From Halorubrum hochsteinianum (GTDB lineage: Archaea; Halobacteriota; Halobacteria; Halobacteriales; Haloferacaceae), in the NCBI RefSeq assembly GCF_023702125.1, contig NZ_CP098415.1, forward strand, positions 558,001 through 622,000: DNA of 64,000 bases, in the 5' to 3' direction. A program made the position numbers and the translations under genes. Numbering within the stretch: the stretch's first letter is position 1; every line of letters begins with the position of its first letter. Of this stretch, positions 1 to 64,000 are shown piece after piece. Under the pieces are notes generated by a model. That model saw nothing but the letters and a program-made list of their open reading frames with translations, was not told the DNA's origin and searched no databases.

Positions 1-1112
1 ACGCGCTCGACGCGCTGTTCGACGAGGGGGCCGAGCGGGCGGCGGACCTGATACGCCGGATCGAGACGGGCGACCCCGAGGCGGAGCGGCCGCCCGACCC
101 GACCGCGGAGCGCGCGACCTTCGAGAGCGACGTGGGTCGGGAGGGGTACGCCGACGCGGTGCGGCGCGTCAAGGAGTACGTCCGCGAGGGCGACACGTTT
201 CAGGCGAACGTCTCCCAGCGCCTGACCGCGCCGGCCGCGGTCCATCCGGTCGACGCCTACGACGCGCTCCGGGAAGTGAACCCCGCGCCGTACTCCGGGC
301 TGATCGAGTTCGGCGGGAGCGGTGACGGTGAGACCGGGGCCGACGGAGCCGCGGCCGACGGGACGAACCGCCCGAGCGGCACCGACCTCGTGAGCGCGAG
401 CCCGGAACTGCTCTTACACCGGGAGCCGACCGACGACCCCGAGCGCGGCGCGCGCCTCGTCACGGAGCCCATCGCCGGGACGCGCCCGCGGGGGGACAGC
501 GACGAGGCCGACGCCGCGCTCGAAGGGGAGCTGACAGGCGACGCGAAGGAGCGCGCCGAGCACGCGATGCTGGTCGACTTAGAGCGCAACGACCTCGGCA
601 AGGTGTCGCGGTTCGGCACGGTCGACGTGAGCGAGTACCGCCGCGTCGACCGCTACAGCGAGGTGATGCACCTCGTGAGCCTGATCGAGGGGGAGGCGCG
701 GAGCGACGTGGGGCTCGCGGACGCCGTCGCCGCCTGCTTCCCCGGCGGGACGATCACCGGCGCGCCCAAGCCGCGGACGATGGAGATAATCGACGAACTG
801 GAGCCGACGCGCCGGGGGCCGTACACCGGGTCGATGTTCGCGGCCGGGTTCGACGGGCGCGCGACGCTCAACATCGTCATCCGCACGCTCGTCCGCCACG
901 CGACCGAGTACCACCTCCGAGTCGGGGCGGGGATCGTCCACGACTCCGACCCCGACGCCGAGTACGAGGAGACGCTCGCGAAGGCGCGCGCGCTGGTGAG
1001 CGCCGTCGACGAGGCGCTCGCGACCGGCGGGATGGCGGTCGACGAGACGAGGGGCGATGCGGCCGCCGAAGAGGCACCCGACGGGACGACCGAGGGGGCG
1101 GTCGAGCGATGA
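1..1112 (+). CDS. Chorismate-binding synthase component I (anthranilate or aminodeoxychorismate synthase), 5' end cut
   Basis: The frame is open from base 3, so the N-terminal part lies outside the window. It contains the chorismate-binding domain: PIAGTRPRG at about 468-494, a [11 protein letters not shown] block, and the [13 protein letters not shown] block near 740. The enzyme aminates chorismate with ammonia supplied by its glutaminase partner, which starts 4 bases before this gene ends (ATGA overlap). A pabC-like gene follows, which suggests p-aminobenzoate synthesis. However, the alanine in PIAGT is the residue typical of anthranilate synthase, whereas many PabB enzymes have lysine there. 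Family membership is secure; the choice between TrpE and PabB is open. Confidence 0.9.
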
Positions 1113-1753
1113 CGGACAGGGACGCGGCGGCGACCGTCGGATCGGACGACGGCTGGCGACCGGGCGCGGGCGAGACCGACGCGCGGGTCCTCGTCGTCGA
1201 CAACTACGACTCGTTCGCGTACAACCTCGTCCAGTACGTCGGGGAGGTCGCGGGCGCGGTGACGGTCCGGCGCAACGACGCGGTCGACCTCGACGGGATC
1301 CGCGCGCTCGACCCGGACGGCGTCGTCGTCTCCCCGGGCCCCGGCACCCCGGCCGAGGCCGGCGTCTCGACCGGGGTCTTCGAACTCGATCGCCCCGTGT
1401 TCGGCGTCTGTCTCGGCCATCAGGCGCTGTGCGCGAGCGGCGGGAGCCGCGTCGGCCACGCGCCCGAGGTCGTCCACGGGAAGCCGTCGACGATCACCCA
1501 CGACGGCGAGGGCGTCTTCGCCGGCCTCCCCGACCGGCTCCGCGTCGGGCGGTACCACTCGCTGTGCGTCGAGCGCGAGGACCTGCCCGACGAACTGGTC
1601 GAGACCGCCCGCACCGAGGACGAGCGCGAAGTGGTGATGGGCGTGCGCCACCGCGAGAAGCCGCACGTCGGCGTCCAGTTCCACCCGGAGAGCATCCTCA
1701 CCCCGCGCGGGAAGCGGCTGGTGCGGAACTTCGTGGCGGGGTGCGAGCAATGA
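1109..1753 (+). CDS. Glutamine amidotransferase subunit of anthranilate/aminodeoxychorismate synthase (TrpG/PabA)
   Basis: A 214-residue class I glutamine amidotransferase that releases ammonia from glutamine for the adjacent component I. The nucleophile Cys101 lies in GVCLGHQAL, and the His192/Glu194 pair lies in QFHPES near the C-terminus. About 25 residues of acidic N-terminal extension precede the usual start ([10 protein letters not shown]). Its ATG overlaps the upstream stop by 4 bases and its own stop overlaps the next ATG, so the three genes form one translationally coupled unit. Whether it serves tryptophan or folate synthesis follows the partner and is not resolved here. Confidence 0.92.
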
Positions 1754-2679
1754 GCGACCGATCCGCGCCGACCGGGGGCGACGACCTGCGCTATCACGTC
1801 GACGGCGACCTCGTCCCCGCCGAGGAGGCGACCGTCTCGGTCGAGGACCGCGGGTTCGCCTACGGCGACGCCGCCTTCGAGACGATGCGCGCGTACGGCG
1901 GCGACCCCTTCCGCTGGGAGGCGCACGCCGACCGGCTCCGCGACACCTGCGAGACACTCGGGCTGGATCACGGCATCGCCGACGCGGAGTTGCGACGGCG
2001 GGTCGACGAGACGCTGGCCGCGAACGACCTCGCGGACGCGTACCTGAAACTCTCGGTCACGCGGGGGGTCCAGCCCGGGACGCTCGACCCGAAACCGGAG
2101 GTCGACCCGACCGTCGTCGTGATCGCGAAGCCGCTCCCGCGCGGCGGGGTCGGGAGCGAGCCGGTCCACGACGGGCCGGCCGCGGTCCAGACGACGAAGA
2201 CCCGCAAGGCCGACGACCGCGCGATCCCGGCCGCCGCCAAGACGCACAACTACCTCAACGGAATCCTAGCCCGGCTGGAGCTCCGCGTGACCGGCGCGGA
2301 CGAGGCCCTGATGCTCGACCCGGACGGCCGCGTCGCCGAGGGGGCGACCTCGAACCTCTTCTTCGCCGACGGCGCGGCGCTCCGGACCCCGTCGCTCGAC
2401 GGGCCGGTCCTCCCCGGCGTCACCAGAGCGACCGTGATCGAGGTCGCGGAAGACGAGGGGATCCCCGTCGAGGAGGGGACGTACACGCCGGACGCGGTCC
2501 GTTCGGCCGACGAGGTCTTCCTCACGAACTCGACGTGGGAGGTCCGCCCCGTGGCGACCGTCGACGGCATCGCGGTCGACGGCGACGGCGAGGGGGTCGC
2601 CGGCCCGCTCACGACCCTGATCTCCCGGCTGTTCGACCGGCGGATCGAGGAGGCTCACTACGACGGCGAGCGGCTGTAA
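1750..2679 (+). CDS. pabC: Class IV PLP-dependent aminotransferase, probable aminodeoxychorismate lyase
   Basis: A 309-residue fold-type IV PLP enzyme. The start is the ATG at 1750, which overlaps the upstream stop; an open frame runs further upstream but is antisense-like shadow. Family features are the FAYGDAAFETMRA block, the PLP lysine Lys164 in AAKTHNYLNG, and EGATSNLFF. In this context it would cleave aminodeoxychorismate to p-aminobenzoate and pyruvate. Branched-chain and D-amino-acid aminotransferases share the fold, so the lyase call rests mainly on its position behind the chorismate synthase genes. Confidence 0.8.
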   Translation: MSDRSAPTGGDDLRYHVDGDLVPAEEATVSVEDRGFAYGDAAFETMRAYGGDPFRWEAHADRLRDTCETLGLDHGIADAELRRRVDETLAANDLADAYLKLSVTRGVQPGTLDPKPEVDPTVVVIAKPLPRGGVGSEPVHDGPAAVQTTKTRKADDRAIPAAAKTHNYLNGILARLELRVTGADEALMLDPDGRVAEGATSNLFFADGAALRTPSLDGPVLPGVTRATVIEVAEDEGIPVEEGTYTPDAVRSADEVFLTNSTWEVRPVATVDGIAVDGDGEGVAGPLTTLISRLFDRRIEEAHYDGERL

Positions 2680-2732
2680 GGTGGAATTCATCGAATCTAC
2701 ACGGCCACCTGAAACAAGAGGACGGTACGGTC

Positions 2733-3236
2733 CTAAATGAGCAGTATCGAATATATCGCCCAAACGACGAGTAAAACGAGTTGTATGCCAACCCAACCGG
2801 TTGGAACGATCCGGTTTGGCAGTGAATCTTGTGGAAGGGTACGGAACCACCCAAGGGAATCGCCGCTTTCAGCGGTATGCGTTATTTTCTCATCCATTTC
2901 TGTTTGCCAGTTCGGAGTGTCCGAAGCGAAGTGATCCCGTTCTATCTCTTTCATTTTCTTGGAGGAAACATGTTTCACGGTTTCGAGCGTCCAAGAACTG
3001 TAGTACAGTATCGACAGCGTAAAGAATCCGAGCAAGACGGTTAGCCAGTAGACGCCGAGGGAGAATTCTGCTCGGGTTATCACCGTTGTGAGGACAGATA
3101 TTACAAATATGCCCAGATACATCTCACGCACGACCATGCGGTCCGCAGAACGGTAGCTGTCGAACGCGGCCTCATAAACAGCAACGGTCGCCGGAGACGC
3201 CCTCGTATCGTCCCCGGATTGAGAACCATCGGCCAT
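2733..3236 (-). CDS. Low-GC membrane protein of unknown function
   Basis: A 167-residue protein not assigned to a family. The ATG at 3236 (MADGSQSGDD) is chosen because an AT-rich TATA-like stretch lies about 27 bases upstream (around 3257-3272). A soluble N-terminal region precedes two adjacent hydrophobic segments (roughly residues 38-75), then a charged cytoplasmic stretch of about 60 residues, then a final hydrophobic helix at the very C-terminus. Base composition is clearly lower in GC than every neighbour, which suggests recent acquisition. It stands alone, convergent with pabC and divergent from the next gene. Confidence 0.65.
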   Translation of the reverse strand: MADGSQSGDDTRASPATVAVYEAAFDSYRSADRMVVREMYLGIFVISVLTTVITRAEFSLGVYWLTVLLGFFTLSILYYSSWTLETVKHVSSKKMKEIERDHFASDTPNWQTEMDEKITHTAESGDSLGWFRTLPQDSLPNRIVPTGWVGIQLVLLVVWAIYSILLI

Positions 3237-3319
3237 ACTGGCCCTATCTTGGCCGTGTCTTGTATTTTTATTGGCAGGTCCGCCCACAGCGTTATCCCGT
3301 CAGAGATTCTAAATGACGG

Positions 3320-3919
3320 ATGGCAGACGACAAAGACGGACGTGAGAAACAGGCGGCCGACGAGGATCGACGACAGCGCGAGCGCGACATGGAGGCGGAA
3401 GTGACCCGTGGCGACGAGGCGGAACCGCCGTTCGACGACGAGGCGACCGAGGCCCTCGAAGCGGCGCTCGAACCGCTGACGTTCCCCGCGACGGGCCGCG
3501 AGGTCGTCGCCGCGGTCGGCGACCGCGAGCTGGAGTCGGAGGCCCGCGTGTACACCGTCGCCGACCTGATCCCGGACGCGGACCTGGAGGCGTTCGACGC
3601 CCCGACGACGGTCCGCGAGCGCGTGCGTCGCCTCGCGGTCGCGGCCGCGATGAAGCGGGTCGTCGAGGCGGCCGCCGAACTGGAGAACGTCGATTTCGGC
3701 CGGTCGCAACACGAGGCGTTCGAGCGCACGTTCCGCGCGCTGAGCGATATCAACGAACTCGACGACGAGGAGGGGGTCCGCGCGATCGCCGACTGGGTCG
3801 TCGACCGGATCGGCGAGAAGCAGACGGTCCCCGGGTCGCGCGACCTCCGCCGACAGGGAGCGAAGTACTGCCGGGCGCACGGCTACGAAGTCCGCGACGA
3901 CGAGTGGCTCGGAATCTGA
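3320..3919 (+). CDS. Conserved haloarchaeal protein, DUF5789-like
   Basis: A 199-residue acidic soluble protein with a highly charged N-terminal 35 residues, then a conserved helical domain running to the end (PGSRDLRRQGAKYCRAHGYE, then a C-terminal WLGI). I recall this C-terminal block from the haloarchaeal DUF5789 family; that assignment is from memory. The molecular role is unknown. A TATA-like GTTATC about 27 bases before the ATG fits leaderless expression. It is the divergent partner of the low-GC membrane gene. Confidence 0.75.
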   Translation: MADDKDGREKQAADEDRRQRERDMEAEVTRGDEAEPPFDDEATEALEAALEPLTFPATGREVVAAVGDRELESEARVYTVADLIPDADLEAFDAPTTVRERVRRLAVAAAMKRVVEAAAELENVDFGRSQHEAFERTFRALSDINELDDEEGVRAIADWVVDRIGEKQTVPGSRDLRRQGAKYCRAHGYEVRDDEWLGI

Positions 3920-3921
3920 GC

Positions 3922-3965
3922 CGGGACGAGGTTCCGAGAGCGAACGGAGTCGGGACGAGGTTCCG
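3922..3965 (+). repeat. 15-base direct repeat
   Basis: The sequence CGGGACGAGGTTCCG occurs at 3922-3936 and again at 3951-3965, spaced 29 bases, in the short gap before the Rieske gene. It may be a local duplication or a pair of sites; no function can be read from it. Confidence 0.6.
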
Positions 3966-4047
3966 GGACCGGGCGCGTCGGAGCGGGCGGGAAGTCCCGA
4001 ACGCCGGGACGCACAACGTTGAAGCCGGCCGCCGGCCTCGCATCCGT

Positions 4048-4518
4048 ATGGACGAGAGCCGCCGGATCGCCGGCGTCGAGGAGGTTCCGGAGGAGAGCAC
4101 GCTGCTCGCGACGCTGCGACCGGTCGACTCCGCGGCGGTCGACGAGGGCGAGGGCGACGTCGGGGAGAGCGAGGACGGGACGCCCGAGGTCGAGGCGCTC
4201 CTCACGCGCGCGGCCGGCGAGGTGCGCGCGTTCCGCAACTACTGCCAACACTGGACCGACGTGCGCCTCGACAAGGACGACGGCGCGTTCGTCCGCAACG
4301 GGGAGGTGTTCTGCCAGAAGCACGGCGCGACGTTCGAGGCCGACGGCGGCTACTGTAACTTCGGTCCCTGCGAGGGGGCCGTCCTCGAATCGGTCGACGT
4401 GACCGTCGAGGGCGACGGCGTGTTCCTCGCCGACGACGCCTACGAGTTCGTCCGGCTCGGCCCCTCCGCGAAGCAGGGCGACGACGGCGGCTCGCGGATC
4501 GACTTCACCGGGAACTGA
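4048..4518 (+). CDS. Rieske [2Fe-2S] domain protein
   Basis: A 156-residue soluble protein. The Rieske ligands are visible as C66-x-H68 and C89-x2-H92, the spacing used by Rieske-type ferredoxins and oxygenase ferredoxin components. The ATG at 4048 is preferred over an upstream start because the intervening 48 codons are low-complexity and contain a DNA repeat. No oxygenase subunit or reductase lies next to it, so its electron partner is unknown. It has no transmembrane anchor, unlike bc1/b6f Rieske proteins. Confidence 0.85.
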   Translation: MDESRRIAGVEEVPEESTLLATLRPVDSAAVDEGEGDVGESEDGTPEVEALLTRAAGEVRAFRNYCQHWTDVRLDKDDGAFVRNGEVFCQKHGATFEADGGYCNFGPCEGAVLESVDVTVEGDGVFLADDAYEFVRLGPSAKQGDDGGSRIDFTGN

Positions 4519-4547
4519 GCCGCCCGCACGGCCGCGGGAGCGACCGG

Positions 4548-4988
4548 TCAGAACTTCGTGCGCCCGCCGCCGGCGTCCTCGCGCCCGAGCGCCTTCTTCA
4601 GGAAGTTCATCCAGCGCTTCTGGTCGGCCGCCTCCTGCCGCTTCGCCTCGGTCTCCGGGTCGGGGGCGTCCAACCCCTCCAGCGCCTCCAGCGCGCGGTC
4701 GATGCCGATGATCGCCGACGCCAACTCCTCGCCCTCCTCGCGGCTCACCTCGTTCTCCTCGATCGGTTCGAGCCGGTCGAGGCGCTCGCGCCGGAGGTTC
4801 CGCTTGGCGCGGTCAACGCGGTCGCGCTCGCCCGGCGGGACCGAGTCGCGGCGCTTGATCTCGAAGACGAACGAGCGGAGGTCGATCTCCTCGCCCTGGA
4901 TCTCGATCGACTCCGGGATCTCGACGCCCACCGTCGAGGACTCGCGGTTGACCCGCTCCAAGAGCTGTTTTCGCTCGTACTCCTTCAC
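4548..4988 (-). CDS. Conserved haloarchaeal protein, DUF5788-like
   Basis: A 146-residue, highly charged, probably all-helical soluble protein that begins MKEYERKQLLERVNRES and ends with a helix around KRWMNFLKKALG. I recall this as the DUF5788 family of haloarchaea, and the function is not known. It is convergent with the Rieske gene and divergent from the cysteine-cluster gene. No signal peptide or membrane segment is seen. Confidence 0.75.
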   Translation of the reverse strand: MKEYERKQLLERVNRESSTVGVEIPESIEIQGEEIDLRSFVFEIKRRDSVPPGERDRVDRAKRNLRRERLDRLEPIEENEVSREEGEELASAIIGIDRALEALEGLDAPDPETEAKRQEAADQKRWMNFLKKALGREDAGGGRTKF

Positions 4989-5071
4989 GCTCGCTCGGTA
5001 GGGGGCGGTCGCACTTCGCTCCTTCGCCCGGAAGGGACGACGTTAACTCCGGCGCGCCGGTACGGACGCGC

Positions 5072-5863
5072 ATGGAGACGCTCGAATCCGAACTCGCCGC
5101 GGCCCGCGACCTCGACATCGCGGAGCTGGCGGACGCCATCGAGTCGATCGGATTCGAGTGCACGCGCTGCGGCGGCTGCTGTACGGGCTACGCCCCGGAC
5201 GAACCCGGCGGCGCGCCGGCCGGAGCGGGAGTCGACGAGACGGGCGGGGACGTGAAATCTGAAGAGGACGACGATACCGCGGAGTGCCACGACGACGACC
5301 GCGAGCCGCACACCGCGACCGTCTTCCCGGACGAGGTCCGCCGCGTCGCCGACGCCGCCGCGGACGCGACCGGCGAGGCGTACGACTGGCGCGACGTGGC
5401 CCGCCCGATGCCGTTCGGTCTCGACGCGGGCGAGGAGGGCGAGCCGGAGGGGGAGACGTTCGAGTGGGCGCTCGCGACCGACGACTGCGGCGACTGCACC
5501 TTCTACGAGGAGTCCGACGGCCGGGGGGCGTGTACCGTCCACGACGCGCGCCCGCTCATCTGTCGGACCTACCCGTTCAGCGTCGCCTTGGAGGGGACGA
5601 GCCAGCCGATGGGCGAGGCGGTCGACGAGGCGGGCGTCGTCCGCGCCCACGAGTGCGAGGGCCTCGGGCGCGACATCACCCGGCAGGACGCCGAGGAGCT
5701 GGCCGCCGCGCTGAAGGAGCGCGCGGTCCGCGAACTGGAGGAGGCGATCGGCGTCCGCGACGGCTACGACCCGACGGCGTCCGACCGCGCCGACGGCGAC
5801 GTCGTCGTCTTCGACTCCGAGGGCCCGAAGGAGGCCGACGGGCGTCCCGTCGGAGGCGAGTAG
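5072..5863 (+). CDS. YkgJ-family cysteine cluster protein
   Basis: A 263-residue protein with the CTRCGGCC motif near residue 30 and further cysteines in CGDCTFY, ACTVHDARPLICRTYPF and ECEGLG. This is the arrangement of the YkgJ/UPF0153 family, thought to bind zinc or an iron-sulfur cluster. An acidic insert follows the first motif. A TATA-like GTTAACT lies about 27 bases before the ATG. The biochemical role of the family is unproven. Confidence 0.85.
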   Translation: METLESELAAARDLDIAELADAIESIGFECTRCGGCCTGYAPDEPGGAPAGAGVDETGGDVKSEEDDDTAECHDDDREPHTATVFPDEVRRVADAAADATGEAYDWRDVARPMPFGLDAGEEGEPEGETFEWALATDDCGDCTFYEESDGRGACTVHDARPLICRTYPFSVALEGTSQPMGEAVDEAGVVRAHECEGLGRDITRQDAEELAAALKERAVRELEEAIGVRDGYDPTASDRADGDVVVFDSEGPKEADGRPVGGE

Positions 5864-5905
5864 CGGGGGACGCCGACGCACCCCGCTCCGTCTCCGTCGC
5901 CGCTC

Positions 5906-6823
5906 TCAGACGGCGTCCAGCGCCGCGTCCACGTCGGCGCGGATCGCCTCGCGGGCGTCCGCGTCCGGGAGCGTGAGCGGCGGGCGCACGGCCGGGTCGG
6001 GGATGAACCCGCGGTGGGCTGCCCCGACCTTCGCGGCGGGCGCGAAGCCGTGGTCGGCGCAGCGCTCGAAGAGGGGCGCGACCGCGCGGCGGTGGAGCGC
6101 CAGCGCCCGGTCGTCGTCGCCGGCGCGGATCGCCTCCCCGAGCGCGACGAACGCCTCCGGGATCACCTGCGAGAGGGCGTGGATCCCCCCGTCCACGCCG
6201 AGGCTCGCGCTCGGGTACAGCTGGGCGTCGACCCCCTGAAAGACGGCGAAGGAGTCGGGCGTCTCGCGGAGCTTCGCTTCGAGCCCGGTGAGATCGCCCG
6301 TCGTGTCCTTCATCCCGACGACGGACTCGCGGGCCGCCGCGTCGGCGAGGACCTCGACGTCGAGGGACTCGCCGACCGTCGCCGGGATGTCGTACAGGAG
6401 GACCGGGAGCGGCGCGTCCTCGGTGACGGCCTCGACGAACGCCCGCTGGCCGTCGGGGCTCGTCGACCCGTGGTAGTACGGGAGTGTGACCAGCCCGGCG
6501 TCGGCCCCGGCCGCCGCGGCGGCCGACAGGTGATCTCGCACCCGCGAGACCGAGGTGTCGGCCGTGCCGGCGATCACGGGCACCCGACCGTCGGCCGCGT
6601 CGACGACCGTCTCGACGACGGTCCGGCGCTCGGCGTCGTCGAGGCTAGCGAACTCGCCGGTCGTGCCGCAGGGGACCATCCCGTCGATGCCGGCCTCGAC
6701 GAGCGCGTCGACGTGGTTCGCGAGCGCGTCGGCGTCGACGTCGCTCTCGGCGGCGTCGGCGGCGGTGAACGGCGTCACGATCGGCGGCGAGACGGCGGCG
6801 TGCGGGAGATCGAGTATCGTCAC
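5906..6823 (-). CDS. DapA/NanA-family class I aldolase
   Basis: A TIM-barrel aldolase/synthase of about 305 residues. With the GTG start at 6823, the Schiff-base lysine is Lys172 in VGMKDTTGD, the catalytic tyrosine is Tyr144 in LLYDIP, and the GTTGE pyruvate-binding motif is present. The GTG is chosen because a TATA-like element (minus strand GCATTTG) lies about 27 bases upstream; a TTG at 6850 would lie on that element. The substrate cannot be read from sequence: dihydrodipicolinate synthase, N-acetylneuraminate lyase and 2-keto-3-deoxy sugar-acid aldolase are all possible. No lysine-pathway genes adjoin it. Confidence 0.85.
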   Translation of the reverse strand: MTILDLPHAAVSPPIVTPFTAADAAESDVDADALANHVDALVEAGIDGMVPCGTTGEFASLDDAERRTVVETVVDAADGRVPVIAGTADTSVSRVRDHLSAAAAAGADAGLVTLPYYHGSTSPDGQRAFVEAVTEDAPLPVLLYDIPATVGESLDVEVLADAAARESVVGMKDTTGDLTGLEAKLRETPDSFAVFQGVDAQLYPSASLGVDGGIHALSQVIPEAFVALGEAIRAGDDDRALALHRRAVAPLFERCADHGFAPAAKVGAAHRGFIPDPAVRPPLTLPDADAREAIRADVDAALDAV

Positions 6824-6949
6824 GCGCGGCGGTTCGGCGGGCGACGACAAATGCGTTGTCCAGCGGCGATCGCCCGGTGACCGGCGGGTCCTGACTGTGT
6901 CGGCGGTACAACTATACTACCTCGCACCTTGCTCCCGATGGAGTCTACT

Positions 6950-7363
6950 ATGGAAATCTCCGAGAAGCTCCTCTGTCTGTTCAGCGCGGACGTTCGCGAG
7001 ACCGACGACGGCGAGTTCGTCGTCGACGTGCCGAAACGAGAGGTCGAGACCGGGGCGCTGGAGCCGGGCGAGACGTACCGCGTCGCGCTCGTCGCGCGCG
7101 ACGGGTCCGCCGACGCGGCGGCCGACGGGGCCGACGACTCCGCGTCGCACGGCGGCGACGGCCCGCAGCCGCCGGTCGAGCCCGGCGAGATGCGGTACGT
7201 CGAGATCGAGGACCTCGGCAAGCAGGGCGACGGGATCGCCCGCGTCGAGCGCGGCTACGTGATTATCGTCCCCGACACCGAGGTCGGCGAGCGCGTGAAG
7301 ATCGAAGTGACGGAAGTGAAGTCCAACTTCGCCGTCGGCGAGGTCGTCGAAGAGGCGGTCTAA
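6950..7363 (+). CDS. TRAM-domain RNA-binding protein
   Basis: A protein of about 137 residues starting MEISEKLLCLFSA. It has a variable acidic linker and a C-terminal TRAM domain (YVEIEDLGKQGDGIARVERG through VKIEVTEVKSNFAVGEVVE). TRAM domains bind RNA and are common as small stand-alone archaeal proteins. The conserved start is the ATG at 6950; an ATG at 6938 is also in frame. A TATA-like CTATAC at 6912-6917 would put transcription start just before either ATG. Confidence 0.88.
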   Translation: MEISEKLLCLFSADVRETDDGEFVVDVPKREVETGALEPGETYRVALVARDGSADAAADGADDSASHGGDGPQPPVEPGEMRYVEIEDLGKQGDGIARVERGYVIIVPDTEVGERVKIEVTEVKSNFAVGEVVEEAV

Positions 7364-7374
7364 AGCGGGACCCG

Positions 7375-8094
7375 CTACTTCTCGTCCGCCACTCTGGCGT
7401 CCCAGTACGACACCGAGGCGACGTAGTCGCCGGGGATCGTGTTCCCGGCGAGCTCGTCGAGCGCCCGGAACGGCTTCGCGACCGCGCCCGGAAGCTCGCG
7501 GTAGAACCCGTACGGCAGCACGAAGTCGTGTTCCTCGTTCGCGAGCGTGAGCCCCGCCTCGCCGAGCATGGCGGCCACCTGCCGCTCGGAGTAGAGCCGC
7601 GAGCCCATGGGGAGCAGCCAAGTGTACAGCGTCCGCAGGCTGCGGCTGTTGAACGTGTCGAAGAACACCTGATCGCGGCTGACCCGGCAGAGCTCCCGCG
7701 CGAACGGGACCGGGTCGTCCATGAGGTGGAAAAAGCGCATCGCCACGACCGTGTCGAAGTGGTCGTCCGGGAACGGGAGCCGCGAGGCGTCGCCGCGGAG
7801 GAACTCGACCGCGTCGGCGTGGCCGGCGGCCGCGACCTTCTCGCGGGCCTGTTCGAGCATCTCGCGGGAGACGTCGAGTCCGACGACGTCCGCGCCCTGA
7901 TCGGCGAGCATCGTCGTGAACCGCCCGGTGCCGCAGGCGACCTCCAGCACGCGGTGGCCCGGATCGACGGGACCCAGCGCGGAGAGGACGGCCTCTTTCT
8001 CTCGCCGGTCGATGAGCTGTCCCCCGCCGGAGAACCGGACGTCGTCGTACTCCTCGGCGACCTCGTCGGCCTGGTACCAGTCCTGTCCCTTCAC
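7375..8094 (-). CDS. Class I SAM-dependent methyltransferase
   Basis: A 239-residue Rossmann methyltransferase. Motif I is VLEVACGTGRFT, motif II is VVGLDVSREML, and the motif III/IV region is GDASRLPFPDDHFDTVVA. It starts with GTG at 8094, with a TATA-like element about 27 bases upstream on the minus strand. The substrate is unknown; the layout resembles UbiE/MenG-type and small-molecule methyltransferases. It converges on the TRAM gene with an 11-base gap. Confidence 0.88.
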   Translation of the reverse strand: MKGQDWYQADEVAEEYDDVRFSGGGQLIDRREKEAVLSALGPVDPGHRVLEVACGTGRFTTMLADQGADVVGLDVSREMLEQAREKVAAAGHADAVEFLRGDASRLPFPDDHFDTVVAMRFFHLMDDPVPFARELCRVSRDQVFFDTFNSRSLRTLYTWLLPMGSRLYSERQVAAMLGEAGLTLANEEHDFVLPYGFYRELPGAVAKPFRALDELAGNTIPGDYVASVSYWDARVADEK

Positions 8095-8260
8095 GTTGTC
8101 CGTGATGGAGGCCGGACCGACAAAACCGTACTGGATGCGGTCCGGCGACGGCCCGCGTGCGGCGGGGTGCCGTCTCCGGCGTCGACCCGCGTGCGGCGGC
8201 TCGCTGTCCGCCGTCAGCGGTCCGCGTGCGACGGGGACGGGTCCGCCGCGGTCGCCTCGC

Positions 8261-8692
8261 TCACCCGCTCGTGGCGACGTTCTCGGCGGGTATCTTGACG
8301 ATCACCCGCGCGCCCTCCTCCTCGTCGTGGTGCGGGTACTCGTCGACGCCGAAGTAGCGGCGGGCGAGTTCGTCGATGTGTTCGCGCGCGAAGTAGCGGC
8401 GGGCGAGTTCGTCGATGTGTTCGCGCGCGCCCTCCTCGGTCAGTTCGGCCTCGCCGCGGACGGAGACGTAGCGGTACGGGTCGTCGGGGTCGAGCACGCT
8501 GACGCCGACTTTCGGATTGTTCCGGACGTTCCGCTCCTTGCGTCGCCCGCGGGCGGTGTTCACGAGGACGTGCTCCCGGTCCTCGTGGTCGACCCACACC
8601 GGGGTGACGTGGGGGAGCCCGTCCGGCCCGACGGTGGCGAAGTGCGCGTACGACTCGGCTTCGAGGATGTCGACGTGGGACTCGGGTATCAC
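8261..8692 (-). CDS. PPOX-class F420-dependent oxidoreductase with duplicated 13-residue segment
   Basis: A 143-residue flavin/F420-binding split-barrel protein (AHFATVGPDGLPHVTPVWV, VLVNTARGRRKERNV, YRYVSVRGEAEL). Near residue 95-120 the segment REHIDELARRYFA occurs twice in direct succession because of an exact 39-base tandem duplication, which lengthens the helix before the VDEYPHHD region. The frame is kept and codon use is normal, so the gene is probably still expressed. It starts with GTG at 8692, with a minus-strand TATA-like element about 27 bases upstream. The substrate is unknown. Confidence 0.88.
   Translation of the reverse strand: MIPESHVDILEAESYAHFATVGPDGLPHVTPVWVDHEDREHVLVNTARGRRKERNVRNNPKVGVSVLDPDDPYRYVSVRGEAELTEEGAREHIDELARRYFAREHIDELARRYFGVDEYPHHDEEEGARVIVKIPAENVATSG
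8351..8428. repeat. Exact 39-base tandem duplication inside a coding region
   Basis: Unit 1 (8351-8389) and unit 2 (8390-8428) are identical and begin GAAGTAGCGGCGGGC. The unit is 13 codons long, so the reading frame of the oxidoreductase is kept. Confidence 0.95.
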
Positions 8693-8843
8693 GCGGCCGG
8701 ATACGAGCGCTCGCCGGAAAAGTGTCGGGCGGACCGGCGGGGACAGCCCCCGCCGGGAGTGATATTAACACATTATATTATCAGAGGCAGATTCCCCTAT
8801 ATGTAGCCAACCTTTACCACTACCCGCGGAATTCGTGTGAGAC

Positions 8844-9116
8844 ATGAGTACCAGTCCCGCGGAGACCGCTGACCAAGAGCGTCTGTCGGAGACCGAGTAC
8901 CGCGACCGCCTGCGCGAGCTGCCTCCGAGCGCCAAGCTCGTCGCCAAAGTGCTGGAGGGCGACGCGCCCCTCTCACAGGGCGGCCTCGCCGAGGAGTCGC
9001 TGCTGCCGGACCGCACGGTCCGCTACGCGCTCAACCGCCTCGAAGAGGAGGGGCTCGTGGACTCGCGGTACAGCTTCAAGGACGCGCGCAAGCAGGTGTA
9101 CTACCTCACCGTCTGA
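8844..9116 (+). CDS. Small winged-helix transcriptional regulator (MarR-like)
   Basis: A 90-residue protein consisting almost entirely of one winged helix-turn-helix (KLVAKVLEGDAPLSQGGLAEES, then RTVRYALNRLEEEGLVDSR and a wing ending VYYLTV). Such one-domain proteins are frequent in haloarchaea and probably bind DNA as dimers. The upstream region (8700-8843) is AT-rich, with several TATA-like stretches. The target genes are unknown. Confidence 0.85.
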   Translation: MSTSPAETADQERLSETEYRDRLRELPPSAKLVAKVLEGDAPLSQGGLAEESLLPDRTVRYALNRLEEEGLVDSRYSFKDARKQVYYLTV

Positions 9117-9170
9117 ACACGAGGAGTACGACCGCGCCGTCTGAAGTCGAAGAGCAGGACCGCGCCGTCC

Positions 9171-9266
9171 GAACCGTCCGTTTTCGCCGTTCGAATTCGG
9201 CTGGATCCGACCGAACCGTCCGTTTTCGCCGTTCGAATTCGGCCGGGTCCGACCGAACCGTCCGGG
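9171..9266. repeat. 42-base tandem repeat, about 2.3 copies
   Basis: A unit starting GAACCGTCCGTTTTCGCCG recurs at 9171 and 9213 with two base changes, and a partial third copy begins at 9255. The array fills the gap between the regulator and the glycosyltransferase gene. Each full unit contains the palindrome TTCGAATTCG with flanking bases. No coding function is likely. Confidence 0.85.
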
Positions 9267-9325
9267 TCGTCTCGGCCGGCCACACACGCAGTCCTTTTTA
9301 CCCTCTCACTCCCTTATCAGCGTGT

Positions 9326-10366
9326 ATGGACCTTTCGGTCGTCGTCCCGACGCTCAACGGTCGGGACCGGTTGGCCGCCTGCCTCGACGCGCTGGCGGCC
9401 GACGCCCCCGACGCCGAGGTGATCGTCGTCAACGGTCCCTCGGCCGACGGCACGACCGGCATGGTTCGCGACCGCGACGACGTGGACGTGTTGGTCGAGA
9501 TCTCCGACCGCACGGTGAACGTCGCCCGCAACGCCGGCATCGAGGCCGCGACGGGCGACGCGGTTGCGCTGGTCGACTACGACAACCGGATCGAGGCCGG
9601 CTGGCGGGACGCGGTCGCGGCCGGGCTGGACGCGGCCCCCGTGGTCTCGGGACCGGTGACGCCGATCCCGCCGGGCGAGACGACCCCCGCCGACGCCGAC
9701 TTCGACGAGGGGGGCGGGCCGGATCTCCCGGGCGACGCGGACGCCGACGACCCCGACGAGCCGGAGCGCAGCCGGATCGCCGGTCGAGACGTCACCTACT
9801 TCGAGGGCGGCAACGTCGCCTTCCGGCGGGACGCCCTGCGCGACCTCGACGGCTTCGACGAGTACCTCCGGGTCGGCGGCGCGCGCGACGCCGCCCACCG
9901 GCTCGCGCGCATGGACCGCGAGGTGGCGTGGCGGCCGGGCCTGTCCGCGCGCAAGGAGCTTCGGAACCCGACCGCGGCCGACGGCGGGCGGAGCGCCCGC
10001 GAGTGGGGCTGGAAGTACCGGGCGCTCGCCTACCGGCTGTTGAAGAACTACGGGGTGCGCCCGTCCGTCCTCTTCCGCACCGGGTCGCACGCCCTGAGCG
10101 ACGCGATCGGCGCGGCGAAGGACGTGGCCCGCGGCGAGTCGACCCCCTCGCGGTGGGCCGCGACGGGCCGCGACGTGCTGTTGGGCCTCACCGGCGGGAG
10201 CTCCGACGGACTGGTCGCGCGGCGGCGGGACCGGAGCCCGGCGCGGAACCCGAACGGCGTCTCGACGCGCGCGGACCGCGCCGTCGCGAAGTACGACAGG
10301 CGATCGGGGTCGGACCGCGGGCCGGCGGTCGAGGCGGACGGCGACGAACGGTCCGGGACCGAGTAG
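9326..10366 (+). CDS. Family 2 glycosyltransferase
   Basis: A 346-residue GT-A fold protein: the N-terminal LSVVVPTLNGRDRLAACLDAL nucleotide-sugar site, a short-form acidic motif in VALVDYDNRIEAGW, and a YFEGGNVAFRRDALRDLDGFDE acceptor region. The C-terminal about 100 residues are basic and Ser/Arg-rich with no clear membrane segment, so it may act at the membrane surface. A TATA-like TTTTTACC lies about 27 bases before the ATG. The sugar and acceptor are unknown; surface glycans or glycolipids are plausible. Confidence 0.85.
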   Translation: MDLSVVVPTLNGRDRLAACLDALAADAPDAEVIVVNGPSADGTTGMVRDRDDVDVLVEISDRTVNVARNAGIEAATGDAVALVDYDNRIEAGWRDAVAAGLDAAPVVSGPVTPIPPGETTPADADFDEGGGPDLPGDADADDPDEPERSRIAGRDVTYFEGGNVAFRRDALRDLDGFDEYLRVGGARDAAHRLARMDREVAWRPGLSARKELRNPTAADGGRSAREWGWKYRALAYRLLKNYGVRPSVLFRTGSHALSDAIGAAKDVARGESTPSRWAATGRDVLLGLTGGSSDGLVARRRDRSPARNPNGVSTRADRAVAKYDRRSGSDRGPAVEADGDERSGTE

Positions 10367-10411
10367 GCCCGCGCCTTTTAACCCGGCCGACGGACAACGC
10401 TTCGGCAACGA

Positions 10412-11230
10412 ATGGGACTCACGAAGCGTATCATCCCCTGTATCGACGTCGACCTCGACGACGAGGGCGACGCCGCCGTGTACACCGGCGTCAACTTCGA
10501 GAACCTGGAGTACACCGGCGACCCCGTCGAACTGGCGAAGAAGTACAACGAGGCGGGGGCCGACGAGTTCGTCTTCCTCGACATCACCGCCAGCGCCGAC
10601 GGTCGGGAGACGATGCTCGACGTGGTCAACGCGGTCGCCGACGAGTGTTTCATCCCGCTCACGGTCGGCGGCGGGATCCGCACCAAGGCGGACATCAAGG
10701 AGACGCTCCGGGCGGGCGCGGACAAGGTGTCTATCACGACCGGGGCCTTGGAGCGACCGGAGCTCATCGAGGAGGGCGCGGCCGCGTTCGGCAGCCAGTG
10801 CATCGTCATCTCGGTCGACGCCCGCCGGCGGTACGACGACGCGGGCGACCACTTCTACGAGGACGAGGACGGCGAGCGGGTGTGGTTCGAGTGCACGAAG
10901 AAGGGCGGCCGCGAGGGGACCGGGATCGACGCCGTCTCGTGGGCGAAGGAGGCCGAGGAGCGCGGCGCGGGCGAGCTGTTCGTCAACTCCATCGACAAGG
11001 ACGGGACGAAGGACGGCTACGACGTGCCCCTGATGAAGGCGGTCGGCGAGGCGGTGTCGACCCCCCTCATCGCCTCCTCGGGCTGCGGGAGCCCGGAAGA
11101 CATGTATGAGGTGTTCACCGAGGCGAACGCGGACGCCGGACTGGCGGCCTCCATCTTCCACTTCGGCGACTACTCCATCGAGAAGACGAAGGCGTACCTC
11201 GACGAGCGCGACGTGCCGGTCAGACGCTGA
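10412..11230 (+). CDS. hisF: Imidazole glycerol phosphate synthase, cyclase subunit
   Basis: A 272-residue HisF-type TIM barrel: N-terminal [13 protein letters not shown] with the catalytic aspartate, the phosphate-binding [13 protein letters not shown], the second acid in VISVDARRR, and C-terminal [13 protein letters not shown]. It forms histidine-pathway imidazole glycerol phosphate and AICAR using ammonia from HisH. No other his gene lies nearby. A TATA-like TTTTAAC lies about 30 bases upstream, and a hairpin-T-tract terminator follows the stop. Confidence 0.97.
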
Positions 11231-11240
11231 CGCGGCATTC

Positions 11241-11265
11241 ACTACTTCCGTAGTTTTTTCTTTTT
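11241..11265 (+). terminator. Probable terminator of hisF
   Basis: A small inverted repeat (ACTAC-TTCC-GTAGT) is followed directly by T-rich sequence, 10 bases after the hisF stop. T-tract termination is normal in archaea. Confidence 0.65.
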
Positions 11266-11315
11266 CCGCGCACGAAACCAACAGTTATTATCAGACGGAG
11301 CGCGAATCGTGACGT

Positions 11316-11504
11316 ATGTCCACGTCCACGTCATCCGCACGTGTTCGCGACGGGTCGCCGGAGCTCGTCTGTAAACGGACCGACGGCGACGACGGCGGCG
11401 GCGAGGTGACGTTCTTCGAGCGGGACGTCGACCCGGACGAGCGGACGACCCGCTGGGTCACGGTCCGGGAGGCGGACTGTATCCCGCGAGAGGAGTGGCG
11501 ATAG
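11316..11504 (+). CDS. Short conserved haloarchaeal protein
   Basis: A 62-residue acidic protein (VTFFERDVDPDERTTRWVTV, C-terminal PREEWR). It resembles a group of small haloarchaeal proteins of unknown function with a TTRWVTV/A-like core. It has one cysteine in the N-terminal third and one in the C-terminal third. A TATA-like TTATTATC lies about 27 bases before the ATG, which supports real expression. Confidence 0.7.
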   Translation: MSTSTSSARVRDGSPELVCKRTDGDDGGGEVTFFERDVDPDERTTRWVTVREADCIPREEWR

Positions 11505-11565
11505 GGACGATACCGTTTCGGATTCCGTGTTTATTCGCGTGTGGTCGGTCGTGAGCGAATAGCGA

Positions 11566-11908
11566 CTGCTTTCGAGGCCCCGACCACTCGGCTGTACGTG
11601 GCTGCTTATAAATCGCTGATCGACACGAACACTACCGAAGCCCCGGCCGCGAGGCGGACAGACGCTCGCTGCGCGCTTCAGTCGCTCACGCTGCTCGCTC
11701 CTTCCAGTGCTTGCGTCGCCTCTGTCCGCCTCGCGGCTGCCCCTTCGATTCCCGCCCCGCACAGCACCGCAACCGCGCCTCACACCTCCCCAGCCTCGCG
11801 GTTCGCGCTCTCCGAGCGCTCACCGCGTCCCTCGCGCGTGCTGACTCGCGGTCGCCGATGGCGACCGCTCGCAGGCACGCGCCGACCGCACGGTGGAGTA
11901 TAGAATAG
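11566..11908 (-). repeat. Dispersed haloarchaeal repeat element, copy A
   Basis: This gene-free stretch (11505-11921) holds a sequence that closely matches the reverse complement of 48843-49250. Shared blocks include CGACACGAACACTACCGAAG (one mismatch), CTCGCTGCGCGCTTC, CCTCACACCTCCCCAGCCTC and GCAGGCACGCGCCGACCGCA. The middle section diverges. At the left end a 63-base-spaced second copy of the GAAGCCCC/TCGGC-GTACG/TTATAAA module is present. Short open frames exist on both strands, but the copies do not keep one frame, so it is probably not coding. Confidence 0.88.
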
Positions 11909-11921
11909 CCGTCGTAGTCCG

Positions 11922-14060
11922 TCAGTCGTCCGCGGCGGCGCGGTCCGCGAACTGCGGGAGTTCGTCGTCGAGCAGCGCGACGGTCGCCAGCCGGATGGCG
12001 TGGGGCCAGCCGAGCGGCGTCGCGCTGTCCGGGGTCCCGTCGTCGAAGAACTGCTCGGGGAGGTACGTCGTCGGCTCGCAGAGGCTGCCGCCGGGCAAGA
12101 CGTGCGCGAGCAGGTCGCGGGCGCGCTCAACCATCTCGGCGGCGCGCGGGTCGTCGCGGGCGGCGAGCAGCGCCGCGAGCTCCGCACAGGCGTTCGCGCC
12201 CCACGCGGTCGAGACGGTCCACACCTTCTCGGACGCCTGGTCCGCGCGCCGCCAGCCGTCGCCCTCGTAGCGGGTCAGGCCGGCGATGGCGTCGGTCTCG
12301 TGGGAGAGCCCGTCGACGACCGTCTCGACGTGCGAGACGAGGCGGTCGAGGCGCTCGTCGTCGACTCCAAGGTCCCCGCCGGAGTCGGTCGCGTCACCCT
12401 CGTCGCCGAGCGCGTCGAACGAGCGGTGCGCGGCCGCGAGCCCCAGCGTCGCGGAGTCGAGGCGGTCGTCGATGCCGCCGTCGACCGTCTCGCGGAGCGC
12501 GTAGCAGCCGCGGTCGGGCACCCACAGGTCGTCGATGGCGTCGTACACCTCGCGGGCCCGGTCGCGGGCGTGCGCGGCGAGGTCGTCCGGCAGCGACGCG
12601 GCAGCGGGCACGGCCTCGGGGTCGTCGAGCGCGTCGACGGTCAGCCCCTCGCCGTGACGGCCGAGTTCGCTGTACGCCTCCAGGAACGTCGCGGCCGTGT
12701 GCGTGAACCGGCCGGCGGAGTCCTCCCACGCGTTCTGACAGACCACCGGCCGGCCGTCGGGTTCGAGCGTTCGGTCGAGCCCCGCGAGCGCGGCGACCAG
12801 CGTCCGGTCGAGGCCCTCCACCTCGACGCCGGCGTCGCGGGCCCGCGCGAGGTACGCGACGACGCTGCCGGTCTGGTCGGCCTGGTAGTCGACATCCGGC
12901 CCGTCCTCGATGCGGGCGTTCGCCCACCCGGGCGCGAGCGCGCCGTCGCGGGGCCACACCCGGTGGGGCCACGAGCCGTCGGGCCGCTGGGTGGCGACGT
13001 ACATCCGCGCGGATCGCGCGTGCCGGTCGTCGAGGTCGACGCCGACCGCGTCGGCCGCGCCGAGCAGGAAGCCGGATATTTCGGCGTCGTCGCGGAACCA
13101 CGTGTAGCCGTAGCCGCCGGAGTGCTCGTAGTACGGGTCGAAGTCGGGGCCGGCGATCCGGAGCCCGGACGGCGCGGACAGCAGCGCGAGGACGCGCAGG
13201 TCGGCGACGACGGACTCGCGGGCGGGAGCCGACTCGGGGACGGTCGGGAGTTCGTCGGCGGCCGCGTCGGCGAGGGCGTCGACGCTGTCGAGGTCGGAGA
13301 AGAGCGCGTCGAGGCGATCGCGGGCCGCCTCGCGGTCGGTCTCTGTCCGGTCGGTCAACAGCGTGGCGACCGTGGCGACGCCCTCGGAGAAGGGGACGTC
13401 GGCGATCACCTCGCCGGAGAGCCGCTCCTCCTCGTAGCGGTCGCCGTCGCAGGCGCGCGGGAGGTCGGTCGGGTCCTCGTCGAGGAGTTCCGGGAAGGTG
13501 GTCGGGAGCTGGCCGCGGAGGTCGGCGAGGCCGGTCGCGCTCGCGAGGAAGTCGTACTCGTCGGCGTGGTACACCTCGACGGCGTCGTCGTACCGGAGCT
13601 GTCCCACCCGGTCGTCGCGGCCGTCGGGGGCGAACCGGGCGTAGACGACGAGCGAGAGGGCTTCGGGGTCGACGTTCGCGTGGCCGTCCTCGCCGGCGTC
13701 GACCGCCGCGCGCGTGAGGTGCGCGTCGCCGAGCGTGAGGTCGTGGCGCGTCACCGTCGCGTGCGGCGTCTCGTGGACCGTCTCGACCAACGCGGTGTCG
13801 CCGACGTACCGCTGGGTCGTGTGGGTCTCGTCGAGCCACGTCACCTCGCCGTCGACGGCGAGGCCGATCCGCGAGCGGACGAGCCCGGTCTGCCCCGTGA
13901 GCGGGTAGCCGAAGTCGCGGAGTTCGCCGTCGCCGCCGACGTGGACGAGCCGCCCGTCGCCGCCCGAGAACCGGCCGGAGACGGTGCGCCGCTCGCCGGG
14001 GAAGCGCGTCCCGTCGCCGGCGTGGCGCTTGTAGTCGTCGAGCGCGTCGCGAAGCTGCAT
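11922..14060 (-). CDS. GH15-family glucoamylase/glucodextranase-like glycoside hydrolase
   Basis: A 712-residue protein. The start is the ATG at 14060 (MQLRDALDDYKRH); an upstream extension would run into the divergent amylase gene. The N-terminal about 270 residues form a beta-rich domain (FGYPLTGQTGLVRSRIG). The C-terminal (alpha/alpha)6 catalytic domain includes GGYGYTWFRDDAEISGFLL, RPDGSWPHRVW and the late TPLGWPHAIRLAT block. The family releases glucose from the ends of alpha-glucans. No signal peptide is seen, so it probably acts inside the cell, as with archaeal glucoamylases that use storage or imported oligosaccharides. It is divergent from the GH13 gene. Confidence 0.9.
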   Translation of the reverse strand: MQLRDALDDYKRHAGDGTRFPGERRTVSGRFSGGDGRLVHVGGDGELRDFGYPLTGQTGLVRSRIGLAVDGEVTWLDETHTTQRYVGDTALVETVHETPHATVTRHDLTLGDAHLTRAAVDAGEDGHANVDPEALSLVVYARFAPDGRDDRVGQLRYDDAVEVYHADEYDFLASATGLADLRGQLPTTFPELLDEDPTDLPRACDGDRYEEERLSGEVIADVPFSEGVATVATLLTDRTETDREAARDRLDALFSDLDSVDALADAAADELPTVPESAPARESVVADLRVLALLSAPSGLRIAGPDFDPYYEHSGGYGYTWFRDDAEISGFLLGAADAVGVDLDDRHARSARMYVATQRPDGSWPHRVWPRDGALAPGWANARIEDGPDVDYQADQTGSVVAYLARARDAGVEVEGLDRTLVAALAGLDRTLEPDGRPVVCQNAWEDSAGRFTHTAATFLEAYSELGRHGEGLTVDALDDPEAVPAAASLPDDLAAHARDRAREVYDAIDDLWVPDRGCYALRETVDGGIDDRLDSATLGLAAAHRSFDALGDEGDATDSGGDLGVDDERLDRLVSHVETVVDGLSHETDAIAGLTRYEGDGWRRADQASEKVWTVSTAWGANACAELAALLAARDDPRAAEMVERARDLLAHVLPGGSLCEPTTYLPEQFFDDGTPDSATPLGWPHAIRLATVALLDDELPQFADRAAADD

Positions 14061-14163
14061 TACGCGAACACACGCGGTCGTCCTGTATGAAGCTTTGGTG
14101 TAATTATTGTTCACGTGTTTCGGGAACGGAACGCTCAAGCCCCGGCGAGACGAGGGGCCGGGC

Positions 14164-16587
14164 GTGTACGAACCCGGCCCCCCGCGGACGACGAGCGTCG
14201 GCGAGTCGGTCGAGCTCGCGCCGCGGTCCCCGGACCCCGACGGGACGTACCGGTGGACCGTCCGCGACGCCCCCGCCGACAGCACGCTGTCGGCCGGCGA
14301 CGGCCCGGACCCGGACGCGACCGGCCCGCCGAGTTCGGCGACGACGGTCGGGCCGGACGGCGCGGCCCCGGAAACCGGCTCGGCCGCGACGACCGGTTCG
14401 GACGACTCGACGGCGGCGGTGTTGCGCGCGGGCGAGACGGGGCGCGACGACGACCCGGTCGTTCACCTCGCGCCCGACGCCCCCGGGACCTACGTCCTCG
14501 CGCTCGACGCGCCCGACGGCGTCCATCGCCAGCGCGTGCGCGTCTTCCCCGACGAGCGGCGCGAGGCGGATATCCGGGTCCCGGCGTCCGATCTCGACGG
14601 GAGCAGCGGCGGCGAGAGCGACGACAGCGAGAGCGACGACAGCGAGACCGGTGACGACGAACCGGGCGACGAGGTCGACCGCGTCTCGCTGTTGTGGCCG
14701 CTCAACGAGAACCGGCTCGCGTGCGATCGGGCCGAGCGCGAGGGCGACGACTGGGTCGCGCGAGTGCGCGTCCCGCCGGGGAGCCACGGTTTCGCCCTCG
14801 TCCCCGACGGCGACCGGGGGGCGGCCCACCACGGCGTCTGCGAGGTGCCCGGTCCCGGCCGGCCGCGAGTCTCGCTCGACGCCGCCGTGGTCGGGACCGA
14901 CGACGCCGACGAGACCGCCCGGCTCCGCCTGACCGCGGCGGTCGAGCCGGCTCCGGCGGTCGACGGCGTGGCACGCGGCGGCGACCCGGAGGCGCTCGGC
15001 GCGACGTTCCTCGTCGACGACCGCGACGCCGATCCGGACGCGGTCGCGGGGATCGAGTCGCGGGCGGACGGCCGGACGCTCTCGGTCCCGCTCGACGCGC
15101 TCCGGGGCGACGGCGTCGACGACGCCGTCCGGATCCACGCGGTCCCGCACGGCGAGCGATACGGGGCGGCGGAGACGGTGCGGGCCGAGACCGGCGGAGA
15201 CGGCGACGGGGCGACCGACGCGGACGACATCGCGGTCACCGATCCGCACCCGACGCCCCCGTGGGCCGAGTCGCCGACGATCTACGAGGTCTTCGTCCGG
15301 TCGTTCGCGGGCGACACGCTCCCGACGACGTTCCGGGAGATCGAGCGGCGGGTCGAGTACCTCGATCACCTCGGGGTCGACGCGCTCTGGCTCACCCCCG
15401 TCCTCGCCTCGCCGACGGACCACGGCTACCACGTCACCGACTACTACGACACCGCCGCCGACCTCGGCTCGCGCGAGGCGTTCGAGTCGCTCGTCGACGC
15501 GTGCCACGACGCCGGCATCCGCGTGATCTTCGACCTCGTGATCAACCACACTTCCCGCGATCACCCGGCGTTTCAGCTCCACTCCGCCGGCGTCGACGCG
15601 TACGCCGACCACTACCGGCGGACCGACGCCGCCCGCGACGTGACCGGGATCGACTGGGCGGAACTCGGCGACGGCGACGTGCCCGACTACTACTTCGAGT
15701 GGGGCCGCATTCCGAACCTGAACTACGACAGCCCGACGGTCCGCGAGTGGCTGCTCGACGTGGTCGACGAGTGGGCCGGCGTCGTCGACGGGTTCCGCGC
15801 CGACGTGGCGTGGGGCGTCCCGCACGGCTTCTGGAAGGAGGTCGCCGACCGCGTCCCCGACGACGTGTTGCTCCTCGACGAGACCCTGCCGCACGACCCG
15901 TTCTACGGCGAGGGCGAGTTCCACCGCCACTACGACACCTCGCTGTACGACACGCTCCGCGCGGTCGGCGCGGGCGAGGAGCCGGCGGACGCGGTCGAGA
16001 CCGCGCTCGCCCGCGGCGAGTGGCTCGGGTTCGGCGAGGGTGGACACGAGCAGATGCGGTACGTCGAGAACCACGACGAGGACCGGTACCTCGCGGCGTA
16101 CGGCCGCGACGCCCTCCGCGCGGCCGCGGCGGTGACGTTCACGCTGCCGGGCGCGCCGATGATCTACGCCGGACAGGAGCGCGGCAACGAGACGTATCGG
16201 GGTCCGATCCGGTGGCACGACGGCGACAACGCCCTCACCGAGTTCCACCGCGAACTGGCCGCGCTGCGGGCGTCCGAACCGCTGCTCCGCGAGGGAGGCG
16301 TGACGTTCGGCGGTCGCGCGGCCGGCGTGCGCGTGGTCGGGGGCGACGCCGACCGCGTCACCGCCTACGAGCGGACGCCGCCCGAGGGAACCGAAACTCG
16401 CGGTGACGACCCGGACGACCGCGACGCGCTCCTCGTCGTCGTCAACTTCGGCGCGGAGCCGGCGACCGTCGCCGTCCCCGACTCGGTCGACGCGGACCTG
16501 TTCGGGGACGGTTCGGTCCGCGGCGGGGACGAGGGCGACGACGGCGAGGCCGTGGTCGCCGTCGACTCCGTGACCGTCCTCCGGTAG
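14164..16587 (+). CDS. GH13 alpha-amylase-family enzyme (cyclomaltodextrinase/maltogenic type)
   Basis: About 807 residues with GTG at 14164 as likely start; a TTG at 14107 is an in-frame alternative. A roughly 340-residue N-terminal part carries beta-sandwich-like domains with acidic Ser/Asp linkers. The (beta/alpha)8 domain follows, with all four GH13 regions visible: DLVINHT, GFRADVAW (nucleophile Asp), LLLDETLPHD (acid Glu) and YVENHDEDR. There is no signal peptide. It is divergent from GH15 and followed by a TrmB regulator, which together suggest alpha-glucan or maltodextrin breakdown. Confidence 0.9.
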   Translation: MYEPGPPRTTSVGESVELAPRSPDPDGTYRWTVRDAPADSTLSAGDGPDPDATGPPSSATTVGPDGAAPETGSAATTGSDDSTAAVLRAGETGRDDDPVVHLAPDAPGTYVLALDAPDGVHRQRVRVFPDERREADIRVPASDLDGSSGGESDDSESDDSETGDDEPGDEVDRVSLLWPLNENRLACDRAEREGDDWVARVRVPPGSHGFALVPDGDRGAAHHGVCEVPGPGRPRVSLDAAVVGTDDADETARLRLTAAVEPAPAVDGVARGGDPEALGATFLVDDRDADPDAVAGIESRADGRTLSVPLDALRGDGVDDAVRIHAVPHGERYGAAETVRAETGGDGDGATDADDIAVTDPHPTPPWAESPTIYEVFVRSFAGDTLPTTFREIERRVEYLDHLGVDALWLTPVLASPTDHGYHVTDYYDTAADLGSREAFESLVDACHDAGIRVIFDLVINHTSRDHPAFQLHSAGVDAYADHYRRTDAARDVTGIDWAELGDGDVPDYYFEWGRIPNLNYDSPTVREWLLDVVDEWAGVVDGFRADVAWGVPHGFWKEVADRVPDDVLLLDETLPHDPFYGEGEFHRHYDTSLYDTLRAVGAGEEPADAVETALARGEWLGFGEGGHEQMRYVENHDEDRYLAAYGRDALRAAAAVTFTLPGAPMIYAGQERGNETYRGPIRWHDGDNALTEFHRELAALRASEPLLREGGVTFGGRAAGVRVVGGDADRVTAYERTPPEGTETRGDDPDDRDALLVVVNFGAEPATVAVPDSVDADLFGDGSVRGGDEGDDGEAVVAVDSVTVLR

Positions 16588-16643
16588 TCGCCGCCGACTG
16601 GCGGGTCCTCGAACGGCGGGCGCGGACGGTCCCGGACCGACCC

Positions 16644-16650
16644 TTATAAG
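16644..16650 (+). promoter_or_regulatory. TATA element of the trmB-family gene
   Basis: The sequence TTATAAG is centred about 27 bases before the ATG at 16674, the spacing of a leaderless haloarchaeal promoter. It decides the start in favour of 16674 over an upstream in-frame codon. Confidence 0.75.
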
Positions 16651-16673
16651 TGCCGCTCGGACCGGGAACGCGT

Positions 16674-17735
16674 ATGGACGACCGGACGCTGACGGACCTC
16701 CTCCGACGCTTCGGACTCTCCGACAAGGAGGTCGACACCTATCTCAGTCTGCTCGAACACGGCGAGGCGAAGGCCAGCACCGTCGCCGACGCGGCGGGCG
16801 TCTCGAAGCGGTACGTCTACAGCGTGAGCGAGTCGCTGGCGGAGCGCGGCTTCGTCGAGGTGAACGACCACGTCGTGCCGACCACCATCCGGGCGAACCC
16901 GCCCGAGGAGGTGATAGAACGGCTCCGCGCCGACGTCGACGCGATGCGGCCCGGGCTGGCGGAGCGGTACTCCCGCGTGGAGCGGCAGGCGGAACAGTTC
17001 GAGGTTATCAAATCGCGGGTCACGGTCCTCAAGCGGGTCCGGTCGCTGCTCGAAGACGCCGAGGCCGAGGTGACGCTGTCGCTCACCGCCGGACAGGTCC
17101 CGGAGGTCAGCGAGGAACTCGCGGACGCGGTCGACCGCGGCGTCCTCGTCCTCCTCGTCGTCTCCGACGCGGATGGGGACCTCGACGCGGACGACCCCGC
17201 GCTGTCGGGGGTCGCGAACGTCGTGCGGACGTGGGGCGAGGCGATGCCGACGCTGCTCACCGTCGACTCCGCGGCCGGCGTCGTCGCCCCGCCGGAGCTC
17301 CTCCGCCGGTCGACGACCGACCGGCAGGCCATCGCCTTCGCGCAGGAGCAGCTCGCGCCGGTGATCGTCGGCTCCTTCCTCGGGAACTACTGGCCCGCGG
17401 CGACCGAACTGGCGGTCGCCGAGCCCGCGGCGCTCCCGGCCGAGTACACGAACTTCAGACACACGGTCCTCCAGGCGACGCTGCGGCTCCGCGCCGGGGA
17501 CCCGCCGCGCGTGACCGTCGCCGGCCGGCGGACCGACGACGACGAGTCGGTCGACCTCGTCGGGCGCGTCGTCGAGACGAGACAGGGGATGGTGGAGCCG
17601 ACGAACAACGAGTTCCCGGTCGAGCACTCGCTCGTCGTCGAGACCGACGGCGGCGAGATCACCGTGGGCGGACAGGGCGCGTTCGTCGAGGACGTCGAGG
17701 CCGACCTCGTCCGGATCGAACCGGACGACGAGTGA
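16674..17735 (+). CDS. TrmB-family sugar-responsive transcriptional regulator
   Basis: A 353-residue protein with an N-terminal TrmB winged helix (LLRRFGLSDKEVDTYLSLLEHGEAKASTV, VSKRYVYSVSESLAERGFVE), a coiled linker around residues 80-110, and a C-terminal domain of TrmB type that binds sugar in characterised members. In Halobacterium, TrmB controls glycolysis/gluconeogenesis genes. Its position right behind GH13 and near GH15 suggests control of alpha-glucan use. It is preceded by a clear leaderless promoter. Confidence 0.9.
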   Translation: MDDRTLTDLLRRFGLSDKEVDTYLSLLEHGEAKASTVADAAGVSKRYVYSVSESLAERGFVEVNDHVVPTTIRANPPEEVIERLRADVDAMRPGLAERYSRVERQAEQFEVIKSRVTVLKRVRSLLEDAEAEVTLSLTAGQVPEVSEELADAVDRGVLVLLVVSDADGDLDADDPALSGVANVVRTWGEAMPTLLTVDSAAGVVAPPELLRRSTTDRQAIAFAQEQLAPVIVGSFLGNYWPAATELAVAEPAALPAEYTNFRHTVLQATLRLRAGDPPRVTVAGRRTDDDESVDLVGRVVETRQGMVEPTNNEFPVEHSLVVETDGGEITVGGQGAFVEDVEADLVRIEPDDE

Positions 17736-17795
17736 GGACCGCGGGCCGCTCGGGACGCGCGTCGACGCCGCCCACCGCCACCGCGCTCACGGACG

Positions 17796-18908
17796 CTATT
17801 CTTCCGAGGGGATCGGCGCGGTCACCGGACCGCCGTCGCGGACGGGGTCGTCGTGAGCGACCCGGAACCGCCAGTCCGGGCCGGTCTCCTCGCTCCCGGC
17901 CGCGAGGAGCGCGACCCCCGCGGGCCGTCCCCGCGGGTCCCGTCGCGTCACCGCCAGCGCCACCGGGAGCGTCGGGAGACGCCCGTCGGTCGGCGACAGC
18001 GCGTACCCCGAGACGCGGACCGTCCCGCCGTCCGAGGCCGAAGACCGGAGCTCTGGAGACCGTTCTTCGGGGACGACGCGCTCGTACCCGTCGACGAGCC
18101 CGACCGCCGCGAGTCGGTCGAACGCCGCGGTCACCGGGTCCGACGGCTCCGACGGATCGGCGGCCGACGACGCCGACAGATCGGGATCCGACGACGGCCG
18201 ATCGGCGGCGGGCGACTGTTCAGGGTCGGAGAGCCGGTCGGCGGCCGCGGACAGCACCGCCGCCTGCGTCTCGGGATCGAGGTGGCGTTCGAGCGCCGTC
18301 GCCATCGCTTCGAGGAGGCAGAGACAGAGGTCGTCCGGGTCGGAGCGCCGCTCCGCGAGCGCGAAGTACGCGTCCATCACCGCCGACTCGGCGCGGTCGT
18401 GGCCGCCGGCAGAGAGCGCCTCGAACGTCGCCGCCGCCGCGGCGTGACAGAACTCGACGCGGTCGCGGTGCCGACCGCGTTCCGGGGAGTCGCCGGCGGA
18501 CCGGGGGAGCGGCGACCCTCGACCGTCGCGGTCACCGCGGCGCGATCCCCCGGCCGCGCCGTCCACGACGCGATCGGAGAGTTCGTCGGTCGCTCGGTCG
18601 CCGAGGGGCGGGGCGAAACGGCGCGCGTCGTCGGCCCGCTCGTCCGTCGACGGCGGCTCCGGGCCGGCGAACTCCTGTCTGACGACGACGTCGTAGAAGG
18701 GCAGCCGCGGGTCGTACCGTCGGAGAGCGTCGCGGTACTGCTCCGTCGCTCGGGCGGCCGCGCGGGCGGTCTCCCGGCTGTCGAACCGCAGTCCGGCGGC
18801 GGGGACCGGCCGGTCGCCGTACCGCGCGCAGACGAGCGAGAACTCGCCGTCCGCGGCCGCGAGCGACTCGATGTGGTCCGCGATGTCCAGTAGCGTGGTT
18901 CCGATCAC
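17796..18908 (-). CDS. Conserved haloarchaeal protein of an iron-regulated operon
   Basis: A 370-residue soluble protein, function unknown. An N-terminal domain of about 75 residues (DIADHIESLAAADGEFSLVCARYGDRPVP through YDPRLPFYDVVVRQE) looks conserved. Low-complexity acidic linkers surround a central helical region (residues about 150-225) and a C-terminal domain. It starts with GTG at 18908. It is the last gene of the downstream iron operon, 31 bases after the flavoprotein gene, so a role in metal or cofactor handling is inferred from context only. Confidence 0.7.
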   Translation of the reverse strand: MIGTTLLDIADHIESLAAADGEFSLVCARYGDRPVPAAGLRFDSRETARAAARATEQYRDALRRYDPRLPFYDVVVRQEFAGPEPPSTDERADDARRFAPPLGDRATDELSDRVVDGAAGGSRRGDRDGRGSPLPRSAGDSPERGRHRDRVEFCHAAAAATFEALSAGGHDRAESAVMDAYFALAERRSDPDDLCLCLLEAMATALERHLDPETQAAVLSAAADRLSDPEQSPAADRPSSDPDLSASSAADPSEPSDPVTAAFDRLAAVGLVDGYERVVPEERSPELRSSASDGGTVRVSGYALSPTDGRLPTLPVALAVTRRDPRGRPAGVALLAAGSEETGPDWRFRVAHDDPVRDGGPVTAPIPSEE

Positions 18909-18939
18909 GTCGGTCTCCTCCGAGGGTCGTCCGTCGGGG

Positions 18940-19713
18940 TCACTCCTCTAGGCTCGGGTGGGTCTCCTGCGGGTCCGGGTGCGGCTCCGCGAACCGCTCG
19001 GGGATCGCGTCGAGCGCGGCCGCCTCGCGTTCCCGGCGCTCGTCGGCGTTGACCTCCTCGCAGCCCGGCGGCACGTCGCGGCCGCGGTCGGTGAAGTAGC
19101 CCTCGGGCGCGACCCAGTCGTGGTAGAAGAGCGCGTCGTCGTCCTCCAGAATCGTCACCCCGACCTCCGCGCCGTGGCCGGCGCAGACCGCGGCCTGGTG
19201 CGGCTTCTCCGCGAGTCGGCCGGCCGCGTACAGTCCGTCGACGCCGGTCCGACCGCGCTCGTCCGCGTCGACGTACGACTTCCCGCGGTCGAGGATTCCG
19301 ACCCCGTCGAGGGTCTCGAGGTAGCCTACCTCGTTCTTCGTCGCCGCGACGACGTACCGGGCCCGGACCGCGCCGTCACGCTCGTCAGCGTCGGTCTCGA
19401 CGACGAACCGAGCGCCGTCCGCGGCGTCGTCGCCCGGATCGATCGTCTCGATCCGGGTGACCCGGGCGTCGAGTCGGTCCGCGCCCGCCTCCGCCGCCTG
19501 CTCGCCGAGCAGGTCGAGGAGCCGGCGGGGGTCGACGCCGAGCGGGAAACCGGGGAAGTTCTCCAGCCGCGCGTTCCGGCGGAGGATCGACTCCCCGGGG
19601 TCGACGACGAGCGTGTCGAGCCCGTTCCGGGCCGTGAAGACGGCCGCGGAGAGGCCGGCGACGCCGCCCCCGACGACGACAACGTCGCGCGCGCCGGTCG
19701 GCCCATTGGTCAT
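18940..19713 (-). CDS. Thioredoxin-reductase-like FAD oxidoreductase (no CxxC)
   Basis: A 257-residue flavoprotein. The FAD-binding GGGVAGLSAAVFTARNG motif is N-terminal, LENFPGFPLGVD follows near residue 50, and the C-terminal FAD motif reads TGVDGLYAAGRLAEK. The redox CxxC of thioredoxin reductase is absent, and no second (NADPH) GxGxxA motif can be seen, which explains the short length. It is a paralogue of the flavoprotein at 23502-24518. Context in an iron operon suggests reductive release of iron or siderophore chemistry, an inference only. Confidence 0.8.
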   Translation of the reverse strand: MTNGPTGARDVVVVGGGVAGLSAAVFTARNGLDTLVVDPGESILRRNARLENFPGFPLGVDPRRLLDLLGEQAAEAGADRLDARVTRIETIDPGDDAADGARFVVETDADERDGAVRARYVVAATKNEVGYLETLDGVGILDRGKSYVDADERGRTGVDGLYAAGRLAEKPHQAAVCAGHGAEVGVTILEDDDALFYHDWVAPEGYFTDRGRDVPPGCEEVNADERREREAAALDAIPERFAEPHPDPQETHPSLEE

Positions 19714-19865
19714 CGGTCGAACACCCGTCGGCTCCGTCGGCGGCGGTCGCCCGCGCGCGTCTCGGTCGATTCCATACCCCTCGACGGGGACGCGCCGAGG
19801 TAGGGGCTTCGGTCGCGCGTCGCGCCCGCTCCCGGGAGCCGGACGGTCGACGGCCCCCCGGTCAT
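19710..19865 (-). CDS. Possible 51-residue basic ORF bridging two genes
   Basis: This frame begins at an ATG overlapping the stop of the 58-residue gene (ATGA) and ends in a TGA overlapping the ATG of the flavoprotein gene (ATGA). It encodes an Arg-rich peptide, MTGGPSTVRLPG to SRRVFDR. Perfect overlaps at both ends favour a translated coupling ORF. The biased composition of GC-rich DNA makes chance plausible, so this is only a candidate. Confidence 0.3.
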   Translation of the reverse strand: MTGGPSTVRLPGAGATRDRSPYLGASPSRGMESTETRAGDRRRRSRRVFDR

Positions 19866-20038
19866 CGGCGCACGCGGACCGGGCGCTCGGCGGCGATGAA
19901 CGGCTCGTCGCGGTCGGTCGCCGCGAACGCGAGGTCGCCGTCCGCGCCGCGTTCGACCCGCCACGTCGGCAGCGCGGGCACGTCGTAGTCGGTCGGGTCG
20001 CCGTACGTCGCCGCGACGACCCACTCGCGGGCGCGCAT
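19862..20038 (-). CDS. Small (58-residue) protein of the iron operon
   Basis: The frame starts with ATG immediately after the stop codon of the substrate-binding protein gene. It encodes MRAREWVVAATYGDPTDYDV at the N-terminus and ends in PFIAAERPVRVRR. The composition is protein-like, with Trp, Tyr and a balanced acidic/basic content, and third codon positions are GC-rich. There is no signal peptide. The function is unknown; the exact abutment to the transporter gene suggests co-translation. Confidence 0.65.
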   Translation of the reverse strand: MRAREWVVAATYGDPTDYDVPALPTWRVERGADGDLAFAATDRDEPFIAAERPVRVRR

Positions 20039-21271
20039 CTACAGGTCCCCGTTGATGGCGTCCGCGACGCGCTCCCGGTCGAACAGCCGTTCCTCCTCCG
20101 GGATCTCCGGGTACGGGCCCTCCTCGTAGCGCGGCCACTCGCCGAAGGCGTCGGGGTACAGCTGCTTCGCGGTCATCTCGATCTGGAAGAGGTTGAGGAT
20201 CGGCCCCTGGTACCGAGCGCCCTGCGGGTGGATGCGGTCGTTCCTGACCGCAGCGACCTCCGAGCCGACGGGGTCCTCCTCGAAGGCGGTCCGCCGCCCG
20301 GCCATGTCCGTCCCCGGCTCCATGCCGCCGAGATAGAGGATTACGTCGGGGTCGGCGTCGAGTATCGTCTCGAAGTCGACGACGGTCCCGGAGTCGATGC
20401 TCCCCTCGAAGGCGTCGCGCGGCCCGAGCGGACGGGTGTGCGCCGTGAGGAAGCCGGGGTTGCTCAGCGTGTACGCGTAGATCTCCTCGATGTCCGCGGC
20501 GGCGATCATGACCGCGCTCGGGCGCTCCTCCTCCGCGGGGATGTTCTCGTCGATCGTCGCGAGCAGTTCCTCGCGGACGCTCGCGAGCGCCTCGTAGCGC
20601 TCTCGCTCCTGAAAGGCCTCGGCGACGATCTCGAACTGCTCCCACAGGCCGTAGTACTGGTAGCCGTCGGCCCAGTCCTCGGGAGGGTCCTGGTGGCGGT
20701 CGGAGAGGGAGTTGCCGAACCACGGCGAGACGCGCTCGCCGATCTCGTCGATGTCCTCGCGGCTCCACGCGTCCTGTCGGGTGATCCACGCCGGGTCCGC
20801 GAGGTGGACGTCGCTGTCGAGTTCGTACAGCTTCTCCTTGCTCGGCTGCCACGAGGAGTACAGTCCCGTCCAGTCGAGCGAGACGCCCGGCAGGCGCTCG
20901 ACGTACTGGTTCCACAGGCCGTCGTAGTAGTCGGGCGCGTGCAGCGCGGTGATCCCGTCGCCCCGGCCGAGCGCGAACGCCATGTCCGCGTGGTGGGTGA
21001 GCCGCGTGAACACCGTCTCCGGCGGCGACTCGAACGTCGCCTCCCCCGTCGGCGAGATGGACACGGAGTAGCTCCCGTCGCTCTCGGTGTCCGCGTCAGA
21101 CCCCCCAGAGTCGCCGCCGTCGGAGCCGGTCTCGTTGCCGCCGTCGCCCGCGGAGTCGCCGTCGCCGCCGCCGGTACAGCCGGCGAGCAGGCCGCCGAGA
21201 GCGACCGTTCCGCCGTACTTCGCGAACGCTCTGCGGGTCAGGTCTCCGCGTGCCGCGTCGTCCCTGGACAT
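20039..21271 (-). CDS. Iron-siderophore-type ABC transporter substrate-binding lipoprotein
   Basis: A 410-residue protein. A Tat-type signal (TRRAFAKYGG) leads to the lipobox LLAGC with Cys32 as lipid anchor, followed by a Gly/Asp/Ser-rich tether typical of haloarchaeal lipoproteins. The mature part is a class III (FepB/BtuF-like) binding fold: PETVFTRLTHHADMAFALG and ILDADPDVILYLGG. It would capture a ferric complex outside the cell for the FecCD permease encoded upstream. Expression is probably leaderless: a TTAAAT-like element lies about 25 bases upstream, with an iron box between it and the start. Confidence 0.88.
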   Translation of the reverse strand: MSRDDAARGDLTRRAFAKYGGTVALGGLLAGCTGGGDGDSAGDGGNETGSDGGDSGGSDADTESDGSYSVSISPTGEATFESPPETVFTRLTHHADMAFALGRGDGITALHAPDYYDGLWNQYVERLPGVSLDWTGLYSSWQPSKEKLYELDSDVHLADPAWITRQDAWSREDIDEIGERVSPWFGNSLSDRHQDPPEDWADGYQYYGLWEQFEIVAEAFQERERYEALASVREELLATIDENIPAEEERPSAVMIAAADIEEIYAYTLSNPGFLTAHTRPLGPRDAFEGSIDSGTVVDFETILDADPDVILYLGGMEPGTDMAGRRTAFEEDPVGSEVAAVRNDRIHPQGARYQGPILNLFQIEMTAKQLYPDAFGEWPRYEEGPYPEIPEEERLFDRERVADAINGDL

Positions 21272-21275
21272 ACTT

Positions 21276-21289
21276 TTAGGCTAGCCTAA
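21276..21289. promoter_or_regulatory. DtxR-type iron box 1 (perfect palindrome)
   Basis: TTAGGCTAGCCTAA is a perfect 14-base palindrome. It sits between the TATA-like element and the ATG at 21271, where a bound repressor would block transcription. The form matches DtxR/IdeR/SirR-type sites. Confidence 0.85.
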
Positions 21290-21311
21290 AACAATTTAAC
21301 CGTTCCGATTC

Positions 21312-21325
21312 TTAGGACGGCCTAA
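21312..21325. promoter_or_regulatory. DtxR-type iron box 2
   Basis: TTAGGACGGCCTAA, a near-palindrome of the same TTAGG-N4-CCTAA form, lies 36 bases upstream of box 1 on the far side of the TATA-like element. Confidence 0.8.
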
Positions 21326-21366
21326 AAATGTCGCGGCCGATCGGGGTTCGGGCGCTTCGGGACGCG

Positions 21367-22290
21367 CTACCCCTCGTGCCGCGCCCGGATCGGCGTCACG
21401 CGCGGGCCGCGGTCGGTGTCGACGACCTCAGCGTCGACCCGGAACACGTCGGTGAGCAGTTCCTCGGTGACGACCTCCTCGGGCGGGCCGCGCGCCCGGA
21501 CCTCGCCGTCTTTGAGCGCGACCACGCGGTCGGCGAGCCGCGCGGCCTGCTCGATGTCGTGGAGGACGACGACGACGGTGACCTCGCTCTCCGAGCGGAG
21601 CGTCTCGATGATCTCCATCACCTCCATCTGGTGGTGGAGATCGAGGAACGTCGTCGGCTCGTCCAACAGGAGCACGTCGGTGTCCTGCGCGAGGATCATC
21701 GCGATCCACGCCAACTGCTTCTGTCCGCCGCTGAGGCTCCCGACCTCGCGGTCGCGCAGGTGACCGCAGCCGGCCAGATCGATGGCGCGCTCGACCGCGC
21801 GGGCGTCCTCGTCGGTCGTCCGCTCGAAGAAGCCGCGGTGCGGGTAGCGGCCGTGGTACACCAGGTCCTCGACGGTGATGCTGTCCGGCGACGTGCTCTC
21901 CTGCGAGAGCAGTCCGAGCTGCTTCGCGAGCGCCTTCGTGTCCATCGAGTGGACGTCGCGCCCGTCCAAGAGCACCGAGCCGTCCTCGGGCGCGATCTGG
22001 TTCGCCAACCCCTTCAGCAGGGTGCTCTTCCCGGAGCCGTTCGGCCCGACGAGGGCGGTGACCGCGCCCGGCTCGGCCGCGATCGACTCGCCGTCGATCA
22101 CCGGTTCCGGGGCGGTCGGGTAGCCCAACACGAGGTCCTCGGCGTCGAGGTCGCTCGGGTCGCTGCCGTCGGTTCCGAGTCCATCCGGATCGTCCGGCTC
22201 GTTCGCGGAGCGCGGTTCGTTCGCGCCGTCGAGTTCGTTCCCGCCGCTCGATTCCTCCGGTTCGGTCGCGTTCGCGCTGAAGATGGACAT
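21367..22290 (-). CDS. FepC/FhuC-type ABC transporter ATP-binding protein
   Basis: A 307-residue ATPase. An unusual acidic, repetitive N-terminal extension of about 50 residues (NELDGANEPRSANEPDD) precedes the core. Walker A is GPNGSGKST, the signature is LSGGQKQLAWIAMILAQ, Walker B is VLLLDEPTTFLD, and the switch His lies in VVLHDIEQA. It energises ferric-complex import with the FecCD permease. Its ATG directly follows the permease stop. Confidence 0.93.
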   Translation of the reverse strand: MSIFSANATEPEESSGGNELDGANEPRSANEPDDPDGLGTDGSDPSDLDAEDLVLGYPTAPEPVIDGESIAAEPGAVTALVGPNGSGKSTLLKGLANQIAPEDGSVLLDGRDVHSMDTKALAKQLGLLSQESTSPDSITVEDLVYHGRYPHRGFFERTTDEDARAVERAIDLAGCGHLRDREVGSLSGGQKQLAWIAMILAQDTDVLLLDEPTTFLDLHHQMEVMEIIETLRSESEVTVVVVLHDIEQAARLADRVVALKDGEVRARGPPEEVVTEELLTDVFRVDAEVVDTDRGPRVTPIRARHEG

Positions 22291-23505
22291 TCAGAGGTCA
22301 CCCATGTTCTGCTGTCGCCGCATCAGGTACAGGAAGTACGGTCCGCCGACCAGCCCGGTAACGATCCCGACCGGGACTTGCGCGTCCGCGCCGGTCAGCA
22401 CGCCCATCCCGAGGCGCGCTCCCACGTCGGCCCCGACCATCAGCGCCGGACCGACGAAGAGGCAGCCGACGATCACCCGCTTGTAGTCGCTGCCGACGAG
22501 GTTCCGGACCACGTGGGGGACGATGAGGCCCACAAAGCTCACGATGCCCGCCACCGCGATGCTGGCGGCCGCCGCCAGCACCGCGACCCCGGAGAGCGCG
22601 AACCGCACCCGCTCTATCGACATCCCCAGCGACTTCGCCGTCTGCTCGCCGAGGAGGAGGAGGTTCAGCTGGCGCGATCCCGCGAGCGACAGGGTCACCG
22701 CCACGAGCGTCCACGGGAGCGCCATCCGGACCTGCTCCCAGTCGGTCCCGGTCAGCGACCCGGTGGTCCACTGGATCGCCGACTGGACGACGCCGATGTC
22801 GTCGGCGAAGAAGAAGAGCCCGGTCTGGAGGCTGTTGAAGACGGTCCCGACGATGACGCCCGCGAGCACGAGCCGCACGGGACTGGTCCCGTTCTTCCAC
22901 GCGATGGCGTAGACGACGAGGAACGCCACCGAGCCCCCGAGCGCCGCGATGATCGGGAGGAACGCGGAGAGTCCGCCGAACACGACGAGCGTGAGCAGGA
23001 TCATCAGCCCCGCGCCCGAGGAGACGCCGAGGATGAACGGGCTGGCGAGCTCGTTCCGCGTCACCGCCTGGAAGATCGCGCCCGAGACCGCGAGGTTCAT
23101 CCCGACGACGACGCCGACGAGCACCCGCGGGAGCCGGATGTTCCAGACGACGAGCGTCTCGCGCGCGAGCCGCGGCAGTTCGCCCCGAAAGCCCGTGACC
23201 GCCCGCATCAGCTCCTCGCCGAGGAGGAAGTTGAGGAACCACCGCGGGTCGAGCAGGACGGCGGGGTCGAAGACGGCCCGCCACGCCTGCCCGACCGTCA
23301 TCGAGTACGTCCCGAAGCTCACCTGAACGAGCCCCGCGGCGGCGACGAGCGCGAGGCTCCCCGCGATCACCGTGGCGAGGCGCGGCTCGAACAGCCACCC
23401 GAGCCGGCTCCCCTCGACCGGTCGTCGAGAGGGGCCGCCGCCGACCGCCCGCCCCTCGCCGTCGGCGACGGAGCCGCCGTCGGTCCGCGTCTCCCGGCCG
23501 GTCAT
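22291..23505 (-). CDS. FecCD-family ABC transporter permease
   Basis: A 404-residue polytopic membrane protein. The ATG at 23505 overlaps the upstream stop (ATGA). After a soluble N-terminal tail of about 35 residues it has roughly nine to ten transmembrane segments, with the family block RLPRVLVGVVVGMNLAVSGA followed by FQAVTRNELASPFILGVSSG. GIVSFVGLIVPHVVRNLVG near the C-terminus is the coupling region. It carries siderophore or haem/cobalamin-type ligands; the iron box points to iron. Confidence 0.93.
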   Translation of the reverse strand: MTGRETRTDGGSVADGEGRAVGGGPSRRPVEGSRLGWLFEPRLATVIAGSLALVAAAGLVQVSFGTYSMTVGQAWRAVFDPAVLLDPRWFLNFLLGEELMRAVTGFRGELPRLARETLVVWNIRLPRVLVGVVVGMNLAVSGAIFQAVTRNELASPFILGVSSGAGLMILLTLVVFGGLSAFLPIIAALGGSVAFLVVYAIAWKNGTSPVRLVLAGVIVGTVFNSLQTGLFFFADDIGVVQSAIQWTTGSLTGTDWEQVRMALPWTLVAVTLSLAGSRQLNLLLLGEQTAKSLGMSIERVRFALSGVAVLAAAASIAVAGIVSFVGLIVPHVVRNLVGSDYKRVIVGCLFVGPALMVGADVGARLGMGVLTGADAQVPVGIVTGLVGGPYFLYLMRRQQNMGDL

Positions 23506-24518
23506 GGCGACGCCTCGTCGGGCCGCTCGGCGTCCGATTCGTCCCCCGCGAGGTGCGCCGCGACCGCCTCGTCGTCCATCGCGTCGAGCAGCGCGTCGGC
23601 CCCGTGGGCGTCGACGACCGCCTCCGGGTCGAGTCGCCCCGCGAGCGCGCGGCGGCCGGCCGCGGCGCGGGCCGCCTCCTCGTCGGCGTCGACGTACGAC
23701 GACAGCGCGTCGTCGACCGCGGCCTCCCGGACGCGCGCGAACCGCTCCGAGTCGGGGTCGACCGGGCCGTCGGCGTGCTCCTCGTCGAACCACTCGACCC
23801 ACCGGTCGCGGTCGGCCCACTCGTCGTCGAGTTCGGCCTCTCGGCGGACCCAGTCGACGCCCTCGGCCGCGTCGGGCCACCAGCCGGCGTCGATCCGGGC
23901 GTCGGCGACGACCCGCTTGCCGACCCGCGCGCCGCGGCCCGCGGCCGTGATCGCCTGCCGAGACGCCTCGGAGGGCGAGGCCACGTACAGCCCGTCGACG
24001 GGGGTCGTCCCGTCGCGGTCCGCGTACTCACGGTCGAAGTGCTCGTGGGTCTCGCCGCCGTGGTCGTGGACCTCGAACATCGCGTCGTCGTCGCCGAGGC
24101 CGCGGAGGTACTCCCCGTCGTAGCGCGTCGCCGCGATCACCCGGCGGGCCGCGACGGGGTCGCCCTCCTGCGGGCGGACGACGAGCCGCGGGCCGTCGGG
24201 GTCGGCGGATTCGGCGGAACCGTCGGATTCGGCGGAGTCGTCGGAGTCGTCGCCCGACCGTTCGACGGACTCGACGAGGTCGTCGACGAGCGCACAGCCC
24301 GCCCGCTCGACCTGCGCGCGCATGAGGTCCGAGAGCGTCCCGACGTCGATGCCGGCCGGGAACCCGGGGTAGTTCTCCAGGTGCGCGCAGCGCGCGAGCG
24401 ACGACCGGCCGCGGTCGAAGACGGCGACGTCGAGCCCCTCGCGCGCCGCGAACACCGCGGCGGCGCAGCCCGCGGGACCGGCCCCGACCACGACGACGTC
24501 GCGGTCGGGAGCGCTCAT
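23502..24518 (-). CDS. Thioredoxin-reductase-like FAD oxidoreductase with long C-terminal region
   Basis: A 338-residue flavoprotein starting at ATG 24518, which overlaps the stop of the binding-protein gene (ATGA). It has the FAD motif GAGPAGCAAAVFAAREG, LENYPGFPAGIDVG, and the late TPVDGLYVASPSEASRQAI. No CxxC or second nucleotide-binding motif is visible. The last about 130 residues are acidic and helical and are not shared with the 257-residue paralogue. It sits between binding protein and permease, a position that ties it closely to uptake of the transported complex. Confidence 0.8.
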   Translation of the reverse strand: MSAPDRDVVVVGAGPAGCAAAVFAAREGLDVAVFDRGRSSLARCAHLENYPGFPAGIDVGTLSDLMRAQVERAGCALVDDLVESVERSGDDSDDSAESDGSAESADPDGPRLVVRPQEGDPVAARRVIAATRYDGEYLRGLGDDDAMFEVHDHGGETHEHFDREYADRDGTTPVDGLYVASPSEASRQAITAAGRGARVGKRVVADARIDAGWWPDAAEGVDWVRREAELDDEWADRDRWVEWFDEEHADGPVDPDSERFARVREAAVDDALSSYVDADEEAARAAAGRRALAGRLDPEAVVDAHGADALLDAMDDEAVAAHLAGDESDAERPDEASP

Positions 24519-25768
24519 TCCGTCCCCCCGGTGACGATCGAGGCGACCTCGTCGCGGTCGAACAGCCGCTCGTCGGCCGGGATCTCCGGGTACGGCTGGC
24601 CGTCCTCGTAGCCGGGCCACTCGCCGAAGACCTCCGGGTAGAGCTGTTTCGCCGTCATCTCGATCTGGAACAGGTTCATGATCGGCCCCTGGTAGCGCAT
24701 CCCCTGCGCGTACACGCGGTCGTCCTGTACCGCGGTGAGTTCGCTCCCGACGGAGTGCGACCTGAGCCGCTCGCGGACGCTCGCCATCTCGTACCGGGGG
24801 GTGGCCCCCCACAGGTGGAGGATCACGTCCGGGTCGGCCTCCAGCATCCGCTCGTAGCCGACGCCGCCCCAGAGCCCGTCCCACACGTCGTCCTCGAAGG
24901 GATCGTCGGCGGCGAGCGGGCGGGTGTCGGCCAGCCAGAACCCCGGCCGGTTCAGGTGGTACGCCCAGAACTGCCCGTCGCCGAGGGTGACGCGGACGGC
25001 GGTCGGGCGCTCGTCCTCGGGCGGGAGGTCGGCCCGAATCGACGCGACGAGGTCCTCGTGAACCGAGCGCAGTCGCTCGTAGCGCTCGCGCTCCCGGAAC
25101 ACGTCGGCGACGCGGCCGAACAGCTCCCACAGCGTGTAGTACTCGTATGCGTCGGCGTATGCCTCGGTCGGGGAGGCGTGGGTCCCGCTGTAGAAGTTCC
25201 CGAAGAACGGGCCGACGGACTCGCTGACGTCGGCCACGTCGTCGACGCCCCAGTTGTCCTGCGTGACCGCCCACGCGGGGTCGAGGAGGTGGACGTCGCT
25301 GTCGAGGTCGTAGAAGAACTCCTTCGTGAAGTTCTCGTACGGGTTCGGAAGCCCCTCCCAGTCGAAGGAGACGCCGTCCAGCCGCTCGTAGTAGTTGTTC
25401 ATCGTCGGGCCGCCCATCTCCGGGACGAACATGGAGTTGACGGCGTCGCCGTGTCCGAGCGCGACCAGCATGTCCGCGTACTGGTTGTACATCGTGAACA
25501 CGTTCTCCGGCACGGAGTCGAACTCGACCTCGCCGACGGGCGCGATCGATGCGGTGTACGACCCCGCGTCGTCGTCCTCGCCCGACGAGTCGCCCTCGCC
25601 CGACGAGTCGTCTCCGTCCGCCAAGCCGTTTCCACCGCCGGATCCGGACCCGCTCGGCGTCGACTCGGTGCCGCTACACCCGGCGAGTAACCCCGCGCCG
25701 GCGACGGCTCCGCAGTACCTGATCGCGTCGCGCCGCGTGCCGGCGAGTCGGTCCGCGTCTCGTTCCAT
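24515..25768 (-). CDS. Second iron-siderophore-type substrate-binding lipoprotein
   Basis: A 417-residue paralogue of the product at 20039-21271, with the same TAKQLYPE/D-FGEWP and YPEIPA/EERLFDR C-terminal blocks. A twin-arginine stretch (GTRRDAIRYCG) leads to lipobox LLAGC with Cys31, then an acidic Ser/Asp linker. It is first in the upstream operon. A minus-strand TTTAATG about 25 bases before the ATG and an iron box next to the start suggest leaderless, iron-repressed expression. Confidence 0.88.
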   Translation of the reverse strand: MERDADRLAGTRRDAIRYCGAVAGAGLLAGCSGTESTPSGSGSGGGNGLADGDDSSGEGDSSGEDDDAGSYTASIAPVGEVEFDSVPENVFTMYNQYADMLVALGHGDAVNSMFVPEMGGPTMNNYYERLDGVSFDWEGLPNPYENFTKEFFYDLDSDVHLLDPAWAVTQDNWGVDDVADVSESVGPFFGNFYSGTHASPTEAYADAYEYYTLWELFGRVADVFRERERYERLRSVHEDLVASIRADLPPEDERPTAVRVTLGDGQFWAYHLNRPGFWLADTRPLAADDPFEDDVWDGLWGGVGYERMLEADPDVILHLWGATPRYEMASVRERLRSHSVGSELTAVQDDRVYAQGMRYQGPIMNLFQIEMTAKQLYPEVFGEWPGYEDGQPYPEIPADERLFDRDEVASIVTGGTE

Positions 25769-25773
25769 ATGGT

Positions 25774-25787
25774 TTAGGCCACCCTAA
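25774..25787. promoter_or_regulatory. DtxR-type iron box 3
   Basis: TTAGGCCACCCTAA, with intact half-sites, starts 6 bases upstream of the ATG at 25768, between it and the TATA-like element. Confidence 0.82.
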
Positions 25788-25809
25788 AGCATTAAAGCGG
25801 TTTCGAATG

Positions 25810-25823
25810 TTAGGCGAGCCTAA
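25810..25823. promoter_or_regulatory. DtxR-type iron box 4
   Basis: TTAGGCGAGCCTAA lies 36 bases upstream of box 3. Boxes 1 and 2 have the same 36-base spacing, so the two operons have matching control regions. Confidence 0.82.
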
Positions 25824-25977
25824 ACGTTCGTCGCGTTCGGCGGCCTCACGCGAACTCCGGGACGAAGGCGACTCGCGCGGTCGCGGGAGGACGGATCTGA
25901 TGCGTGCGTTCCGTCGGTGACCGGCCGCGACGCGCCCCTATCGCGCCCGTGGTCCGCGGCCCGCCCTCGGCGTCGGA

Positions 25978-27366
25978 TCAGGCGGCCGGGAGCGCCCACC
26001 GCCACGCCCTTCTGAGGCCGACGACGCCGAACGGGCCGCCGAACCCGGCGGCGACCGCCCCGACGGAGGGGGCGGAGGCGGCGAGACCGGCCACGGCGGC
26101 GACGCCGCAGGCCCCGACCGCGACCGCCGCCCCGACGACGCGCCGGTCGAGCGGGCCGAACGCCGTCGTCTCGACGGGGAGGTCGAACGCCTCGACGGCC
26201 CGGCCGTACTCCCGGAGATGCGCGACATTGAGGTCGTACTCGTCCGCGAACGCGGTGAGCGAGAACGTCCGGGTGTCGCGGGCGCGGTCGACGAGCTCCC
26301 CCTCGCACAGTTCGGCGTCGCGGACGTCGTCGGCGGGGGTCGTCCACTGGACCGTCTCGGTGAGGCCGTCGTAGGCCACCACCGCGTCGGCGCGGCGCTG
26401 ATACCTCAGCGTGCCGTGGGTGAGGGCGTACTCGACGGCCTTCAGCCCGCCGACGCCGGCCGGCAGGAGGCCGAAACAGACCACCGCGGCGGCGACCGCC
26501 CTCGCCGACCCGGCGGTGAGCCCGACCCACGCGAAGAGGTACGCCGGGCCGGCGGTGACCGCGGATATCGCGCCCCGCCAGAGCGCGGTGAGCCGGACCG
26601 CACGTCGGTCCGGACGGACCTCCGCCGTCGGCGACGCGTCCGGGGCCGCGACGGCCGGGAGCGTTCCTTCCCCCTCTTCGGGGTCGAACGCCACCTCGCC
26701 GCGGTAGCCGCGCCACTCCGCGAACAGCTTCACCGCGACGAACGCAACCAGCGCGCCGGCCGGGCCGCCGACGACCGCGAGCATGAGTGCCGCCGCGGCC
26801 AGCGTGCCCTCGGTCGTCGCGCTGGCGACGACGTCTCGGGGCGTGGTCGTTTCGTAGCGTCGCGTCCGGAAGTACTCCCGCTCGACGACGCCGACGTGGG
26901 AGACGACCAGGAAGACGACGCTCGCCGCCACGCTCGGGTCGGCGAGCGTCGCCGGCACGTCGACGAACCGGCCCAACACGAAGAGAAACGCCCCGGCGAG
27001 CGACGCGGCCCCGAACGCCCGCGAGGCGAACGGGACGTTCCGGAGGTAGATCGGCGGGAGCGCGTCGGCGATGGGGACGCTCCCGCGCCGACGACTGAGG
27101 TCGCTCGGGCCGACGGAGTCCCCGGCAGAGCCGTCGGACTCGTCCGGGTCCCCGTCGGGGCGCTCTAGCTCGTCGTAGTTCGGCGGGCGGCGCGCGAACA
27201 GCGCCTTCACCCCGGCGAACGGGAGGGCGACGACCAGTTCGATCGCGTAGACGACCGCGAACGTCCGCGCGCTCCACCCGAGGCCGAACACCCCGATCAG
27301 CGGAGCGACGTTCGCCGCGACCGTCACCAGGAACGCGACCGGCGAATCGTTCGACGGCGACGCCAT
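25978..27366 (-). CDS. Polytopic membrane protein, DUF6498-like
   Basis: A 462-residue protein with about nine to ten hydrophobic segments and two cytoplasmic-looking acidic linkers (around residues 65-95 and 230-250). The N-terminus (FLVTVAANVAPLIGVFGLGW) resembles DUF6498 membrane proteins; that family name is from memory. A soluble region at about residues 335-405 precedes the last two segments. The ATG at 27366 is preferred over a TTG one codon earlier. Function unknown. Confidence 0.72.
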   Translation of the reverse strand: MASPSNDSPVAFLVTVAANVAPLIGVFGLGWSARTFAVVYAIELVVALPFAGVKALFARRPPNYDELERPDGDPDESDGSAGDSVGPSDLSRRRGSVPIADALPPIYLRNVPFASRAFGAASLAGAFLFVLGRFVDVPATLADPSVAASVVFLVVSHVGVVEREYFRTRRYETTTPRDVVASATTEGTLAAAALMLAVVGGPAGALVAFVAVKLFAEWRGYRGEVAFDPEEGEGTLPAVAAPDASPTAEVRPDRRAVRLTALWRGAISAVTAGPAYLFAWVGLTAGSARAVAAAVVCFGLLPAGVGGLKAVEYALTHGTLRYQRRADAVVAYDGLTETVQWTTPADDVRDAELCEGELVDRARDTRTFSLTAFADEYDLNVAHLREYGRAVEAFDLPVETTAFGPLDRRVVGAAVAVGACGVAAVAGLAASAPSVGAVAAGFGGPFGVVGLRRAWRWALPAA

Positions 27367-27468
27367 CAATTCATCGTTCGACGGCAGCGAGGAAAAGCTG
27401 TCGGCGCGGGGTCGGCCGTCCGCCGAGACCGAACGACTGAGAGCAGATTTCGTATATCGGTATTCGGT

Positions 27469-28383
27469 TTATCCGCCGCCGAACGCCCGAACCGTCTCGA
27501 ACGAGCCGTCGGCGATGGCGGCGGCGATACCGTCGGTGTCGGCGTCTCTGGGCACCTCGTGGGGGTATTTCCGGGCGAAGTACCGGACGAGGTTCTCGAC
27601 GTCGCGTTCGAGGAACTCCCGAGCGTTCTCGTGGTCGACCGACACCGCCTGCGGCCAGTCGAAGATCGTGACGCCGCTCTCCGCGACCGCGACGTTGTGT
27701 TCGGAGGCGTCGGCGTGGACCCATCCCAACTCGTAGGCGGTCGCGAGTTCGCGGCAGATCAGATCGAGGACGCCGACCGCCTGCTCGGGGTCGAGCGACG
27801 CGCGCGACAGCTCGACGCCCGCGAACTTCTCCATCACGATGGCGTGGCGGTTGTGGTCAACCGGTCGCGGCACGCTCACGTCGGGGTACAGCTCTTCCAT
27901 CGCCTCGTACTCGCGTTCGGCGGCCTTGCGCGCGGTGTAGAGCCACGAGACGTGGTCGCGGTCGGCGGTGTACTCGCGGTCGCGCTTCACCTCGCGGAAG
28001 TTGGTGTACCCCTCGCGGTGGTACTTCAGGGCGAGCGGGCGGAACGACTGCGCCTCGTACACGTCGCCCTCCTTGCCGAGTCCGAGGGGGGACCCCACGC
28101 CGTCGATCGTCTTGCGCTCGGCGAACGTCCGGAGCGCCAAGGCGTCGTATCCCTCGAAGGTGAGCTGGTACCCCTCGTACTGGATCGTCTTCCGCTCGAT
28201 CAGCTCCCGGTCGAGACACCGGTCGATGCGGTAGTCGACCTCCTCGCGGGTCAGGTCCGCGTAGTCCGGGAGCTTGTCGCGGCGGACCCACTCCGAGAAG
28301 CGCATCCCCTGCTCGACGCCCGAGAGGAGGTAGAAGTCCTCGGGGTCCAGCTCCGCCATGTCGCCGGCGACGTTTCGCACCAT
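27469..28383 (-). CDS. rio2: RIO-type serine/threonine kinase Rio2
   Basis: A 304-residue atypical kinase. The N-terminal winged helix of Rio2 covers about residues 1-90. The kinase core has the P-loop GLGKEGDVYEA, the lysine in LALKYHREG, the catalytic loop HADASEHNV and the metal motif IFDWPQAV. In characterised systems Rio2 matures the small ribosomal subunit. A minus-strand TATA-like CTTTTACG lies about 27 bases before the ATG at 28383. The next stretch (28384-28634) holds this promoter and no gene that I can support. Confidence 0.93.
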   Translation of the reverse strand: MVRNVAGDMAELDPEDFYLLSGVEQGMRFSEWVRRDKLPDYADLTREEVDYRIDRCLDRELIERKTIQYEGYQLTFEGYDALALRTFAERKTIDGVGSPLGLGKEGDVYEAQSFRPLALKYHREGYTNFREVKRDREYTADRDHVSWLYTARKAAEREYEAMEELYPDVSVPRPVDHNRHAIVMEKFAGVELSRASLDPEQAVGVLDLICRELATAYELGWVHADASEHNVAVAESGVTIFDWPQAVSVDHENAREFLERDVENLVRYFARKYPHEVPRDADTDGIAAAIADGSFETVRAFGGG

Positions 28384-28634
28384 ACGCGCCCCTACTCCGG
28401 CGATTCGTAAAAGGGGCGTGCGTTCGGCGAGCCCGCCGATATATCACATAGCGCGATATCAAATTGCCCTCGGGGCGCTGAACCCGGGCCGAGGGGAGCG
28501 GTTTCAGAACGACGGGACGCTGAGGAGGAGAAAATCGAGAGCGGAGCGGTCGACGCCGGTCGAGGCGGTCGTTACCGGACCGTTCGGCGACGACCGGACG
28601 TCGTCGCGACTTGCGGGAACACGGCCGACGAGGG

Positions 28635-29273
28635 TCAGTCGCGGGCCGTCGACACGGCCTCGACGACCGCCCGCGCGTTCGACCGGATCTCGTCGAACGC
28701 GCCGTCGGCGATCGCCTCGCCGTCGACGATCGAACTCCCGACGCCGACCGCGACCGCGCCCGCCCGGACGTACTCGCCGGCGTTCTCCGGGCCGACGCCG
28801 CCGGTCGGGACGAGCGGGATCTGCGGGAGCGGGCCGCCGATCGCCGCGACGTGCTCGGGCCCGCCGGTCTTCGCGGGGAACACCTTCACCGCGTCGGCAC
28901 CGGCCTGATACGCTTCGAGCGCCTCGGTCGGCGTGTACGCGCCGGCCGCGATCGGCGTGCCGTAGCGGTTCGCCGTCTCGATGACGTCGGCGTTCACCGT
29001 CGGCGTCACGAGAAACTCCGCGCCCGCGAGCTGCGCCGCCCGCGCCGTCTCGGGGTCGAGCACCGTTCCAGCGCCGACAAGCGCGTCGTCGACGCGCTCC
29101 GATATCGCCTCGATCGACGACATCGCGTTCGGCGTGTCCGCGGTCACTTCGAGCGCCGTCACGCCGGCGTCGACGACGGCGTCCGCGACCGCCACGGCGT
29201 CGTCGCGCGCCACGCCGCGGAGGATGGCGACCACGCCGCCCTCGGTGATCCTGTCGAGTCGGTCAGTTCGCAT
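28635..29273 (-). CDS. KDPG/KDPGal aldolase (class I, Eda/DgoA family)
   Basis: A 212-residue TIM-barrel aldolase. The Schiff-base Lys130 is in AVKVFPAK, and Arg19 in VAILRG and Glu42 in ALEVT complete the usual active-site set. It would split 2-keto-3-deoxy-6-phospho-gluconate or -galactonate into pyruvate and glyceraldehyde 3-phosphate. It is divergent from the galactonate-type dehydratase gene, which argues for the galactose branch. A minus-strand TATA-like ATTTAAG lies about 28 bases before the ATG. Confidence 0.9.
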   Translation of the reverse strand: MRTDRLDRITEGGVVAILRGVARDDAVAVADAVVDAGVTALEVTADTPNAMSSIEAISERVDDALVGAGTVLDPETARAAQLAGAEFLVTPTVNADVIETANRYGTPIAAGAYTPTEALEAYQAGADAVKVFPAKTGGPEHVAAIGGPLPQIPLVPTGGVGPENAGEYVRAGAVAVGVGSSIVDGEAIADGAFDEIRSNARAVVEAVSTARD

Positions 29274-29488
29274 GGGGGTCCCTCACTCCGGAGGGGACTT
29301 AAATCGAGCCGGGTCGGGGGCGGCGCGTCACAGACACGCTATTTAACCGACGGTGGGGTAAGTACGACCGTGGCGACCGGACCGATCCGCGCCGGAGACC
29401 GGCGGCGACCGAGGACGGGCGAACGGCCCGCACGGCGGCGGCCGTCTCGGGCGGATCGGTCCCGATCGTCGGGGGAAGCCAACTCACA

Positions 29489-30640
29489 ATGCGCATCACT
29501 GACTACGAACTGTTCGAGGTACCGCCCCGCTGGCTGTTCCTGAAGCTGACGACGAGCGACGGCACCGTCGGCTGGGGGGAGCCGATCGTCGAGGGGCGGT
29601 CGCACACGGTCCGCGCGGCCGTCGAGGAACTGCTCGACAGCTACCTGCTCGGCGAGGACCCGACGCGGATCGAGGACCACTGGCAGACGATGTACCGCGG
29701 CGGGTTCTACCGCGGCGGGCCGGTGCTGATGAGCGCGATCGCGGGCATCGACCAGGCGCTGTGGGACATCAAGGGCAAGGGGCTCGGCGCGCCCGTCCAC
29801 GAACTGCTCGGCGGCCGCGCGCGCGACCGGATCCGCGTCTACCAGTGGATCGGCGGCGACCGACCGGCGGACGTGGGCGAGGCCGCCCGCGAGAAGGTCG
29901 ACGCCGGGTTCTCGGCGCTGAAGATGAACGCGACCCCGGAGCTGCGCCCGGTCGACAACCCGGCGGCCGTGTCCGACGCGGCCGACCGGATCGCCGCGGT
30001 CCGGGAGGCGGTCGGCGACGAGGTCGACGTCGGGGTCGACTTCCACGGGCGGGTGGCCAAGCCGATGGTCCGCCGGCTGGCGGCGGCGCTGGAGCCGTAC
30101 GACCCGATGTTCATCGAGGAGCCGGTGCTGCCGGAGAACAACGACGCGCTGCCGGCGATCCGGGGGTCGACGACGATCCCGATCGCGACCGGCGAGCGGA
30201 TGTACTCGCGGTGGGACTTCAAGGAGGTGCTGGAGGCGGACGCGGTCGACGTGATCCAGCCGGACGTGTCGCACGCGGGCGGGATCACGGAGCTGAAGAA
30301 GATCGCGTCGATGGCCGAGGCGTACGACGTGTCGGTCGCGCCCCACTGCCCGCTCGGCCCGATCGCGCTCGCGTCCTGCGTTCAGGTCGACGCCTGCACG
30401 CCGAACGCGCTCATCCAAGAGCAGTCGCTCGACATCCACTACAACGAGACGAGCGACGTGCTGGACTACCTCGCCGACCCGTCGGTGTTCGAGTACCGCG
30501 ACGGCTTCGTCGAAGTCCCCGACGGCGACGGACTCGGAATCGAGATCGACGAGGCCCACGTCCGCGAGCAGGCGGAGAAGGACGTCGACTGGCACAACCC
30601 CGTCTGGCGGCACGACGACGGCTCCGTCGCGGAGTGGTGA
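29489..30640 (+). CDS. dgoD: Enolase-superfamily sugar-acid dehydratase, D-galactonate dehydratase type
   Basis: A 383-residue protein. From memory it matches Escherichia coli DgoD along its whole length, with the active-site residues shifted by one: metal ligands Asp184 (DFHGR), Glu210 and Glu236 (ATGERM), acid/base His186, and His286 in APHCPLGPIA. The ends also match (WLFLKL early; a NPVWRHDDGSVAEW tail). It would convert D-galactonate to 2-keto-3-deoxygalactonate. A TATA-like TATTTAA near 29338-29345 implies a 5' leader of roughly 120 bases, unusual here. Gluconate dehydration cannot be excluded. Confidence 0.88.
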   Translation: MRITDYELFEVPPRWLFLKLTTSDGTVGWGEPIVEGRSHTVRAAVEELLDSYLLGEDPTRIEDHWQTMYRGGFYRGGPVLMSAIAGIDQALWDIKGKGLGAPVHELLGGRARDRIRVYQWIGGDRPADVGEAAREKVDAGFSALKMNATPELRPVDNPAAVSDAADRIAAVREAVGDEVDVGVDFHGRVAKPMVRRLAAALEPYDPMFIEEPVLPENNDALPAIRGSTTIPIATGERMYSRWDFKEVLEADAVDVIQPDVSHAGGITELKKIASMAEAYDVSVAPHCPLGPIALASCVQVDACTPNALIQEQSLDIHYNETSDVLDYLADPSVFEYRDGFVEVPDGDGLGIEIDEAHVREQAEKDVDWHNPVWRHDDGSVAEW

Positions 30641-30710
30641 TCCCGATGCTGACCGAGTCGACGCGACGGAGGGGACGCGAGTCGACGGCCCGCCGGCGCG
30701 AGGTGGCCCG

Positions 30711-31562
30711 ATGACCCGCCGACACGAGTCGCCGACGGAACACGCGGTCCCCGGACGGTTCGCCGGGCGGACCGCGATCGTCACGGGGTCGACCCGGGGG
30801 ATCGGTGCCGGCGTCGCGGAGCGGCTGGCCGCCGAGGGGGCGAACGTCGTCGTCAGCGGCCGGTCGGAGGCGGCCGGCGAGGCCGTCGCCGAGCGGATCG
30901 CGACGCGGCACGAGGGGGAGTCGGGCGACGACCGGACCGGCGACGCGACGTTCGTCCGCGCCGACATGCGCGACCCGGACGACGTGGCCGCGCTGGCGGA
31001 GGCGGCCGCGGAGCGCTACGGGTCGGTCGACGTGCTCGTGAACAACGCCGGCGTCCAGACGGAGACGGCCGCGGACGAGGCGACGCTCGACGACTGGGAG
31101 TTCGTCGTCGAGACGGACTTCCGGGCGTACTGGCTCGCGGCGCGGGCCGCCCTCGAACACATGGACCGCGGGGCGATCGTGAACGTCTCGTCGAACCACG
31201 CGTACGCGACGATGCCCGCGCACTTCCCGTACAACGCGGTGAAGGCCGGGATCAACGGCATGACGCGGTCGCTCGCGGTGGACTTCGGTCCCCGGGTCCG
31301 CGTGAACACGGTCGTCCCGGGCTGGGTCGAGATCGAGCGGACCCGCGACGAACTGCCCGAGGGGCGGTTCGAGGAGGTCGAGTCGATCCACCCGGCCGGT
31401 CGGATCGGCACGCCGGCCGACGTCGCCGGTGCGGTCTCCTTCCTCGCGAGCGAGGACGCGAGTTTCGTCACCGGGGCCGCGCTGCTCGTCGACGGCGGCC
31501 GCGGCGCGGTGATGCAAGACGACGTGCTGCCGGATTACCGCGCGCGAGAGGGCTCGGAGTAG
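30711..31562 (+). CDS. Short-chain dehydrogenase/reductase, probable sugar dehydrogenase
   Basis: A 283-residue classical SDR: cofactor motif TGSTRGIG (25-32), NNAG near 111, and catalytic Ser151, Tyr164 and Lys168 (YNAVK). It follows the dehydratase by 70 bases on the same strand, so it may oxidise the free sugar (for example galactose) to its lactone ahead of the dehydratase. The substrate is inferred from context. Confidence 0.85.
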   Translation: MTRRHESPTEHAVPGRFAGRTAIVTGSTRGIGAGVAERLAAEGANVVVSGRSEAAGEAVAERIATRHEGESGDDRTGDATFVRADMRDPDDVAALAEAAAERYGSVDVLVNNAGVQTETAADEATLDDWEFVVETDFRAYWLAARAALEHMDRGAIVNVSSNHAYATMPAHFPYNAVKAGINGMTRSLAVDFGPRVRVNTVVPGWVEIERTRDELPEGRFEEVESIHPAGRIGTPADVAGAVSFLASEDASFVTGAALLVDGGRGAVMQDDVLPDYRAREGSE

Positions 31563-31666
31563 CCGGCGGACGCGGTCGCTAGCCGCCGTTGGCGGTCGCC
31601 GTCGGCGGCGGCGAGGCGGGAGGCGTCGTCTGCGGGACGCCGGCGGCCGACGCCGATCACCCCCTC

Positions 31667-31673
31667 TTATAAT
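31667..31673 (+). promoter_or_regulatory. TATA element upstream of a 13-codon leader ORF and the sugar-acid kinase
   Basis: TTATAAT is centred about 25-28 bases before the ATG at 31695, not before the kinase ATG at 31733. Leaderless transcription would therefore begin at the short leader ORF. Confidence 0.7.
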
Positions 31674-31694
31674 CGGGCGAGCGTACGACGAGGT

Positions 31695-31736
31695 ATGAAT
31701 CCGTTCGCGGCGCGCGCCGTGGGGTGGCTCCGATGA
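31695..31736 (+). CDS. Candidate leaderless 13-residue leader peptide
   Basis: The frame ATG...TGA encodes [13 protein letters not shown]. Its start sits where a leaderless transcript from the TTATAAT element should begin, and its TGA overlaps the kinase ATG (ATGA at 31733-31736). The peptide might couple ribosomes onto the kinase start or act as a regulatory leader. This is inference from promoter spacing and overlap only. Confidence 0.5.
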
Positions 31737-32689
31737 CCGACCTCGTGACGTTCGGCGAGACGATGCTCCGGCTGTCGCCGCCGCGCGGCGAGCGGCTGGA
31801 GACGACCCGCGACCTGACGGTTCAGGCCGGGGGCGCGGAGAGCAACGTCGCCGTCGGGGCCTCGCGGCTCGGGGCCGACGCGCGCTGGCTCTCGAAGCTC
31901 CCCGACTCGCCGCTCGGGCGGCGGATCGTGACAGAACTGCGGAGCCACGGCGTCCGGCCGGGCGTCGCGTGGGCCGACCCGGACGCGAGCCGCGTGGGGA
32001 CCTACTACCTCGAACACGGCGGGTCGCCTCGGGGGACGAACGTGATCTACGACCGCGCGGACGCCGCGATCACGACCGTCGAGCCGGACGAGCTCCCGAC
32101 GGACGCCGTGAGGGAGGCCGAGTGGTTCCACACGACGGGGATCACGCCCGCCCTCTCGGAGACGACCGCGCGGACGACGACCGCGCTGTTGCGGGCCGCG
32201 GGCGACGCGGGGACCACGCGCTCGTTCGACCTGAACTACCGGTCGAAGCTCTGGGACCCGGAGACTGCGCGGGCGGCGTACGAGGACCTGTTCGAGCACG
32301 TCGACACCCTGTTCGTCCCCCGGCGCGACGCGCGCGAGGTGCTCGACCGCGAGGGCGACGCCGTCGAGATCGCGCACGGCCTCGCCACGGAGTTCGGGTT
32401 CGGCACGGTGGTCGTCACCCGCGGACTCGACGGGTCGGTCGCGCTCCACGACGGGTCGGTGTACGAGCAGCCGGTGTTCGAGGCGGAGACGTTCGACGCG
32501 ATCGGGACGGGCGACGCGTTCGTCGCCGGGTACGTCGCGGAGCGACTCCGCGGCGGGGACCTCCCCGCGGCCCTCCGGTGGGGGTCGGCGACGGCGGCGC
32601 TGAAACGCACCACCGACGGCGACCTCGCCGTGACGACCCGCGCGGAGGTCAGAGGCGTCATCGAGGGCGAGGACGGGATCGACCGCTGA
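31733..32689 (+). CDS. kdgK: PfkB-family 2-keto-3-deoxy sugar-acid kinase
   Basis: A 318-residue ribokinase-fold enzyme: N-terminal substrate motif [17 protein letters not shown], and C-terminal [12 protein letters not shown] with catalytic Asp261. It would phosphorylate 2-keto-3-deoxygluconate or -galactonate at C6, giving the substrate of the aldolase at 28635-29273. It has its own promoter with a short coupled leader ORF, so it can be expressed apart from the dehydratase/SDR pair. Confidence 0.88.
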
Positions 32690-32760
32690 ACGTCGAGGAC
32701 TGGATCGGCCGCCGAGCCGCGAGCGCAACCGCTTTCGGAGCGGCGACCGAGGGTGGCGGT

Positions 32761-33609
32761 ATGACCGCGCCCGCCGTCGACTGGCGGCTGATACGCGAGG
32801 AGTCCCGCCCCGGCCCGCTCCAGATGGCGCTCGACGAGGTCGCCGCCGAGACCGCCGCGGCCGGCGGCCCCGCCACGCTCCGGACGTACCGCTGGGAGCC
32901 GAGCTGTCTCACCCTCGGTCGCCACCAGAACCCGGAGACGGTCGACTGGGACTTCTGCGACCGCGAGGGGATCGACGTGACGCGCAGACAGACCGGGGGC
33001 GGCGGGATCTACCACGACGGGCGTGGCGATATCGCGTACTCGATCGCGGTGCCCGCGGAGACGGTCCCGGGCGAACTGCTGGACTGTTACCACCTGCTGT
33101 GTGAGCCGGTCCTCGACGCGTTCGACCGACTCGGGATCGACGCCGACTACGTCGACGAGGCGGTGCCGGAGCTGTACCACCCCGCCTGCTACCTCCGTGA
33201 GCTTCACCCGGCACACGACGTGGTGGCCGCCGGTCCCGATCGGGATCGGAGCCGGAAGATCGCCGGCAACGCCCAGTACCGCAAGCGGGAGGCGGTGATC
33301 CAGCACGGGTCGCTGTCGTTCTCGGTCGACGCCGAGCGCCACCTCGGCGTCTTCGCCGACCCGCCGGTGACGTCCGCGGCGTTCAGCGACCGCGTCGCCG
33401 GGATGGACGAACTGGTCGACGTCGAGCGCGCCGAGGCCGTCGCGACGGTCGAGGCGGCGCTGGCGGAGTGGGCGGCCGCGACGCCGGAAGCGACCGTCGA
33501 GCCGGACGGCTCGTGGACCGACGCGGAGCTGGAGCGGGCGGCGGAGCTGGTCGACGAGAAGTACCGCGACGAGGAGTGGATCCGGACGCGGCCGGGGGAC
33601 CGCTCGTAG
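32761..33609 (+). CDS. Lipoate-protein ligase family protein
   Basis: A 282-residue BPL/LplA/LipB-fold protein: LQMALDEV at the N-terminus, [16 protein letters not shown], the [20 protein letters not shown] lipoate/biotin-binding loop, and [22 protein letters not shown] with the catalytic lysine. It attaches lipoate (or a related acyl group) to 2-oxoacid dehydrogenase or glycine-cleavage proteins. The C-terminal helix ([10 protein letters not shown]) is typical of LplA. Confidence 0.9.
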
Positions 33610-33670
33610 GGCCGCGCACCCCGGGGCGGCGTTCCGAAGGGGCTTTTTCGACCGGTCCCGTGGAGTCGGT

Positions 33671-34507
33671 ATGAGTCTCAAGGTCGGCGCGCACGTCTCC
33701 ATCGCGGGCGGCGTGGACAACGCCGTGGCGAACCAGGTGGAGGTCGGCGGCAACTGCGGACAGATATTCACCCACTCCCCGCAGGTGTGGCAGGACCCGG
33801 GCATCGGCGACGAGGAGGCCGAGCGGTTCCGCGAGGGGACCGAACGCGACCTGGAGGGCCCGTGGGTGATCCACACCTCCTACCTCGTGAACCTCTGTAC
33901 CCCGAAGGAGGGGCTCCGCGAGAAGTCGCTCGACTCGATGCAAAAGGAGGTCGACGCGGCCGACAAGCTGGGAATCCCGTACGTGAACGTCCACCTCGGG
34001 GCGCACACCGGCGCGGGCGTCGAGGGCGGGCTGGGCAACGCCGCCTCGGTGATCGACGACCTCGACGTGCCCGACGGCGTCACGATCCTGATCGAGAGCG
34101 ACGCGGGCGCGGGGACGAAGCTCGGCGGGGAGTTCGAGCACCTCGCGGGGGTCATCGACCGCACGGATACCGACATCGACGTCTGCGTCGACACCGCCCA
34201 CGCGTTCGCGGCCGGCTACGACCTCTCGACGCCGGAGGCGGTCGACGAGACGATCGCGGAGTTCGACGACGTGGTCGGGCTTGAGCACCTGAAGTACGTC
34301 CACCTCAACGACTCGAAACACGCGTGCGGCACCAACAAGGACGAGCACGCCCACATCGGCGAGGGCCACATCGGCGAGGCGGGGATGGAGCGGTTCCTCA
34401 ACCACCCCGACCTGACGGACGTGCCGCTCGCTCTGGAGACGCCGACAGAGGACGGCAGGAGCTTCGCGTGGAACATCGACCGAGTGCGCGAACTCCGTCA
34501 CGACTGA
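33671..34507 (+). CDS. nfo: Endonuclease IV (AP endonuclease)
   Basis: A 278-residue TIM-barrel AP endonuclease. Metal-binding blocks are visible: [79 protein letters not shown] and [10 protein letters not shown]. It cuts DNA at abasic sites in base-excision repair. A TTTTT-rich TATA-like element lies about 27 bases before the ATG. Confidence 0.96.
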
Positions 34508-34601
34508 GCCGGTCCGTGGCGGCGACGGACGCCGTCCGTCCCCGCGACCGACGCCGTCCGTCCGACGCGGATTTAAGTTCCCCCGAGAGCGATCCACGGA
34601 C

Positions 34602-35063
34602 ATGCCCACCACGAAGGCGCTGCTCTTCGGACGCCGCCGCGGCCGCGCGGTCGGGCTGGTGGTCGGGTTCGCGGCCGTCGTGACGCTGGCGCTCGTCGCC
34701 GAGTCGACGGACCTGCCGGCGGCGAGCGCGCTCACGGACAGGCTCCTGCCGCTACTGGTGTTCTACGCGCCCGGGCCGCTGGCGGCCGCCGGGGCGTACG
34801 CGCGCTGCGGTGGGCCGGCCTGTCTGGCCGTCGGCGTCGTGCCGGCGGCCGTCCTCGGCGGGTTCGTCCTGCTCGGGACGGTCGTCGGCGTCCCCGGCGT
34901 CGACGGGGGAAGTCCGGCGATCGGCGACGTGACGGTGAGCTTCGCCGCGGTCGGGGTGACGAGCGCGTTCGTCGGCTACTGCGCCGGCGTCACCGCCGTC
35001 CTCGCCGCCGACCTCCTCGGACTCGGGACCGGCGACGGGGACGACGGGGCCGGCGGGGACTGA
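34602..35063 (+). CDS. Small haloarchaeal membrane protein
   Basis: A 153-residue protein with about four hydrophobic segments (from residues 18, 47, 73 and 112 approximately), a basic N-terminus (FGRRRGRAVGL) and an acidic Gly/Asp tail. A TATA-like ATTTAAG lies about 27 bases upstream. No family recognised. Confidence 0.75.
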   Translation: MPTTKALLFGRRRGRAVGLVVGFAAVVTLALVAESTDLPAASALTDRLLPLLVFYAPGPLAAAGAYARCGGPACLAVGVVPAAVLGGFVLLGTVVGVPGVDGGSPAIGDVTVSFAAVGVTSAFVGYCAGVTAVLAADLLGLGTGDGDDGAGGD

Positions 35064-35112
35064 CCCGCGACCGACTCCTGACGTTTATTTTCGCCCGCCG
35101 CGAAGCGGGGCC

Positions 35113-35964
35113 GTGCGACGCTTCTCCGCCGAGTACCTCGAACACACCCGCCGCGGGATGTGGGAGGACGGTCGCGACGCGCTGACCGACCTCGAACTGT
35201 CGAGCCGCGAGCGCGTCCTCGACGTCGGCTGCGGCACGGGCGAGCTGACCCGCGTGCTGGCCGCGGAGGCGACCGGTGACGGGGGCGGAGCGACCGAGGC
35301 CGGGAGCGGCGCGACCGTGATCGGCGTCGACGCGGACCGCGACCTCCTGTCGGTCGCCCGCGAGGAGAGCGGCGGGCGGATCGAGTACGCGGCGGGGGAC
35401 GCGACGCGGCTTCCGGTCGGCGACGGCGCGGTCGATCTGGCCGTCTGTCAGGCCCTCCTGATCAACCTCCCGGACCCGACCGCGGGGGTCCGGGAGCTCG
35501 CCCGCGCCTCGTCGGACCTCGTCGCCGCGGTGGAGCCGGACAACGCGGACGTCCGGGTGGCCTCGACGGTCGACGCGGAGGAGCGCTTGGAGCGCGAGGC
35601 CCGGGAAGCGTACGTCGCGGGCGTCGACACCGACGTGGCGCTCGGCGACCGCGTGCGCGAGGCGTTCGACGAGGTCGGGCTGACAGACGTGCGGACCCGA
35701 CGGTACGTCCACGAGAAGCGGACGGAGCCGCCGTACGCCGAGGCCGCGCTGCGGTCGGCCGCGCGGAAGGCCTCGGGCGCGGGGCTGGCGGACCACCGCG
35801 ACGAACTCGTGAGCGCGACCTCCGAGGCGGCCTACGACGATCTCCGCGGGCGTTGGCGCGAGATGGGCCGCGAGGTCGTCGCGGCGATCGGCTCCGGCGA
35901 GTACGAGCGCGTCGAGTACGTGCCGTTCGACGTGACCGTGGGCCGGGTCCCGGACGGGGACTGA
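35113..35964 (+). CDS. Class I SAM-dependent methyltransferase
   Basis: A 283-residue protein starting at GTG 35113, fixed by a TTTATTT element 27 bases upstream. Motif I is VLDVGCGTGELTRVL, motif II is VIGVDADRDLL, and AAGDATRLPVGDGAVDLAVC follows. An acidic Gly-rich insert separates motifs I and II. Substrate unknown. Confidence 0.88.
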   Translation: MRRFSAEYLEHTRRGMWEDGRDALTDLELSSRERVLDVGCGTGELTRVLAAEATGDGGGATEAGSGATVIGVDADRDLLSVAREESGGRIEYAAGDATRLPVGDGAVDLAVCQALLINLPDPTAGVRELARASSDLVAAVEPDNADVRVASTVDAEERLEREAREAYVAGVDTDVALGDRVREAFDEVGLTDVRTRRYVHEKRTEPPYAEAALRSAARKASGAGLADHRDELVSATSEAAYDDLRGRWREMGREVVAAIGSGEYERVEYVPFDVTVGRVPDGD

Positions 35965-36042
35965 CGGCCGGGTTCGCTCCACGTTCACTTCCGCTCCGGG
36001 TCCGTGGCTCACGGCTTTTTCCCCGGCGGCCCTCCCGATCGC

Positions 36043-37122
36043 ATGGACGAACGCATCCGACGCCACGCCGAGGTGCTGGTCGACCACTGTATCGACGCCG
36101 GGGCCGACGACGGCGTGGAGGTCCGCGCGCCGACCGCCGCCGAGGACCTCGTCGTCGCGCTGTACGAGGCGCTCGGCCGCCGCGGCGCGCGCCCGACGAC
36201 CGTGTGGCGGAACCCCCGCGCGACCCGGGCGTACGCCCGGGAGATGGACCCGGACGACTTCCGCCCGAAGGGCCACCGCGTCGCCGCGCTCGCGGAGACC
36301 GACGCGGTGATACTGATAAAGGGCGCGCGCAACGCCGCCGCGACGAGCGACGTGGGCGGCGACACCGGCGCGGCCGCCAGCCGGGCGAAGGAGCCGCTGC
36401 TCCGCGAGCGACTGGAGACGCGCTGGGTGATCACCCAGCACCCGACGCCGGCCGACGCGCAGCGCGCCGACCTGTCCACCCCGGCGTGGCGCTCGCTCGT
36501 GTACGACGCCGTGGACCGCGACTGGGCCGCGGTCCGGGAGCGGCAGGCGAAGATTGCGGACCGGCTGGCGGCGGCCGACGAGCTGCGGCTGGTCGTCGGC
36601 GACGAGACCGACCTCCGGCTCGACGTCGCGGGGATGGGGGCGTACAACGACGCCGGCCGGGAGAACATGCCGGGCGGCGAGGTCGCCACCGTCCCGGCGG
36701 TCGACGGCGTCGAGGGGACGATTCGGTTCGATCACCCGCTCCGGCGCGGCGGTCGGGAGGTGGACGGAATCCGGCTCGACTTCGCGGACGGGCGGGTGGT
36801 CGACCACGCGGCCGAGCGGGGCGAGGCCGTCCTCACAGACCTGCTCGACACCGACGCGGGCGCGCGCCGCGTCGGCGAACTCGGCATCGGCACCAACCGG
36901 GAGATCGGCGAGGTCACCGGGAACGTCCTGTTCGACGAGAAGGCGGCGGGCACCGTCCACCTCGCGCTCGGCGACGCCGTCGGGGAGTGCGTGCCGGACG
37001 ACAGGACGGCGAACGAGAGCGCGGTCCACGCGGACCTCGTCTGCGACGCGAGCGAGGACGCGCGGATCGACCTCGACGGCGAGACCGTCTACCGAGACGG
37101 GTCGTTCCTCATCGATGTGTGA
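36043..37122 (+). CDS. M29-family aminopeptidase
   Basis: A 359-residue metallo-aminopeptidase of the thermophilic-aminopeptidase (AmpS/PepS) type. Late family blocks include YNDAGRENMPGGEVATVP, GIGTNREIGEVTGNVLFDEKAAGTVHLALG and VHADLVCD. The ATG at 36043 lies about 27 bases after a CTTTTTCC element. It releases N-terminal amino acids in the cytoplasm. Confidence 0.9.
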   Translation: MDERIRRHAEVLVDHCIDAGADDGVEVRAPTAAEDLVVALYEALGRRGARPTTVWRNPRATRAYAREMDPDDFRPKGHRVAALAETDAVILIKGARNAAATSDVGGDTGAAASRAKEPLLRERLETRWVITQHPTPADAQRADLSTPAWRSLVYDAVDRDWAAVRERQAKIADRLAAADELRLVVGDETDLRLDVAGMGAYNDAGRENMPGGEVATVPAVDGVEGTIRFDHPLRRGGREVDGIRLDFADGRVVDHAAERGEAVLTDLLDTDAGARRVGELGIGTNREIGEVTGNVLFDEKAAGTVHLALGDAVGECVPDDRTANESAVHADLVCDASEDARIDLDGETVYRDGSFLIDV

Positions 37123-37183
37123 GCGACGAGAGAACAGCAAGTGAACGGCGAGTGAGCGACAGTCGAACGGTCGAGCGCCGCGG

Positions 37184-37828
37184 TCACACCATGTCGCCGC
37201 GGACGGACGCCCCCTCCTGTTCGGCCCGTCGCCGCTTCAGCACGTCGGCGGCCTCGCTCGCGGCGGCCTCGTCGGCACCGAGCATTCCCAGCGCGGCGGG
37301 CAGCGTCGGCATCGCGAGGGAGGCCTCGCGGAGGCGGTCGAACGCCTCGTCGTCGCGCTCGCCGTCGACCCAGAGGCAGACCCCGCGGGGGTCGAGCACC
37401 TCCTCGTAGGCGTCGCGGGCGAGCGCGCCCTTCAGCCGCTGGCGGACGTTGTCCTCGAAGCCCGCGTTACACACTTCGAGGTGGATCGGTTCGTCGTCTT
37501 CGACGAGCTCCGCGGCGAGACACTTCTCGGGCGCGGCGTACCCGTTGTCGCTCGTCCGCACGCGGTCCGGGTTCGCCTCGGCCCACGCGGCGTCGACCGT
37601 GGTTCCGACGCCCTTCACGCCGTACTCGGCCTCGAACGCCGCGGCCGCGTCGGCGTCGCCGCCCATGATCACGTCCTTCGTGAGGTAGACGTCGAGCCGG
37701 TCGACCGGGTCGAGCCCGAGCGCGACGTCGCCGAACGCCCACACCTCGCGGACGGGCACCGGCATCGGCTCGCTCGCGACCCGGTCGACGAGCGCCTCCA
37801 GTCGGTCGACCGCCCGTTCGCGTTCCAT
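37184..37828 (-). CDS. Conserved haloarchaeal protein
   Basis: A 214-residue soluble protein. The block VWAFGDVALGLDPVDRLDVYLTKDV loosely recalls the GS-x-A-x-G...D-x-D pattern of nucleotidyltransferases, but the glycine-serine pair is not present, so I do not call it one. It contains CNAGFEDNVRQRLKGAL and ends in a charged helix. Function unknown. Confidence 0.75.
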   Translation of the reverse strand: MERERAVDRLEALVDRVASEPMPVPVREVWAFGDVALGLDPVDRLDVYLTKDVIMGGDADAAAAFEAEYGVKGVGTTVDAAWAEANPDRVRTSDNGYAAPEKCLAAELVEDDEPIHLEVCNAGFEDNVRQRLKGALARDAYEEVLDPRGVCLWVDGERDDEAFDRLREASLAMPTLPAALGMLGADEAAASEAADVLKRRRAEQEGASVRGDMV

Positions 37829-37877
37829 TGACCGCGGCTACGCGGCGGGCGGGCAAACAGGTTACGCTCGGCCGGGG

Positions 37878-38447
37878 TCACACCCGGTCGATCCGGGCCG
37901 CCACGTCGTCCCAGTGGCCGCCCTTCCAGAACCACTGCCCGCAGTCGACACAGCGCCAGCCCGGGCGGTCCATGCCCACGTCGTCCGGGACGTAGTCGGG
38001 CCGGTCGGCGTCGGCGGCGGCGTCGACGGTGTCGTCGACATCGGCCCCCGCCTCGGTCGACGCGACGCGCTCGACCGGACCGTTACACGACCCGCACCGG
38101 CTCGGCTCCGCGGCGAGTTCGATCCGGAAGCCGGCCGCGTCGAGCTCCCGGAGCTGGTCGAGCACGTCGCGCTCGGTGAGGAGGGCGGCGTCGACCGCGG
38201 GGTCGGCGTCGGGGGCCCGGTCGGCGAGGTCGCGGTCGCGGGTGATCAGGACCCGGTCCTCGGCGGCGGCGAGCGCGAGGAGCCGGTCGTCGGCCTCGGT
38301 CCCGCGGTCGAGCGCGTAGGCGGCGTCGTACCCGCAGAGCCGCAGGTAGGTGGCGAGTTTGCCGCACATGACGTCGAGGAGGACGGGCGGCAGCTCCGCC
38401 GCGGAGGGGTCCGAGCCGTCCGACGGGTCCTCACCCCCGGCGGTCAT
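37878..38447 (-). CDS. Mut7-C RNase domain protein with zinc ribbon
   Basis: A 189-residue protein whose ATG overlaps the polX stop (ATGA). The PIN-like Mut7-C domain begins LLDVMCGKLATYLRLCGYDA, with DRVLITRDRDLA, and is followed by a four-cysteine ribbon (CGSCNGPVE and CVDCGQWFWKGGHWDDV). Such proteins are predicted nucleases. Coupling to PolX suggests a repair-linked role, by inference. Confidence 0.9.
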   Translation of the reverse strand: MTAGGEDPSDGSDPSAAELPPVLLDVMCGKLATYLRLCGYDAAYALDRGTEADDRLLALAAAEDRVLITRDRDLADRAPDADPAVDAALLTERDVLDQLRELDAAGFRIELAAEPSRCGSCNGPVERVASTEAGADVDDTVDAAADADRPDYVPDDVGMDRPGWRCVDCGQWFWKGGHWDDVAARIDRV

Positions 38448-40249
38448 TCGAGCAGGAACGACCGAAGCCCGTTGAGCGACCGGGCGTTGAGCACCTGTGA
38501 CGCCTCCGCCCACCCGCGCCGCGCGGTGTGGACCCCGTACCGCGCGTTGTCGAGTTCGCGGGGGGCGTGCGCGTCGGTATTGACGGCGATCGTCGCGCCC
38601 GCCTCGATCGCGGCCCGGACGAACTCGCCGTCGGCGTCGAGCCGGGCGGGGTTCGCGTTCACCTCGATCGCGGTCCCGTTCGCCGCGGCCGCCTGCGCGA
38701 CCGCCTCGATATCCGGGTCGAGTCCGGGCCGCTCGTTGATGAGGCGACCGGTCGGGTGGCCGAGCACGTCGACGTGCGGGTGTGCGACCGCCCGGACCAG
38801 CCGCTCGGTGGCCGCGTCCGCGTCCTGTCCGAGCGCGGCGTGGGGCGAGGCGACGACGATATCGAGGGCGGCGAGCGTCTCGTCGTCGGTGGAGAGGCCC
38901 CCGTCGGCGTCGATGTTCGCCTCGATCCCGTGGAGGATCGGGATGTCGACCGCGTCGCGGGCCTCCTCGATCGCCGCGGCCTGCTCCTCGATGTCGTCCT
39001 CGTCGAGGCCGACCCCGCCGACCATCCCCGGCCCGGTCGCGTGGTCGGTGACGACGTGGTAGTCGTGGCCGCGCTCTTCGGCCGCCGCGGCCATCTCGAC
39101 GACCGAGAAGCCGCCGTCGGACCAGTCGGTGTGGGTGTGGAGGTCGCCCCGGAGGTCGTCCGGTTCGACGAGGAAGGGGAGCCGTCCCTCGGCGGCCGCC
39201 GCGACCTCGCCGCGGTCCTCGCGCAGTTCCGGCGGGACCGGGTCCATGTCGAGCGCGCGGTACACCTCGTCCTCGCTTTCGCCCGCGACGCGGTCGCCGG
39301 CCCGGGTCGCGTCCGCCTCCTCGGCGGCTCCGCCGTCCTCGTCGCCGTCGGCGTCCGCGACCTCGCTCCCCTCGCCGTCGACGTCGCTCACGTCGAACAG
39401 GCCGTACTCGTTCAGCTTGAGGTCGCGGTCGATGGCGCGGTTGCGGACGGCGACGTTGTGCGCCCGCGATCCGGTGAAGTACTGGAGCGCCGCGCCGAAC
39501 TCGTCGGGGTCGACGATCCGGAGGTCGACGCGGGTGCCGTCCGCGCGCACGCTCGCCTTCCCGGTGCCCGCCTCGATCGTCGCGTCGGCGGCCGGCCAGT
39601 CGGTGAACGCGTCGACGATCGGGTCGCGCTCCTCGCTGGCGACGAGCAGGTCGATGTCACCGATGGTCGGCTTCCAGCGGCGGATCGAGCCGCACACCTC
39701 GGCGGCGGCGACGTCGTCGCGGTCGGCGAAGTAGGCGAGCGCGTCGTCCGCGACGGGGCGCGCGTCCCCGAGGCGGGTGCGCTCGCGGGACTCCCGGGCG
39801 AACGGGACGTTGTCGAGGATGTTCTGCTCCGTCTTCGCGCCGAACCCGGAGACCTCCCGAATCTCGCCCGCCTCCGCGGCGGCCTCAAGCTCGTCGAGGT
39901 CGGTGATTCCGAGCGCGTCGTACAGCGTGCCGACCGTCTTCGGCCCGACGCCCTCGACCGCGGTCAGCCCCGCCATGTCGACGGGGAGCTCCTCGCGGAG
40001 GTCGGTCAGCTCCTCGATCGCGCCGGTCTCGACGTACTCGACGATCTTCGCGGCGATGGCGTCGCCGACGCGGTCGATCTCGGCGACCGCGTCCTCGCCC
40101 TCGGCCGCGAGCCCCTCGATCGGCGCGGGGTGGTCGCGGACGTTCTCGGCCGCCCGTCGGTAGGCGGTCGGCTTGTACTCGACGCCCGTCGCTTCGAGGA
40201 GGTCGGCGAACTCCTCCAACCGGGTCGCGACCTCGTCGTTCCGGCTCAT
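38444..40249 (-). CDS. polX: DNA polymerase X family protein with PHP domain
   Basis: A 601-residue protein: N-terminal HhH region (RLEEFADLLEATGVEYKPTAYRR, LTAVEGVGPKTVGTLYDALG), polymerase palm with GSIRRWKPTIGDIDLLV, then, after an acidic insert (about residues 300-345), a C-terminal PHP phosphoesterase domain (DLHTHTDWSDG, HDYHVVTDHA, HPHVDVLGHPTGR, VNTDAHAP). It probably fills gaps in base-excision repair with 3'-5' exonuclease activity from PHP. A minus-strand ATATAA element lies about 30 bases upstream of the ATG at 40249. Confidence 0.95.
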   Translation of the reverse strand: MSRNDEVATRLEEFADLLEATGVEYKPTAYRRAAENVRDHPAPIEGLAAEGEDAVAEIDRVGDAIAAKIVEYVETGAIEELTDLREELPVDMAGLTAVEGVGPKTVGTLYDALGITDLDELEAAAEAGEIREVSGFGAKTEQNILDNVPFARESRERTRLGDARPVADDALAYFADRDDVAAAEVCGSIRRWKPTIGDIDLLVASEERDPIVDAFTDWPAADATIEAGTGKASVRADGTRVDLRIVDPDEFGAALQYFTGSRAHNVAVRNRAIDRDLKLNEYGLFDVSDVDGEGSEVADADGDEDGGAAEEADATRAGDRVAGESEDEVYRALDMDPVPPELREDRGEVAAAAEGRLPFLVEPDDLRGDLHTHTDWSDGGFSVVEMAAAAEERGHDYHVVTDHATGPGMVGGVGLDEDDIEEQAAAIEEARDAVDIPILHGIEANIDADGGLSTDDETLAALDIVVASPHAALGQDADAATERLVRAVAHPHVDVLGHPTGRLINERPGLDPDIEAVAQAAAANGTAIEVNANPARLDADGEFVRAAIEAGATIAVNTDAHAPRELDNARYGVHTARRGWAEASQVLNARSLNGLRSFLLE

Positions 40250-40394
40250 TTGTCCGGAGTTCGGCCGCCCGCCGCTTATATGGTCCGGCGGCTTCCCGAC
40301 GGGCGACTCCCCGTCCGGCGGCCCGGGCGCGACGGCCCCTCTGCGCGCTCGGATCGCCGCCACCCACAAGTCGCGCGCGGCCCGAGAGATCGAC

Positions 40395-40823
40395 GTGTCC
40401 ACCGACGACCCGAACCCCGGCCCCGACGACCGCTCCGACCGCAACGTCCTCGGCGGCGACCTCGAACCGTGCGGCCGCGACCCGACCACCGGCTACCTCC
40501 GGGACGGGTACTGCCGCGACGTCGAGGGCGACGTCGGCGAACACACGCTCTGTGCGGTCGTCACGGCCGAGTTCCTGCGGTACAGCCGCGACCGGGGCAA
40601 CGACCTGATCACGCCGCGTCCCGAGTTCGACTTCCCCGGTCTCGAACCGGGCGACCGCTGGTGCCTCTGCGTCGGCCGGTGGGTCGAGGCCGCCGACGCG
40701 GGCGTCGCCCCGCCGGTCGTGCTGGAGGCGACGGACGAGTCCGTGCTACGCGCGGTCGACGCCGACAGACTCCGAGAGCACGAGTTCGACCCGGAGGCGT
40801 TCGACCCCGGAACGCTCGACTGA
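40395..40823 (+). CDS. DUF2237 family protein
   Basis: A 142-residue protein, GTG start at 40395. It matches the DUF2237 pattern NVLGGDLEPCGRDPTTGYLRDGYC, HTLCAVVTAEFL, GNDLITPRPEFDFPGLEPGDRWCLCVGRW. It has conserved cysteines and unknown function. An upstream open extension is rejected because it overlaps the polX promoter and has shadow-like composition. Confidence 0.9.
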   Translation: MSTDDPNPGPDDRSDRNVLGGDLEPCGRDPTTGYLRDGYCRDVEGDVGEHTLCAVVTAEFLRYSRDRGNDLITPRPEFDFPGLEPGDRWCLCVGRWVEAADAGVAPPVVLEATDESVLRAVDADRLREHEFDPEAFDPGTLD

Positions 40824-40888
40824 CGGCTCGGCGACGGGACGGTCCGCCGCCCCGGTGGCTTTTTCGCCCCGGGACGGGAGGTCCGGAC

Positions 40889-41911
40889 ATGACGGACGGA
40901 TCGACCGAGACGCCGGACGACACCGTCGGCGGGCGCGCCGAGCGCAGCCGGGCGACGCTGTGGCTCCTGCTCGACGCCGACCGGCGGGTCGTCGCGGGCG
41001 TCGTCCTGTCGCTCGTGTTCCTCGGGCTGGTCGCGGCCGGGACGCTCCTCCCCGGCGCGGCCGGGGCCCTCCGCGGCGGCGACTCGGTCGACGCCCTGTT
41101 TCAGGCGCTGCTCACGGCCACGATCACCGGCGTCACGCTCGTCCTCACGCTGAACCAGCTCGTGTTGTCACAGGAGCTCGGCGCGGTCGGCGACCAGCGC
41201 GACCGGATGGACGGGGCGATGGAGTTCCGGGAGGACGCGGCCGCGGTCGTCGGCGAGCCGGTCGCCCCCGCCGAGCCGGCGGCGTTTCTCAGCGCGCTCG
41301 TCGAGGCGGCGAGCGAGCGCGCGACCGCCCTCGGCGAGGCGGTCGACGGCGCGGTCGACGAGGAGGTGGTGCGCGCGACCGACGAGCTGACCGAGGCCGT
41401 CGTCGGAAACGCGGCGCGGACGACAGCGGAACTCGACGGGGCTCGGTTCGGCGCGTTCGAGGTGATCGGGGCCGTCCTCGATTTCAACTACTCGTGGAAG
41501 CTGTTCGCCGCCCGGCGGCTCCGCGAGCGGCACGGTGAGGCCCTCAACGAGACCGCGACGGCGGCGCTCGACGAGCTGATCGGGGCGCTGCGGCTGTTCG
41601 GCCCCGCCCGTGAACACTTCAAGACGCTGTACTTCCAGTGGGAGCTGATCGACCTGTCGCGGCGGATGCTCGCGTCGGCCGTGCCGGCGCTTCTGGTGGC
41701 AGTGGGGATGGTCGCCTTCTTCGACGCGGAGCGGTACGCGGGGTCGGTTCTCGGCGTCGAGGCCGCCGTCGTCTGGGTCGCGGCAGCGGTCGCCGCCTCG
41801 CTCGTCCCGTTCGCGCTACTTTTGGCCTACATCCTGCGGATCGCGACGGTGACGGGACGGACGCTCTCCATCGGCCCCTTCATCCTGCGGGAGACGGACG
41901 GGGAGACCTGA
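40889..41911 (+). CDS. Conserved haloarchaeal membrane protein
   Basis: A 340-residue protein with paired hydrophobic segments near residues 35-60 and 75-95, a long helical soluble region (about 105-255), and a second pair near 265-320. The start at 40889 is supported by CTTTTTCG about 27 bases upstream. The symmetric 2+2 segments around a soluble middle suggest a channel or sensor, but no family is recognised. Confidence 0.75.
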   Translation: MTDGSTETPDDTVGGRAERSRATLWLLLDADRRVVAGVVLSLVFLGLVAAGTLLPGAAGALRGGDSVDALFQALLTATITGVTLVLTLNQLVLSQELGAVGDQRDRMDGAMEFREDAAAVVGEPVAPAEPAAFLSALVEAASERATALGEAVDGAVDEEVVRATDELTEAVVGNAARTTAELDGARFGAFEVIGAVLDFNYSWKLFAARRLRERHGEALNETATAALDELIGALRLFGPAREHFKTLYFQWELIDLSRRMLASAVPALLVAVGMVAFFDAERYAGSVLGVEAAVVWVAAAVAASLVPFALLLAYILRIATVTGRTLSIGPFILRETDGET

Positions 41912-41938
41912 CCGAGGGCCGCGGCGGCGCGGTCCGAG

Positions 41939-43168
41939 TCACTCGGTCAGCCAGAGCCCGGCGGCGACGACCGCCGCGAGCGCCATCGAGCCGGCGAGCA
42001 GCGCGAACGCGGGCCGGAACCCGACCGCGTCGGCGACGACCCCGGCCGCGCCGGGCGCGAGCGCGCCGGCCCCCATGAGCAGGGTCCGAACGACGCCCAG
42101 CCCGCCGCCGGCGAGCCGCTCCGGGAGCAGTTCCATCAGGTAGGCGCTGCGGACGGGCTGGAACCCGTGCGAGCCGAGTCCGAACGCGGCGACGACGACC
42201 GCGGCCGCGACCGCGCCACCGCCGAGTCCGGGCAGCGCGACGAGCGCGACGAGCGCCGTCGCGGCCAGCCCGAGCGTGGCGACCATCACCGGGAAGCGGC
42301 CGACGCGGTCGGAGAGGTCGCCGGTGGCGAGCTGGACGAAGGTCACCGCGAACACCAGCGAGTAGAGGAGGTTCGCGGTCGAGGTCGGGAGCCCGGCGGC
42401 CCGCGAGAGGTACAGCGGGAGGAACGCGACCAGCCCGTTGTGCGCGAACGAGAACCCGACGGTCACCAGCACGAACGCCGAGAACCGCGGATTCCGGAAC
42501 AGTCGGAAGTACTCCGCCGCGCCGGGGGAGTCGTCGGCGTCGGCGTCGGTCTCGGCCCCGAGGCGTTCGTCGCTACGGAGCCGGAGCCCCGTGGCGACCG
42601 CGAGCGAGACGGCGAGGACGCCGGTGAGGAGGAAGGGGGCGCGCCAGTCGGCCCCGGGGAGCCGCGCGAGGACGGCCGCAACCGCGGGCGGCGCGGAGAG
42701 GGCGGCCACGACGACCGCGGGCGCGGCGACGCCGCCCATCGCGCCGAGCGTGTCGTGGACGCCGAGCATCCGTCCTGTGCGGGCGGGGTAGACGCGGGCG
42801 ATCAGCCGCACCGAGACGGTCTTGTGGACGCCGGTCCCCGCGCCGACGACGAGCATCGCGGCGACGAGGACGGCGAAGGGGGCGTCGACGACGACCGCGA
42901 GCGACCCCGCGCCGGCGACGACCGCGCCCGCGACGATCACCCGCACCGGGCCGAGCCGGTCCGCGACCGCGCCGCTCGGGAACTGGAGCAGCGCGTACAC
43001 GACCATGAAGCCGGTGAACGCGGTCCCGACGGTGGCGTTGCTCACGCCGTACGCGCCCTGAATCGACTCGAACAGCGGCGGGAAGAGGTAGCGGACGAAC
43101 TTCCCGAGGAACCAGACGAGCGAGACGAGGACTAAGACGTCGTACTCGCCGATCCGGTCGCGGTTCAT
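41939..43168 (-). CDS. Major facilitator superfamily transporter
   Basis: A 409-residue protein with about 12 hydrophobic segments and a soluble acidic loop mid-protein (LGAETDADADDSPG). The MFS loop motif is seen in SGAVADRLGPVR and again in TGDLSDRVGRFP. Substrate unknown. A minus-strand TTTTAATT element lies about 27 bases before the ATG. Confidence 0.9.
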   Translation of the reverse strand: MNRDRIGEYDVLVLVSLVWFLGKFVRYLFPPLFESIQGAYGVSNATVGTAFTGFMVVYALLQFPSGAVADRLGPVRVIVAGAVVAGAGSLAVVVDAPFAVLVAAMLVVGAGTGVHKTVSVRLIARVYPARTGRMLGVHDTLGAMGGVAAPAVVVAALSAPPAVAAVLARLPGADWRAPFLLTGVLAVSLAVATGLRLRSDERLGAETDADADDSPGAAEYFRLFRNPRFSAFVLVTVGFSFAHNGLVAFLPLYLSRAAGLPTSTANLLYSLVFAVTFVQLATGDLSDRVGRFPVMVATLGLAATALVALVALPGLGGGAVAAAVVVAAFGLGSHGFQPVRSAYLMELLPERLAGGGLGVVRTLLMGAGALAPGAAGVVADAVGFRPAFALLAGSMALAAVVAAGLWLTE

Positions 43169-43244
43169 CGAATCGTCGTTGACCGGTCACCGAATTAAAA
43201 GGGCGGAAGTCGGCAGCGTCCGAGGCGATCCGTCGTCGATCCGG

Positions 43245-44639
43245 TCAGAACGGGCCTTTGCCGCCGCCCATCATGTCGCCGAGGCCGCCGCCCTCGCCGC
43301 CGCCCATCTTCTTCATCATGCGCTGCATGTCGCCCTCGCCCATCCCCTGGAACTGGCCGATCGTCTCCTCCATCATCGAGTGCTGCTCTAAGAGCTGCTG
43401 GACCGTCTCCTCGTCGGTGCCGGAGCCGCGGGCGATACGCTCGACGCGGGACTGCCCGACGACGCGGGGGTTCTCCAGCTCCTCCTCCGTCATCGAGTCC
43501 ATGATGCGCTCGAAGCGGCGCATCCGGTCTTGGGTGACGTCCATCGCGTCGTCCGGCAGCTCGTCCATCATCCCGCCGCCCAGCCCGGGGATCATGTCCA
43601 TCACCTGATCGAGGGGCCCCATCTTGTTCATCGCGTCCATCTGTCGTTTCATGTCCTTCAGGGTGAACTCCCCCTTCAGCATGTCCTCGGGGTCCCAGTC
43701 GTCGTCCTCCTCCTGGGTCTCCTGCATCGCGCGCTCGACGCGCTCGGAGAGCTGCTTGAGGTCGCCCATCCCGAGCAGCCGGGAGATGAACCCGGACGGC
43801 TCGAAGCGCTCGATGTCCTGGACCGTCTCGCCGGTCCCGAGGAAGGCGATGGAGGAGTCGGTCTCGTTGACCGCCGTCAGCGCGCCGCCACCCTTCGCGG
43901 TCCCGTCGAGCTTGGTGATCATCACGCCCTCGATGCCGATCGACGCCTCGAACTGCCGGGCCTGCTCCTTCGCGCCCTGCCCGATCGCGGCGTCCAAGAC
44001 GAGCAGCGACCGGTCGGGGTCGACGACGCCCTCGATCTCTTCGATCTCCGCGATGAGGTCGTCTTCGAGCGCGTGGCGACCGGCCGTGTCGACGATGTGG
44101 ACGTCGGCGTCCTCGGTCTCTTCGAGTCCGGTCCGCGCGATGTCGACCGGGTCGTCGTTGTCGGGGTTCCCGTAGAACTCGACCTCGGCGCGCTCGCACA
44201 TCTGCTTCGCCTGATCGTACGCCCCCGGCCGGAACGTGTCGGTCTGGATCACCGCGGGTCGGAGCCCCTTCTTCGAGAACCACCACGCCATCTTCGCGGC
44301 GGAGGTGGTCTTCCCCGACCCCTGAAGCCCGGCGAGGAGGATCGTCTGGTTCTCCAAGGGGAGTTCGGTGGAGTCGCCGACCAGATCGACCATCTCCTCG
44401 TAGACGATCCGGAGGACGTGGTCCCTCGCGGTGGTGCCGCCCGGCGGCTCCTCTTCGAGCGCGCGGGACTTGATCGAGTCGGACAGCTCCATCACGAGGG
44501 AGACGTCGACGTCGGCGGAGAGGAGCGACCGCTGGATCTCCTTGACCATCTCCTCGACGTCGCTCTCGGAGAGTCTGGTCTTCCCCTGGAGCTTGTCGAG
44601 GCTGCTCCGCAGGGACGTACCGAGGTCGTCGAGTACCAT
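43245..44639 (-). CDS. srp54: Signal recognition particle 54 kDa protein
   Basis: A 464-residue SRP GTPase. The N domain comes first; the G domain has [27 protein letters not shown] and [14 protein letters not shown]; the methionine-rich M domain runs from about residue 300 and ends in a Met/Gly-rich tail. With 7S RNA it targets nascent secretory and membrane proteins to the membrane. Confidence 0.97.
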
Positions 44640-44699
44640 TTGCCGGAGCTAGGCGGGCGACGCGGTAAAGCTTTGTTCGTCGCCGGTCGGGAGGCGGCG

Positions 44700-45464
44700 T
44701 CAGACCTCCTCGGCGATGTACCGTTCGATGCGGGTCACGAGCTCCGGCCGGAACGTCCAGAAGGCGTCCCAGACGTTCGGCTCGTCTTCGAGCGCGAGCA
44801 GCGCGACGTGGTCCCCGTCGCCGCCGTCGGGGGGCGTGAACACGACGAACCACGACCGTCGGTAGGGGTAGGAGGTCCCGGCGTGGACCGTCACCGGAAG
44901 CGTCGACAGCGACTCCACGTCGCCGACGCCGTACACGTGGACGTCGACGCCGCTCCGGGCGACCCGCTCGTACACCGACCGAGTGCCGCGCTCGTCGTCG
45001 ATCCGCGAGAGCCGCTGGAACGAGGCGCGCAGCGTGCCGTCACCGTGTTGGGCCGCGATGCGCTCTATCACCCGGGAGACGATGATCAACAAGAGCTTCT
45101 CCTTGTTCGACGCGGGGTAGCCGCGGACCCGGAACGCGACCTCGTCTAACCCTTCGAACACGGCCGGAAGCGAGACCTCGTCGAGCTCGATAGCGCCCGT
45201 CTTGTACAGGTCGGAGTTGATCAGCAACACCGATTCGAGCAGTTCGTCGAGCGTCGACCGCGCAACGACGGACCCGTTCTCGACGAGGGCGACCACGTCG
45301 TCGCCCGACTCGGGGTCGACGGTCTCGCTGATCGAGACCGACTGCCCGTCGAACACCGAGTCCAGCAGCTTCCGGACCGGGTCCGGCGACGACCGGTTCA
45401 GGAGGACGAGGTGGCGCTCGGGGGACTCGAGTTCGTCGAAGAACGAGCGGAGCGATTCGACCAT
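44700..45464 (-). CDS. DICT sensory-domain protein
   Basis: A 254-residue protein starting MVESLRSFFDELESPERHLVL. The C-terminal half (FQRLSRIDDERGTRSVYERVARSGVDVHVYG to VWDAFWTFRPELVTRIERYI) matches the DICT pattern as I recall it. DICT domains accompany signalling proteins, and the ligand is not known. It lies between srp54 and pantoate kinase on the same strand, 60 bases upstream of srp54. Confidence 0.78.
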   Translation of the reverse strand: MVESLRSFFDELESPERHLVLLNRSSPDPVRKLLDSVFDGQSVSISETVDPESGDDVVALVENGSVVARSTLDELLESVLLINSDLYKTGAIELDEVSLPAVFEGLDEVAFRVRGYPASNKEKLLLIIVSRVIERIAAQHGDGTLRASFQRLSRIDDERGTRSVYERVARSGVDVHVYGVGDVESLSTLPVTVHAGTSYPYRRSWFVVFTPPDGGDGDHVALLALEDEPNVWDAFWTFRPELVTRIERYIAEEV

Positions 45465-45496
45465 ACCGGTAGTTCCGGCCGAACGCGGCAAAGAGC

Positions 45497-46417
45497 TTAC
45501 CCACGGTCGCGGTCGTCGACGAGCCGCGCGCCGGCCGCATCGACCCGGCACGCCCGCGGCTCGTACCCCGCGTCGGAGAGGCCGGTCCCGAGCGCGAAGA
45601 CGGTGCGCCCGAGCATCGCCATCGCCGCCTCGCCGCCGGCCGCGTCCACCGCGTCCACCGCCTCGGCCACCTCGGGCACGAGGAGGTCCGCATCGCGGGC
45701 GAACCCGCGGGCGGCGTCCATCAGCGTCGGGAGTCGGGGGTCCGCCCGGAGCCGGTCGAGCGCCGCCTCGCCGGCCGCGGAGAGCGCGGTCGTGTCGCCC
45801 CCCAACACCTCCTCCGTCGACAGCTCGTCGAAGGTGACGTACTCGACCCGCGCGCTCGCCGGGACGCCGTCGAGTTCGCCGACGCCCGGCGCGCCCGGCT
45901 CCAGCCGGACCGGGACCCCGCCGCGCGCCTGCGCGACGACGTCGCCGAGGCCGGTCCCCCGCCCGACCTCCGCGGCGTGTGCGGTCCGCACGAGGTCGTT
46001 CTCGGAGCGGCCGCGGTCGAACGCGGCGTTCGCCGCGAGCGCGGCCCCGAGCGCGGCCGCACCGGAGACCCCGAACCCGGCACCGATCGGGAGGTCGGTC
46101 TCCACCGCCACGTCGGCTCCTGTAGCGTTCAGGTCGGCGAGGACGTCCTCGACCGCGCCGATCGATCCGCGGTCGCCGTCGATGGTGCGGGAGCCGGAAT
46201 CAGCGGTGGCGGCCGCGGCGGCGGCGTCGGCCGCGGCGGCGTCGCCAGTCGCCCCGTCGGCCGCGACGTCCGCCGCCGAGACCCGAACCGTCACGCCGTC
46301 GGCGAGCGTCACTCCCGCGCCGCGCGACCCGGCGACCGCGGGGTCGTCGGCGGGGTGCGCGCTGAAGAAGGCGGTGACGTGACCCGGGACGAACGCGGTC
46401 GCCCGCTGGCTGCTCAT
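45497..46417 (-). CDS. Pantoate kinase (archaeal CoA biosynthesis)
   Basis: A 306-residue GHMP kinase. ATAFVPGHVTAFFSAH is the N-terminal substrate motif, LPIGAGFGVSGAAALGAALA is the ATP-binding glycine loop, and GRGTGLGDVVAQARGG is the archaeal pantoate-kinase block. An Ala-rich insert occupies about residues 50-75. It phosphorylates pantoate in the archaeal CoA route, paired with phosphopantothenate synthetase encoded elsewhere. Confidence 0.92.
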   Translation of the reverse strand: MSSQRATAFVPGHVTAFFSAHPADDPAVAGSRGAGVTLADGVTVRVSAADVAADGATGDAAAADAAAAAATADSGSRTIDGDRGSIGAVEDVLADLNATGADVAVETDLPIGAGFGVSGAAALGAALAANAAFDRGRSENDLVRTAHAAEVGRGTGLGDVVAQARGGVPVRLEPGAPGVGELDGVPASARVEYVTFDELSTEEVLGGDTTALSAAGEAALDRLRADPRLPTLMDAARGFARDADLLVPEVAEAVDAVDAAGGEAAMAMLGRTVFALGTGLSDAGYEPRACRVDAAGARLVDDRDRG

Positions 46418-46557
46418 ATGGCGGCGGACGAACGGGCCGCGATTAACGGTTGTTATCCGAGGCGGCGCGGGCGGAGGACCGGCGCGTGCGCGGCGAGGCG
46501 ATCCCCCCTCGGCGCGACACCGCAGGCCTAAGTAGCGTCCCGGCGAAACCGGACCGT

Positions 46558-47076
46558 ATGCGAAACCAGTTGCGTCCCGTCCTCGCCGCCGTGCTCGCGC
46601 TGGTCCTCCCGGGACTCGGCCATCTCTCCCTGCGCCGATGGGGGCGGGCGCTGCTGTGGCTCCTGACCATCGTCGGCGGCGGAGTGGCGCTGTTCGCGCT
46701 GTACGGCGTCGAGCCGGTCGACCCGCTCGCCGACCCGGCGGCGGTGTCGGCGGCGATTCCGACCGACGTGGCGCTGCCTATCGCGCTCCTGTTCACGCTG
46801 TCTTCGATCGACGCGTACCTCGTCGGGCGGGCCGACGTGGCGGAGCGCGAGCGGGCCGACGCGGCCGCCGAGGCGATGCGCCGCCGCACCGCGGGCGCGG
46901 ACGGCGACGACGCCCCCGGCAGCGGGCGGGTGCCGCCGAGCGGGGCCGTCTCCGGCGAGGACGGCGAGACGCTCGAAGTGACGTGTCCCAACTGCGGCAA
47001 GGAGACCGACGGTGACATCGACTTCTGTCACTGGTGTACCGAGCCGCTCCCGTGGGCCGAGTCGGAGAGCCGCTGA
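46558..47076 (+). CDS. Zinc-ribbon membrane protein
   Basis: A 172-residue protein with two hydrophobic segments near the N-terminus (VLAAVLALVLPGLGHLSL, ALLWLLTIVGGGVALFALYG), a third around residue 75-88, a charged linker, and a C-terminal double-cysteine ribbon (CPNCGKETDGDIDFCHWC). A CCTAAG element about 27 bases upstream supports the ATG. The last codons fall in a 33-base tandem repeat. Confidence 0.8.
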   Translation: MRNQLRPVLAAVLALVLPGLGHLSLRRWGRALLWLLTIVGGGVALFALYGVEPVDPLADPAAVSAAIPTDVALPIALLFTLSSIDAYLVGRADVAERERADAAAEAMRRRTAGADGDDAPGSGRVPPSGAVSGEDGETLEVTCPNCGKETDGDIDFCHWCTEPLPWAESESR

Positions 47077-47131
47077 GCCGTCGGGCCGGACGGGTCGTAG
47101 AGTCGCTGAGCCGTCGGGCCGGACGGGTCGG
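47066..47131. repeat. 33-base tandem repeat covering a gene end
   Basis: The units AGAGCCGCTGAGCCGTCGGG... (47066-47098) and AGAGTCGCTGAGCCGTCGGG... (47099-47131) differ at only a couple of positions. The stop codon of the zinc-ribbon gene lies in the first unit. Confidence 0.85.
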
Positions 47132-47246
47132 CCGCCGGGCGTCGACGCGAGCGTCGCGGTGGTTTCTCACCGGTGATAACTGAGGGCCAACTATGATATG
47201 ATCCCGCCGTGAGGATGCGAGTACGGACGCGAACGACGGACGGAAC

Positions 47247-47732
47247 ATGAGTCTGAATCCACGACGATACGACGTACGAGAACTGCGCCGGATCGCGGAC
47301 GCGCCGCGAACCGACGGAGCGGGAGCGCCTCGGGAGCGGGCGCTCCGGCAGCCGAACCGGAACCGGGCCGAGCAGGCGGCGCGCTCGGCCGCGTTCACGG
47401 AGCTGCTCCAGCGTCAGCGTGGGAAGCGGCTGAACGGCGGCGGGACCGCGGATCGACCGTATCTGACGGCGATCCCGGCGTCGCCCGCGGCGGAACGCGA
47501 GATCGGCGAGTGGCTCGGCTACCTCGTCGACGTCGGCGGCCACGTGCGGGCCCGGGACGCGCTCGCCTACTACGGCGAACTCGACTGGGTCGGCGATGAC
47601 GCGGTCGCGGCGCTGCGGCGGCGTCTGGAGGGGTTCGACGCCCCCCGACGGGACCGGCCGTTCAGCCCCGCGGACCACCGGATCAGTCTCGTCTCCATCG
47701 TCCGGATCGCTTCGTGTGCGAGTGACCAATGA
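47247..47732 (+). CDS. FlaD/E-domain small protein coupled to an actin homologue
   Basis: A 161-residue protein. A basic, Arg-rich N-terminal about 65 residues leads into a FlaD/E-type domain at about 71-131: PYLTAIPASPAAEREIGEWL, GYLVDVGG, ALAYYGELDWVGDDAV, LEGF. FlaD/E domains are known from archaellum motor-scaffold proteins and related haloarchaeal proteins. The TGA overlaps the ATG of the actin-like gene (ATGA), so both are translated together. A TATA-like CTATGATA near 47192 implies a short leader. No other archaellum gene is in the window. Confidence 0.75.
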   Translation: MSLNPRRYDVRELRRIADAPRTDGAGAPRERALRQPNRNRAEQAARSAAFTELLQRQRGKRLNGGGTADRPYLTAIPASPAAEREIGEWLGYLVDVGGHVRARDALAYYGELDWVGDDAVAALRRRLEGFDAPRRDRPFSPADHRISLVSIVRIASCASDQ

Positions 47733-48781
47733 GCGACGACGAATCCACGGACATCAACGACACGGACGAATCGGCAGCGGTCGGCGTGAAACTGGGCAGC
47801 ACCCGAACGGTACTCGACGTCCCCGACGGACGGGGCGGCCGCGAGCGCCACTCGGTGCTGACCTGCCTGGCGACCTACGAGGACGCCATCACCGGCGAGG
47901 AGAAGGTGCTGTTCGGCGAGGAGGCCGCGGTCGAGTACCCGGACCGCGTGCGCTTCATGCTCCGGTCGGGACTCCCCGAGGACGACGACAGCGTGGCGGA
48001 CGCCGAGCGCTTCTTCGAGGCGGTCGTCGACGCCCACGACGTGCCCGAGGACAGCGCGGTCGTCTACGCGGTCCCCACCATCGACAACGAGGCGGGCGTC
48101 GAGAACCTCAAGTCGGTGATCGAGGGCTCCTCGATCGGCCAGATCGAGACGCGTAGCTACCCCGAGTCGCTGTGCGGGGCGATCCCCGCGTACGGCGACG
48201 AACTCGACGCGATAGACGAGGTGTTCGTCTCGATCAACCTCGGCTCGACGACGATGGAGGCGTGCGCCTACCGGCGCGGCGAGCAGCTCTCGCCGTTCTC
48301 GACCGGCTCGGTGACGGGCAACGAGGTCGACCGCCGCATCGTCGCCGCCGTCGAGGAGGAGAGTCAGGGCCGCGTTCACATCGACCGGACGACCGCCCGG
48401 GAGTACAAGGAGCAGCACGCCGACGTGTACGACTTCGAGCCGTTCACGGACGTGATCCAACAGCCCGGCGGCGGGAGCCACGAGTTCACCGTCGACCGCG
48501 GCGTGCGCGAGCCGGTCGACCGCTACATCGACGAGGCGGTCGACGTCGTCGCCAACGAGTTCCTCCCCGAACTCGCGAACGACCACCTGAAGCCCTACCA
48601 GCTGGCGCTGGGCCGCCCCATCGCCGCCACCGGCGGCATGGCGTGTATCCCCGGACTGACCGAGGAGTTCGAAGAGCGGCTCAGCGACGAACTCGACCGC
48701 GACGTCGAGGTCGTCTCGCCCGACGACCCCGCGACCGCGGCCGCGGAGGGCGCGGCGCGCATCGCGGAGCGACTGGTCTGA
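47729..48781 (+). CDS. Salactin-like haloarchaeal actin homologue
   Basis: A 350-residue actin/Hsp70-fold ATPase. Phosphate loop 1 is AVGVKLGSTRTVLDV, phosphate loop 2 is VFVSINLGSTTMEACAYRRG, and the adenosine motif region is IAATGGMACIPGLTEEF. An acidic N-terminal tail precedes the fold. It matches my memory of salactin, a dynamically unstable filament protein of Halobacterium salinarum, more than MreB or crenactin. It is translationally coupled to the FlaD/E-domain gene. A T6 tract about 22 bases after the stop may end the transcript. Confidence 0.82.
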   Translation: MSDDESTDINDTDESAAVGVKLGSTRTVLDVPDGRGGRERHSVLTCLATYEDAITGEEKVLFGEEAAVEYPDRVRFMLRSGLPEDDDSVADAERFFEAVVDAHDVPEDSAVVYAVPTIDNEAGVENLKSVIEGSSIGQIETRSYPESLCGAIPAYGDELDAIDEVFVSINLGSTTMEACAYRRGEQLSPFSTGSVTGNEVDRRIVAAVEEESQGRVHIDRTTAREYKEQHADVYDFEPFTDVIQQPGGGSHEFTVDRGVREPVDRYIDEAVDVVANEFLPELANDHLKPYQLALGRPIAATGGMACIPGLTEEFEERLSDELDRDVEVVSPDDPATAAAEGAARIAERLV

Positions 48782-48842
48782 GCGGCGAGCGAACGCTTCG
48801 ACTTTTTTCGATCGGTAGACATCCGTGAGCGGCCGCGACGTT

Positions 48843-49250
48843 CGGTTATAAACAGCGGTGCGGTCGGCGCGTGCCTGCGAGCGCCCACCGGGCGCGAGCA
48901 GCACGCGCGAGGGAGTCGGTGGTCCGGAGCGAAGCGGAGGACCACCGACGAGGCTGGGGAGGTGTGAGGTGCTGTGGCGGGCGGGACTCGAAGGGGCAGT
49001 CGCGAGGGCGAAGCACGGCGAAGTAAGCACTGGAGGGAGCGAACGAAGTGAGCGACCGAAGCGCGCAGCGAGCCGCGCGAGTCCTCGCGACTGGGGCTTC
49101 GGTGGTGTTCGTGTCGATTCCCTGTTTATAAACAGTAGTCACGTACGGCCGAGCGACTGGGGCTTCGGTGGTGTTCGTATCGATCGGCGATTTATCAGAG
49201 GCAACCGCGTACGGCCGAGCGCCTTGGGCTTCGACGGTCGTGGTCGTAGC
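48843..49250 (+). repeat. Dispersed haloarchaeal repeat element, copy B
   Basis: It fills most of the gene-free stretch 48782-49316. It is the inverted counterpart of 11566-11908, with long shared blocks. It begins near TTATAAACAGCGGTGCGGTC and continues through the conserved GAGGCTGGGGAGGTGTGAGG and GGGGCTTCGGTGGTGTTCGT. From 49087 on it repeats a 66-base module. The first 60 bases of the gap hold the T-tract after the actin gene. I see no supported gene here. Confidence 0.88.
49087..49250. repeat. 66-base degenerate tandem module at the end of repeat copy B
   Basis: Modules start at 49087, 49153 and 49219 (GCGACTGGGGCTTCG, GCGACTGGGGCTTCG, GCGCCTTGGGCTTCG). The first two continue with GTGTTCGTRTCGAT, a TTTAT(A) stretch and CGTACGGCCGA; the third is diverged and incomplete. 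Confidence 0.85.
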
Positions 49251-49316
49251 GGTCGTCGTTTCGACCCACCTGGATTCCGCCGACGGCGTCCTCGGTGACG
49301 GCTACAGCGTATGAGC

Positions 49317-49805
49317 CTACACCGCGAACAGCCGCTCGGCGTCCTCCGCCTGCCGACGGTAGATCCCCCTGCCTTTCAGCCGCGGGACCTCGTGGCGGTG
49401 GAGCCGCTCCGCCTCGACGTCGTACACGAGGGGGAACACGTTCGTCCGCCGCTTCGCGACCGTGAACCCGGTCATCGCGTCGAGCAGCGACGCGTCCGGG
49501 TCCGGGACCGCGAACGTCACGTAGCCGATCGGCGTCGGCGACTCGCCGCCGTCCGTCCGTTCCGGACGGGGATCGACCCGGTCGGCGAGCGCATCGCGGA
49601 GCGACGCGGCCGTCTCGGCGAGCGTCTCCGCGTCCGCGTCCGGGGCCGCGACGACGGCGGCCAGCACCGCGACCGCGCCGAGCGAGTCGTCCGTCTCGCG
49701 GGTCGCCCACAGGCGGTCGAACTCTCCGGTCCGCTCGTCGACCGCCTCGAAGCCGTGTGTACGCCGGTTCGCGGCGACCGCGTCCCGGTACTGGGGTAGC
49801 TCCAT
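49317..49805 (-). CDS. Haloarchaeal hypothetical protein
   Basis: A 162-residue soluble protein starting MELPQYRDAVAANRRTHGFE, with the end TNVFPLVYDVEAERLHRHEV then RQAEDAERLFAV. A minus-strand TATA-like TTTTTTACC lies about 27 bases upstream. No family or active-site pattern recognised. Confidence 0.75.
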   Translation of the reverse strand: MELPQYRDAVAANRRTHGFEAVDERTGEFDRLWATRETDDSLGAVAVLAAVVAAPDADAETLAETAASLRDALADRVDPRPERTDGGESPTPIGYVTFAVPDPDASLLDAMTGFTVAKRRTNVFPLVYDVEAERLHRHEVPRLKGRGIYRRQAEDAERLFAV

Positions 49806-49927
49806 ACAGGCCGTACGACGTACATGGTAAAAAATGACACACATGGGAGGCCGCGGGCCGCGGGCTGCGGGCCACAGATCGTGTCACTACCCAACAGGAA
49901 TATCACTCGCCGAGTCCTGTACGACCC

Positions 49928-50575
49928 ATGAATCCGACGCGACGGCGCTACCTCCGCGGCGTGGGCGGGATCGGCGGAGCCGCCGGTCTCGCCGGTTGCG
50001 TCTCCGACCCGCCCGGAGACGACGGCGGCCCCGGTGACGACGAGGACGGGGACAACAGTTCCGGGGGCGATACCGGCGGCACCCGTCCCGGCGGCACCGG
50101 CGGTCCGGGCGTCGGTATCGTCTCGACCGACGGCGACGTCGATCTGCCGGTCGACTTCGGCGTCGAGGTCGTCAGGGAGGCGGCGACGACCGAGTACCCG
50201 CCTCGGCTCCGAACGACGCTCGCGAACGCGAGCGACCGGCGGGTCCGGGTCGGCGAGGGGCGGGGCGTCCACTTCGAGTACGTCGGCGACGACTCCGGGG
50301 CGCTCACGTTCCTGCCCGGCGACGTGGAGGCGCGGACCGAGCCGGACTGCTGGCGGCTCACCGACAGCATCGCCGTGACCGAGGAGTACCGGACGTTCGA
50401 ACTCGGGGCGGGCGAGTCGCGGAGTCGGGAGATCGACCTGTACGCGACCCCCGCGGACACCGACGCCTGCCTCCCGGTCGGCGAGTACCGGTTCGAGACG
50501 ACCGTTTCGATCGTCTCCGACGACGGCGAACCGCAGGCGTCGGCCGAGTGGGGGTTCTCCGTCGCGCTGGAGTGA
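49928..50575 (+). CDS. Tat-exported haloarchaeal lipoprotein
   Basis: A 215-residue protein. RRRYLRGVGGIGGAAG leads to the lipobox LAGC (Cys24), then an acidic Gly-rich tether of about 45 residues and a beta-rich domain with paired cysteines (PDCWRL and DACLP). It is probably anchored on the outer face of the membrane. Binding partner unknown. Confidence 0.8.
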   Translation: MNPTRRRYLRGVGGIGGAAGLAGCVSDPPGDDGGPGDDEDGDNSSGGDTGGTRPGGTGGPGVGIVSTDGDVDLPVDFGVEVVREAATTEYPPRLRTTLANASDRRVRVGEGRGVHFEYVGDDSGALTFLPGDVEARTEPDCWRLTDSIAVTEEYRTFELGAGESRSREIDLYATPADTDACLPVGEYRFETTVSIVSDDGEPQASAEWGFSVALE

Positions 50576-50642
50576 GAAGGGGGCCGCTCGTCGCCGCGTT
50601 CGGCGACCGAGACGCGCGGCTCGAAGGGTCGGGGTCGCGGGA

Positions 50643-50666
50643 TAGTCCCGGGCGGATTCGAACCGC
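50643..50666 (-). repeat. Extra copy of the tRNA-Gln 3' end (distal)
   Basis: These 24 bases are identical to 50844-50867, the T-arm plus 3' acceptor strand of the adjacent tRNA (read on the minus strand: GCGGTTCGAATCCGCCC then GGGACTA). An inverted, slightly diverged T-arm copy follows about 25 bases further on, forming a hairpin. Confidence 0.9.
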
Positions 50667-50745
50667 GAAGACTCGAATCCTCTCGTCTTCTGGGTTCGAA
50701 TCCGCTGGGCGTACGCGTCGCTCGCGGCGTTGCTCGCGACAGAAG

Positions 50746-50769
50746 TAGTCCCGGGCGGATTCGAACCGC
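50746..50769 (-). repeat. Extra copy of the tRNA-Gln 3' end (proximal)
   Basis: A second 24-base exact copy of the tRNA 3' end, 98 bases from the tRNA's own end. It too is followed by a diverged inverted copy ending GGTCGGGACTATT. These look like old attachment-site duplications or palindromes derived from them. Confidence 0.9.
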
Positions 50770-50843
50770 GGTCACTCCGCTTCGCTCCGTTCCCTGCTTC
50801 GAATCCGTGGTCGGGACTATTCGTCCTCACTCCGTTCGGAGAA

Positions 50844-50956
50844 TAGTCCCGGGCGGATTCGAACCGCCGTCAATGGCTGACTTCGGGCATCCGACCGTAC
50901 GACGCGGTCGAACTCCCTCCAAAGGCCATTATGATTGGCCACTACACCACGGGACT
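50844..50956 (-). tRNA. tRNA-Gln (UUG) with a 40-base intron
   Basis: On the minus strand the acceptor stem AGTCCCG (50956-50950) pairs with CGGGACT plus discriminator A (ending at 50844). The D-arm is GTGTAGTGGCCAATCAT. The anticodon stem-loop ATGGC-CTTTGGA-GCCAT is split after G37 by an intron at about 50879-50918. The T-arm is GGCGGTTCGAATCCGCC. The anticodon is UUG, so Gln. Mature length is 73 without CCA. The intron position (37/38) is the canonical archaeal one, removed by the bulge-helix-bulge endonuclease. Confidence 0.92.
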
Positions 50957-51034
50957 ACGATGCCGGCTAACCGGCGGGCACTCAAGTAGGTTACTCTCTC
51001 CGGGCGCTGAGCGGGATCGCCCGCCGCTCGCCGA

Positions 51035-51625
51035 CTACGCCCCCTCCTCGATCCGGTCGAACCGCTGCTCGAAGTTCTCCCGGCAGGAGCCGCAACAGAA
51101 GTGGTACAGCGTCCCGTCGATCCGGGCCGACTCCCCCTCGGCGGTGACGGTGTTGCCGCACTCGACGCACTCGACCGCGAGGTCCGCGTCGCCGACGGCC
51201 GGCGACCACTCGTGGGCGTCGATCGGTCGCACCGACAACTCGCGGACGGCGTCTAACCCGACCGCGTCGTCGACGAGGTCGCGGGCGGTCCCCTCCTCGA
51301 CCCGCGCCGCGACCGTCACCTCGCCGTCGGCCGTGAGGAACGCGTGCTCGACGCGCTCGTGGGCCGCGACCGCCTCGTGGACCCGGTCGGCGTCGGCGGG
51401 CGCGACGGACAGCGTCGCGAGGACGGAGAGCCCGTCCGAGAGCGCGTCGCCGTCGATCCGGAGCGTGAACCCCTCTATCACGCCCACCTCGCGGAGGCGG
51501 TCGACCCGGTCCGACACCGCGGGCGCTGAGAGGTCCACGCGCTCGGCGATGTCGCTGTACGGACGCCTCGCGTCGGCCAACAGCAGCCGGAGTATCTCTC
51601 GGTCCGTCTCGTCGAGGGTGCGCAT
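51035..51625 (-). CDS. Lrp/AsnC-family regulator with C-terminal TRASH metal domain
   Basis: A 196-residue protein with an N-terminal Lrp HTH (LDETDREILRLLLADARRPYS, AERVDLSAPAVSDRVDRL), a middle RAM-like domain, and a TRASH domain with Cys153, Cys156, Cys177, Cys178 and Cys181. Proteins of this build act as copper- or zinc-responsive regulators in haloarchaea (the Halobacterium VNG1179C type). It is divergent from a CopZ-like gene, which fits copper control. Confidence 0.9.
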   Translation of the reverse strand: MRTLDETDREILRLLLADARRPYSDIAERVDLSAPAVSDRVDRLREVGVIEGFTLRIDGDALSDGLSVLATLSVAPADADRVHEAVAAHERVEHAFLTADGEVTVAARVEEGTARDLVDDAVGLDAVRELSVRPIDAHEWSPAVGDADLAVECVECGNTVTAEGESARIDGTLYHFCCGSCRENFEQRFDRIEEGA

Positions 51626-51750
51626 GACCGGCCGTTCGGCCGGCGCGGCAAAAAGGCGTCCGGGCGAGGCGAGTCGGGACGGGTCCGGGAAAGCGGTCGG
51701 CCGCGGGGGCGACGAAAAGGCAGTTGTGTCCGCGGTGCCAACGTCGGAGC

Positions 51751-51945
51751 ATGACGACGATAGGCGTCGACGGCATGTCGTGTACGGGCTGTGAGGACAA
51801 CGTGACCGACGCGCTCGGCGAACTGCCGGGCGTCGAGTCGGCGAGCGCCGACCACGAGGCCGGCACCGCGACCGTCGAGGGCGACGTGGATATCGACGCC
51901 GTCGTGGCCGCCATCGAGGAGGCGGGCTACGAGGCGACGGCGTAG
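51751..51945 (+). CDS. Heavy-metal-associated (CopZ-like) metallochaperone
   Basis: A 64-residue HMA-domain protein with metal ligands Cys11 and Cys14 in GMSCTGCEDNV and the C-terminal IEEAGYEATA. It probably carries Cu(I) to an exporting ATPase that is not in this window. The 182 bases after it (to 52127) hold nothing that I can support. Confidence 0.92.
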   Translation: MTTIGVDGMSCTGCEDNVTDALGELPGVESASADHEAGTATVEGDVDIDAVVAAIEEAGYEATA

Positions 51946-52127
51946 GGGACGCAGCGTCGGCGACCGCGGCGGCGACACGCGTTCACGGACGCACTCCTTT
52001 TCACTTCGGTTGCGGTCGCGGAGACGCGGACGCCGTACCGGAGCCCGAAGACAGCGGCGGGGACGAGGACCGGAAGGGGAGCGGCCGCGACCGCGCGGCC
52101 GGCCGACCGGACGCCGTCGCGGTCGCT

Positions 52128-53510
52128 TCAGCGGGTGTCGTCGGCCGCGTTCTCGTCACCGGGCCCGGGACCGTCGTCGCGGTCCGGCTCGGAGGCCGCG
52201 TCCGCGTCTGGCGACTCGGACCCGATCGCGTCGCGGACCCAGTTCATCACCGAGCCGTCGTCCTCGGCGGTGTCGGGGGTATCGCTGGGTGCGGAGTCGC
52301 CGGCGGAGCCGGAGGTATCGGCCGAGGGGGAATCGCCGGCGGAGCCGACGTCTCCGGCGGAACTCGGACCGTCGTCGGCGTGGTTGTCGTCTCGCCCGAT
52401 CGCAGCGCCGTCCGGTTCGCCCCCGGCGTCGCCGCCCGATCCGGTCGGGGCCGGCGGGCGATAGGTGTAGACGAACTCGCCGGAGACGGCGTGAAACGCG
52501 CCGGTCCGCGGATCCTCCACGACGCCGGTGTCGTTGTCGATCGCGAAGTCGACGAGGTCCCGGAGCGACCCCGCCTCGGCGGTCGGCCGGTCGTGGACCG
52601 ACTCGGGCAGTCGGAACGTCGTGATCCACTCGTCGAACTCCGAGCGGTCGTCGCGGTACGAGAGGTACTCGCGCTCGGCCGGCGCGAGCGCGAGGTCGAA
52701 CTCCCGGGTCGCGTACCCGATCCCCCCGGCTCCGAGGAGACCGACGAGCAGGAGGAGCGGCCCGCCGAACGACCGGAGCGCGCCGTAGCTCCGCTCGACT
52801 GTCACCCGCTCGGTCCGCGAGGTCGTGTCGGACTGAACGCCCGGCTCGCTGACCGAGTAGGTGTCGCCGCCGTGCGTGAGCGTCATGTCGAGCGTCTGCG
52901 TCGACGCCGTGGGGACCCCGCCGACCCGCCCGTCGACCGCGACCTCGGTCGTGACGAACGTCTCCGTCTCGCCGGGCGAGGCACCGAGCTGCTCTTCGAT
53001 CGACGCCACCCGGCCGTCGATCGCCGTGCTGTTGAGCGCGAAGGAGGCGTTCACCGTCTCGCCGGGGGCGACGTCCGAGACGGTCTCGGACGCCAGCGGT
53101 TCCGTCTCGCGCCAGTAGACGGTGTCCCCCTCGCCGACGTTGCGGATCACGAGCGTGGAGCCGACCTCGACCGTCACGTTCTCGGCGCTGGAGGCCGCAT
53201 ACGTCGTCGCCACGTCCACGTCCAGCTCCGGCGCGATCCGCGTGAAGTACGTGTCGCGCCCGTCGAGCACCGACCCCGTCGCGAAGACGGCGTTCGGTTC
53301 CGTCACCGTCGCGCTGTGGCGGTACTCGCTCTCGACGGTCAGCGACGAGACCGTGCGGCTCTCCTCGGTCGTGCCGGGGTCGACGTGCGTGGTGTACACG
53401 AGCCCCGCCCCGACCGCGGCGAGGAGGAGACAGGCGACGAGGATCGCGGTGGACTGTGCGTTCAGGACGGCGCGGAGTCGGAGTCGACTCTCGGAAGGGG
53501 CTGAAGACAT
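52128..53510 (-). CDS. DUF5305 membrane protein of a signal-peptidase cluster
   Basis: A 460-residue protein with an N-terminal transmembrane helix (STAILVACLLLAAVGAGLVY), an extracellular beta-rich DUF5305 domain (about 40-240), a second transmembrane helix (GGPLLLLVGLLGAGGIGYA), and a cytoplasmic region ending in a long acidic tail. From memory DUF5305 genes travel with SipW-type signal peptidase genes; here the ATG is 3 bases after the peptidase stop. A role in assembling or processing secreted subunits is inferred. Confidence 0.82.
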   Translation of the reverse strand: MSSAPSESRLRLRAVLNAQSTAILVACLLLAAVGAGLVYTTHVDPGTTEESRTVSSLTVESEYRHSATVTEPNAVFATGSVLDGRDTYFTRIAPELDVDVATTYAASSAENVTVEVGSTLVIRNVGEGDTVYWRETEPLASETVSDVAPGETVNASFALNSTAIDGRVASIEEQLGASPGETETFVTTEVAVDGRVGGVPTASTQTLDMTLTHGGDTYSVSEPGVQSDTTSRTERVTVERSYGALRSFGGPLLLLVGLLGAGGIGYATREFDLALAPAEREYLSYRDDRSEFDEWITTFRLPESVHDRPTAEAGSLRDLVDFAIDNDTGVVEDPRTGAFHAVSGEFVYTYRPPAPTGSGGDAGGEPDGAAIGRDDNHADDGPSSAGDVGSAGDSPSADTSGSAGDSAPSDTPDTAEDDGSVMNWVRDAIGSESPDADAASEPDRDDGPGPGDENAADDTR

Positions 53511-53513
53511 GTG

Positions 53514-54677
53514 TTACCTGTAGAGTTCGCGGAGGACGCGTCTGTGAAGCGGGGGGCGCTCTCGGGAGTCGCGCGACCGGATCCGGGCGGGCTCGCCGCG
53601 CAGCAGCAGCAGCCCGACCCCGACGATGCCGCCGCCGAGCAGGCCGTTTATCGCCGCGAGCGGTGCCCACGGGTGGACCCCGTACAGCTCGTCGACGACG
53701 CCGGGAGGCAACACGGCGAGGTAGCGGTGTTCGGCGACGAACAGCCGGTAGTACCCGGTCTCGTCGGGCGCGGACAGGGTCACGGTCGTCGACGCCTCGC
53801 CCCGACTGCCGACCGAGAGCCGCTGCGGGTCGACGTCGACGCCCGGGGTCGCCGGCGTGACGTACGCGTACACGGGCACGAGCCCGGCGTTGGGGACGAC
53901 GTACTCGATCTGCTGGCTCGTCCCGCTCTCGATGACGGTCGGGTTCTCCGACTCGAACTCGGCGCTCACGACGCCGTACTCCTGTGTCCCGCCCGGCACG
54001 ACCATCGCGGCCGTCGCGGTCGCCATCAGCACCAGCGCCAGCACGGCGAGGATCGCCAGCACCGAGGTGCCGTCGTCGCGCGACCGGTCGCGCGACTCGC
54101 GGTCCCGAGAGCCGGCGTTGAGGTACCAGTCGACCGCGTACGCGACGATCGACGCGCCGAACACGATGTACGCCAGCCCCTGTGTCCCCTGGAGCGACCG
54201 GACGCCGAACGTCACCGCCAACCGCGTCTGGACGGCGTCGAGCGCGGACTGGAACCCCATGGCTGCGGTGCCGAGGTGCGGGATCACGACGACGCTCCCA
54301 CCGACCTGGAGCGCCTTCGCGACCACGTCCGCGTCCTGGACGATCGGCTCGCCCCCGTCCTGATCGGTGAACGGGTTGTTGTCCCCGCGGGTGACGTAGC
54401 CGCGTTCGGTCTCCTCGACCACCCGGTGGGTCGTCAGCCCGCCGCCCTGTATCTCCTCGGCGTTGAACGTCACGACGTCGCCGGTCCCGATGCCGCCGGC
54501 GATCTGGGCCGGGATCGCCACGAACCCGTCTCCCGGATCGAGCGTCGGCTGCATGCTCCCGGTCTCGACGTAGCTGAGGAGGATCGGCTGGCCGAGAAAC
54601 TGGCCGACGACGAGCGAGACGACGACCAGCACCGCGGCCGCCTGAAGGGTCACGGACAGCGTTCGTTTGACGGACAT
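53514..54677 (-). CDS. Signal peptidase I (archaeal/SipW type) with extra C-terminal domains
   Basis: A 387-residue S26 peptidase. After the N-terminal helix come Ser41 in ETGSMQPTL, His84 in LTTHRVVEE and Asp99 in TRGDNN, the Ser-His-Asp set of archaeal/ER-type enzymes rather than the bacterial Ser-Lys pair. Beyond about residue 160 there are further membrane segments, an external beta domain (about 230-320) and a final helix, making it much longer than a minimal peptidase. It probably matures the SipW-type secreted proteins encoded nearby. Confidence 0.9.
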   Translation of the reverse strand: MSVKRTLSVTLQAAAVLVVVSLVVGQFLGQPILLSYVETGSMQPTLDPGDGFVAIPAQIAGGIGTGDVVTFNAEEIQGGGLTTHRVVEETERGYVTRGDNNPFTDQDGGEPIVQDADVVAKALQVGGSVVVIPHLGTAAMGFQSALDAVQTRLAVTFGVRSLQGTQGLAYIVFGASIVAYAVDWYLNAGSRDRESRDRSRDDGTSVLAILAVLALVLMATATAAMVVPGGTQEYGVVSAEFESENPTVIESGTSQQIEYVVPNAGLVPVYAYVTPATPGVDVDPQRLSVGSRGEASTTVTLSAPDETGYYRLFVAEHRYLAVLPPGVVDELYGVHPWAPLAAINGLLGGGIVGVGLLLLRGEPARIRSRDSRERPPLHRRVLRELYR

Positions 54678-54857
54678 TGTGTCGGACTCGGTCGGGCGAC
54701 GATCCCGCGCGTTACCGCCGGGACCCGGTTCCTGTCGCGCAGGCGTCAGGTAACCCGTCGATCGCTCAACGGCGGCGTGTCCTAATAAGTTCGTGGGTGG
54801 AGGCGAGTCCGGTCGGTTGCGGGCGACGGTCCGCCGTCGAACGGTCTCGGGGCGGGA

Positions 54858-55793
54858 CTACTCGTCGAAGACGCCGCCCGCGAGCAGCGCGAACGGGCCG
54901 ATGAAGCCGAGACAGAACCCGAGCAAGTGGACGTACAGGTTCACGACGCTGCCCCCGCCGGAGGGGTCGGCTGGGAACCCGACGACGGGGTAGCCGACCG
55001 CGACCACCGCGCCGACGACGAGCAGGTCCCCGTGCCCGGGACGCGACGCGACGGATTTCGCCGCCTGCCTGAGCGACCGCGGGAGTCGGAGGTCGCTGCT
55101 GGCCGCGTACAGCACCGCGAGGAGCGCGTCCGCGACGCCGATCGCCAGCCCCGCGATCCCGTACCCCTCGGTCGAGACGGGGAGGGCGAGGAGGGCGATC
55201 CAGCCGACGAGCGCGAAGAAGACGGCCGGCAGCGCCGCGACCGACGCGCTCGGCGCGAACCGGTCGCGAGCGTAACAGTACCACAGGACCGGGAGCAGTC
55301 CCGAGAGCGCCATGTTGACGCCGGAGAAGCCGAAGCCGACGGCGTCGCGCGGGACGGCGAGGTTCAGCGCGGACAGCGCGAACGGGAGGGCACCGAGGTA
55401 GGTGACGAACGCCGTGAAGAAGAGTCGACGGCGGCCGCTCAGGGACGCGAGCGCGTAGCCGACCCCCGCCAACAGCGCGTAGCCGGCGAGGTTCCCGAGG
55501 AGGTGGTCGCTCCCGAGGTGGACGTAGTGGGCCGTGAACGCCGAGAGGAGGGTCGGGTCCGCGTACGCGAACGCTAGCGAGCGCCGAGTCGCCTCCGGCA
55601 GCGAGAAGACGGCGACGAGGACGACCGGCGGGAGACAGAGCGCGATGAGGTCGGCGACGCGAGCGCGGGCCGCCAGCTCGTCGGCGAAGGCCGCGTACCC
55701 GGACCGGGCGTCCCCGTTCCCGTTCGGGTGGGAGCCGTCGCTCCCGCCGCGTCCGGCGGCCGGGCGGTCCGCCTCCGACGAGAGGTCGGTCAC
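54858..55793 (-). CDS. Rhomboid-family intramembrane serine protease
   Basis: A 311-residue polytopic protein. Catalytic residues are visible: Ser157 in GFSGVN and His289 in NLYVHLLGF, with the TM2 pattern His92, His97, Asn101 (HLGSDHLLGN). A disordered acidic N-terminus of about 35 residues precedes the first helix. It starts with GTG at 55793 and a minus-strand TTAA element about 27 bases upstream. It would cut membrane-anchored substrates; neighbours offer candidates with C-terminal or N-terminal anchors. Confidence 0.9.
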   Translation of the reverse strand: MTDLSSEADRPAAGRGGSDGSHPNGNGDARSGYAAFADELAARARVADLIALCLPPVVLVAVFSLPEATRRSLAFAYADPTLLSAFTAHYVHLGSDHLLGNLAGYALLAGVGYALASLSGRRRLFFTAFVTYLGALPFALSALNLAVPRDAVGFGFSGVNMALSGLLPVLWYCYARDRFAPSASVAALPAVFFALVGWIALLALPVSTEGYGIAGLAIGVADALLAVLYAASSDLRLPRSLRQAAKSVASRPGHGDLLVVGAVVAVGYPVVGFPADPSGGGSVVNLYVHLLGFCLGFIGPFALLAGGVFDE

Positions 55794-55902
55794 GGGACCC
55801 GGTTGTCCGACGTCGGGTTAATCGCTGTCGGCCGACGATCCAGTCGTGATAACCGCTCCGCGACCCGGTGGGCGGCCGGACCGCTCCGAGTGGAACCGGA
55901 CA

Positions 55903-57447
55903 TCACGACCTCGGCATCCGCCGGACGAGCGCGACGCCGGCGAGCGTCACGACGAGGAGGATCACGAGTCCGGCGACGTTCGAGAGATCGATCCCGCTCG
56001 GCTCCTCCGTCGGACCGCCTCCGTCCTCCGAGCCGTCGCTCGGCGGGTCGGACGCGCCGTCGTCGCCGACGGACGCGCTCCCCTCGCCCGTCCCGTCGCC
56101 GCTCGGGTCGCCGACCACGAGCGTGCCGGCGGGCGTCCCGTCCACCGCGAGGTCGTACGCGCCGGCCGCCTCGAAGGAAGTCTCGAACGCGACGACCGTC
56201 GTCTCGTCCGGGGCGAGGGCGACCCGTTCCGTCGCGACCGGGTCGCCGTCGGCGGTGAGCGTGACCGGCCGCTCGCCGTCCGCGCCGCCCTCGTTCGCGA
56301 CCGTCGCGCGCACCGCGACGGAGTCGCCGGGGTCGACGGCGTCGCGGTCGAGCGAGGCGCTCGTCGGCCGGAACACCGGCCGCTCCGTCGCCACGGCGAA
56401 CACCGAGAAGTCGTCGGTCGTCGCGGTGAGGTGGACCCGGTCCTCGGGGAGGCCGCGGATGTCCCGGACCGCGGGGTCGACGCGCTCGGTCGGCAGCCGC
56501 TCCCAGCCGTCGGGCTCGGCCTCGGACCGGCGGTACAGCGAGACGTCCGCCGGGTCCGCGCCCGTCTCGTTCAGGTACGCGCGGTCGACGCTGAACCCGA
56601 ACCGGAGCCCGGACACCTCCTCGGTCGTGAAGGAGTGGTTCAGCTCGAAGTACGCCTCGGGTCGCGCCCCGCGGGAGTCGGTCAGCGGGCCGGCGCTCGC
56701 GAACGGCTCCGGCGAGCCGACGGTCTCGAAGGCGACGTCGCTCCCGTCGGCGCTCTCGACCCGCACGCGGTCGAGCGTCGCGTACGCCGAGAGCCGCATC
56801 CGCCCGGCGTCGAAGGTCGTTCCCTCGCCCGCGGGCAGGTCGCGCCCCTCGAACTCGCGGCGGTCGGTCGCGAGTTCCCGGACCGTGGTGCTCGCACCGC
56901 CGCTACCGTCGTCGTTATCGGTCGCCGTCTCCCCGACAGACTCTGGCTCGGCGACCTCCGCGCGGATGTCGAAGTCGTCGCCGTCTAGCGTGGTCCCCGC
57001 CGCCGCGCCGTGCGTGTCGACGCGGAGCCCGACCGCGACCGTCTCGTTCGGACCGAGCGTGACGTTGTTCGACCGACCCTCGATCGAGCGCCCGTCGGCC
57101 ACGAAGGTGACGTTCTCTTCGGCGTGGTCGATCCAGACGCGGGCGTACTCGTCGGCGGTGTAGGTGATCTCGAAGACGCCGTCAGCGGACGCGAGCGCGT
57201 CGGGGTTGACGCCCTCGAAGTCGGGGCCGAGGTTCGGGTTTGACGCGGAGACATCGACGACGATCTCGTCGTCGTTCAGGTATGCGTAGTTCCCGTTGGG
57301 ACCGTCCGCCGGCTGGACCGCGAGGCGCTCCTCAGCGAACCTGTCGGCCGGACCGTCGACGACCGCCGCGCCCGTGGCGAAGGCGAGAGCAGTCGCTGCG
57401 GCCGCGAGCAGCACGATCGCTATTGCGGTCCGGCGGGCGGTCGGCAT
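55903..57447 (-). CDS. DUF1102 / CARDB-domain surface protein with C-terminal anchor
   Basis: A 514-residue protein: N-terminal signal helix (AIAIVLLAAAATALAFATGA), a DUF1102-like beta domain (about 30-170), a middle domain resembling PGF-pre-PGF folds (about 190-350), a CARDB-type beta sandwich (about 355-440), an acidic Ser/Gly linker and a C-terminal transmembrane helix (VAGLVILLVVTLAGVALV) with the tail RRMPRS. It has the layout of a cell-surface anchor and may display or nucleate the smaller DUF1102 proteins next door. Confidence 0.78.
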   Translation of the reverse strand: MPTARRTAIAIVLLAAAATALAFATGAAVVDGPADRFAEERLAVQPADGPNGNYAYLNDDEIVVDVSASNPNLGPDFEGVNPDALASADGVFEITYTADEYARVWIDHAEENVTFVADGRSIEGRSNNVTLGPNETVAVGLRVDTHGAAAGTTLDGDDFDIRAEVAEPESVGETATDNDDGSGGASTTVRELATDRREFEGRDLPAGEGTTFDAGRMRLSAYATLDRVRVESADGSDVAFETVGSPEPFASAGPLTDSRGARPEAYFELNHSFTTEEVSGLRFGFSVDRAYLNETGADPADVSLYRRSEAEPDGWERLPTERVDPAVRDIRGLPEDRVHLTATTDDFSVFAVATERPVFRPTSASLDRDAVDPGDSVAVRATVANEGGADGERPVTLTADGDPVATERVALAPDETTVVAFETSFEAAGAYDLAVDGTPAGTLVVGDPSGDGTGEGSASVGDDGASDPPSDGSEDGGGPTEEPSGIDLSNVAGLVILLVVTLAGVALVRRMPRS

Positions 57448-57942
57448 TACTGTGTTACGTGCTGATTATGTCTACAGGGATTTTGTATTGTGGTGCTTGA
57501 TTCGCCGAAGGGAGCACCTGCTCAGGGGGATGGCCGTGATCGTGGCTCGCTCCAGAGAACAAGCGCCGACAAAGATTTCATCCGCCTACAGCGCCGTGGA
57601 GGGCAGTGACTTCCTCGTCGATCAGCACTCAAGTGTAGATCCAAACGTCGTCGACATCCCTCTCGAGATTCCGGTAGTCATAGTGATAGATCATGTCAAA
57701 CGTGGAATCCGGGTCGTTGATCGCGGCATTATCCGAGAACTCCGTCGTTCCGAACCGGGCACCCATCAGCGTAGAACCGGAGTTTGTTATTGGTAGCATC
57801 ATGACACCAGCATAGTAGTGCCAGCCGTCATTTTAGATTGATTCGCTCTGGGAAGCCCACTGGCGGAATCGAACTGCTACCACGGTACCGCTACGGTACC
57901 GTAGTATACCAGAAATTGGGTAGTAGTCAGCTTGATCGTATT
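57448..57942. other. Gene-poor AT-richer stretch with palindrome and T-loop-like sequence
   Basis: No intact gene seen. The stretch holds the remnant described separately at 57629-57832, a GCGGAATCGAACTGC sequence (about 57863-57877) resembling a tRNA T-arm, and a perfect 14-base palindrome CTACGGTACCGTAG (57891-57904) beside a near copy. Composition is lower in GC than the window average. Confidence 0.6.
57629..57832 (-). pseudogene. C-terminal remnant of an unidentified protein gene
   Basis: After an in-frame TAA the minus strand reads NDGWHYYAGVMMLPITNSGS, continues through MIYHYDYRNLERDVDDVWIY and ends in a TGA at 57629-57631. The roughly 67 codons look protein-like (aromatic-rich, ending in an orderly C-terminus) but lack a credible start and promoter. 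They are best read as the 3' end of a lost gene; a short functional ORF from the internal ATGs is possible but less likely. Confidence 0.5.
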
Positions 57943-58506
57943 CTATGACTCTTGGTCCGATACCTCTCCGACAATAGTCAAGGTGAGATTATAATCACCC
58001 GTACTCACCTCGGTGGTATCGATTTGAACTCCGACTTTGAGTTCGTCACCAACACTAAGGCTACTATATGGGTTCCTCTCGGTAAGCAGATTCCCGTTTT
58101 TTACATTGAACAGGCCGATCACAGGGTCACTTGGCTCAGGATCCTGTGTTGAGTAGATATCGACTGCCTGCGTCCCTTGATTAGTGATCCGCAGGAGGCC
58201 GTCCGAATCATCTTCATCAGGCTCGCTGGAGAAGCGCGTAACTGCGTTGGCGTTGACCCCGTCTGGATCTTGCGGATTAAGATCACTCTCTTGGATCCCG
58301 GGGAAGTCAAGTTCTACTGTATCACCGGCTGAGCTACGGTTCACGCTCCCCTCTGCATCCAATTTGAGGAACGCGTCGCTGTCCTGTACAACGCCAACAG
58401 TCAGGCTTCGTTCAGCTTGGACCGACGTGAACGCCCCGGACCCGATAGTCATAGCTCCTCCAAAGGTGGTTGCGCCGAGTCCTAAGACGAATTTACGTCG
58501 TTTCAT
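57943..58506 (-). CDS. SipW-type signal, DUF1102 secreted protein 1
   Basis: A 187-residue protein, ATG at 58506 (MKRRKFVLGLGATTFGGAM). The Tat/SipW-like signal ends in GSGAFTSVQAERS, the pattern shared by all three small DUF1102 proteins here. The mature part is a beta-rich camelysin/TasA-like domain (LTVGVVQDSDAFLKLD, LLRITNQGTQAVDIYS). It is probably secreted and matured by the signal peptidase encoded at 53514. Lower GC than most neighbours. Confidence 0.8.
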   Translation of the reverse strand: MKRRKFVLGLGATTFGGAMTIGSGAFTSVQAERSLTVGVVQDSDAFLKLDAEGSVNRSSAGDTVELDFPGIQESDLNPQDPDGVNANAVTRFSSEPDEDDSDGLLRITNQGTQAVDIYSTQDPEPSDPVIGLFNVKNGNLLTERNPYSSLSVGDELKVGVQIDTTEVSTGDYNLTLTIVGEVSDQES

Positions 58507-58564
58507 TTGTTTTAGTTTCCTCAACAGGGGTTAGCTCGCCGAAAGCACCCGTGTTGGAATCTAT

Positions 58565-59203
58565 TTAGGGCTTGTACCTGTTGAGTTCCTCTTTGTTTGC
58601 TGCGGCTATGATCGTGATGGTGTCGATATCGTTAATTACGTCACCGAAGTTTTCGGTCTTGTTAGAGTTGAAATAGAACCCCATGCCGGCAGATTCCCCT
58701 GCTGGAAGCTTGTCACCGTCGTAGCTACCAGCTGCTCGGGCAAAGTCGTAATCATCATCCCCGCTGATACCGAACTGCTGTAATGCCGCGACATCCGTAC
58801 CGGTCTTTCCGTCACTGTCCTCAATTTTAACCGTCACATAGACCGGCTGTGTGCCGTTGTTGGTGATAAGAAGAACGTCTTCAATATTCACCATAGCTTC
58901 GTCATTCAGACCGGTACTAGAAGCCTTATCCGTGGAAGTGAAATCCAGCGACACGGTGCCTTCACTAACTGATGCGTATTCCCCGTTCCCGTCGGTATTC
59001 GAGTATTTACCATCGCCTTCGGGAACCTCGGAACTGTCAGACGGGAACGGCTCGATACCAACGTACGCGCTTGCGTCACCAGCAGCTTCGACTGTGATAT
59101 CACGCTCTGCCTGTACGCTCGAGAACGCCCCAGTACCAACCGCAGCCGCGCTACCTGAAGCCAATGCGCCCAGTCCGGCGAGGAACTTGCGTCGGTTTGC
59201 CAT
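58565..59203 (-). CDS. SipW-type signal, DUF1102 secreted protein 2
   Basis: A 212-residue paralogue. ATG at 59203 gives MANRRKFLAGLGALASGSAA, then GTGAFSSVQAERDITV. The mature domain contains SAYVGIEPF and VLLITNNGTQPVYVTVKIED. Several Asn/Gly-rich turns suggest an all-beta fold. It lies 58 bases upstream of protein 1 on the same strand, probably in one transcript. Confidence 0.8.
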   Translation of the reverse strand: MANRRKFLAGLGALASGSAAAVGTGAFSSVQAERDITVEAAGDASAYVGIEPFPSDSSEVPEGDGKYSNTDGNGEYASVSEGTVSLDFTSTDKASSTGLNDEAMVNIEDVLLITNNGTQPVYVTVKIEDSDGKTGTDVAALQQFGISGDDDYDFARAAGSYDGDKLPAGESAGMGFYFNSNKTENFGDVINDIDTITIIAAANKEELNRYKP

Positions 59204-59673
59204 AGTTGTGTAACCTCGTTTTAGTCCGCACACGACCCACGGGCCGCCGACGCGGGACATCCCGCGTCACCCGGGGTCGCTCTACTACACCCATGGGGCC
59301 TATCCCATATTGTAATGAATTTCCAGAAACACTTCCGGGGGTCGCTGAACGAGCGGGGGGAGGGTTCTACCCTGGCCTGAAACCGGGTCGATCCGCGTTC
59401 AGGTGGTGCCTGAAGCGCGATAATCACCCGTGGAAGGTGATTTTTCCGACGAGTGAAATACGAAAATACGTTCTTATATTCTGATACGAGACCCGTCGAT
59501 CGGTTGGTGTCATAAACCTCAGAATCGTTGAATCAAGTTTATCCGTCTCTCTTCCTGCGTTTTCACCGATCTCGATCGGGTTAGTTCCGAACCGTTCGCG
59601 CGATCCGAAAGTATCCGAACGCTATCACTACCGGAGCGTTTATGTTGATTGGATCATATGTTTCTGACAAGAA
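59204..59673. other. Intergenic AT-rich control region between divergent genes
   Basis: No gene seen. The region should hold the promoters for the minus-strand DUF1102 pair and the plus-strand regulator at 59674. It contains a perfect 7-base inverted repeat AATCACC-N7-GGTGATT (59422-59442) followed by a T-run, which could be an operator or a terminator-like hairpin, and a TTTATG stretch about 32 bases before the regulator ATG. Confidence 0.55.
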
Positions 59674-60255
59674 ATGGCGTCGGTACAACAGGTCGGGCAC
59701 GGAGGGGCCGAACCGGCGACAGACATCTCGGAGGACGAATTATACAAGGTGTTAGCGAACCAGCGCCGACGGTTCGCGGTCCATCTGCTGAAGGGCGAAT
59801 CGGGGGGAAGCGTCGAGATCGGGGAGATGGCGGAGCAGATCGCGGCCTGGGAGAACGACGTCGACGTCGCGGAGATCACCGGCAGCGACCGCAAGCGCGT
59901 GTACACCGCGCTCCAGCAGTCGCACCTGCCGAAGATGGACGACGCGGGCGTCGTCGAGTTCAACAAGGACCGCGGCGTCGTCGAGCCGACGCCCGCCTTG
60001 GAGGACGTGGACGTGTACATGGACGTGGTCGAGGGCAGCGAGATCCCGTGGAGCCAGTACTATCTCGGGCTCTCGGGGGTCGCGACCGCGCTCACCGCCG
60101 CGGTGTGGCTCGGCGCGTGGCCGTTCGCGCTGCTCCCCGAGATGGCGTGGACGGTCGCGATCGTCGTCGCGTTCGCGTTCTCGGCGGTCACCCACCACTA
60201 CTACACCGCCGAGATGCGGGTCGGCGGCGACGGCGACCCGCCGGAGCTGAACTGA
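59674..60255 (+). CDS. Membrane-anchored winged-helix regulator (DUF7344-like)
   Basis: A 193-residue protein. The N-terminal winged helix (DELYKVLANQRRRFAVHLLKG, DRKRVYTALQQSHLPKMDDA, GVVEFNKDRGVV) matches a haloarchaeal HTH family that I recall as DUF7344. Two transmembrane helices follow (about 135-175) and a short tail. A membrane-tethered DNA-binding protein between divergent surface-protein genes suggests local regulation of the DUF1102 cluster, an inference. Confidence 0.82.
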   Translation: MASVQQVGHGGAEPATDISEDELYKVLANQRRRFAVHLLKGESGGSVEIGEMAEQIAAWENDVDVAEITGSDRKRVYTALQQSHLPKMDDAGVVEFNKDRGVVEPTPALEDVDVYMDVVEGSEIPWSQYYLGLSGVATALTAAVWLGAWPFALLPEMAWTVAIVVAFAFSAVTHHYYTAEMRVGGDGDPPELN

Positions 60256-60443
60256 CGTGCGGTCGCCGACGGGCGATCCGGACGCGACAGGGAGCGAAGC
60301 GAGGAACCCCACACTATGACCGGATCACGTCGCAATCGGGTCGTTCAGGGAGTGCCAGAACCGGTTCCGGCACCGGATAATTATACCGACGGGATGCGTA
60401 CTGCTGGCATAGGACCGACCACAGCCGTGAGCGAGTCCGACCC

Positions 60444-61304
60444 ATGAAACGACGACAGCTCGTCCTCCTGCTCGGCGGCGGTAGCGCGGCGGCCGCGAGC
60501 GCCGGGACCGGCGCGTTCTCCAGCGTCAGCGCCGACCGCGAGGTGAGCGTGAACGTCGTGGAAGACGAGAAGGCGTATCTCGGAATCGAGGGGCACCCAG
60601 ACGACGAGGGGGGCCTCCAGATCAAAAACCAGTTTGCTGGAGCGCTCTCTCTGGATCTGACCGCGACGGTGGTAGGGCCGGACGGCGAGTACGAGGCCGA
60701 GGTCGAGACTGAAAGGGACGACGGTGAAATCGAGATCGAAGTTGAAATCGAATCCGATGACGGTGGCGGCTCTGGCTTCGAACGCGTCGATATCGGCCTC
60801 GGTCAGAGAGCCGTCGTGAACGTCGATTTCGAAGGAAGCGAGTCGGTTGATCTCGAACTCTCGTTCTCCGGAACGGTTGCTGACGGGGGAGCGACCGTCG
60901 ATAAGACGCGGAAGTACACGGTCAGCGGGGGAGACGACGAAGATGGAGAGGGGGCGGTCGGAGGGAGTTCGGAGGTGGCGTCAGACGTTACCATGGTCAA
61001 GTTCTTCGGCAGCGGCGACAAGGTACGAATCCTCACGACCGAGAACAGTGGTGGGGGTGGCGGAACGACCGGTGTCGTCGACGCGAAACTGTACTGTGAG
61101 GTCAACGACAGCGTGACCTCAAACGACGAGTTCGAATCGGTACACGTGAACACGGATCTGTATCCGGATGCGTTCGACGAGAGTCTGACTGGCGACATTG
61201 TCGGTGTCGAGATAGCGGAGTTCGACGGAGTCTTCGTAGCGCCGGAAAACGGTGGAGGTAGGGTTGAGCCGAGCGAGACGGAAACGGAGCCGTTCTGGAA
61301 CTGA
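60444..61304 (+). CDS. SipW-type signal, DUF1102 secreted protein 3
   Basis: A 286-residue protein. The signal MKRRQLVLLLGGGSAAAASA leads to GTGAFSSVSADREVSV, as in the two minus-strand paralogues. The mature domain starts with SVNVVEDEKAYLGIE and includes a strongly acidic Glu/Asp insert (about 85-110) and a Gly-rich loop near 200. It is longer than its paralogues and of ordinary GC content. Confidence 0.8.
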   Translation: MKRRQLVLLLGGGSAAAASAGTGAFSSVSADREVSVNVVEDEKAYLGIEGHPDDEGGLQIKNQFAGALSLDLTATVVGPDGEYEAEVETERDDGEIEIEVEIESDDGGGSGFERVDIGLGQRAVVNVDFEGSESVDLELSFSGTVADGGATVDKTRKYTVSGGDDEDGEGAVGGSSEVASDVTMVKFFGSGDKVRILTTENSGGGGGTTGVVDAKLYCEVNDSVTSNDEFESVHVNTDLYPDAFDESLTGDIVGVEIAEFDGVFVAPENGGGRVEPSETETEPFWN

Positions 61305-61360
61305 CTGTCTCGCGACGCCGTTCAGATGCTCTTTTGTATCCCCCGACCACAACTCCGGAC

Positions 61361-61510
61361 ATGGACGACCACTCCCACGAACCCGACCCGGACAAGCGCG
61401 TGACCGCCCCGATGCAGGCGTTCGGGAGTCGAGAGGTCGGCATCGGCGCGGCCGTCACGCTCGTCGGACTGCTGCTCGCGTACGCCGTCCCGTTCCTCGC
61501 GACCTTCTGA
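61361..61510 (+). CDS. 49-residue haloarchaeal single-pass membrane protein (DUF7550-like)
   Basis: A very short gene: MDDHSHEPDPDKRVTAPMQ, then one hydrophobic helix (IGAAVTLVGLLLAYAVPFLA) to the end. CTTTTGTATC about 27 bases upstream supports the ATG. I recall similar short conserved haloarchaeal proteins as DUF7550; function unknown. Confidence 0.72.
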   Translation: MDDHSHEPDPDKRVTAPMQAFGSREVGIGAAVTLVGLLLAYAVPFLATF

Positions 61511-61565
61511 ACGCCGCCGCTCGCCGTGTCTTCGAGAACTCTGACCGCCGCCAGCCGCGGCTCTG

Positions 61566-62729
61566 TTACCGCGGGTACCACGCGAGCGGGTGGTCGGCGG
61601 TGAGTTCGACCGTGACGGGCTCGTTGAGCCCGAACTCCTCGACGTGGTTGTGGAGGCAGTGGACCGTGTCACCGGACTCCAACTCGACCCGGTAGACGAA
61701 CGAGGGACCGACGTACTGCCGCGAAACGATGACCCCGTCCGCCAGCTCGGGGCTCGCGGGCGTCGCGCGGAGGTCGTCGGGCCGCACTAAGACGTCGACG
61801 GGCGCGCCGTCGTAGACGGTGTCGTACCCCTCCAGTGTCACGGCGTCGAACCGGCCGATCCCGGTCTCGACCTGCTCGTCGCGGAGCTCCCCTTCGAGGA
61901 ACGACGCCCGGCCGAGGAAGGAGGCGACGAACTTCGACTCGGGGCGTTCGAAGACGGTCTCGGGACTGCCGACCTGCTCGATGGTTCCGTCGTTCATGAC
62001 GGCGACGCGGTCAGAGATGGACATCGCCTCCTCCTGATCGTGAGTGACGGAGATCGCGGTGACGCCGGCCTCCTTCAGGATGCGGCGGACCTCCTCGCGC
62101 ATCTCCACCCGGAGGCGGACGTCGAGGTTCGAGAACGGCTCGTCCAAGAGGAGCACCTCCGGTTCGGGCGCGAGCGACCGCGCGAGGGCGACGCGCTGCT
62201 TCTGGCCGCCGGAGAGCTGGTCGGGGGTCTTCTCGCCGTGATCGCTCATCTCGACGAGTTCGAGCAGCTCGTCGACGCGCGCCTCGCTCTCGGCGGCGTC
62301 GGCGTCGGTCAGCCCGAACGCGATGTTCTCGCGGACGGAGAGGTGCGGGAACAGCGCGAAGTTCTGGAAGACGATGCCCACGTCGCGTCGCTCCGGCGGG
62401 ACGAACGAGCCGTCGCCGGCGACCACGTCGCCGTCGAGCGAGATCCGGCCCTCGGTCGGCTCTTCGAGGCCCGCGATGGTGCGGAGCGTCGTCGTCTTGC
62501 CGCAGCCGGAGGGGCCGAGAAACGTCAGCAGCTCGCCGGACTGGACGTCGAGCGAGACGTCGTCGACGGCGGTTTCCGGACCGAACGACTTCGTGACGCC
62601 CGACAGCGACAACACCGGGTCCGCGACGGCGTCGTCCGCGTCGTCGGACGCGGCGGTCGCCCGGCGATCGGGCGCGGCGTCCTCCGACTCGACCGAGCGC
62701 GTCGTCCCGACTGGTTCAGTGGATGCCAT
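61566..62729 (-). CDS. PotA/FbpC-type ABC transporter ATP-binding protein under an iron box
   Basis: A 387-residue ATPase: Walker A GPSGCGKTTTLR, signature LSGGQKQRVALARSLA, Walker B VLLLDEPFSNLD, switch His in ISVTHDQEEAMSISDRVAV, and a C-terminal TOBE domain (PVDVLVRPDDLRA, YVGPSFVYRVEL). The ATG at 62729 is preferred: the TATA-like element overlaps the iron box, so transcription would begin near 62755, downstream of the GTG at 62777. Ferric-ion import is suggested by the iron box. No binding protein or permease lies beside it. Confidence 0.88.
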   Translation of the reverse strand: MASTEPVGTTRSVESEDAAPDRRATAASDDADDAVADPVLSLSGVTKSFGPETAVDDVSLDVQSGELLTFLGPSGCGKTTTLRTIAGLEEPTEGRISLDGDVVAGDGSFVPPERRDVGIVFQNFALFPHLSVRENIAFGLTDADAAESEARVDELLELVEMSDHGEKTPDQLSGGQKQRVALARSLAPEPEVLLLDEPFSNLDVRLRVEMREEVRRILKEAGVTAISVTHDQEEAMSISDRVAVMNDGTIEQVGSPETVFERPESKFVASFLGRASFLEGELRDEQVETGIGRFDAVTLEGYDTVYDGAPVDVLVRPDDLRATPASPELADGVIVSRQYVGPSFVYRVELESGDTVHCLHNHVEEFGLNEPVTVELTADHPLAWYPR

Positions 62730-62782
62730 CGATGAGGGGCGGGCACCGGGCGACCGGCGTCCCGCGGTTGCCGCCACATACT

Positions 62783-62796
62783 TTAGGAGTACCTAA
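62783..62796. promoter_or_regulatory. DtxR-type iron box 5
   Basis: TTAGGAGTACCTAA has intact TTAGG/CCTAA half-sites, as in boxes 1-4, and overlaps the probable TATA element (minus-strand TAAAGTATG) of the ATPase gene. Confidence 0.8.
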
Positions 62797-62888
62797 AAGC
62801 GTATCGCTCGCTCTCGCGCCGTCGAAATCGGGAGATTCGAGGCCACGTCGTCCCCGGAATCGTGGCGGTTCGACCGCGCCGCGACCGC

Positions 62889-64000
62889 TCAGGCGAGTTC
62901 TCGGTCGATCACGTCGCGGTGGTCGCGGACCGCGTCGGCCGAGAGCGCGACCGACTCGTCGTCCACCGCGAGCGAGAGCGCGCCGTCCGTCGTCACGGAC
63001 CCGATCCGGAAGACGGGGAGGTCGCCCGCGACGGCCGCGACCGCCTCGGGGTCGGTCGTCTGGACCAGGAGCCGGCCCGGCGTCTCGTCGAAGGCGGCGA
63101 CCCGGTCCGGCAGGGTCGCGTCGACGCCCGCCTCGTCGGTCACGAGTTCAGCGAGCGCGACCGCGAGCCCGCCCTCGCTCACGTCGTGGGCCGCGAGCGT
63201 CGACTCGTGGCGGGCGGCCGCCGCGAGCGACGCGACGAGGCCGCCGAGGCCGTCGGCCGCACCGGAGTCGTCGGGCAGCGTCGGGAACCGGTCGCTCCCG
63301 CCGGCGTGCGCGAGGTACTCGGAGCCGCCGAGGGCGTCCCCGCCGGCCCCGACGAGCAGCAGTTCGGAGTCGGCCGCGCGCTCGGCGTCGAGGGCGGCCG
63401 GCGGGGCCGCGTACCCCCGCCTCGTGCCCAGCACCGCGAGCGTCGGCGTCGGCGGAATCGGCCCCTCGACGCTGTCGTTGTACAGCGAGACGTTGCCGCC
63501 GACGACGGGCGCGTCGAGCGCCGCGCAGGCGTCCGCCAGCCCGTCGACGATCCCCTCGAACGCGCCGTACACGTTCGGCTTCTCTGGGTTGCCGCCGTTG
63601 AGGCAGTCGACCGCGGCCAGCGGGACCGCGCCGGTCGCGGCGAGGTTCGTCGCGTTCTCCAACGCGACCGCGCGAGCGCCCTCGTACGGCGCGACCGCGG
63701 TCCACTTCGGGTTCGCGCCGGACGAGAGCGCGAGCCCGACGCCGTCGGCGTCGCCGGAGCCGTCGCCCGCTCCGGTCCCGTTCTCCGTCTCCCGCATCGC
63801 GAGCAGCGCGGCGTCGTCGCCGGGCTTGACCGCGGTGCGCGTGCCGACCTCGTGGTCGTACTGGCGGTACACCCAGCGCTTGCTCGCGGTCGAGGGGGCC
63901 GAGAGGACGGCCGCGACCGCCTCGTCGAGCGGCGGCTCGTCGTCCGGCAGGTCGCGGTCGGGCTGGCTCGGCGGCTCGCTCGCGAGGTCGTTCATCGGCG
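62889..64000 (-). CDS. purL: Phosphoribosylformylglycinamidine synthase PurL, C-terminal part (cut by window)
   Basis: The frame stays open beyond base 64000, so the visible roughly 370 residues are the C-terminal half of a protein usually near 700-730 residues. Visible features: DHEVGTRTAVKPGDDAA, ALSSGANPKWTAVAPYEGAR, VDCLNGGNPEKPNVYGAFEG, APVVGGNVSLYND and THE-like AAHDVSEGGLAVALAEL. It catalyses the ATP-dependent fourth step of purine synthesis with PurQ and PurS. Confidence 0.95.
   Translation of the reverse strand, partial: PMNDLASEPPSQPDRDLPDDEPPLDEAVAAVLSAPSTASKRWVYRQYDHEVGTRTAVKPGDDAALLAMRETENGTGAGDGSGDADGVGLALSSGANPKWTAVAPYEGARAVALENATNLAATGAVPLAAVDCLNGGNPEKPNVYGAFEGIVDGLADACAALDAPVVGGNVSLYNDSVEGPIPPTPTLAVLGTRRGYAAPPAALDAERAADSELLLVGAGGDALGGSEYLAHAGGSDRFPTLPDDSGAADGLGGLVASLAAAARHESTLAAHDVSEGGLAVALAELVTDEAGVDATLPDRVAAFDETPGRLLVQTTDPEAVAAVAGDLPVFRIGSVTTDGALSLAVDDESVALSADAVRDHRDVIDRELA

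Follow-up and report, generated by a model that had tools for sequence, protein, structure and literature searches.

Organisation of the locus

The 64,000-nt stretch of Halorubrum hochsteinianum DNA analysed here (contig NZ_CP098415.1, positions 558,001 to 622,000; hereafter the window) carries on its minus strand, at 8261-8692, a gene for a PNPOx-like split-barrel oxidoreductase of the TIGR03618 type (F420-dependent PPOX class), which starts with GTG, encodes 143 aa and contains a duplication of 39 nt. A methyltransferase gene lies at 7375-8094 and a divergent winged-helix (wHTH) gene at 8844-9116. These two neighbours occur within the same locus in 26 and 23, respectively, of 33 homologous loci, counts in which the genes are not always adjacent and contig ends truncate some of the loci. 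The 33 loci stem from Halorubrum, Halolamina, Halobaculum, Natrinema and others, and two are from bacterial MAGs; the set excludes records of the window itself and shares some assemblies with the set of 52 Halorubrum genomes considered below. Between the window and Halorubrum tebenquichense DSM 14210 the neighbours are 100% (wHTH), 98.7% (methyltransferase) and 98.9% (HisF) identical. The neighbourhood is largely conserved in Halorubrum and points to no substrate.

Profile searches bear out the assignment to small split-barrel enzymes of the flavin/F420 type that had previously been made by reading the sequence. The protein scores 110.2 bits against TIGR03618 (Rv1155_F420), for which the curated cut-off is 79.05, and 68.3 against PF01243, for which it is 28.1. 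The gene is annotated as an F420/flavin-type split-barrel enzyme, with binding or use of F420H2 assigned through similarity. Halophiles contain F420, and its role there is described as undetermined (PMC8498797).

At a lag of 39 nt, 41 consecutive positions match, which yields an exact repeat of 80 nt (8350-8429) composed of two 39-nt units and 2 further nt. These 2 nt leave the register ambiguous; 8351-8428, the placement given in the original prediction, is right as one of three equivalent registers and coincides exactly with codons 89-114. In this register the first unit copy (codons 89-101) occupies 8390-8428 and the second (codons 102-114) 8351-8389, both on the minus strand and both encoding AREHIDELARRYF. 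Compared in the gene frame the units are equal at 39 of 39 nt, and the reading frame of the 143-aa gene is kept, as had been predicted. The repeat itself is real, but the peptide by which it had been labelled was off by one residue: strictly repeated is AREHIDELARRYF, and REHIDELARRYFA is present in full once and then followed by REHIDELARRYFG.

A chance origin of the repeat is excluded, because a mononucleotide shuffle of 164 kb yielded no exact tandem duplication of 12 nt or longer. The two-unit state was also found at G000:C1:566264-566692, which belongs to the window's own assembly and is therefore not independent evidence. With a single assembly as the source, the true genome might hold one unit and the second might be an artefact of assembly or sequencing. 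We regard this as exceedingly unlikely: the contig measures 2,962,044 nt in an assembly of two contigs, the repeat is short enough to be spanned by just 80 nt, and exact tandem repeats have a similar density in two relatives (see below). Assembly errors also more often collapse such repeats than create them.

Occurrence among relatives and age

At E 0.001 or better, 30 of the 52 Halorubrum genomes (one genome per species, the window's own among them) contain a match to the gene. Apart from the window's own gene, every one of the 24 near-full-length orthologues of the genus measures 381-390 nt, at 80-98% identity, and holds one unit, compared with 429 nt in the window gene. A further orthologue (G039) is frameshifted, being split into two overlapping pieces in different frames, and in four more genomes (G040, G029, G044, G023) the match is a weak or distant one. 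A recognisable close orthologue is present in 26 of the 52 genomes, the window's included and one of them frameshifted. The search yielded no intact close orthologue for 27 of the 52, a count in which lack of a match is not always lack of the gene because some genomes are incomplete (46 of the 52 reach 90% completeness with no more than 5% contamination).

The insert is absent from all 22 aligned relatives, which represent 22 of the 33 loci; according to raw translations, nine of the 11 loci outside the alignment are single-unit and two (L056 and L061) are frameshifted. A degenerate pattern spanning the junction of the units matches one of the 52 Halorubrum genomes, namely the window's own. 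At the order level 314 of 392 genomes gave a match, and among the matches listed a length of 429 nt was reached by the window's gene alone. Comparison with close relatives, which had been proposed as a check, thus shows the duplication to be lineage-specific.

The next longest genes among the matches listed, in G167 (420 nt) and G089 (414 nt), were considered as further cases of an insertion in this helix and rejected. Each has one helix copy, and the extra residues sit in an earlier loop, near residues 36-41. In L078 (G089:C2:536350-537100), from another family of the same order, the protein has an in-frame repeat of its own, DIDGEGNL, which occurs twice in a loop. The two frameshifted loci are L061:3001-3392 (Halorubrum sp. 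GN11_10-6_MGM; same assembly as G039) and L056:3001-3386 (Halolamina pelagica CDK2), and they suggest separate decay of the same gene or, alternatively, sequencing errors.

The nearest named relative, H. tebenquichense DSM 14210 (L032), is 94.6% identical to the window in an alignment of 4,812 nt that surrounds the gene. It has the same gene with the same neighbours and the same 39-nt unit, and differs in that its protein of 130 aa is without the duplication. Its single unit shows 0 of 39 differences from the units of the window, which makes the lineage of the window the one that gained an insertion. With the repeat set aside, the two genes differ at 9.0 of 86.3 synonymous sites and at 2.0 of 264.7 nonsynonymous sites (dN/dS 0.068). 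At this divergence, a duplication dating back to the species split should have left on average 1.20 differences between the two 39-nt copies, with their about 8.7 synonymous sites, and the probability of observing none would be about 0.30. Identity of the copies alone is therefore no proof of a very recent event.

The original prediction had taken the identity of the units as a sign that the event was either recent or maintained. Identity is too weak a clock for the first of these readings; in the sequences compared, the recency of the duplication rests on its absence from H. tebenquichense. The second is not supported, as nothing observed shows selection acting on the second copy.

Predicted structure and the cofactor pocket

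In the AlphaFold model of the H. tebenquichense orthologue (pLDDT 91.8, five models ranging from 91.8 to 86.8; pTM 0.85) a helix is predicted at residues 89-101, which are exactly the 13 duplicated residues. The model of the window protein (pLDDT 77.0, five models from 77.0 to 58.9; pTM 0.70) has two predicted helices, 88-99 and 102-114, and its low confidence falls in the first helix copy (pLDDT under 50 at 87-94 and 96-101), in a comparison in which the query sequences differ and low confidence is expected at the insert regardless, the insert being without homologue coverage. The strands behind the insert reach block means of 89.

The best solved relative is MSMEG_3380 (PDB 3f7e; profile E 6.4e-25), an F420H2-dependent reductase of the FDR-B / FDOR-B1 group. 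It is the top fold match of the single-unit orthologue model (3f7e_A: Z 16.5, rmsd 2.2, 125 residues; tied with 5jab_B), comes first in Foldseek and shares the same split barrel. For the model of the window protein the best match is 5jab_B (Z 13.1, rmsd 2.6, 118 residues) and 3f7e_B ranks eighth (Z 12.2, rmsd 2.9, 120 residues), matches that omit long stretches under pLDDT 60 and hence say little on the insert itself. Normalised by query length, the Foldseek TM-scores to 3f7e_B are 0.81 (orthologue) and 0.69 (window protein). The models predict that the duplicated protein still forms a PNPOx-like split barrel.

MSMEG_3380 is a homodimer whose pocket is shared between the monomers, with M34, W35, Y95, L98 and L106 contributed by one monomer and Y74 and Y76 by the other (PMC3034190). 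Counting by hand along a profile alignment places Y95 and L98 opposite I93 and L96 of the H. tebenquichense orthologue, both of which lie in the duplicated helix, and L106 opposite residue 104, which comes shortly after the helix. The aligned stretch of the mycobacterial enzyme thus supplies pocket residues too. Sequence comparison found I93 to be invariant and L96 to be nearly so. This alignment and conservation indicate that the insertion probably sits at the deazaflavin/substrate pocket, in agreement with the earlier suggestion of a place on the active-site side of the barrel. MSMEG_3380 differs in having this stretch in one copy, in the pocket residues themselves (Y95 and L98 against I93 and L96) and in that its activity was measured.

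Origin and consequences of the duplication

We searched the window and 18 further stretches of this genome (424 kb together), and 200 kb each of two relatives, for exact tandem duplications whose unit measures 12-400 nt. This genome gave 27 records, a few of which overlap; seven have units of at least 30 nt, and in 24 of the 27 the unit length is a multiple of three, a figure that, as the scan was run without gene calling, concerns unit length and not the frame of the other records. The relatives gave ten records each, with four and one units of at least 30 nt and five and seven multiples of three. Of the ten records whose unit reaches at least 24 nt, most appear by eye to be non-coding, dispersed or of low complexity. 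The type of event is common, yet its landing in a conserved helix looks like a less common outcome.

At the edges of the 39-nt unit, exactly 2 nt (CG) are shared, which is the sole exact microhomology there, and a CGCGCG run lies nearby. Two other features were examined and set aside. A 14-nt direct repeat (GAGGAGGGCGCGCG), spaced 78 nt apart in the H. tebenquichense orthologue, does not bound the 39-nt unit and was rejected as the driver. A 12-nt palindrome formed at the junction, absent from the orthologous gene of H. tebenquichense, was taken as coincidence.

We consider it likely that a slippage-type duplication occurred in the lineage of the window and was tolerated as the enzyme is dispensable, its pocket being probably impaired or altered. 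A single-copy stretch of 39 nt would have been doubled in head-to-tail orientation once this Halorubrum lineage had separated from that of H. tebenquichense. Replication slippage, or a template switch at the 2-nt microhomology near the CGCGCG run, would be the simplest route, although an edge microhomology of just CG would count against slippage. With 39 a multiple of three, the frame would have been kept and one alpha-helix doubled. In the single-unit enzyme this helix would line the deazaflavin/substrate pocket, judging by homology to MSMEG_3380. In the duplicated protein the barrel is probably intact; one helix copy would sit close to the native position and the second would add a poorly packed helix or loop at the mouth of the pocket, so that activity is probably reduced or altered. 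The allele may be near-neutral, tolerated since the gene appears dispensable, about half of the genus genomes being without an intact close orthologue. Against this reading, the low dN/dS outside the repeat speaks against a gene that has long been dead or useless. We also count as support the 8-residue repeat of the relative from the same order, which lies in another part of the protein and implies that small insertions of this type recur in the enzyme family.

A stronger version of this reading, which overlaps with it, regards the duplication as a loss-of-function step, in which the extra helix wrecks the pocket or the dimer and the gene is heading for loss. The low predicted confidence around the insert is consistent with it, as are the patchy presence of the gene in the genus and the frameshifted orthologues L061 and L056, in both of which sequencing error is possible. 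We think it somewhat unlikely, given that the frame, the start and the remaining sequence are intact, with the few nonsynonymous differences from H. tebenquichense noted above, and that the strands past the insert are confidently predicted.

Conversely, the doubled helix might reshape the substrate pocket in an adaptive allele that was selected and is possibly reversible. Tandem duplications in the omega loop of the beta-lactamase penA offer a precedent, as they too arose de novo and in frame within an enzyme's coding sequence, near the active site; selection acted on them, and phenotype and reversion were measured (PMC4169377). In the haloarchaeal case the edges of the unit share just 2 nt. 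The alignment of the helix with pocket residues fits this idea, and a tandem repeat of two identical 39-nt units could shrink back. It is very unlikely nonetheless, since no sign of selection was seen on the copies, the allele comes from a single genome, and exact tandem duplications are frequent here, predominantly in multiples of three. An elaboration, to which we give hardly any credence, is a selected reversible switch, in which either copy could fill the native helix place, so that the F420 enzyme would exist in two forms differing in substrate range, and slippage in the repeat would toggle the population between one and two helices.

In T4 lysozyme, extra residues inserted within a helix by the Matthews group were reportedly absorbed with the fold kept; those insertions, which are mentioned in PMC2924343, differ in being engineered and in concerning another fold. 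Among the matches listed, the literature on helix and tandem duplications, haloarchaeal F420 enzymes and FDORs does not report the present insertion.

The duplication is genuine, in frame and specific to its lineage. It doubles a single predicted helix in an enzyme family already known, through a common kind of mutation, and is no new system. Its importance is modest, the enzyme being ordinary and apparently dispensable. It nevertheless provides a clean natural experiment, in which one predicted helix is exactly doubled at a likely cofactor pocket and a near-identical single-unit orthologue serves as control, so that the cost of helix doubling becomes directly measurable.

Other repetitive and structured elements of the window

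Behind the divergent winged-helix gene, at 9165-9264, lies a tandem array of 2.4 copies of a 42-nt unit with 94% matches. A dispersed element at 49087-49233 consists of an inverted repeat (CAGTCGCGAGG...CCTCGCGACTG) followed by at least one unit starting with GCGACTGGGGCTTCGG. An exact match to its core pattern occurs 25 times in this genome, and the pattern is present in 21 of the 52 genus genomes. Among the matches listed, its units measure by eye 51, 54, 57, 63, 66 or 69 nt, all multiples of three, with the exception of 113 nt in G021; a shared reading frame was not evident in the arrays viewed, which were inspected unsystematically. On the minus strand, at 50844-50956, a 113-nt tRNA match to a model of 71 positions suggests an intron-containing tRNA gene.

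Follow-up and report, generated by a model that had tools for sequence, protein, structure and literature searches.

The stretch of DNA examined here, hereafter the window, comprises 64,000 nucleotides of the Halorubrum hochsteinianum genome, in which a small gene encoding a domain typical of archaellum motor proteins runs directly into a gene for an actin homologue. This raises the question as to what a component of the motility apparatus has to do with a dynamic cytoskeletal filament, and whether the two genes are found together by more than chance.

The gene pair in the window

The pair consists of two open reading frames on the forward strand (Table 1). An earlier note on this DNA had described a FlaD/E-domain gene overlapping a salactin-type actin gene by ATGA, and both the reading frames and the Pfam searches bear this out. 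The FlaD/E similarity of the first protein is real by HMM (PF04659, Arch_fla_DE, E 2e-16), and the second protein is a true salactin as opposed to merely a salactin-like one, since it scores 588.9 bits (3e-177) against PF25229 and 571 bits against the NCBIfam equivalog NF053533, for which the cut-off is 400. The note had also called the upstream product a small basic protein with no archaellum gene nearby; this holds for the window, where the protein has a pI of 10.2 and the archaellum (arl) locus is about 0.8 Mb away, but neither is a general trait, as most orthologues outside the Halorubrum clade are acidic (pI about 4-5) and in Haloferax and other relatives the pair lies within an arl/che cluster.

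Table 1. Features of the arlD-salactin pair and its surroundings (positions in the window)
Feature	Position	Strand	Basis
Very probable arlD orthologue (archaellum switch/motor protein), 161 aa, first gene of the pair	47247..47732	+	PF04659; N-terminal signature; tree; own arl locus without another ArlD
N-terminal ArlD signature LNPRRYDVRELR, residues 3-14	47253..47288	+	signature-pattern counts; invariant residues
FlaD/E domain, residues 69-155, predicted helical bundle	47451..47711	+	PF04659; AlphaFold
ATGA stop/start overlap (translational coupling)	47729..47732	+	read from the sequence
Salactin, dynamically unstable actin homologue, 350 aa, with acidic disordered N-terminal tail (residues 1-13 low confidence)	47729..48781	+	PF25229; NF053533; AlphaFold
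T6 run, 22 bases 3' of the salactin stop, possible end of a bicistronic transcript	48803..48808	+	read directly

The closest named relative of the window salactin is that of H. sodomense (97% identical). Its AlphaFold model (pLDDT 88.7) has an actin fold with MreB and MamK among the best PDB matches (1e-20 to 5e-19); a sequence search found no solved relatives, and no salactin was found in the viral contigs searched. It shares the equivalog family, the actin fold and the acidic disordered N-terminal tail with the salactin of H. salinarum, the filaments of which extend from foci at the poles and retract to them, this being the only species in which dynamic instability from the poles has been shown (PMC10746226). 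The H. salinarum gene was reported near DNA replication and repair genes, with poor synteny (PMC10746226), whereas the window salactin is paired with arlD. Downstream of the pair, at 49090-49190, a repeated non-coding stretch (GCGACTGGGGCTTCGGTGGTGTTCGT.TCGAT) was spotted by eye.

Identity of the small protein

PF04659 is the sole Pfam domain of the small protein, and the FlaC domain which marks ArlCE is absent from it. The genome contains two FlaD/E genes, the one in the window and the arlCE of its archaellum locus, the product of which carries both domains (FlaC_arch 1.7e-21, FlaD/E 1.3e-23). That locus, at about 1,391,000-1,409,000 of contig C1, has the order archaellins, che genes, cheD, arlCE, arlF, arlG, (arlH), arlI and arlJ, several of these names being assigned by inspection only, and no ArlD was found in it when FlaD/E genes were searched for genome-wide. 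One ArlD and one ArlCE form the usual complement in most genomes, and in most the salactin-linked gene is the sole one of ArlD type.

The N-terminus is equally characteristic. A signature, LNPRRYDVRELR in the window protein and LNPREYDPEELR in the genus g23, contains four residues (P5, D9, L13 and R14) that are invariant among 30 ArlDs, and the corresponding pattern matches 73/76 salactin-linked proteins and all four ArlDs encoded in arl loci, compared to none of the 32 ArlCEs; at least two of the three salactin-linked misses have the variant RPSDYDPKELR. In a tree of 93 rows and about 100 columns nearly all ArlCE domains fall on one side of a branch with modest split support (84/88), and on the opposite side are found the arl-locus ArlDs along with most of the proteins linked to salactin and many ArlD-type proteins that are not. 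Among the exceptions grouping with ArlCE are L214, L075 and proteins not linked to salactin, several of which come from genomes lacking it. AlphaFold predicts the helical FlaD/E domain confidently (pLDDT 84-97, residues 71-160) and leaves the N-terminal half weakly ordered; neither a PDB fold search (E<=0.001) nor a sequence search returned a solved relative.

The upstream gene can thus be assigned with high confidence as arlD, encoding an archaellum switch protein. In domain, signature and size its product resembles the ArlD of the switch complex ArlCDE; it differs in being encoded outside the arl operon, in its coupling to salactin and, in Halorubrum, in being basic. Location in that operon was not taken as defining for ArlD because the position of arlD varies among haloarchaea, being beside arlCE in g23 and g50, in the che/arl cluster in Haloferax and elsewhere in others. 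In H. volcanii, ArlD-GFP is found at the pole, and cells need arlD for motility and archaellation (PMC6509185).

Conservation of the pair

A sample of 244 genomes of the class was surveyed, 115 of which have a salactin above cut-off. In 96/115 of these genomes, and in 23 of the 27 genera, arlD is immediately 5' of salactin on the same strand; the ATGA overlap itself is found in 26/115, all but one of them (25) Halorubrum. In a survey of named loci, which shares species with the first and is thus not independent of it, arlD precedes salactin in 76/80, and of the four exceptions two are truncated at the end of a contig and another is the second salactin of H. mucosum (L219), where a FlaD/E paralogue instead comes after the gene. 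When neighbours within 10 kb were clustered, no other gene was comparably kept across genera. Given this and the counts above, the recurrence of the pair exceeds chance, and arlD and salactin almost certainly constitute a conserved operon. The expectation that a FlaD/E homologue would be found beside salactin in other haloarchaea is therefore confirmed for most of them.

Less regular arrangements also occur. The two genes remain adjacent in divergent (G165) and convergent (G110) order and are about 5 kb apart in G161; they are truly separate in g23, g50, parts of g34, g41 and g47, and in G180 of g53. Neither was found in G108, in which the flanking genes are on different contigs. In g23, apparently Halobacterium judging from the layout of its arl locus, a 156-aa ArlD directly precedes ArlCE in the arl operon and salactin is elsewhere, so that the comparison with Halobacterium, which had been suggested as a check, was mostly negative. 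Near salactin, Haloferax has another FlaD/E paralogue, the N-terminus of which is ArlD-like (L071:7539-8090, L064:7510-7959 and L219:11122-11583).

Motility context and co-occurrence

Haloferax has the series cheY, cheC, cheD, arlD and salactin, and genes for archaellin and ArlCE are close by; the layout is similar in Halogeometricum limi and others. The genome G117 places salactin inside the arl operon, which reads cheC, cheD, arlCE, arlF, arlG, salactin, arlCE, arlH, salactin, arlCE, arlH, arlI (ArlI, ArlH, CheC and CheD named by phmmer, arlF and arlG by inspection). The tandem duplication at this locus (L077, contig C5) is interleaved, with three copies of arlCE beside two each of salactin and arlH.

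A different neighbourhood was found in 19 named Haloarcula-type loci, where arlD and a ParA-family gene are divergent neighbours, the latter followed in 18 by a CheW-domain gene (e.g., L205:7248-8222 and L213:8218-9123). In Vibrio, ParC and ParP likewise combine a ParA-family ATPase gene with a CheW-domain gene (PMC5706961), and the Haloarcula genes are a candidate archaeal counterpart of this polar chemosensory tether; the likeness is one of domain content only, and in the window no such genes lie beside the pair.

Salactin and the archaellum also co-occur. A FlaD/E gene is present in 115/115 genomes with salactin vs 78/129 without (Fisher 2e-17, with relatedness ignored), and archaellin in 114/115. 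The remaining genome, G183, has kept salactin with a diverged FlaD/E neighbour while archaellins were undetected; it has three full-length salactins (L066, L067 and L068) to the one diverged neighbour. Within the salactin-bearing genera of the family to which H. hochsteinianum belongs, salactin is absent from 3/3 archaellum-less genomes (G207, G013 and G184, which represent three genera; two are drafts at 93-94% completeness) vs 3/68 archaellated ones (Fisher 3.5e-4). Conversely, many archaellated haloarchaea, such as those of family f4, are without salactin. ArlD does not need salactin, as both G211 and G220 keep ArlD without it. In G211, a Halorubrum, salactin is cleanly gone between ArlD and the next gene (L295:284-1325); a contig end as the cause was rejected, since ArlD and both flanking genes are on one contig, and if the assembly is right this is a natural salactin-minus strain. 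Haloarchaeal salactin thus goes with ArlD, and ArlD is independent of salactin.

Possible function of the pairing

The salactin paper does not give a polar anchor in its discussion (PMC10746226), and the operon with arlD names a concrete candidate. The polar location of ArlD and that of salactin are each known, albeit from two different species (PMC6509185; PMC10746226), and ArlCDE surrounds the motor and may touch the polar cap (PMC8978795). We propose that ArlD, within the ArlCDE/polar-cap complex, would serve as the docking or nucleation site of salactin at the pole, with coupled translation supplying the two proteins together. Salactin could then carry force, or information on position, between the motile pole and the inside of the cell, e.g., chromosomes or newly forming archaella. 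The chances of the joint reading, in which an arlD outside the arl operon is in an operon with salactin and its product docks or nucleates the filament at the pole, appear evenly balanced; that ArlD is the polar anchor of salactin is plausible, if slightly short of that balance. We infer a physical contact between the two proteins, the anchoring and the direction in which the function runs.

In favour of the anchor, the pair is conserved and in some genera sits among che/arl genes or, in Haloarcula-type loci, next to ParA and CheW-domain genes; salactin also stays near a FlaD/E gene in several arrangements (5', divergent, convergent, reversed, and between arlG and arlCE/arlH in G117), and the dependence is asymmetric, in that ArlD exists without salactin but the salactin of surveyed haloarchaea never without a FlaD/E gene. 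Against it, a salactin mutant of H. salinarum swims normally (PMC10746226), the genes are unlinked in g23, salactin occurs without FlaD/E outside the haloarchaea, and G183 has no detectable archaellins. The normal swimming of the mutant and its DNA-distribution defect in low phosphate (PMC10746226) would nevertheless fit the proposal if the archaellum base anchors and the DNA or interior is the load. The link between cytoskeleton and archaellum machinery raised in the earlier note is strengthened by the ArlD identity, the pairs in motility clusters and the presence of FlaD/E in every salactin genome of the haloarchaea surveyed. A wider version, which we regard as somewhat unlikely, would make the polar archaellum base a general polar organising centre at which ArlD nucleates or captures salactin, such that the motor and the chromosome/cell-pole cytoskeleton form one physically linked system, in the manner of a centrosome or basal body, which joins the cilium to the cytoskeleton.

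The service could also run in the opposite direction, with salactin placing, separating or handing on polar motor and chemosensory complexes at division and ArlD acting as the cargo handle. Pairs within arl/che clusters, the ParA and CheW-domain genes beside the pair in relatives of Haloarcula, the small mobile ArlD foci which travel between the poles of H. volcanii (PMC6509185) and the missing salactin of the three archaellum-less genomes (65/3 vs 0/3, p=3.5e-4) would all suit such a role. However, we consider it unlikely, albeit a live rival, given the unimpaired motility of the H. salinarum mutant (PMC10746226), the many archaellated haloarchaea without salactin, and the fact that in H. volcanii the placing of archaella is already accounted for by MinD2 and MinD4 (PMC11588486). 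Mere co-expression of two proteins that are both needed in motile rod-stage cells, from a shared promoter and without physical contact, is likewise a live rival, if a rather unlikely one: a single conserved operon would suffice to explain the coupling and arlD and HVO_1202 respond jointly in a csmR mutant (PMC13286277), but the proximity survives divergent, convergent, reversed and arlCE-linked arrangements, and arlD is outside the arl operon in most genomes, although it would be most readily regulated together with the motor from within.

That the salactin-linked protein is instead a paralogue which arose from ArlD, has left the archaellum and is now dedicated to salactin (e.g., in DNA segregation), is very unlikely. 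The FlaD/E paralogues which Haloferax has beside its main gene, the pair without archaellins in G183 and the DNA-distribution phenotype of salactin (PMC10746226) could be read in this way; yet the linked gene is the only ArlD-type gene in most genomes, in Haloferax it is in the motility cluster, and the H. volcanii arlD, listed with HVO_1202 (PMC13286277), is needed for swimming (PMC6509185). A DNA-binding adaptor, another role considered in the earlier note, is not supported as a general idea, as the basic charge of the N-terminal part is for the most part a trait of the Halorubrum clade; a Pfam search found no DNA-binding domain in the small protein. In ParM/ParR-type segregation operons a small adaptor gene accompanies a dynamically unstable actin. 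The arlD-salactin operon has the same composition but differs in that its small partner is an archaellum protein in which no DNA-binding domain was found.

Both protein families were already known; the conserved operon and the implied connection of salactin with the archaellum were not found in the open-licence papers searched, though subscription journals may mention them. Work on H. salinarum would have missed the pair, because what is apparently its genus is among the few in which it is split. A paper from 2026 gives ArlD/HVO_1202 as a transcription unit of the H. volcanii motility region (PMC13286277), the only mention of HVO_1202 in the open-licence papers searched, and by locus tag only. 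Together with the Haloferax synteny, this unit name suggests that the little-studied HVO_1202 encodes salactin and shares an operon with the motor marker ArlD of a model organism, and the question is therefore approachable with existing strains.

Salactin outside the haloarchaea

Elsewhere in the phylum, in families that are probably relatives of Archaeoglobi and Methanocella, salactin is not beside FlaD/E, and the genomes G260, G274 and G355 have salactin without any FlaD/E gene, from which it follows that the core activity of salactin is independent of ArlD. An ancestral archaellum link is thus unsupported, and it is most simply seen as a haloarchaeal development on an older filament for which ParA/MinD partners recur. 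The recurring operon in these families consists of salactin, a coiled-coil protein and a ParA/MinD ATPase, and was seen in L256, L257, L262, L263, L265 and L266 (non-halophilic families f15 and f35); the coiled-coil protein is about 170-245 aa, with a weak FlaC-like score among many coiled-coil matches. In family f19, probably Methanocella, a prepilin-peptidase-like gene is directly downstream of salactin (L252:10070-10888, Arc_PepC_II 3.5e-29, and L254:8609-9403), and the gene directly upstream encodes a protein of about 700 aa that begins with what resembles a signal peptide. In one non-halophile (L256:4718-9475) genes for a T2SSE ATPase and a T2SSF membrane protein, of type IV pilus-like kind, are found with a pilin-like gene directly upstream of salactin.
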